Below are positions 1-21,165 of a stretch of DNA of 21,165 nt, piece by piece (position 1 is the stretch's first letter; every line of letters begins with the position of its first letter). Location of the stretch: the IMG/VR virus record IMGVR_UViG_3300037840_000591, positions 1 to 21,165 of that record; one strand, given 5' to 3'. A model generated the notes under the pieces. The model was given only the letters and a program-made list of their open reading frames with translations. It was not told the DNA's origin and did no database searches. The position numbers and the translations under genes are program-made. The DNA comes from a virus.

Positions 1-186
1 CAGCCAGTCATGGGAAGGGACGAGGATGTTCGTCGGCTCTCAGCGGCCGATCGAGGGACACTCGTTGACTTCATCGCGGAGCACCAGCCCGGTCCACAAC
101 TCAACAAAGAGATTGAGGTGTTCTGTGCCACGTGTGGCGAGAAGTATCCCATCTTGCTGGGGCTCCCAAACTTGTTTCGTTTCTAA
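1..186 (+). CDS. Tail assembly chaperone / T4-type baseplate-associated protein, 3' end only
   Basis: The frame that begins at base 1 is open from the window edge to TAA at 184-186. It reads as good protein, ending with a segment containing EIEVFCATCGEKYPI and then LPNLFRF. A Cys-x2-Cys pair (codons at 124 and 133) followed by a hydrophobic tail recalls the C-terminus of the T4-type base plate / tail chaperone proteins encoded just before the tape measure gene in many myoviruses. That comparison is from memory. An ATG at 10 is possible, but the protein most likely starts upstream of the window. Its position two genes before a tape measure candidate supports a chaperone role, in which such proteins coat the tape measure protein during tail assembly. 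It overlaps or abuts the next frame without a usable start codon there (see the 172-186 entry). The coding call is fairly sure; the family is moderate. Confidence 0.6.
   Translation, partial: QPVMGRDEDVRRLSAADRGTLVDFIAEHQPGPQLNKEIEVFCATCGEKYPILLGLPNLFRF
172..186 (+). other. Candidate +1 frameshift site at the chaperone gene end
   Basis: In frame 1 the codons are TTG TTT CGT TTC TAA. A Phe tRNA on TTT (175-177) could re-pair on TTC (176-178) with full complementarity. That would move the ribosome +1 into the frame that encodes the next protein, giving ...LFVSNRSTLYE.... Chaperone pairs ahead of tape measure genes are classically linked by programmed frameshifting. No stimulatory structure was identified, and internal initiation remains possible. 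Confidence 0.3.
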
Positions 187-355
187 TCGGAGCACGCTGT
201 ACGAGAGCTATGCCACATTGCTGCTCTATTACCCGAGCTGGCGACCGGCCGATGTGAAAGAGATGGTCCCTCGGGAGCGGACCTATTGGCTGCAGATGGG
301 TAAGTGGCTGATCGATCAGCGTGAGTCCCAGATGAGGACCCACTCCAATGCCTGA
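179..355 (+). CDS. Second chaperone-like frame upstream of the tape measure, possibly read by +1 frameshift
   Basis: Frame 2 carries a convincing protein segment (TLYESYATLLLYYPSW, then ERTYWLQMGKWLIDQRE) that ends at TGA 353-355. The open frame runs back to ATG 26, but upstream of about 185 its translation is a Ser/Arg-rich shadow of the frame-1 gene, so ATG 26 is unlikely to be the start. Between 186 and 260 there is no ATG or GTG in this frame. The only options are CTG 197 (behind GGAG at 189-192), TTG 218, or entry from the upstream gene by a +1 shift. The left coordinate given is the first codon after the proposed shift. The LYE...W/R-rich pattern resembles the small second chaperone or gp26-like protein seen beside T4-type base plate proteins (from memory). 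It overlaps the tape measure start by 8 bases (ATGCCTGA). Confidence 0.55.
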   Translation, partial: VSNRSTLYESYATLLLYYPSWRPADVKEMVPRERTYWLQMGKWLIDQRESQMRTHSNA

Positions 356-3300
356 CGCCTATCCCGGGATGCCCCCCACCAGTTACTCACCTGGCGGCGG
401 TGGAGGTGGGGCCACACCATTGCCAGGGTCCTCCAAGATGGCGGTTGATTCCACCGATCTGGTCACGTTGCATACGCGCCTGCAGACGGTTATTTCCGAT
501 ATCGGCGCCCTGGAGACCAGACTCAAGAGCCTCGGCAAGTCGCCGGTCCTGTCGCAGCTGAGTGGGAAGGGTGGCGGCGGTGCTGGCGGGAGCGGGCTTA
601 CCGTCGGCTCTTTCGGTGGCGGTCAACAGGGTGGAGGGGGTGGCCCGACTGGTCTCGGGCGTGTGGCCAGTGTTCTTTCGGCCGGAGCCTTCGGCGAGTT
701 TGCAGCACAGGGAGCGGGAGCGGTCAATACGCAGCTGGCTCAGATTGCCGGGCCCGGCATGGCCAGCAATCTGATGTCCACGCAACAGAATGCCATTATG
801 GGCCGGGGCACAAATCAGAGTGGTCCTGGCGGTGTGACCGGTACCTCCCAAGCGTTGTCTCGAAACGTCTCCAGCCTCAGCGTTGGTGATTTGGCGCAGG
901 GGCAGTCGGTACTCATGAATAACCCGCGATTGATGACCGGCGCCGGGTCGCCAAATCAGGCGAACTTGTTTAGCAACATGAACAACTTTTCTCAGCTGAC
1001 CGGTACGGGTGCAGCGGGTGCAGCACAGTTCGCAACATCGCTTACTTCTCCGGGTGCTCTGGCCATGATCCAGCTGTATGGGGGAGGAACACAGGGTGCA
1101 TTGATCAGTCCCGATGGGACGATTCATGGGTCGCAGCAAACCTTCCAGGCACTGATGAAGGCGTTCTCGCAGGGCCGCACATGGAGCCCGGGCCAGCTGA
1201 AAGCACTGGCTCTCGATGACCAGGCGTGGGCTCGAATCAATGCCAACTGGGGTCAGGGTACCAATGCCAACTTCACCATGACCGAAATCAACGCCGTTCG
1301 ACAGTGGGCGGCGGCCGGTGGTGATGTCAACAAGGCGAAGCAGGCGGTGAGCCGTACTCCGGCGATTACCGGGCAGAAGAAGACGACGGCGGAGACCCGG
1401 GCGAAGACGTCGGCGTTTCAAGCGACGGTGCCGACTCAGAACCTGGCAAATCAAGCGGCGACTAATGCATACAACGCCGGGGCGAACGCCATTGACCAAA
1501 ACCCGGGGATGGCTAACTTCATGTTGGGTGTCACCAAGGCCGGAACAGCGGCGTTGTCACTCGCCGGGCATCTCGCCATTTTGGATGCGGCTATCAAAGT
1601 GCTCACCGGATCGAGTGTCATCAGCAAGCTGTTGGGTCTCGGGAGAGGAAAGATTCCCGGGATAAGTAGGGTTCCCAAAACCAGCCTTCCTGGTACCGGT
1701 ACGGGAGAGATTCCCGAAGTGGCTGTCGGTGCGGCTGAGGCGGGCGGTACCGGTGCTGCTGCCGCGGTAGGTGCAGGTGTTGCAGCTGTAGCCGGGCTAA
1801 CCGCACTTTCATTGTGGAGCGATGTTCATAATGCTGCAGCTGAGAATAAAACAGGAATGTTTGGCGGCGGTATCAATAAAGGTGCTCTCAAGGCTGTTAC
1901 CAAAGCTCCTCTTCCCACTGTTTCTAAGAACCTGTCTCCCACGCTTCTGAATGCTCTGCAGAAGTACTACAACCCCGACGGCACGTTGAAATCGGGTACA
2001 CCGATGGGTGACCCGACGGGGGAGACATCGACGGCGGGTCTTGATCCAGCTATGCGGAGACGGATGACCGCCATGATGGCAGCGAATCCAAATCTCAAGA
2101 TCGCTTCCGGCAAGAGATCGGCGGCACAGCAAGCGTTTCTCTATGCGGCCAAGGGTGGAAAGGGTGTGGCGCCTCCCGGCCAGTCGGCGCACCAGACTGG
2201 CAAAGCAGTTGACGTTGGGCCGCCATCACAGTTCGGGTGGGTGGCCAAGAATGCATCACGCTTCGGTCTTGGCCGTCCGGCTCCGCAATCAGAACCCTGG
2301 CATCTCCAGGCCATGGGCGATCCGACCGCTAACACCGTGACCGGCGCTCAAGTGGTGGCCGGAGCACAGGCTGATATCGGTACTCCTTACGTTTGGGGTG
2401 GGACCACTCCCGGTCAAGGTCTCGACTGCTCCGGTTTGGTGGTGGCGGTTTACAGCAAGCTTGGGATTTCCGTGCCGCGTACTTCGCAGGCGCAGGCTTC
2501 TTTCGGAACAGCGGTAGCAAGCCTTGCTCAGGCGCAGCCTGGCGATCTCATCATTTACAACGAGCAAGGAGAGGGACCGAACTCGCATGTGGCCATCTAC
2601 ATTGGAAATGGTCAACAAATAGCGGCACCGTATACGGGAAAGACCGTCGAGGTCGAGAGTGTCGATACACCGAACATTTCGACTATCCGACGCATTGTTG
2701 GTGGTGGAGCAGGAGCGGCTGCGGCAAAGGCGGCTCAAGGAGCAGTCGGGACACCGAGCACGGATAGCGCCAAGCACTCTTCCGGCGGGGCGGCAGCGGT
2801 GGCCAACATCAACAACAACTTTTTGGCCAACGTGAAGGGATCCTGGTTGCAAGGTGGAGCCATGACCGGGCCCGGACCAAGTTCCTCCACGACAGCGGCA
2901 GCGCCCAGTTCCAGTGTGACGGCGGCGGCAGGTAGTTCCGGTTCGGGGTCTGGTGCAAATCTTTCGACCACGCCCACACAGCCTGGCGGTATGTCAGCGT
3001 CAGCGGTGTATCAGTTGGCTTTGGGTGCAGGGCTCAGTCCCAAGGCTGCTCAGATTGCCACGGCGGTGGCGCAGGTGGAGTCGGGGTTTAACCCGCAGGC
3101 TGTCGATCACGATGCGAACGGCACAACTGACTACGGCCTCTGGCAAATCAACAGCGTGCATGGTGTAAGCACCGACATGTTCAACCCAACCGCTGCGGCA
3201 GCTGAAATGGCCAAGCTGACAAGCAACGGACAGAACTGGGGACCATGGGCGCCTGACTTTGGAGCATCGAACTACGGGGGAAATCCGGCGATCGGTGGCA

Positions 3301-3545
3301 AGGTTGCAGCGGCCATGCAATCCCTTGGGTTCATGGGCGACCCGTTTACCGGCGGCGGGATGATGGGCGGTGGTGCGGGAGCCATGAGCGGTGGTGGTCG
3401 GCGTTCGACGGGCGGTGGGGGGATAACCCTCAACATGCCATTGCAAGTGGTGAGCGCTTCCCAATCTGAGGCGCAGCGGTTGGTGCACATGGTGATGCAG
3501 GAGCTGAACAAGCAGACCGGTTTGTCGATTGTGAGTACAACGTAA
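348..3545 (+). CDS. Tape measure-type tail protein with three peptidoglycan hydrolase domains
   Basis: This 1065-residue protein starts at ATG 348 behind GAGGA (334-338). Residues 1-120 are Gly-rich with a short coiled-coil-like helix (about 35-63). Hydrophobic stretches lie near 386-425 and 470-490. An M15/VanY-like D,D-peptidase domain spans about 565-655, with SAHQTGKAVDV (H615, D622) and EPWH (E649, H652). An NlpC/P60 domain spans about 663-780, with catalytic C694 in DCSG and H747. A lysozyme/SLT-like domain spans about 890-1000, with E911 in QVESGF and then DYGLWQIN. Low-complexity Ser/Gly/Ala linkers separate the domains. Its position after the chaperone frames and before the baseplate genes is the tape measure slot; the N-terminal half would set tail length, and the enzymes would open the cell wall during injection. 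It could instead be a large tail-tip lysin separate from the true tape measure. The hydrolase calls are firm. Confidence 0.8.
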   Translation: MPDAYPGMPPTSYSPGGGGGGATPLPGSSKMAVDSTDLVTLHTRLQTVISDIGALETRLKSLGKSPVLSQLSGKGGGGAGGSGLTVGSFGGGQQGGGGGPTGLGRVASVLSAGAFGEFAAQGAGAVNTQLAQIAGPGMASNLMSTQQNAIMGRGTNQSGPGGVTGTSQALSRNVSSLSVGDLAQGQSVLMNNPRLMTGAGSPNQANLFSNMNNFSQLTGTGAAGAAQFATSLTSPGALAMIQLYGGGTQGALISPDGTIHGSQQTFQALMKAFSQGRTWSPGQLKALALDDQAWARINANWGQGTNANFTMTEINAVRQWAAAGGDVNKAKQAVSRTPAITGQKKTTAETRAKTSAFQATVPTQNLANQAATNAYNAGANAIDQNPGMANFMLGVTKAGTAALSLAGHLAILDAAIKVLTGSSVISKLLGLGRGKIPGISRVPKTSLPGTGTGEIPEVAVGAAEAGGTGAAAAVGAGVAAVAGLTALSLWSDVHNAAAENKTGMFGGGINKGALKAVTKAPLPTVSKNLSPTLLNALQKYYNPDGTLKSGTPMGDPTGETSTAGLDPAMRRRMTAMMAANPNLKIASGKRSAAQQAFLYAAKGGKGVAPPGQSAHQTGKAVDVGPPSQFGWVAKNASRFGLGRPAPQSEPWHLQAMGDPTANTVTGAQVVAGAQADIGTPYVWGGTTPGQGLDCSGLVVAVYSKLGISVPRTSQAQASFGTAVASLAQAQPGDLIIYNEQGEGPNSHVAIYIGNGQQIAAPYTGKTVEVESVDTPNISTIRRIVGGGAGAAAAKAAQGAVGTPSTDSAKHSSGGAAAVANINNNFLANVKGSWLQGGAMTGPGPSSSTTAAAPSSSVTAAAGSSGSGSGANLSTTPTQPGGMSASAVYQLALGAGLSPKAAQIATAVAQVESGFNPQAVDHDANGTTDYGLWQINSVHGVSTDMFNPTAAAAEMAKLTSNGQNWGPWAPDFGASNYGGNPAIGGKVAAAMQSLGFMGDPFTGGGMMGGGAGAMSGGGRRSTGGGGITLNMPLQVVSASQSEAQRLVHMVMQELNKQTGLSIVSTT

Positions 3546-4402
3546 TGGCTGTTTCCACCCCACTCGGGCCGAGTACGACCCCGCTGGTTCCCTACGTCGG
3601 GAAGAACACCGGGGTCACCTCACTCGACAGCTTGAGCCTCGCCGGTGGGATGACGGCCGGGTGGGGCGTCGGTGACGGCAACACCTCGAACCCACCGCTC
3701 GCCAACGGCACTCCGTTCAATCCTTACGGGGGTAATCCCACCTTCCCGATTAGCCGGGTGGGGATATTGCGAAATGTTCCGGGGTTTCTCCCGGCAGGGA
3801 CAAATCAAGGTTCGCAGAATGCTCTCTACTTCTTGTACAACCCAAATGACATCCAGGTCTCCTTTTCCATCGACATGAGTCAGGCTCCCGCTACCTACAC
3901 ATTTGGTGACGCTCAGAATGCAGCGGATCAGCAGTTCACGTCTGTCGGGGTAACGAACATGCTGAACTCGCAAACGGTGAGCTGGTCACTGTTGTTCGAC
4001 CGGACCTATGACATGCTGTACGGGCCCGACCCTGGTGGTAACCGTGGTGTGCTCAAGGACATCGGTGCGCTTTATCTGGTGCTGGGAACCTTCGTGACTG
4101 ATGCGGCGGTCCCGATTGCCACACCGGTCGAGGTGGTCTTCGGTCAGACCGATAACGGTGACTTGTGGGGTTTCACCGGGCTCATCAGCGGCGTGCAGAT
4201 CGAGTACGGCATCTTTCGAAACAACATGATCCCGTCGCGCTGCACGGTTGGTCTCTCGATGACACTCGTGTACGTGGGGGCTCAGGCTCCGACGGGTGGT
4301 GGTACGGGTGCGCAGACACCGGTCAGTGCTTTGTCATCCGATTCGTCCTTGGCACTACCGGGAGGCAGCACGCCTATTCCTGCTCCGATTGCAGGTGGTT
4401 GA
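3545..4402 (+). CDS. Baseplate/tube-type protein (CIS tube / LysM-associated family)
   Basis: The gene starts at ATG 3545 in a TAATG junction with the tape measure gene and encodes 285 residues. The central part reads LYFLYNPNDIQVSFSID, then QTVSWSLLFDRTYDMLYG, GVLKDIGALYLVLG and MIPSRCTVGLSMTLVYVG. The pattern 'YNP..I..S', an 'FDRTYD'-like motif, a helix and then a final beta segment matches the contractile-injection-system tube / T4 gp53-54 neighbourhood family, whose members sit between the tape measure and the hub and often pair with a LysM protein. The N-terminal 80 residues and the C-terminal 40 are Gly/Pro/Ser-rich and probably flexible. It likely connects the inner tube or hub to the wedges. 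The family assignment rests on motif memory; the coding call is certain. Confidence 0.65.
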   Translation: MAVSTPLGPSTTPLVPYVGKNTGVTSLDSLSLAGGMTAGWGVGDGNTSNPPLANGTPFNPYGGNPTFPISRVGILRNVPGFLPAGTNQGSQNALYFLYNPNDIQVSFSIDMSQAPATYTFGDAQNAADQQFTSVGVTNMLNSQTVSWSLLFDRTYDMLYGPDPGGNRGVLKDIGALYLVLGTFVTDAAVPIATPVEVVFGQTDNGDLWGFTGLISGVQIEYGIFRNNMIPSRCTVGLSMTLVYVGAQAPTGGGTGAQTPVSALSSDSSLALPGGSTPIPAPIAGG

Positions 4403-4707
4403 TGACCATTAACCCGCAGTCTCGATACAACTTAGGCACCGTGGTTCGGATGCCGAATGCAGGGGGGACCTACAACCTCTCTGTTCTGCGGACGATTCCT
4501 CAAATGACAGCGTCGTACACGCTTTACATTTGGAAGCAGACGGATCGGCCTGACATTGTGGCCTCTCGGTTATTGGGGAACTCGTCTCTGTGGTGGGCGA
4601 TCTTCGACATCAATCCTGAGCTGATTTACCCGCTGAACATTCCGGCGGGCACGCTGATCCGCATTCCGAAGGGCCCGGTCATGGGCCAAGGGACACTCAT
4701 GCAATGA
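4402..4707 (+). CDS. Small LysM-like baseplate protein (gp53 / tail protein X-like)
   Basis: The protein has 101 residues and starts at ATG 4402, which overlaps the previous stop as ATGA. An in-frame upstream extension exists, but it only shadows the preceding gene. The sequence contains YTLYIWKQTDRPDIVASRLL, then LWWAIFDINPELIYPLNIPAG and the ending TLIRIPKGP. A Y...W..RPD..A..LLG....WW.I...NP....L.IPAG..I.IP pattern is typical of the short LysM-fold tail proteins (P2 gpX, T4 gp53) that bind the hub or tube and, in some families, peptidoglycan. It is followed immediately by the hub gene through another ATGA overlap, which fits the X-then-D order of P2-like phages. Confidence 0.7.
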   Translation: MTINPQSRYNLGTVVRMPNAGGTYNLSVLRTIPQMTASYTLYIWKQTDRPDIVASRLLGNSSLWWAIFDINPELIYPLNIPAGTLIRIPKGPVMGQGTLMQ

Positions 4708-5831
4708 CGTCCATGATCCCCTATTCGGTCAATGTCCAGTTCTTTGGTAATCAGCGTTCTCCTCTCGGGCCGAACGTAGCTCAAATCACCCAATCCGAGT
4801 TCGCTCACGATGTGGCCATGCTCCAGTTTTGGGCTGACGATGTGACAGCCGACTCATACCGCTCAGGCATGCCGATGGTGCTGACGTTCGGGCGGCCGCT
4901 TTTCAAGCGGACTTTCTACGGATACGTCAATCACGCCAGCCGGTTGAGCAATGCATTGGCTAATCAAGGTTCATTGGTGGCTCGCAACTCGACCATGGTC
5001 ACCTGCGTCGGTGCCTCCTGGTTTATGAAGCAGACCAGCAACCGGGTTTGGCCGTCCCAGACGACATCTCAAATCGTTCAGCAGATTGCCGACATCTTCG
5101 GATTGTCGGCCAGCATCGTGCCGGACGGCAAAGTGTGGCCGCCTATCCCTATGGCTGGGAGATCCTATTGGCAGTTTTGTGTGATGTTGGCAAATCGGAT
5201 CGGGTACACCTTTTACTGCAGCGGGATCCAGCTCGTCTTCAAGCCGCGTCAGACCAACCCGCTGCAGACTCGTGGGTTGGTTGCCTCCTACGATTATCGA
5301 GGCGATCCGGGTGGCCTTCCGGTCTTCGAACCGACGCTCGGTGTGCAGCAACCACTGGGCGGAGAGTTGGCCAATCGACAGCTGGCTGGTGTCAATCCTC
5401 GGTTGACGCAGGTCGTCTATGCGCAACAGGCCGGGAGTCCGGCCCCAACCATTCTTGGGTCACAGGTCGAGTTACCGATCTTTCGGAAGACCGAGCATTT
5501 CACTGTGACTTCGCAAAACGAGGCTAATGCCAGAGTGCAAGGCGCCGGGCAAGCAAATCAGCTTTATATCACCGCCTGCGCGACCGCCTCGGGAAATCCT
5601 CTGATTTCGCAGGGCTCGCTCATTCAGGTGCTGAACGCCAACGGTTCGCAGAATGGTCTGTGGTTTGTCAAGAAGGCGATGCAGACCATCGACACCAAGA
5701 CCTACAGCATGCAACTCGATTTGGGCCGGGATAGTTTGGGTTCACGAGGTGTCGTCGGCACCATAGGTCTGCAGCCGGAGTCACCGCCACAGGCTTACCT
5801 GTCCGGTTTGAAATGGCAGTCGATATCATGA
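4704..5831 (+). CDS. Baseplate hub protein, late control gpD / VgrG N-terminal type
   Basis: The protein has 375 residues and starts at ATG 4704 within ATGA. The N-terminus (YSVNVQFFG, then LQFWADDV and MVLTFGRPLFKRTFYGYVNH) is beta-rich. It is followed by WPSQTTSQIVQQIADIFGL, then PMAGRSYWQFCVMLANRIGY and a strand ending LVFKPRQ. The pair 'S.I...IA..FGL' followed by '..S.WQF...LA.R.GY' is characteristic of the gpD/gp27/VgrG hub fold, in which a helix-turn unit sits between two barrel-like domains. Three copies would form the ring that links the tube to the spike encoded next. Its length is normal for gpD-type hubs. No spike domain is fused; that role is on the following gene. Confidence 0.8.
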   Translation: MTSMIPYSVNVQFFGNQRSPLGPNVAQITQSEFAHDVAMLQFWADDVTADSYRSGMPMVLTFGRPLFKRTFYGYVNHASRLSNALANQGSLVARNSTMVTCVGASWFMKQTSNRVWPSQTTSQIVQQIADIFGLSASIVPDGKVWPPIPMAGRSYWQFCVMLANRIGYTFYCSGIQLVFKPRQTNPLQTRGLVASYDYRGDPGGLPVFEPTLGVQQPLGGELANRQLAGVNPRLTQVVYAQQAGSPAPTILGSQVELPIFRKTEHFTVTSQNEANARVQGAGQANQLYITACATASGNPLISQGSLIQVLNANGSQNGLWFVKKAMQTIDTKTYSMQLDLGRDSLGSRGVVGTIGLQPESPPQAYLSGLKWQSIS

Positions 5832-6127
5832 CCATGCTCGAAGCCCATGGGCTCTACCGCGGCATTGTGACCAACAACAATGATCCTGAGGGTCTGTCGC
5901 GGGTCAAGGCCGTGGTGCCCCAGGTGTACGGAGACGGACTCACAGAGACGGACTGGGCATGGCCCTGTGTCGACCCGCCGAATGTGACGGTCTACTCCGG
6001 TGGCAATCCCGGAATCCCGCAGGTGATCGCCCGAACACTCATTACACCGCTTCCGTCGACCGGAGTGTGGATCGCTTTTGAGGGCGGCGACATCGAGTAT
6101 CCGCTCTGGGTGGGGGTCTGGAAGTAA
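5828..6127 (+). CDS. Baseplate spike, OB-fold (gp5 / gpV N-terminal type)
   Basis: Two in-frame starts are possible: ATG 5813 (104 residues) and ATG 5828 (99 residues). I prefer 5828 because it forms an ATGA overlap like its neighbours, and neither has a clear ribosome site. The sequence LYRGIVTNNNDPEGLSRVKA, then VYGDGLTETDWAWPCV, PSTGVWIAFEGGD and YPLWVGVWK is the classic OB-fold of spike proteins: 'G.V..N.DPE...RVKV..P', '..W.....P', 'P..G..V.V.FE.GD...P.W.G.W'. The protein stops right after the OB domain. There is no lysozyme domain and no beta-helical needle, so the tip of the spike must come from another protein or be very short. The wall-degrading activity lies in the tape measure protein instead. 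Confidence 0.8.
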   Translation: MTMLEAHGLYRGIVTNNNDPEGLSRVKAVVPQVYGDGLTETDWAWPCVDPPNVTVYSGGNPGIPQVIARTLITPLPSTGVWIAFEGGDIEYPLWVGVWK

Positions 6128-7470
6128 TGGCGATCACCATTATTCAGTCGAACTTCGGCAGCGTTGGGTCTGGCACAAATCCAGCGATTCTCACTTCGAA
6201 CGTGACCGCTGGAGATTCTGTTCTCATCGCTTGCTATCTTTTTAGCCCTTTTACGACCGGTATTACGGGGATGACTGGATTGGGTGCTACCTGGTCGAAG
6301 GTAGTTGGTGTCACAAACCCATTTTCAGGTAACCGTGTTGAGCTGTGGCTCGGTGTTGGTTGCACGACCGGTACTCATGTCAGCGTCACTCAAGACGCCT
6401 CGATCATGTATTACGGGATTGAGGAGTACTCGGGTCAAATCTCGCTGGACAACACGGCCGTAAATCCTTCAGCCACCGCTTCTACCACGGTCACCTCGCT
6501 TTCGGTAACACCGAGCCATCCGAACGAGTTATTCGTAACACAGGGGATTACCGAAAGCGACTGGTCGGTTTCTTCGGGGCCGACTGGTGGTTGGGATCCT
6601 ATGGGGATCTCTCCGTTTCTCATGGCTGGAGCCCTGATCATTACCGGCATGAGTTCCCCGACTACGACATGGGGGTTGACTCAGTCGGGTGGTGTTTCTT
6701 CCGGGGACATGGCACAGCTCTCGGCGTGTTTCTATGCCGGTCCCCCAACGGTGCCCATTGTTCAGCCAGCGCCTCAATCTTCGGCCACGGTTTCAGCGGA
6801 TGATTCAGCGACATTCACCTCCCGAGTCATCGTTACTGGAAATACGGGGACGGTCACTTTTGTCACTACTGTGCCCTCGCCGTCGCCCGGCATAGTTGTC
6901 CAGTCGAATGGCATTGTTTCAACTACCGGTGCACTACCGCCGGGGACTTACAAAGTGTCGGGAACCGATAGCGATACCAACGGGAACATGGGAACGTGGT
7001 CCTTCACCCTGACGGTGACCGGGATCCTCTCACCGGGAACAACGACCATTCCGGTAGTACCTACTCCTCCGACCGGCCTGGAGATCCTGGTTCCCTTCCA
7101 AATCGACCCGGCCACCGGAGGCATTGCCTATCTCAGCGATTACATCGCCATCATCGAGCAGCACATCGTGGCCATCGTGATGACGTATTTCGAAGAACGG
7201 GTCATGCTGCCCACCTATGGGAGCCCGCTCGCCCATTCCGTTTTCTCGGCGATCAGCGGCCCGCTAGATGCGCTCTTGGTAAAGGACGTCAAAGCCGCCA
7301 TCAACCAGTGGGAACCGAGCATTGTGGTGAACAAGATTTCCTTCTCTGAAAGCTCGGCCATCCTTTCCGAGCTGATCATTACGATCGAGTTCTCGGTGGT
7401 GCCATTTACCGATGTGAATAGAGTGTCCGTAACCACCGGCGGTACCATCACGCAGGTGATTTCCACATGA
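6127..7470 (+). CDS. gp25-like baseplate wedge protein with large N-terminal beta-rich extension
   Basis: The protein has 447 residues and starts at ATG 6127 in a TAATG junction. Residues about 310-447 (LEILVPFQIDPATGGIAYL, then EQHIVAIVMTYFEERVMLP, LLVKDVKAAINQWEPSI and a final strand) match the GPW/gp25 family, including the 'G.......I...I..I..T...ER.M.P.YG' pattern. Family members are usually about 130 residues. Residues 1-207 are a Gly/Ser/Thr-rich beta domain resembling bacterial surface or adhesin modules, and about 208-305 look like an Ig-like domain (PAPQSSATVSADDS, then LPPGTYKVSGTDSD). gp25 is a core wedge component, so this version would carry adhesive domains directly on the baseplate. 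The gp25 call is firm; the function of the extension is inferred. Confidence 0.8.
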   Translation: MAITIIQSNFGSVGSGTNPAILTSNVTAGDSVLIACYLFSPFTTGITGMTGLGATWSKVVGVTNPFSGNRVELWLGVGCTTGTHVSVTQDASIMYYGIEEYSGQISLDNTAVNPSATASTTVTSLSVTPSHPNELFVTQGITESDWSVSSGPTGGWDPMGISPFLMAGALIITGMSSPTTTWGLTQSGGVSSGDMAQLSACFYAGPPTVPIVQPAPQSSATVSADDSATFTSRVIVTGNTGTVTFVTTVPSPSPGIVVQSNGIVSTTGALPPGTYKVSGTDSDTNGNMGTWSFTLTVTGILSPGTTTIPVVPTPPTGLEILVPFQIDPATGGIAYLSDYIAIIEQHIVAIVMTYFEERVMLPTYGSPLAHSVFSAISGPLDALLVKDVKAAINQWEPSIVVNKISFSESSAILSELIITIEFSVVPFTDVNRVSVTTGGTITQVIST

Positions 7471-9164
7471 CCTTTGTCAGCGATTCCGGTACCGGCGCTC
7501 CTGTATTTGACTACACCAGTCGGGATTACCTCTCCATATATCAGGATTTGCTGAGCCGGATTCCGGTCTTCTTGCCGGAGTGGACCTCCCAGGATCCCTC
7601 CGATTTCGGAATCGTGCTTTTGCAGATGTTCGCCTATGTGGGCGATTTGATCGGGTATTACCTCGACCGGCTGGCGGGAGAGGCGTTCATCCAGACCGCC
7701 ACCCAACCGGCCTCGATCATCAATCTGGCCGCCATGCTCGATTACCAGCCCACCCTGTCGGTCGGCTCGACGGTGACGTTGGAGATTACCATTTCGAACA
7801 GCACGATCGGTCCCTACACCATTCCGGCGGGCTCACTCTTTGCCACAGCTTCATCGCCCACTCAAGCACCGATCGAGTTCATCACCGATGCGGCGCTCAC
7901 CATCGCCGGGGCGAACTCGGCCACTCCATCGACCACCGGCTCGGTGGTGGCAAATCAGGGGACGCCGTACACCAATGAATCGGTGGCCACCTCCGACGGT
8001 TCGGTCGACCAGGTCTACCCACTGCTGCACAATCCAGTCAGTTCGAACAGCTTCGCTGTGTTTGTCGACCTCGGGCTCGGCCCGGCGGAATGGACCTATG
8101 CGTCCACGCTCATCAACGCCGGTCCCTTCGATCAGGTGTACACGAACTTTGTGGATGCCAATGGCATTTTCTACATCGTCTTCGGCGACAATGTGAATGG
8201 ATTGGTCCCCCCGCTGGGCAGCCCCATTACGGCCACCTATCAGACCAACGTGGGGCCGGTGGGGAATGTCGGTGCCGGTGTGATTACCCAATCGGTGAGT
8301 GCTTTGGTCGGGCTGACCAGCGTGACCAATCTTCTCCCCGCTTCTGGTGGTGCATCGGCTGAGTCGCTCACCTCGATCCAGGTGCACGCCCCGGCCTCGC
8401 TGAAGACGCTCAACCGGGCGGTGACAGCCGATGATCTCCAGACACTGGCCATTCAGGTACCGGGCGTGGAATGGGCCTCGGCTCAGGAGGTCACCTACCA
8501 ACTGGTGAACCTCTTCATCGCCCCATTTGGCGGTGGTGCACCCAGTACCGTGCTCGAAGCCCAGGTGCAGAACTACGTGAATCCCTTGGTCATGGCCAAC
8601 ACCACGGTGACCATCATGGCGCCGACCTATGTGCCGATCAATGTGACGGCAAACGTGGTCCTCTTCAGCAACTTCGGCAACACCTCGACGCAGACGCTCG
8701 TGCAGACGGCGCTGGCTACGCTGCTGTCACTGCCGAACACTGGATTTGGCTTTCGGGTGTCGCTCGGTCTGGTCTATGAGACCATCCTCAGTCAGCTCGG
8801 CGTCAACTACGCCATCGTGACATCACTCAACCGCCAAATGCTGGTGCAGCTCACCACGGCGCTGGTAAGCGGATCGGTTTATCCCACCCTCTTCACCTCA
8901 CCACTACCGGAAACGGTGAACGCCGGAGATGTGATCATTCTCAACCCGGGAGGAGCGTCCACCCAGTCGCTGGTGGCCTCGGTGCAATCCCCGGCCGGGA
9001 CCTCGTCCATTTCAGTCACCGCCTTCACGGCTAATGCCAACTATGCGATCGGGACTTCGGTGCAGGACGCTACCGGCGTGCAGGATGCGGTGATGTTGAT
9101 CAATGAAATCCCCGTCGCTGGCACCTTCACCATTTCGGTCTCTGGTGGGCTGGCCGGGTCATAA
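7467..9164 (+). CDS. Baseplate J protein (gp6-like wedge)
   Basis: The protein has 565 residues and starts at ATG 7467 within an ATGA overlap. The N-terminus (FDYTSRDYLSIYQDLLSRIP, then DPSDFGIVLLQMFAYVGDLI and GYYLDRLAGEAFIQTATQPA) is the canonical opening of baseplate J proteins. The central J domain is at about 305-470 (LKTLNRAVTADDLQTLAIQV, then PTYVPINVTANVVLFSNFG). The last 90 residues form an additional beta-rich module ending FTISVSGG. J/gp6 proteins link neighbouring wedges into the baseplate rim and drive the shape change on contraction. The adjacency to gp25 upstream and to fibre and gpI-like genes downstream is the standard order. Confidence 0.88.
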   Translation: MTFVSDSGTGAPVFDYTSRDYLSIYQDLLSRIPVFLPEWTSQDPSDFGIVLLQMFAYVGDLIGYYLDRLAGEAFIQTATQPASIINLAAMLDYQPTLSVGSTVTLEITISNSTIGPYTIPAGSLFATASSPTQAPIEFITDAALTIAGANSATPSTTGSVVANQGTPYTNESVATSDGSVDQVYPLLHNPVSSNSFAVFVDLGLGPAEWTYASTLINAGPFDQVYTNFVDANGIFYIVFGDNVNGLVPPLGSPITATYQTNVGPVGNVGAGVITQSVSALVGLTSVTNLLPASGGASAESLTSIQVHAPASLKTLNRAVTADDLQTLAIQVPGVEWASAQEVTYQLVNLFIAPFGGGAPSTVLEAQVQNYVNPLVMANTTVTIMAPTYVPINVTANVVLFSNFGNTSTQTLVQTALATLLSLPNTGFGFRVSLGLVYETILSQLGVNYAIVTSLNRQMLVQLTTALVSGSVYPTLFTSPLPETVNAGDVIILNPGGASTQSLVASVQSPAGTSSISVTAFTANANYAIGTSVQDATGVQDAVMLINEIPVAGTFTISVSGGLAGS

Positions 9165-9173
9165 GGAGAAATC

Positions 9174-10244
9174 ATGGCTTCGAGCTTCCCTAATGCGATC
9201 GACACCAGCTTTCCCGGGTATCCCTATCTGGACAACGTCGAATATGTCCTCGGTGAGTACGCCAACAGCTGGATCTCAGCCATTCAGGCCATCGAGAACA
9301 CCATCGGTGCTGGCATGGGGGCGATCGCTGCCAACCCGCTGTACTCGGTGCAGCTCAACGAGACCTATGCCACCCTGGCTGCCCGTCTGACGGCCATTGA
9401 TGTGGACGTTGCGAGCACGTTGCAAATCGACACCGCTCCTGGCGACATCCAACCGGTGGGGCCCACCCGAGCCGTGGGGAACTCAGGATTGGCCGCTGAC
9501 GGCAAGCATGCACATGTCGGCGTGCATACAGTCAACGGGCGTACCGGTGACGTCACGACAGGAGCTGGCGATATTACGGGGTCGTTCACTGCTAAGGGTC
9601 AGCTGTTCGCCGGTACCGGTAATGGAACGGGTGAGCTTCTCAATGCCGGGGCTTCTGGTTCTGTGCTCCAGGTCGGTGGCGCCGATCCGTCCGGGCTGCA
9701 GTGGGTCACCAACATCTGGGCTGCCGGGGATTACAAGTTCACCGCCGCCACCGTGTGGGACACCACGCAATGGATCCTGGCCGACGGAACGAGCTACGGC
9801 ACCGGTGTGTACCCAAACCTGTTTGCGGCGATCGGCTACACCTATGGCGGCGGAGGGGCGAACTTCAATGTTCCCGATCTTCGTGGGCGCGTGCCCGTGG
9901 GGGCGCACGGGCCGGGTGGTAACACGCAGCCGACATTGGCCATCGGTAGTTCGGACGGTGAGCAGAACCACTCGCTCACGGCCACGGAGAATGGGACACA
10001 CGCTCACGGTGACAACGGACACAACCACGGTTTCCCGCTCGACTTGGTGCTGACCAATACGACAGCCACCGATGGTCCCTGGCTCATTGCCCCGAACGGC
10101 AGCCAGTATCCAGGTGGCCTCTCGGTTCAGTTCAACAGCGGCGGCACGCTCACCGGTTTTGCTTCTCTCAGCGCCGCCGGAAGTGGAGCGGGTCACAACA
10201 ACATGCAGCCGTACCTGGTCGGTAACTGGCTGGTGCACATCTAA
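9174..10244 (+). CDS. Tail fibre protein with phage tail collar domain
   Basis: The protein has 356 residues and starts at ATG 9174 behind a strong AGGAGAA (9164-9170), so this gene has its own ribosome site. N-terminal helices (NVEYVLGEYANSWISAIQAI) are typical of baseplate-attached fibre bases. The middle contains VNGRTGDVTTGAGDITG, a short repeat type common in trimeric fibres. From about residue 175 comes a tail-collar domain: WDTTQWILADGTSY, then NVPDLRGRVPVGA, a His-rich stretch THAHGDNGHNHG, and the ending HNNMQPYLVGNWLVHI. Collar domains occur in T4 gp12 and in many receptor-binding fibres; the closely spaced His residues could bind a metal along the trimer axis, as in gp12. It probably acts as a short tail fibre for host attachment. 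Confidence 0.8.
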   Translation: MASSFPNAIDTSFPGYPYLDNVEYVLGEYANSWISAIQAIENTIGAGMGAIAANPLYSVQLNETYATLAARLTAIDVDVASTLQIDTAPGDIQPVGPTRAVGNSGLAADGKHAHVGVHTVNGRTGDVTTGAGDITGSFTAKGQLFAGTGNGTGELLNAGASGSVLQVGGADPSGLQWVTNIWAAGDYKFTAATVWDTTQWILADGTSYGTGVYPNLFAAIGYTYGGGGANFNVPDLRGRVPVGAHGPGGNTQPTLAIGSSDGEQNHSLTATENGTHAHGDNGHNHGFPLDLVLTNTTATDGPWLIAPNGSQYPGGLSVQFNSGGTLTGFASLSAAGSGAGHNNMQPYLVGNWLVHI

Positions 10245-13200
10245 ATGCCTCTGTATGCCCCATTTGGGAATGCGATCTTCGGGGAGACACTCTTCGGTGC
10301 TCCGCCGTCGAACACCATTTTCACCACCATGTCGATCGTTCCGCTCGGGTACGACACGCTGGAGGTCAACTGGACGCCACCCGGCGGCGTATGGACGGAG
10401 CAGGTGCTCCTTCGCTCCTCCTATGGGATCCCGGTCAGTACGTTCGACGGGGTAACACTGCTCGACCAGACCCATTCGTTCTCCACCCAGTTCGTCGACC
10501 AGGGGCTCAAATCAGGGCGGTTCTACTACTACGCCCTGTTCTGCTTCAGCACAGTGCTGGACTCCTTCGTGCTGGCGGGGACGGCGCAGGGGCTGGTGCT
10601 CACCGATTACGGATTTGGTGGCACCTACCAGTCCTGGCTGCCGGAATGGTACCTCGAACTGGACGCCAACTTCGGCACCAATGCACAGCCGCTGGGACCG
10701 CTTGCCCGCTACCTGAACATGATCGGCTACGAGACGGATTGGATCCGGTCGGAGATCGAGACGTTCGTCACCTTTGCCAATGTTGATTTCATTTCCGGCG
10801 CTCTGCTTCCTGCTTTCGGGGCCAACTACGGCGTACCCTATGAGCCGAAACTCGGGATGACCCGCTCGCGGGTACTGGTGAAGAACGCCGTGTTCCTCTA
10901 CAAGAACCGCGGCACGGCCAACGGGATCGAGGCAGCGGCGTCGGCATTTTCCGGCTATGGCTGCGAAGTGACCATCGGGCCAAACATTGAAATCCAGCTG
11001 GACGACTGTGCTTTCGACCGATCGGTTGGACACTGGCGTTCGACCAACTCCACCTCGACGATTACGGCAATCCCGGCTTCGACCTACGCGCTGACACCTC
11101 CGCACACCACGTATAACCCGGTGCCGGGGTTGGGCAACTTCCTGACCACAAAGGGCTACCTGCCGATTAACAACGACAACGTGGCTCTTATCTCGGCTGG
11201 AGTGGCGGCGGGATCGACGGCGTCTTGGGTGCAGCTGATGCCAGCCATGAGCCCCTCACCTCGTGAACACCTTTCCATGGCTTACAGCTCAGGTTCATCG
11301 GCTGTTTTTCTGTTCGGCGGTTTGGCCAGCGGCTCCATTCCTCAGAGTGACATGTGGTCCTTCAGCGGATCATCCTGGACAAATGTCACGCCCGCTGCTC
11401 CGACGCAACCGTCAGCTCGTCTTCTTTCGTCGACAGCTTACGACACAAGCACTTCAACCATCGTTTTATTCGGTGGTGAATCCTCGGGTGGATCGTTTTT
11501 CAATGACACCTGGTCCTGGAACGGAACTACGTGGACTCAACTATTTCCAGCCACGAGCCCGACGCCTGCGCGATCTGGGGCTGCTTTGGTCTATGACACC
11601 AGCACAGGCACAGTCATTCTTTTCGGCGGCTACAACAACACGAACGGGGCTCTCAATGACACTTGGTCGTGGAACGGTACAACGTGGTCGAAGTTGTCAC
11701 CAGCAACCAGCCCTCCGGCTCGAACCCAAGCTGGAATAGCTTATGACGTCGGGTCTTCCAATCTCATTCTGTTTGGTGGGTTCGACTTCAACGGTAATGC
11801 ACTTAGCGATACCTGGACTTGGAACGGAACGACCTGGACTCAGGTTTCCATCGGTGCCAGTCCATTTGGTCCTCTCGGTGGCGTCTCGATGTGTTATGAC
11901 GCCAACAAGGGCGCTGTCATTATGTTTGGGGGTCTCTATTACACGAGTGGGATGCCGACCTACACCAATGGGAGTGCTTGGTGGAACGGGACAGCATGGG
12001 TGCAGTTTGCTGTTGTTACCAGACCATCAGCTCGGTCGAACGCCAGCATGGTATATGACACCAGTGCTGGTAATACCGTGCTGTTTGGCGGTCTTGGGGT
12101 TTCCTTGACAAACGACACCTGGACGTTTAACGCCTCGACAAATGTGTGGACTCAGCAATCTCCGGCGACGAGCCCAAGCATTCGATCTTATCAAACAATG
12201 GCCTACGACACACTTTCTTCGACCGCCGTTTTGTTTGGCGGGTTTACCTTGAATGATACGTGGTCTTGGAATGGCACAACTTGGACGCAGGTAAATCTGT
12301 CCACGAGCCCTCCAGCTCGCTACGGCGCCATGATGGCCTACGACACCAATACACCGGCCATGATTCTGTTCGGCGGGACCACGGCATCGACTGCGCTCAA
12401 CGACACGTGGTCGTGGAGCGGTACCACCTGGACGCAACTCTTTCCAGCGGCCAGTCCGACGGCCCGATGGGGCTCCTCGATGGCTTATGACTCGGCCACG
12501 ACCACATTGGTGCTCTTTGGCGGCCAGCCCTTCGGTACCGACCCGTCCACGGCGGTCAACGAGACGTGGACATGGAACGGCAGCACATGGTCGCATCCTT
12601 CTCCGGCCACCAGCCCTTCTGCTCGCAGTTTTGCCGCCATGATCTTTGACACCTCCGAAAACAGAATGGTTTTGTTCGGCGGTATCAATACCAGCGGTGT
12701 TTTGCTCAGTGACACCTGGCTGTGGGATGGGACCACCTGGACGCAGCAGTTTCCGGTCACCGTTCCTCCCGCCCGCTCAAATGCACGGATGGTTTACAAC
12801 AGCGTGCTGGGTGAAGCGGTCATGTTCGGCGGAAATGGGATTTCAGGAAAGCTGAATGACACTTGGTTGTGGAACGGTACGACATGGACATTGGCTCCGG
12901 CCACAGCAAGCAACCCGTCCGCTCGTTCTGATTTCGGGATGTCCTTTGATACGGCGCTGTCGGCCACTGTCCTGTTCGGTGGCACGACAAACGGCATCTC
13001 CAGCCTGCTGAGTGACACCTGGTTGCTCACCAGCGCGGCCATTTCCTCCGCTCTGGGTCTCAGCACGTGCACCTCGGCCACGGCGACCACCCTCGGGCTC
13101 CCGATCCCTCAGCAGGCCACACCACCGACCTACGTGTTGTCGGCTTATTTCCAGAACATCCCCCAGGCCACGCCGGTCACCCGCTCCTTCTTCATGCAGA

Positions 13201-14153
13201 TCGACTGGTATGGCCTCAACGGAGTATTGATCAGCTCGACGGCCGGGACGCCCATTACCGAGGTCAGTGGAACGTGGACCCGGGCGTCGGTGGTGGGTAC
13301 GCCACCGGCCGGGGCACTGACGTTCGGCCGGACGGTGAAATCGAGTGGTGCCCTCCTGGTCGGCGATCTCCATTTGATGGACGCCGAGCAGGTCGAGGTG
13401 AACACGCTGGCCACGCCGGGCCCAACCTCGTGGCAGCCGCCGAGAGATATCAAATGCAACCTCCTCCCTGTTCGGCAGAACTTGATCACCAATCCGCAGG
13501 GGTTTGCCGGTGTCACCGGATGGACTGTTACCAATGGGACAGAGCAGTCCTCCCATACCATGGCCACTCCGCCGCTTATTCTGTGGCCAGCCGAGACCAG
13601 TGGCGGCTTTGTACTCACTGCTACGTCGACATCAAATATCGTCTTCTCGACGACGTGCCCGGTCAACCCGGGTGTGCCTTACACCTTCTCGTGTTACGCG
13701 AGACCGGCGGTAACCGCACGTACCGTTCAGCTCACCATCCAATGGTTGACGGCGACCAACACTCTGATTTCAGCTCCCTCGGTCATGTTCAACGAAACGG
13801 TGGGTGTCTTTGTCCGCGGTGCGGTCATCGATGCCGTTGCTCCCTTGAACGCCGCCAAGGCGACCATTCAGATCACAGTGGAATCACCGGCGAATACTGA
13901 AATCCATTACATTGGGGCGATCTTGTTCGAGCCTTCTGGCTTTCTCCAGCCCTATTTCGATGCCAACTTCTCACCGGCCAGTGACTACATTTTCGAGGGC
14001 GCCGTGAACAGCTCGGTGTCGGACTACTACCCCTCCCTGGCGGCCAGCCTGTCCCGGTTGGTGGCGGTGCTGCCTGACTACATTCCGATCGGGTCGACGT
14101 TCTCGTTGTTCGTCGGCGCACAGGCCTTGACCAACGCCGGGTTGGTCGGCTAA
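10245..14153 (+). CDS. gpI-like baseplate protein fused to kelch repeats and jelly-roll-like domains
   Basis: The protein has 1302 residues; ATG 10245 directly follows the previous TAA. Residues about 25-115 look Fn3-like. About 127-247 match P2 gpI-type tail proteins (WLPEWYLELDANFG, then MTRSRVLVKNAVFLYKNRGT and NGIEAAASAFSGYG). About 250-327 begin a jelly-roll/CBM-like domain (LDDCAFDRSVGHW). Residues 328-930 are twelve kelch-type repeats. About 930-1060 appear to complete the first jelly-roll, and about 1077-1245 are a second, similar one (LITNPQGFAGVTGWTV, then TYTFSCYAR-like strands). The C-terminus may be a trimerisation or wall-facing tail. gpI joins fibre to baseplate, so this is probably both connector and receptor-binding, sugar-recognising protein. 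Ordinary gpI proteins are only about 200 residues. Confidence 0.75.
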   Translation: MPLYAPFGNAIFGETLFGAPPSNTIFTTMSIVPLGYDTLEVNWTPPGGVWTEQVLLRSSYGIPVSTFDGVTLLDQTHSFSTQFVDQGLKSGRFYYYALFCFSTVLDSFVLAGTAQGLVLTDYGFGGTYQSWLPEWYLELDANFGTNAQPLGPLARYLNMIGYETDWIRSEIETFVTFANVDFISGALLPAFGANYGVPYEPKLGMTRSRVLVKNAVFLYKNRGTANGIEAAASAFSGYGCEVTIGPNIEIQLDDCAFDRSVGHWRSTNSTSTITAIPASTYALTPPHTTYNPVPGLGNFLTTKGYLPINNDNVALISAGVAAGSTASWVQLMPAMSPSPREHLSMAYSSGSSAVFLFGGLASGSIPQSDMWSFSGSSWTNVTPAAPTQPSARLLSSTAYDTSTSTIVLFGGESSGGSFFNDTWSWNGTTWTQLFPATSPTPARSGAALVYDTSTGTVILFGGYNNTNGALNDTWSWNGTTWSKLSPATSPPARTQAGIAYDVGSSNLILFGGFDFNGNALSDTWTWNGTTWTQVSIGASPFGPLGGVSMCYDANKGAVIMFGGLYYTSGMPTYTNGSAWWNGTAWVQFAVVTRPSARSNASMVYDTSAGNTVLFGGLGVSLTNDTWTFNASTNVWTQQSPATSPSIRSYQTMAYDTLSSTAVLFGGFTLNDTWSWNGTTWTQVNLSTSPPARYGAMMAYDTNTPAMILFGGTTASTALNDTWSWSGTTWTQLFPAASPTARWGSSMAYDSATTTLVLFGGQPFGTDPSTAVNETWTWNGSTWSHPSPATSPSARSFAAMIFDTSENRMVLFGGINTSGVLLSDTWLWDGTTWTQQFPVTVPPARSNARMVYNSVLGEAVMFGGNGISGKLNDTWLWNGTTWTLAPATASNPSARSDFGMSFDTALSATVLFGGTTNGISSLLSDTWLLTSAAISSALGLSTCTSATATTLGLPIPQQATPPTYVLSAYFQNIPQATPVTRSFFMQIDWYGLNGVLISSTAGTPITEVSGTWTRASVVGTPPAGALTFGRTVKSSGALLVGDLHLMDAEQVEVNTLATPGPTSWQPPRDIKCNLLPVRQNLITNPQGFAGVTGWTVTNGTEQSSHTMATPPLILWPAETSGGFVLTATSTSNIVFSTTCPVNPGVPYTFSCYARPAVTARTVQLTIQWLTATNTLISAPSVMFNETVGVFVRGAVIDAVAPLNAAKATIQITVESPANTEIHYIGAILFEPSGFLQPYFDANFSPASDYIFEGAVNSSVSDYYPSLAASLSRLVAVLPDYIPIGSTFSLFVGAQALTNAGLVG
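11226..13031 (+). repeat. Twelve tandem kelch-type coding repeats
   Basis: About twelve units of 45-55 codons each follow the pattern SP.AR....M.YDT.....VLFGG......L(N/S)DTW(S/T)WNGTTW. Individual units are diverged at DNA level, but the DTWSWNGTTW segment stays recognisable. Each unit should form one blade of a beta-propeller; twelve blades fit two six-bladed propellers. Rows 11461-11520 and 12181-12240 are 29/60 and 28/60 GC by hand count, against 36/60 at 10681-10740 and 43/60 at 13261-13320 in the flanking parts of the same gene. Confidence 0.85.
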
Positions 14154-14198
14154 ACCCTTCTTCGTCGTTCCGGGGGGCAGTCTCGAAAGGACGTCGTC

Positions 14199-14225
14199 AT
14201 GCTGGTCAGCCTTGCGTTCGCATGA
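14199..14225 (+). CDS. Mini-ORF (8 residues) coupled to the membrane protein
   Basis: ATG 14199 has a good ribosome site (AAAGGA, 14186-14191, spacer 7). It encodes MLVSLAFA and stops at TGA 14223-14225, which overlaps the ATG of the next gene as ATGA. The next gene has no ribosome site of its own, so this mini-ORF probably delivers ribosomes to it. The peptide itself may have no function. It is too short to prove from sequence alone. Confidence 0.4.
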   Translation: MLVSLAFA

Positions 14226-14497
14226 CCCTTTTGCTCTGCGGCCTGGCTGGCTTCTTCGCATCGCAGCTGGTCAAGACCGTCCTGCTGCCGATCAGGCCGG
14301 TGGCCCACTGGCTCAAGCCGATCCTGGCCCTCGGGGCATCTCTCGGCGTGGCGGCTGTCTTTTACTCAAATCGTGTGGATTACCTGGTGGTTTATGGAGT
14401 GGCCGGGGCCGGATTAGCGGTGATCGCTCACAAGATTTACCGCCTCTTTTCCATTGGTGGGGATGTGTTGGTTCGGGAGATGTTTCGGAGGAGGTGA
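14222..14497 (+). CDS. Small membrane protein, holin candidate
   Basis: The 91-residue protein begins MTLLLCGLAGFFASQLVKTV. Three hydrophobic segments are visible at about 2-23, 31-48 and 52-70, followed by a basic C-terminal tail ending REMFRRR. The small size, multiple membrane segments, charged tail and position just after the tail genes fit a class I-like holin. No endolysin gene is adjacent, so the role is uncertain and it may be another phage membrane protein. Initiation appears to depend on coupling to the preceding mini-ORF. No family-specific motif was recognised. Confidence 0.6.
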   Translation: MTLLLCGLAGFFASQLVKTVLLPIRPVAHWLKPILALGASLGVAAVFYSNRVDYLVVYGVAGAGLAVIAHKIYRLFSIGGDVLVREMFRRR

Positions 14498-14503
14498 GCG
14501 TTG

Positions 14504-14532
14504 TTGACATTTGGAAATCCGCTGATTAGTGT
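14504..14532 (+). promoter_or_regulatory. Candidate sigma70-type promoter for the acidic/H1-like gene
   Basis: A perfect TTGACA (14504-14509), a 17-base spacer and TAGTGT (14527-14532) lie just after the membrane protein gene. The -35 is ideal and the -10 is weak. Transcription would start near 14539 and produce a leader of about 137 bases. Confidence 0.4.
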
Positions 14533-14541
14533 TCGCCCTGC

Positions 14542-14591
14542 TGGCACCAGGTTGAGACTTCTTCGCAGGGGTTCCCAGTCTTTTGGTGCCA
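14542..14591 (+). repeat. Inverted repeat TGGCACCA / TGGTGCCA
   Basis: Perfect 8-base arms lie at 14542-14549 and 14584-14591, separated by 34 bases. They lie at the start of the predicted leader and could close a stem around that segment or serve as a protein site. Confidence 0.4.
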
Positions 14592-14597
14592 AGCTCG

Positions 14598-14633
14598 TGG
14601 AGGGAAGGGGCGAGTGGGGGACCCTTCCCTCCA
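14598..14633 (+). other. Strong 12-bp hairpin in the leader
   Basis: TGGAGGGAAGGG (14598-14609) pairs perfectly with CCCTTCCCTCCA (14622-14633) around a 12-base loop. No T tract follows, so it is not a classical intrinsic terminator. It could still act as a terminator or attenuator, or as part of an RNA switch upstream of the gene at 14676. Confidence 0.55.
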
Positions 14634-14642
14634 ATGGCGGGC

Positions 14643-14675
14643 GGGATCCTTCTCTTGTCAGGGGAGGAGGATCCC
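14643..14675 (+). promoter_or_regulatory. Hairpin that buries the ribosome binding site of the next gene
   Basis: GGGATCCTTCTCTT (14643-14656) can pair with GGGAGGAGGATCCC (14662-14675) as 14 base pairs, including three G-T wobbles, around a 5-base loop. The right arm contains the Shine-Dalgarno sequence GGGGAGGAGG and ends on the base immediately before ATG 14676. Translation would be blocked unless the stem opens. Confidence 0.55.
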
Positions 14676-15875
14676 ATGTCTGATTCACCCCATCAACTGG
14701 TTTTGGGGTTCCTCGGAGGAGGCGCCGTTCGGCGAGAAAATGCCATAGCGCTGATCGAGGAGTTCATTACCGCCCACCACCGCAACAACAAGGGGGCGGA
14801 GGTTGCCTTCTACATCGGCATCGAACCGTTCACCGAGTCGCTGAACGATCTCGCTGATTACTGCACCACGTCGGGGTACAAGCTCGGTCTGGTCGGCCAC
14901 GAGGCGGCATTACGTGGCTCCGAGGTGGCTCCTTATTTGCGGGATGCGGAGGGTCGGAAGTTCGCCGTTCCTGATAAGCGCTCGATCGGTGATTTCCTCG
15001 TTAAGGTCATTGCCGTCGGTGACGTCAGTCCACGGTTGTTTATCCTGGCCGACCCAGACGAAGATGACGCCACGTATTTGGCGGTTGAAACAGCTATTAG
15101 CATGAGCATCCCGGTGCGCACGCTTTTAGGGGGGCTTGAAATGGTAATAATGGAAACCGATGAGGAAGAGGAGACTCTTGTAATGAGCCCAGTGCGCGAC
15201 GATGAGGAAGAGATTTACGACGAATCAGACGTTGAAGAGGACGAGCTTGAAGACGATCTCGACGAGCCGGATCCCGATGAAATCGAAGACGCTGAGCTGA
15301 TCGAGGATGAGGATCTCGACGAGGGGGAGCTGGAAGAGGAGCCTGACGAGGAGGAAGACGCCGTCGAAGATATCGACGACAGTGATGAGCCCGAGGACGA
15401 AGAGCCCGAGGGCGATGAGGAGAATGAGGAAGAGGAAATGCCCGCACGTAGAGCATCCAAGAAAGCTGCGGCCAGTAACGGCAAATGGACCCAGTCCAAG
15501 CTGGAAGCCCTGGCCGATCGGGACCGGGATGAGTTTTACGCCTTGGCCGCCCAGTACAGCATTACACCGGGGCGGGGCATCAAGATCTCGAATATGGTGA
15601 CCCGGATTCTGGAGGCGCTCGGTGAGCCGGTAGCAAAACGCACTCCGACCAAGAAGGTGGCGAAGAAGCGTGTCGTCAAAAAGAAGGCGATAGCACGTAA
15701 GGCACCGGCCAAGAAGGCGGCGGCGAAGAAGCGGCCTGCCACGCGCACCGTTCCGCCGAAGCGTGCAGCTGTAGTGGCAGTACCGTCGACCAACTCGAAG
15801 GTCGAACACGCAGCCGCACTGAAGCTTATTGACGGGGCGCAGAAGGCGCTGGAGGCGGCGGCCAAGCTGTTGTAG
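14676..15875 (+). CDS. Rossmann-like / acidic / SAP-like / histone H1-like protein
   Basis: The protein has 399 residues. An in-frame TTG at 14583 exists, but ATG 14676 follows GGGGAGGAGG, and the region before it is structured RNA rather than protein-like. Residues 1-157 look Rossmann-like, with FLGGGAVRRENA near the start and RLFILADPDEDDATYLAVET later; this resembles SLOG-type nucleotide-binding folds, from memory. Residues 159-254 are dominated by Glu and Asp. Residues about 270-313 (KWTQSKLEALADRDRDEFY, then a second helix) resemble a SAP or Rho-N-like DNA-binding motif. Residues 315-360 are Lys/Ala/Arg-rich with repeated AKK motifs, like histone H1 tails. A C-terminal helix ends ALEAAAKLL. 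It probably binds DNA or RNA; the acidic middle may shield the basic tail. The exact role is unknown. Confidence 0.75.
   Translation: MSDSPHQLVLGFLGGGAVRRENAIALIEEFITAHHRNNKGAEVAFYIGIEPFTESLNDLADYCTTSGYKLGLVGHEAALRGSEVAPYLRDAEGRKFAVPDKRSIGDFLVKVIAVGDVSPRLFILADPDEDDATYLAVETAISMSIPVRTLLGGLEMVIMETDEEEETLVMSPVRDDEEEIYDESDVEEDELEDDLDEPDPDEIEDAELIEDEDLDEGELEEEPDEEEDAVEDIDDSDEPEDEEPEGDEENEEEEMPARRASKKAAASNGKWTQSKLEALADRDRDEFYALAAQYSITPGRGIKISNMVTRILEALGEPVAKRTPTKKVAKKRVVKKKAIARKAPAKKAAAKKRPATRTVPPKRAAVVAVPSTNSKVEHAAALKLIDGAQKALEAAAKLL
15426..15440 (+). promoter_or_regulatory. Possible internal start for the SAP/H1-like half
   Basis: GAGGA (15426-15430) precedes an in-frame ATG at 15438 by 7 bases. 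Initiation here would give a 145-residue basic protein without the Rossmann and acidic parts. Glu-rich codons create GAGGA by chance, so the support is weak. Confidence 0.2.
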
Positions 15876-15887
15876 TTGGTGATAGTG

Positions 15888-15904
15888 GCTGGGTTCTGCC
15901 CAGT
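15888..15904 (+). terminator. Small hairpin after the H1-like gene
   Basis: GCTGGG (15888-15893) pairs with CCCAGT (15899-15904) around TTCTG, with one G-T pair. It begins 12 bases after the stop codon. No T tract follows, so termination is only a possibility. Confidence 0.2.
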
Positions 15905-15945
15905 GCCGGTGGGGGAACATGTACACCCCGCGACCGGCGAGTGAC

Positions 15946-15960
15946 AACGGCTTGACCGTT
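15946..15960. promoter_or_regulatory. Palindrome copy 1, AACGG-N5-CCGTT (candidate operator)
   Basis: A perfect 5-base-arm inverted repeat has CTTGA as its spacer. It overlaps the -35 element TTGACC of the candidate promoter at 15952. ACCGG (15933-15937) and CCGGT (15961-15965) form a further outer inverted repeat. Confidence 0.4.
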
Positions 15961-15980
15961 CCGGTGGTGGGGACTACCGT
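15952..15980 (+). promoter_or_regulatory. Candidate promoter of the replication operon
   Basis: TTGACC (15952-15957), a 17-base spacer and TACCGT (15975-15980) lie in the only long non-coding stretch before the replication genes. The -10 matches the consensus weakly. It is flanked by the two AACGG-N5-CCGTT palindromes, which supports a regulated promoter. Confidence 0.4.
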
Positions 15981-15988
15981 CAACGATG

Positions 15989-16009
15989 CTCAACGGGTCG
16001 TCCGTTGAG
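15989..16009. promoter_or_regulatory. Palindrome copy 2, CTCAACGG-N5-CCGTTGAG (candidate operator or hairpin)
   Basis: Perfect 8-base arms surround GTCGT. The core is the same AACGG-N5-CCGTT as copy 1, 46 bases downstream. It lies just downstream of the predicted transcription start. As RNA it is a stable stem-loop, and the nearby CCTC-TTTC-GAGG (16011-16022) is a second small stem. Confidence 0.45.
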
Positions 16010-16028
16010 TCCTCTTTCGAGGAGACAT

Positions 16029-16103
16029 GTGAACCCCTGCGACCCCACCCAGGTGCTTGCTGAGTGCGCCCATTTTTCAGTCGACGGCGCCCTCAATGGC
16101 TGA
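16029..16103 (+). CDS. Short leader ORF (24 residues) coupled to the helicase loader
   Basis: GTG 16029 follows AGGAG (16020-16024) with a short 4-base spacer. It encodes MNPCDPTQVLAECAHFSVDG and four more residues, and stops at TGA 16101-16103. Its end overlaps the loader start by 8 bases (ATGGCTGA), the same style of overlap as the tape measure junction at 348-355. The loader has no ribosome site of its own, so coupling is plausible. No known family was recognised. Confidence 0.35.
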   Translation: MNPCDPTQVLAECAHFSVDGALNG

Positions 16104-16734
16104 CCGGCTACTCACCGAAACGAACATTCCCGAACAGTTTCGAACGGCGCTGTACGGCGACTACATCATCGACGATGATGGCGGCGACCCACGCATCTTG
16201 AAGCAGTTGATCGAGTGGGACCCGTCGCCGAAGAAGCCCTCACTGCTCATGTACGGCAAGCCAGGCCTGGGCAAGACTCTCTTGGCCTGTGCCACGCTCA
16301 ACGAGTACCAATCCCAGTTCAGGCCACCTAACGGGGTCGACGACAGCGTTATCACCGTGCTGCGCCAGGAGCGGTTCCCGGTCTATTTCGTCCAGCTGGC
16401 CGAATGGGTCGGGCTCCAAATCAGATCGTTCGGGCTGCAGAAAGAGGCCACCGCCGGGATCAGAGATCCGACCGAGTATTTGGAAATCGATCAGCTCCTC
16501 CAAGACCTGATGCGCCGGGTGCAAATGTTGGTGGTAGACGACGTCGGCAAGGAGCACACCACTGCTACCGGGTTTGCCCAGGACGCATTTGATTTGCTCG
16601 TGCGCACGCGACACAACCGGGGGCTGTGGACGATTTACACCTCGAACGTGCCGCTGTCGCAATGGTCGGCGCAGTACTCCGATTCGATGCAGAGCTTGAT
16701 CCGCCGCTCCTCTCTCGTGCTGAAGTTCCGATAA
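16096..16734 (+). CDS. DnaC/IstB-type AAA+ ATPase, helicase loader
   Basis: The protein has 212 residues from ATG 16096. A TTG at 16057 would add 13 residues, but it shows no protein-like conservation that I can see. Walker A is GKPGLGKT (residues 54-61), and Walker B is LVVDDV with D148 and D149. A sensor-like TIYTSNVPLSQW follows, and then SLIRRSS, whose arginines fit the finger of DnaC-type ATPases. These proteins place the DnaB helicase ring on single-stranded DNA. The DnaB-type helicase two genes downstream and the primase after it support this role strongly. The DNA-binding N-terminal domain of long DnaC proteins is short here (about 50 residues). Confidence 0.82.
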   Translation: MADRLLTETNIPEQFRTALYGDYIIDDDGGDPRILKQLIEWDPSPKKPSLLMYGKPGLGKTLLACATLNEYQSQFRPPNGVDDSVITVLRQERFPVYFVQLAEWVGLQIRSFGLQKEATAGIRDPTEYLEIDQLLQDLMRRVQMLVVDDVGKEHTTATGFAQDAFDLLVRTRHNRGLWTIYTSNVPLSQWSAQYSDSMQSLIRRSSLVLKFR

Positions 16735-17129
16735 TGGAACGGGGCCAGCTCGGATTCGAAGAACAGCTGTCCACCGTCTTCGTGTTCGAGGGTCTCATTG
16801 CCCAGCCGCCGTCGAGGAAGTTCCGATACAAGCGCCTGGAAACATGGTCACTCAATGTGCAGGTGCTCGATTACATGGCGGATCTGATCAACCGGCACGG
16901 TGTTCCGGTTGACGTGGTTACGTGGCAGCCTCCTTCTTTCGCCGAGGCTGTACACGATAGCCTCTGGGATATGGGTGTCTTCGTGCGCGAGACGAAGAGC
17001 GGCACCTACGGTTACCTCTCGCAACACATCGCCACCGACACAATGGTCAGCCTTGTCTACGACCCGGACCCGCATCACCGGTTCGGCTACGGGTACAAGG
17101 CTCGTGAGTTTTCGATTGGACGGCTCTGA
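16734..17129 (+). CDS. Unknown protein between helicase loader and helicase
   Basis: The protein has 131 residues; ATG 16734 forms TAATG with the loader gene. A longer in-frame reading back to 16626 only shadows the loader. I do not recognise the family with certainty. The arrangement TVFVFEGLIA, then LDYMADLINRHGVPVDVVTW and FAEAVHDSLWDMGVFV alternates strands and helices like a small Rossmann or HAD-like domain. The position of the catalytic DxD of HAD enzymes is occupied by VFVFEG, so any such fold would be inactive or different. The tight coupling on both sides (TAATG, then TGATG) places it in the replisome operon, possibly as a loader or helicase accessory factor. Confidence 0.6.
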   Translation: MERGQLGFEEQLSTVFVFEGLIAQPPSRKFRYKRLETWSLNVQVLDYMADLINRHGVPVDVVTWQPPSFAEAVHDSLWDMGVFVRETKSGTYGYLSQHIATDTMVSLVYDPDPHHRFGYGYKAREFSIGRL

Positions 17130-18361
17130 TGGCAGATTTGGGACGAGCGATGATTTCGAAGATCATCAACGACGGCGACATGGTGACCTCCCTCGGGGCG
17201 GGCATCCAGTCCCACTGGTTCGAGGACACCGAGGCCCGGGAAGTGCACCAATGGATGGTCGAGTACTTCAACCGGTACAGTGCGGCGCCCACCCACCGGG
17301 CCCTCCGACGGCAGTTTCCCAACTACAAGATCCTGTCTACCGTCGAGCCCTACGCCTATTACATCGACCTGTTCCGCGAACAGCGGCGGCGCTCCATTCT
17401 CGTCGACAGCCTGGTTGATGCCGACACGGCGCTGAAGGAGGACGACCACAAACGGGCCGAGGAAGCCTTCTCCGGCGGCCTGGTGCGGCTGGGGAAAGAG
17501 GTCAGTTCACTCAGTGACGAGAATGCCGTCACCAAGCTCAAGGATCGGTATGAGAGCTATCGGGAGCGGTGCCGCAACAAGGGGAAGATCACCGGTGTTC
17601 GCACCGGCTTTGCCACCCTCGATATGGCGACGAGCGGTTACCACCCGCAACAGTTCGTGGTGCTCGGTGGCACAGCGAAACAGGGCAAATCGTTCATCCT
17701 CATGAAATCGGCCATCGCCGCCCAGGAGCAAGGGAAGAAGGTGTTGTTCCTTTCGTTCGAGATGTCGGCTTTCGAACAGCTCTGTCGGTACGACGGCATT
17801 ACCTGCGGGGTCAATGCCATGCACTTACAAGTTGGTGAGCTGTCCTTTTCGGAACGGAAGAAGCTCCGCATGGGCATGCAGAACCGGAAGGGGATGCGCT
17901 CGTTCATCATCTCCTCCGACATCTCGGCCACCACAACCATCTCCGGTCTGGCGGGCAAGATCGAGCAACACCAGCCCGACATCATCTTCATCGACGGCGC
18001 CTACCTCATGGAGTCCGAGGGTGGAGAGCTGCCTCAGTCGTCCCAGGCTTACACGGCCATCTCCCGGGGCCTCAAGCGGCTGGCTCAGCGCATCGACCGG
18101 CCACTTATCGTCACGGTGCAGGCACTGCCTTCGAAGATGGACAAGAAGGAGCAGGCCGTCACCATGCACAGTCTGGGCTGGACGAGTGCCTGGTCCCAGG
18201 ACGCCGACCTCATCCTCGGGGCGGAGCGGGTCTCCGACTCGACCATGCTCAAGCTGCGGGTGGTGGCCGGGCGGAACGTGGCGCCTCAAGAGATAGCGGT
18301 TGCGGTCAACTGGCAGGAATCGCTGATCGAGGAAATCGACCTGCCTGACGAGGACGAGTGA
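17129..18361 (+). CDS. dnaB-like: DnaB-type replicative DNA helicase
   Basis: The protein has 410 residues from ATG 17129 (TGATG junction). An N-terminal helical region (about 1-125) corresponds to the primase-interacting domain of DnaB. A linker helix and ITGVRTGFATLDMATSGYHP lead into the RecA-like domain. Walker A is GGTAKQGKS (G180-S188), SFEM follows as the DnaB H1a motif, and Walker B is DIIFIDG with D289. A loop follows with TAISRGLKRLAQRIDRPLIV, then AWSQDADLILG and an arginine-containing VVAGRN. This is the canonical DnaB order. It would unwind DNA 5' to 3' at the fork as a hexamer, loaded by the upstream ATPase and working with the primase encoded next. Confidence 0.88.
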   Translation: MADLGRAMISKIINDGDMVTSLGAGIQSHWFEDTEAREVHQWMVEYFNRYSAAPTHRALRRQFPNYKILSTVEPYAYYIDLFREQRRRSILVDSLVDADTALKEDDHKRAEEAFSGGLVRLGKEVSSLSDENAVTKLKDRYESYRERCRNKGKITGVRTGFATLDMATSGYHPQQFVVLGGTAKQGKSFILMKSAIAAQEQGKKVLFLSFEMSAFEQLCRYDGITCGVNAMHLQVGELSFSERKKLRMGMQNRKGMRSFIISSDISATTTISGLAGKIEQHQPDIIFIDGAYLMESEGGELPQSSQAYTAISRGLKRLAQRIDRPLIVTVQALPSKMDKKEQAVTMHSLGWTSAWSQDADLILGAERVSDSTMLKLRVVAGRNVAPQEIAVAVNWQESLIEEIDLPDEDE

Positions 18362-19230
18362 TGGACGACATCGAAGAGGTCGTCACCGAACTGGGTCTCA
18401 ACATCGCCAGCGTCGGCCACGAGATCTCGGCTCACTGTCCATTTCACAGTGACTCACATCCGTCGTTCTCGATCAACGCCAAATCAGGTTTGTGGATCTG
18501 TTATCAGTGCGGTCGCGCAGGCAACTTCAACATGTTGGTGGAGCAGGTCGGCGGCCGGGGGGTAGCCCAGTCGACCGATCTACTCCGCGAGATCAAGCGC
18601 CGACACGTCGGCCGGAAGAGACCGGAACCGGAAGCTGAGCCCGAACCGCCGGATCCATTGTTCATCTTCGCCCGGTATGAGGATTTCAGGTGGCCGCCGA
18701 AATGGGCTTGGCATGAACGGCGGATCAAAGGTGAGGTCATTGAACAGTACGGCCTCAAATGGGACCGGGGTTGGATCATTCCCATTTGGGCCCCGGAGAT
18801 GACGGACGAATGGACCGGCCTGTGGGGCTGGCAGTTCAAGCGGTTGGATTACGTTTCGAACTACCCGAAGCAAGTGAAGAAGTCACGGACTCTGTTCGGA
18901 CTCCGTGAGCTTGACTCCACCAAATCGGTTGCCCTGGTCGAATCGCCACTCGACGTAGCCCGGTTGGCGTCGGTCGGAGTGTCGGCGGTGGCCGCCTATG
19001 GCGCCTTCGTCTCCCTGACACAGCTGCGGCTCCTCATCGAAGTGGCCGACAGCATCGTACTGGCCCTCGATGGTGATTTCGAAGGGGAACGGCAGATGCA
19101 CAAGATCTACCGATTCTTGGCCAAACAGGTGCCGACACGACGAGTCTCCTATCCGGCGGGATGTAAGGACCCAGGTGATTTGAATGACCAGCAAGCAAGG
19201 AGGGTATTTGATGTCGAAGCAAAAGTTTGA
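18361..19230 (+). CDS. dnaG-like: DNA primase with CHC2 zinc finger and Toprim domain
   Basis: The protein has 289 residues from ATG 18361 (TGATG with the helicase stop); GTG 18358 is an equally close alternative. The zinc finger has C26, H29, C47 and C50 (CPFH and CYQC), the standard CHC2 pattern. A charged Glu/Pro linker follows at about 85-100. The Toprim domain includes VESPLDVARL with E194 and ALDGDFEGE with D237 and D239, the metal-binding acidic residues. It ends shortly after DPGDLN, a motif common in phage Toprim primases. The helicase-binding C-terminal domain of bacterial DnaG is missing, as in many phage primases. It makes RNA primers for lagging-strand synthesis beside DnaB. The end overlaps the next gene by 20 bases. 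Confidence 0.87.
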   Translation: MDDIEEVVTELGLNIASVGHEISAHCPFHSDSHPSFSINAKSGLWICYQCGRAGNFNMLVEQVGGRGVAQSTDLLREIKRRHVGRKRPEPEAEPEPPDPLFIFARYEDFRWPPKWAWHERRIKGEVIEQYGLKWDRGWIIPIWAPEMTDEWTGLWGWQFKRLDYVSNYPKQVKKSRTLFGLRELDSTKSVALVESPLDVARLASVGVSAVAAYGAFVSLTQLRLLIEVADSIVLALDGDFEGERQMHKIYRFLAKQVPTRRVSYPAGCKDPGDLNDQQARRVFDVEAKV

Positions 19231-19411
19231 GGAACCGGTGTTTTTCCTCCGAGCGAGTGATGCTCTGGCCCCGGAGTGCATCCGCTTCTGGGCCGACAGT
19301 GCGAGATCGGTCGGTGCGGATCCGAAGGTGTGTGAGCGCACACTGGCCCAGGCCGACGACATGGAGCGATGGGGTCAGACCTACGGTTGTGATTTACCCT
19401 CCTCGGCGTGA
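19211..19411 (+). CDS. Small protein of unknown function
   Basis: The protein has 66 residues. ATG 19211 follows a very strong AAGGAGGG (19197-19204) with a 6-base spacer, so it is preferred over the in-frame ATG 19184. The strong site lies inside the end of the primase gene and suggests high expression. The sequence begins MSKQKFEEPVFFLRASDALA, has a helical middle with two Cys, and includes ADDMERWGQ near the end. 'EPVF.LRA.D.LA' reminds me of small proteins found near replication genes in actinophages, with no known function. Its stop forms GTGA with the SNF2 helicase start. Confidence 0.65.
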   Translation: MSKQKFEEPVFFLRASDALAPECIRFWADSARSVGADPKVCERTLAQADDMERWGQTYGCDLPSSA

Positions 19412-20961
19412 CCTTCAAAGGGGAGCTGTACGGATTTCAGAAAGAGGCGGTCGACATGATGCTCGACCGTCAGTACCTGCTGCTCGCCCACGGGCTCGGG
19501 CTCGGGAAGACGGTCACCTCGATCGCCGCCTGTGAGACGCTGATCGACGAAGGTAAGGCCGAAGCGATTCTCGTGGTGGCCCCGGCGTCGGTCAAATGGC
19601 AGTGGGCCCGGCAGCTGGCCAAGTTCACCGACGGCGCACTGGTGAAGGTCATCGAGGGCCCGAAGGGGGAGCGCCGGTCACAGTACCGGTCGGTCAAGCG
19701 GGGCGACGTCGAGTACTGCATCATGAACTACGAGCAGATCGTGGCCGATTGGGACATCCTCCGGCTGCTCGCCTGGGACGTGGTGATCGGCGACGAGATT
19801 GTGGCCATCAAGAACCCCGGAGCCAAGCGCTCACGGCACGTGAAGCGCCTCCAGGCGCCCTACAAGTTCGGCCTCAGCGGCCAGCCCATCGAGAACCGGC
19901 CCGAAGAGCTGTATTCGATCATGCAGTGGGTCGATCCCGATGTCCTCGGGCGGTTCGACATCTTCGACCGCACCTTCATCCGGCGGAACAGCTGGGGAGC
20001 GGTCAAGTACTACCGAAACCTGCGCACCCTCCGAAAGCTGATGGGCGGGGCCATGCACCGGGTCACCCGGCACGACGTGCGCGACCAGATGCCGTCCATC
20101 GTGGAGAAGAGCTACCTCATCGAGTTCGACCCAGCGGCCAGAAAGCTGTATCGCCAAATCGTGAGCGAGCTGCTGGACGTCATTCATTCGGTGCCCAAGT
20201 TCAGTTCGTTCAACCTGATGAACCATTACCACGGCGTCAACGATGGCGGAGCGATGGGCGAGATCATGCCCCGGCTCATGGCGCTGCGCATGCTGTGCGA
20301 TCATCCCTATCTCCTCAGCTATTCGGCCGCTGCTTTCGACGATCCTGACACTCAGGCGGGCTCGCAGTACATCGCCGGGCTACGAGCAGCCGGTGTGTTT
20401 CAACCGCTGAAGAACAGCCCCAAGATGAAGGAGACCATTCGCCTCATCCGTGAAATCCTCGATGCCGATCCCCGGAACAAGGTTGTGCTCTTCAGTTTTT
20501 TCAAACCGATGCTCTGGCTACTCGGTGAGAACCTCGGTTGTACGTTCGGGCTGTTTACCGGCGACCAGACACCACGCGAGCGAGACGAGGTTGTCGAGCA
20601 GTTCACGAGTGACAAGAACTGTCGGGTGCTCCTGTCTTCAGACGCCGGTGGTGTTGGTGTCGACATCCCGGTCGCCAACTATCTGATTAGCTACGACCTG
20701 CCGTGGTCGAGTGGCAAGTTCACCCAGCGGCAGGGAAGGATCGATCGCATCTCGTCGGAGTGGCCGGAGATCACCTTGCTGTCGATGATCATGCGGGGTT
20801 CGATCGAGGAGCGCATGTACGACATGTTGATGGAGAAGGCAGCAGTGGCTGACGCCTGGCTGGACGGGAAGGGAGTCGACGCCAGGGGCACATTTACCCT
20901 CACCCTCGGGTCCTTGGCTGATTTCCTCGAAGAGCGGCACTTGTCCAGGTCAGGGCTCTGA
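19408..20961 (+). CDS. SNF2-type superfamily 2 helicase / ATPase
   Basis: The protein has 517 residues from GTG 19408, overlapping the previous stop as GTGA. The N-terminal part begins LYGFQKEAVDMML, with Walker A GLGLGKT (K34, T35). Motif II is GDEIVAIKNPGAKRS (D129, E130), where SNF2 proteins usually have DEAQ. Motif III is LSGQPIENRPEELYSI. The second RecA lobe has KVVLFSFFKPM, then LLSSDAGGVGVDIP and QRQGRIDR (440-447) with the arginine finger. It is compact, without accessory domains. SNF2-like phage enzymes are thought to strip proteins from DNA or aid branch migration during replication and recombination. It ends the replication operon before a small gap. Confidence 0.87.
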   Translation: MTFKGELYGFQKEAVDMMLDRQYLLLAHGLGLGKTVTSIAACETLIDEGKAEAILVVAPASVKWQWARQLAKFTDGALVKVIEGPKGERRSQYRSVKRGDVEYCIMNYEQIVADWDILRLLAWDVVIGDEIVAIKNPGAKRSRHVKRLQAPYKFGLSGQPIENRPEELYSIMQWVDPDVLGRFDIFDRTFIRRNSWGAVKYYRNLRTLRKLMGGAMHRVTRHDVRDQMPSIVEKSYLIEFDPAARKLYRQIVSELLDVIHSVPKFSSFNLMNHYHGVNDGGAMGEIMPRLMALRMLCDHPYLLSYSAAAFDDPDTQAGSQYIAGLRAAGVFQPLKNSPKMKETIRLIREILDADPRNKVVLFSFFKPMLWLLGENLGCTFGLFTGDQTPRERDEVVEQFTSDKNCRVLLSSDAGGVGVDIPVANYLISYDLPWSSGKFTQRQGRIDRISSEWPEITLLSMIMRGSIEERMYDMLMEKAAVADAWLDGKGVDARGTFTLTLGSLADFLEERHLSRSGL

Positions 20962-20979
20962 AGCACACTATTTGATCTA

Positions 20980-20998
20980 GCTGCTACCTTTTAGCGGC
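20980..20998 (+). terminator. Possible hairpin terminator after the SNF2 helicase
   Basis: GCTGCTA (20980-20986) pairs with TAGCGGC (20992-20998) with one G-T wobble, around CCTTT. There is no T tract after it. It sits in the 67-base gap between genes and could be a weak terminator or processing site. Confidence 0.3.
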
Positions 20999-21028
20999 GG
21001 TGTAATCCATTTCAAATGAGGAGGCATC

Positions 21029-21165
21029 ATGCCAACCACTACTCGACGTCCGACACAAAATCGAAAGCCATCACCACTGACACGCGTCCGTCGTGATTTC
21101 AACCACTGGTTCGGTCTCAAGACTGAAGGGAAAAAGCTCGCCAAGCGCCAGGGTGATTTTCGTGA
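21029..21165 (+). CDS. Basic protein of unknown function, cut by window end
   Basis: ATG 21029 follows AGGAGG (21019-21024) with a 4-base spacer. The visible 45 residues begin MPTTTRRPTQNRKPSPLTRV and continue with RRDFNHWFGLKTEGKKLAKR, then QGDFR, with no stop before the window ends. The N-terminus is basic and probably disordered. The following helix, rich in Lys and Arg, could bind nucleic acid. No family is recognisable from this fragment. It belongs to the replication-side genes by position and direction. Confidence 0.6.
   Translation, partial: MPTTTRRPTQNRKPSPLTRVRRDFNHWFGLKTEGKKLAKRQGDFR

Follow-up and report, generated by a model that had tools for sequence, protein, structure and literature searches.

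The locus described here raises the question of what a single phage polypeptide does that joins a Rossmann-like head to a very acidic stretch and, further on, to a lysine-rich, histone H1-like tail. The protein is encoded in a virus record of 21,165 nt (the window, by which we mean this whole stretch of DNA), and an earlier note had proposed that the charges of its two halves could cancel out until DNA competes. The features of the locus are collected in Table 1. The gene is preceded by a strong ribosome-binding site, GGGGAGGAG, located at about 14661-14669 just 5' of the ATG, and a scan for sigma-70 promoters found none near it. It is placed in the order baseplate/tail module, the gene itself, DnaC-like loader, DnaB, primase and SNF2-type helicase.

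Table 1. Coordinates of the features of the 399-aa protein and of its neighbours in the window.
Feature	Coordinates	Strand	Basis or remark
399-aa protein	14676..15875	+	ATG start; conserved in seven phages
Alpha/beta SLOG-like head, residues 8-157	14697..15146	+	AlphaFold2 model, PDB/BFVD structure matches, motif counts
Acidic linker, residues 159-254	15150..15437	+	charge analysis; length and charge differ between relatives
Helix-loop-helix (SAP/Rho-N-like), residues 273-315, PGRG loop	15492..15620	+	model; Rho N-terminus match; loop conservation
K/A/P-rich histone H1-like basic tail, residues 314-370, predicted disordered	15615..15785	+	net +19; low pLDDT
C-terminal helix, residues 374-398, modestly amphipathic	15795..15869	+	structure model; relatives end helix-like too
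Small hydrophobic protein, probably membrane (holin-like), directly upstream	14222..14497	+	
DnaC-like helicase loader, conserved downstream neighbour	16096..16734	+	profile matches; linkage
DnaB-like replicative helicase, same module	17129..18361	+	
DnaG-type primase (zinc ribbon and Toprim)	18358..19230	+	

The charge analysis agrees with the earlier description of an acidic stretch followed by a SAP-like part and a lysine-rich tail. Of the 96 linker residues 62 are D or E and only one is K or R (net charge -61), while the disordered tail contains 14 K, 6 R, 14 A and 7 P, with the best basic segment (residues 321-363) reaching net +20. One correction is necessary: the two halves are unbalanced and the acid is dominant. 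The whole protein has a net charge of -45 and a pI of 4.4, and the head has a net charge of -9. Further, the protein ends in a helix which was absent from the earlier description and whose amphipathicity is modest (shuffle p 0.001-0.09).

The model of the C-terminal part contains three short helices (residues 273-282, 284-293 and 304-315, pLDDT about 80-86), the disordered basic tail and the terminal helix. In arrangement and size the three helices may resemble Rho N-terminal and SAP domains; among solved structures the N-terminus of Rho comes closest, with a weak Z of 4.5 across 44 residues. No match to Pfam SAP or Rho_N was obtained up to E 10, and a profile of the helix-loop-helix found no SAP, Rho or Lsr2 match among PDB sequences. 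A SAP-like identity of residues 273-315 appears plausible but weak. The conserved PGRG loop recalls, by eye only, the RGR loops of AT-hooks and of Lsr2; a likeness to Lsr2 was rejected for lack of profile support. The tail shares its K/A/P-rich, disordered and basic character with mycobacterial HupB and with bacterial Hc-type H1-like proteins. This is a likeness of composition: no HU domain was found in the 399-aa protein, and the matches of the tail to H1-like models were weak and stayed far below the cut-off (18.1 of 135 bits for Hc2, 17.6 of 100 bits for Rv3852).

With the full 399-aa protein as query, nothing was found in the INPHARED phages or in IMG/VR. Such direct searches were blind because of the low-complexity charged halves, and relatives came only via the neighbouring genes. 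Searching with these genes revealed six relatives (L003, L004, L010, L068, L072 and L074), in which the head, an acidic region, a helix-loop-helix and a C-terminal helix-like segment are found in identical order and at the identical gene position. In an unrooted tree they form one clade with the window protein (100/100 support), which we call the window clade. Since the same domain order is present in six other phages and all belong to one clade, the arrangement is not a product of chance. The G-R/K-G loop is present in all seven members, and the stretch after the helix-loop-helix has a steady length of 80-92 aa. The acidic regions are variable in length (106-180 aa) and in net charge (-42 to -93). 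The basic tail carries +15 to +20 in four of the relatives, and L010 (+3) and L074 (-5) are essentially without a net-basic tail.

The earlier note had suggested profile and structure searches of the head, and here the two approaches gave different answers. AlphaFold2 modelling of the head alone, based on four sequences, resulted in a Rossmann-like alpha/beta structure of alternating strands and helices (pLDDT 84.9, pTM 0.82), as had been proposed. In the model the head has the three-layer alpha/beta architecture by which the SLOG fold is recognised; about five strands make up the parallel-type sheet at its centre. The top PDB match was YpsA of B. subtilis (2nx2; Z 11.6, 3.4 A, 135 residues). 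The following PDB rows were clearly behind, at Z 9.2 and 9.1, with TM1055 at 9.1 and the N-terminal domains of TRPM proteins at about 7-8; we take TM1055 and the TRPM domains to be of the SLOG type too. The best matches in BFVD were an unnamed phage protein and then a 374-aa protein of phage BRock, and several YspA/DUF2493 SLOG proteins of phages were also among them.

At the level of sequence no such tie was found. The head had no SLOG profile match in Pfam, and PF10686 and PF06908 did not match the head-family genes, even though BRock and GiJojo do contain genes that PF10686 detects. These other genes encode a separate YAcAr-type SLOG protein (BRock, G007, 27233-27448; GiJojo, 88799-89026) with PF10686 above the cut-off. 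When the head was compared in hhalign with YpsA, for which a profile had been made from 33 genomes, E was 0.46, which is inside the shuffle range. The GxD/E motif of YpsA, which corresponds to G53 and E55 (PMC6459960), is not kept: with positions compared by eye, the window clade has mostly F-T-E/D and the distal family described below has G-Q. In addition, YpsA is without acidic linker, helix-loop-helix and basic tail. Since no sequence profile ties the head to SLOG, the tie is by fold only and we use the term SLOG-like.

Nevertheless, the head has conserved positions of its own. The motif R-x-N-x-x-A-L after strand 1 is present in 7/7 heads of the window clade and in 48/48 distal heads, and a related GxGxTTxxN is found in 6/6 heads of the BRock clade; further motifs of the head are D/N-P-x-x-D-D behind the fifth strand and G-L at the end. 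According to a comparison with SLOG motifs at the level of sequence, G-H or G-P is kept in most of the window clade. A polar loop after strand 1 is a general feature of nucleotide-binding Rossmannoid domains (PMC9503650). We infer that the ligand is of the nucleotide type, since ligand sensors have this fold and since polar residues are conserved in the nucleotide-contact loop (PMC9503650). The earlier suggestion that the head could sense a nucleotide was offered as a possibility, and as such it gains from the modelled fold, which matches a nucleotide- and ligand-binding superfamily.

The family of the head extends beyond the window clade. GiJojo gp96, which was picked by gene order, has the same gene position, a head of equal length and K/A-rich sequence, and its relative in BRock then emerged as the second structural match mentioned above. 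The latter is gp120, the sole annotated 374-aa protein in BRock 5.1-104.9 kb. Like GiJojo, the cultured Streptomyces phages BRock, LuckySocke, Alone3 and pSt2308 carry a head-family gene. BRock gp120 (APC46382), GiJojo gp96, LuckySocke gp104 and pSt2308 XTS03745 share the homologous head, the position before the loader and a certain amount of K/A-rich sequence. They are annotated as hypothetical, their basic segments are weak, and no long acidic stretch or helix-loop-helix was seen in them. In the examined stretches of Gordonia phages Gray and Pupper, Brevibacterium phage Cantare and Mycobacterium phage Myrna, DnaB and/or DnaC were present and no head-family gene was found. When the alignment of the heads was used to scan bacterial genomes, no matching protein was found.

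A direct profile comparison between the window clade and the BRock clade was not significant (42/100 shuffles were as good), and the connection was provided by a third group. A search with the DnaC-like loader led to 72 distant phage loci; where these contained enough sequence, an ORF of 170-260 aa was located upstream of the loader, and many of these ORFs match both head profiles. In hhalign, the profile of the distal heads matched both clades, the window clade at E 7.9e-9 and the BRock clade at E 1e-10; none of 60 shuffles was as good and the reversed controls were far off. In an ORF-level search it found BRock at 6e-9 and window-clade members at 0.0003 to 0.6, ahead of other outside ORFs, with reversed ORFs starting from 1.2. 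On the basis of these sequence profiles, the heads of the window clade, of the BRock clade and of about 100 distinct distal proteins from phage contigs are assigned to a single homologous family. This family is undescribed: it is unlisted in Pfam, PHROGs and NCBIfam, the distal representatives had no PHROGs or Pfam match, and searches of Pfam, PHROGs, NCBIfam and PADLOC yielded compositional or below-cut-off matches only. This is in line with the earlier statement that no described system has the exact arrangement of the window protein, since none was present in these four libraries and INPHARED.

The strongest clue to function, which was missed in the earlier note, is the fixed position adjoining the helicase-loader gene. 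In 62 of the 72 loader-found loci, the head gene is on the same strand, and 654-1131 bp separate its end from the loader ORF. Of the remaining ten loci, nine are too short on the upstream side and one (L078) is without a head gene, so that the linkage holds in 62/63 testable loci. Starting from the heads, 67 loci extend far enough downstream, and every one of them has a loader 719-1027 bp further on; DnaB follows 2.2-2.5 kb downstream of the head gene in 55 head-found loci. In the distal locus L136, a 315-aa ORF is located between head gene and loader. Because many contigs are common to both searches and the phages are related, these numbers demonstrate strong conservation of gene order and are not a count of independent events. 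Moreover, gene order can stay fixed because the phages have a common ancestor and not because the genes share a function.

Several neighbouring genes deserve mention in their own right. At the position of the small hydrophobic protein, GiJojo and LuckySocke have an annotated membrane protein. Between loader and DnaB, a small conserved protein without family match is encoded (window, about 16734-17129; L004, 18641-19063; L010, 9594-9998). The 1302-aa tail protein at 10245-14153 contains a TIGR02242-type domain below the cut-off and many kelch/galactose-oxidase-like repeats (NDTWSWNGTTW, VLFGG). These repeats are absent from the L003 relative (743 aa) and present in the L004 relative (1009 aa), which suggests an exchangeable receptor-binding propeller. 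The 1065-aa tail-associated protein at 348-3545 combines a VanY-type peptidase with NlpC/P60 and SLT lytic domains in a single chain. L010 additionally encodes, at 17809-18888, a 359-aa protein of strongly mixed charge with a long R/D/E-rich N-terminal part and a C-terminal D run.

Our preferred reading, which we hold tentatively and to which we give somewhat less than an even chance, is that the 399-aa protein assists the phage replication module as a non-structural accessory. The SLOG-like head would bind either a small ligand of the nucleotide type or a partner protein. The linker, acidic and disordered, would serve as a flexible tether that repels DNA, while docking on a replication partner or oligomerisation could be the task of the C-terminal helix. 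In the window clade only, the helix-loop-helix and the basic tail, which lie between linker and terminal helix, may contact DNA or RNA. The closest known kind of protein is found in phages whose SLOG-type domains are fused to nucleic-acid-acting parts (HTH, HNH, exonuclease, helicase) and for which ligand-gated action was suggested (PMC9503650). Those fusions are described as sporadic and were recognised as SLOG, whereas here a separate sequence family, in synteny with the loader, carries an acidic linker. It counts against a role in replication that the gene borders tail and lysis genes as well as the replication module.

This border position would also suit a late or virion protein that is packaged or injected with the genome, its basic tail touching the DNA, since the gene comes straight after tail and lysis-type genes. 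However, it equally precedes the replication module and most relatives are without a basic tail, so we regard a virion role as quite improbable. We are similarly sceptical about the neutralisation of the two halves, within or between molecules, with DNA displacing the acid as in acidic histone chaperones. Both charged segments are present with the helix-loop-helix between them, and across the window clade acidic and basic charge correlate (r 0.75, n 7). On the other hand, the acid exceeds the base several-fold in every member (about 3- to 14-fold where the tail is net basic), and L010 and L074 keep the acid without a net-basic tail. Among 100 distal proteins an acidic segment is clear in 69 and weak or absent in 31, and a strong basic segment is present in none. 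The acid being widespread without the base, neutralisation is not a general mechanism of the family and is not supported as the explanation of the locus, even if charge segments possibly tune the DNA affinity within the window clade.

The head could itself be the nucleic-acid-binding part, acting like DprA as a replication or recombination mediator which binds single-stranded DNA and aids the loading of replication proteins. DprA lies within the SLOG superfamily, a DprA-like phage protein was at rank 10 in BFVD, and some jumbo phages keep DprA, suggested to be an extra single-strand-binding protein (PMC7824862). Yet no sequence match to DprA was obtained, and acidic heads (-9 in the window protein, -7 to -27 over the first 150 residues of distal relatives) are unlike a DNA-binding surface, which makes such a mediator a rather doubtful candidate. 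A counter-defence function appears unlikely as well, if slightly less so. According to it, the head would bind or destroy an ADP-ribose-type immune signal, as proposed for viral SLOG domains acting on host NAD/ADPR signals (PMC9503650), while the D/E stretch would mimic DNA for host nucleases or nucleoid proteins, acidic DNA mimics being known in phages (PMC2806950). But the stretch is of low complexity, variable in length and not a constant part of the family, no PADLOC model matched, and the strict linkage to replication genes is unexpected for a counter-defence gene. Finally, it is tempting to speculate that the family is a general regulator of the replication module, in which the head gates helicase loading on an NAD/ADPR-type or dNTP signal and the charges of the window clade form ligand-dissolvable replication condensates; this is the least probable of the possibilities considered here.

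The preferred reading, a replication-module accessory with a SLOG-like head, is important for the following reasons. A protein family absent from Pfam, PHROGs and NCBIfam is the constant neighbour of the helicase loader in all testable head-found contigs, and its fold is otherwise that of nucleotide sensors. The idea is directly testable because BRock, GiJojo, LuckySocke, pSt2308 and Alone3 are cultured Streptomyces phages which carry the gene. If the link to the loader is functional, phages of this group would tie their replication to a small-molecule signal.
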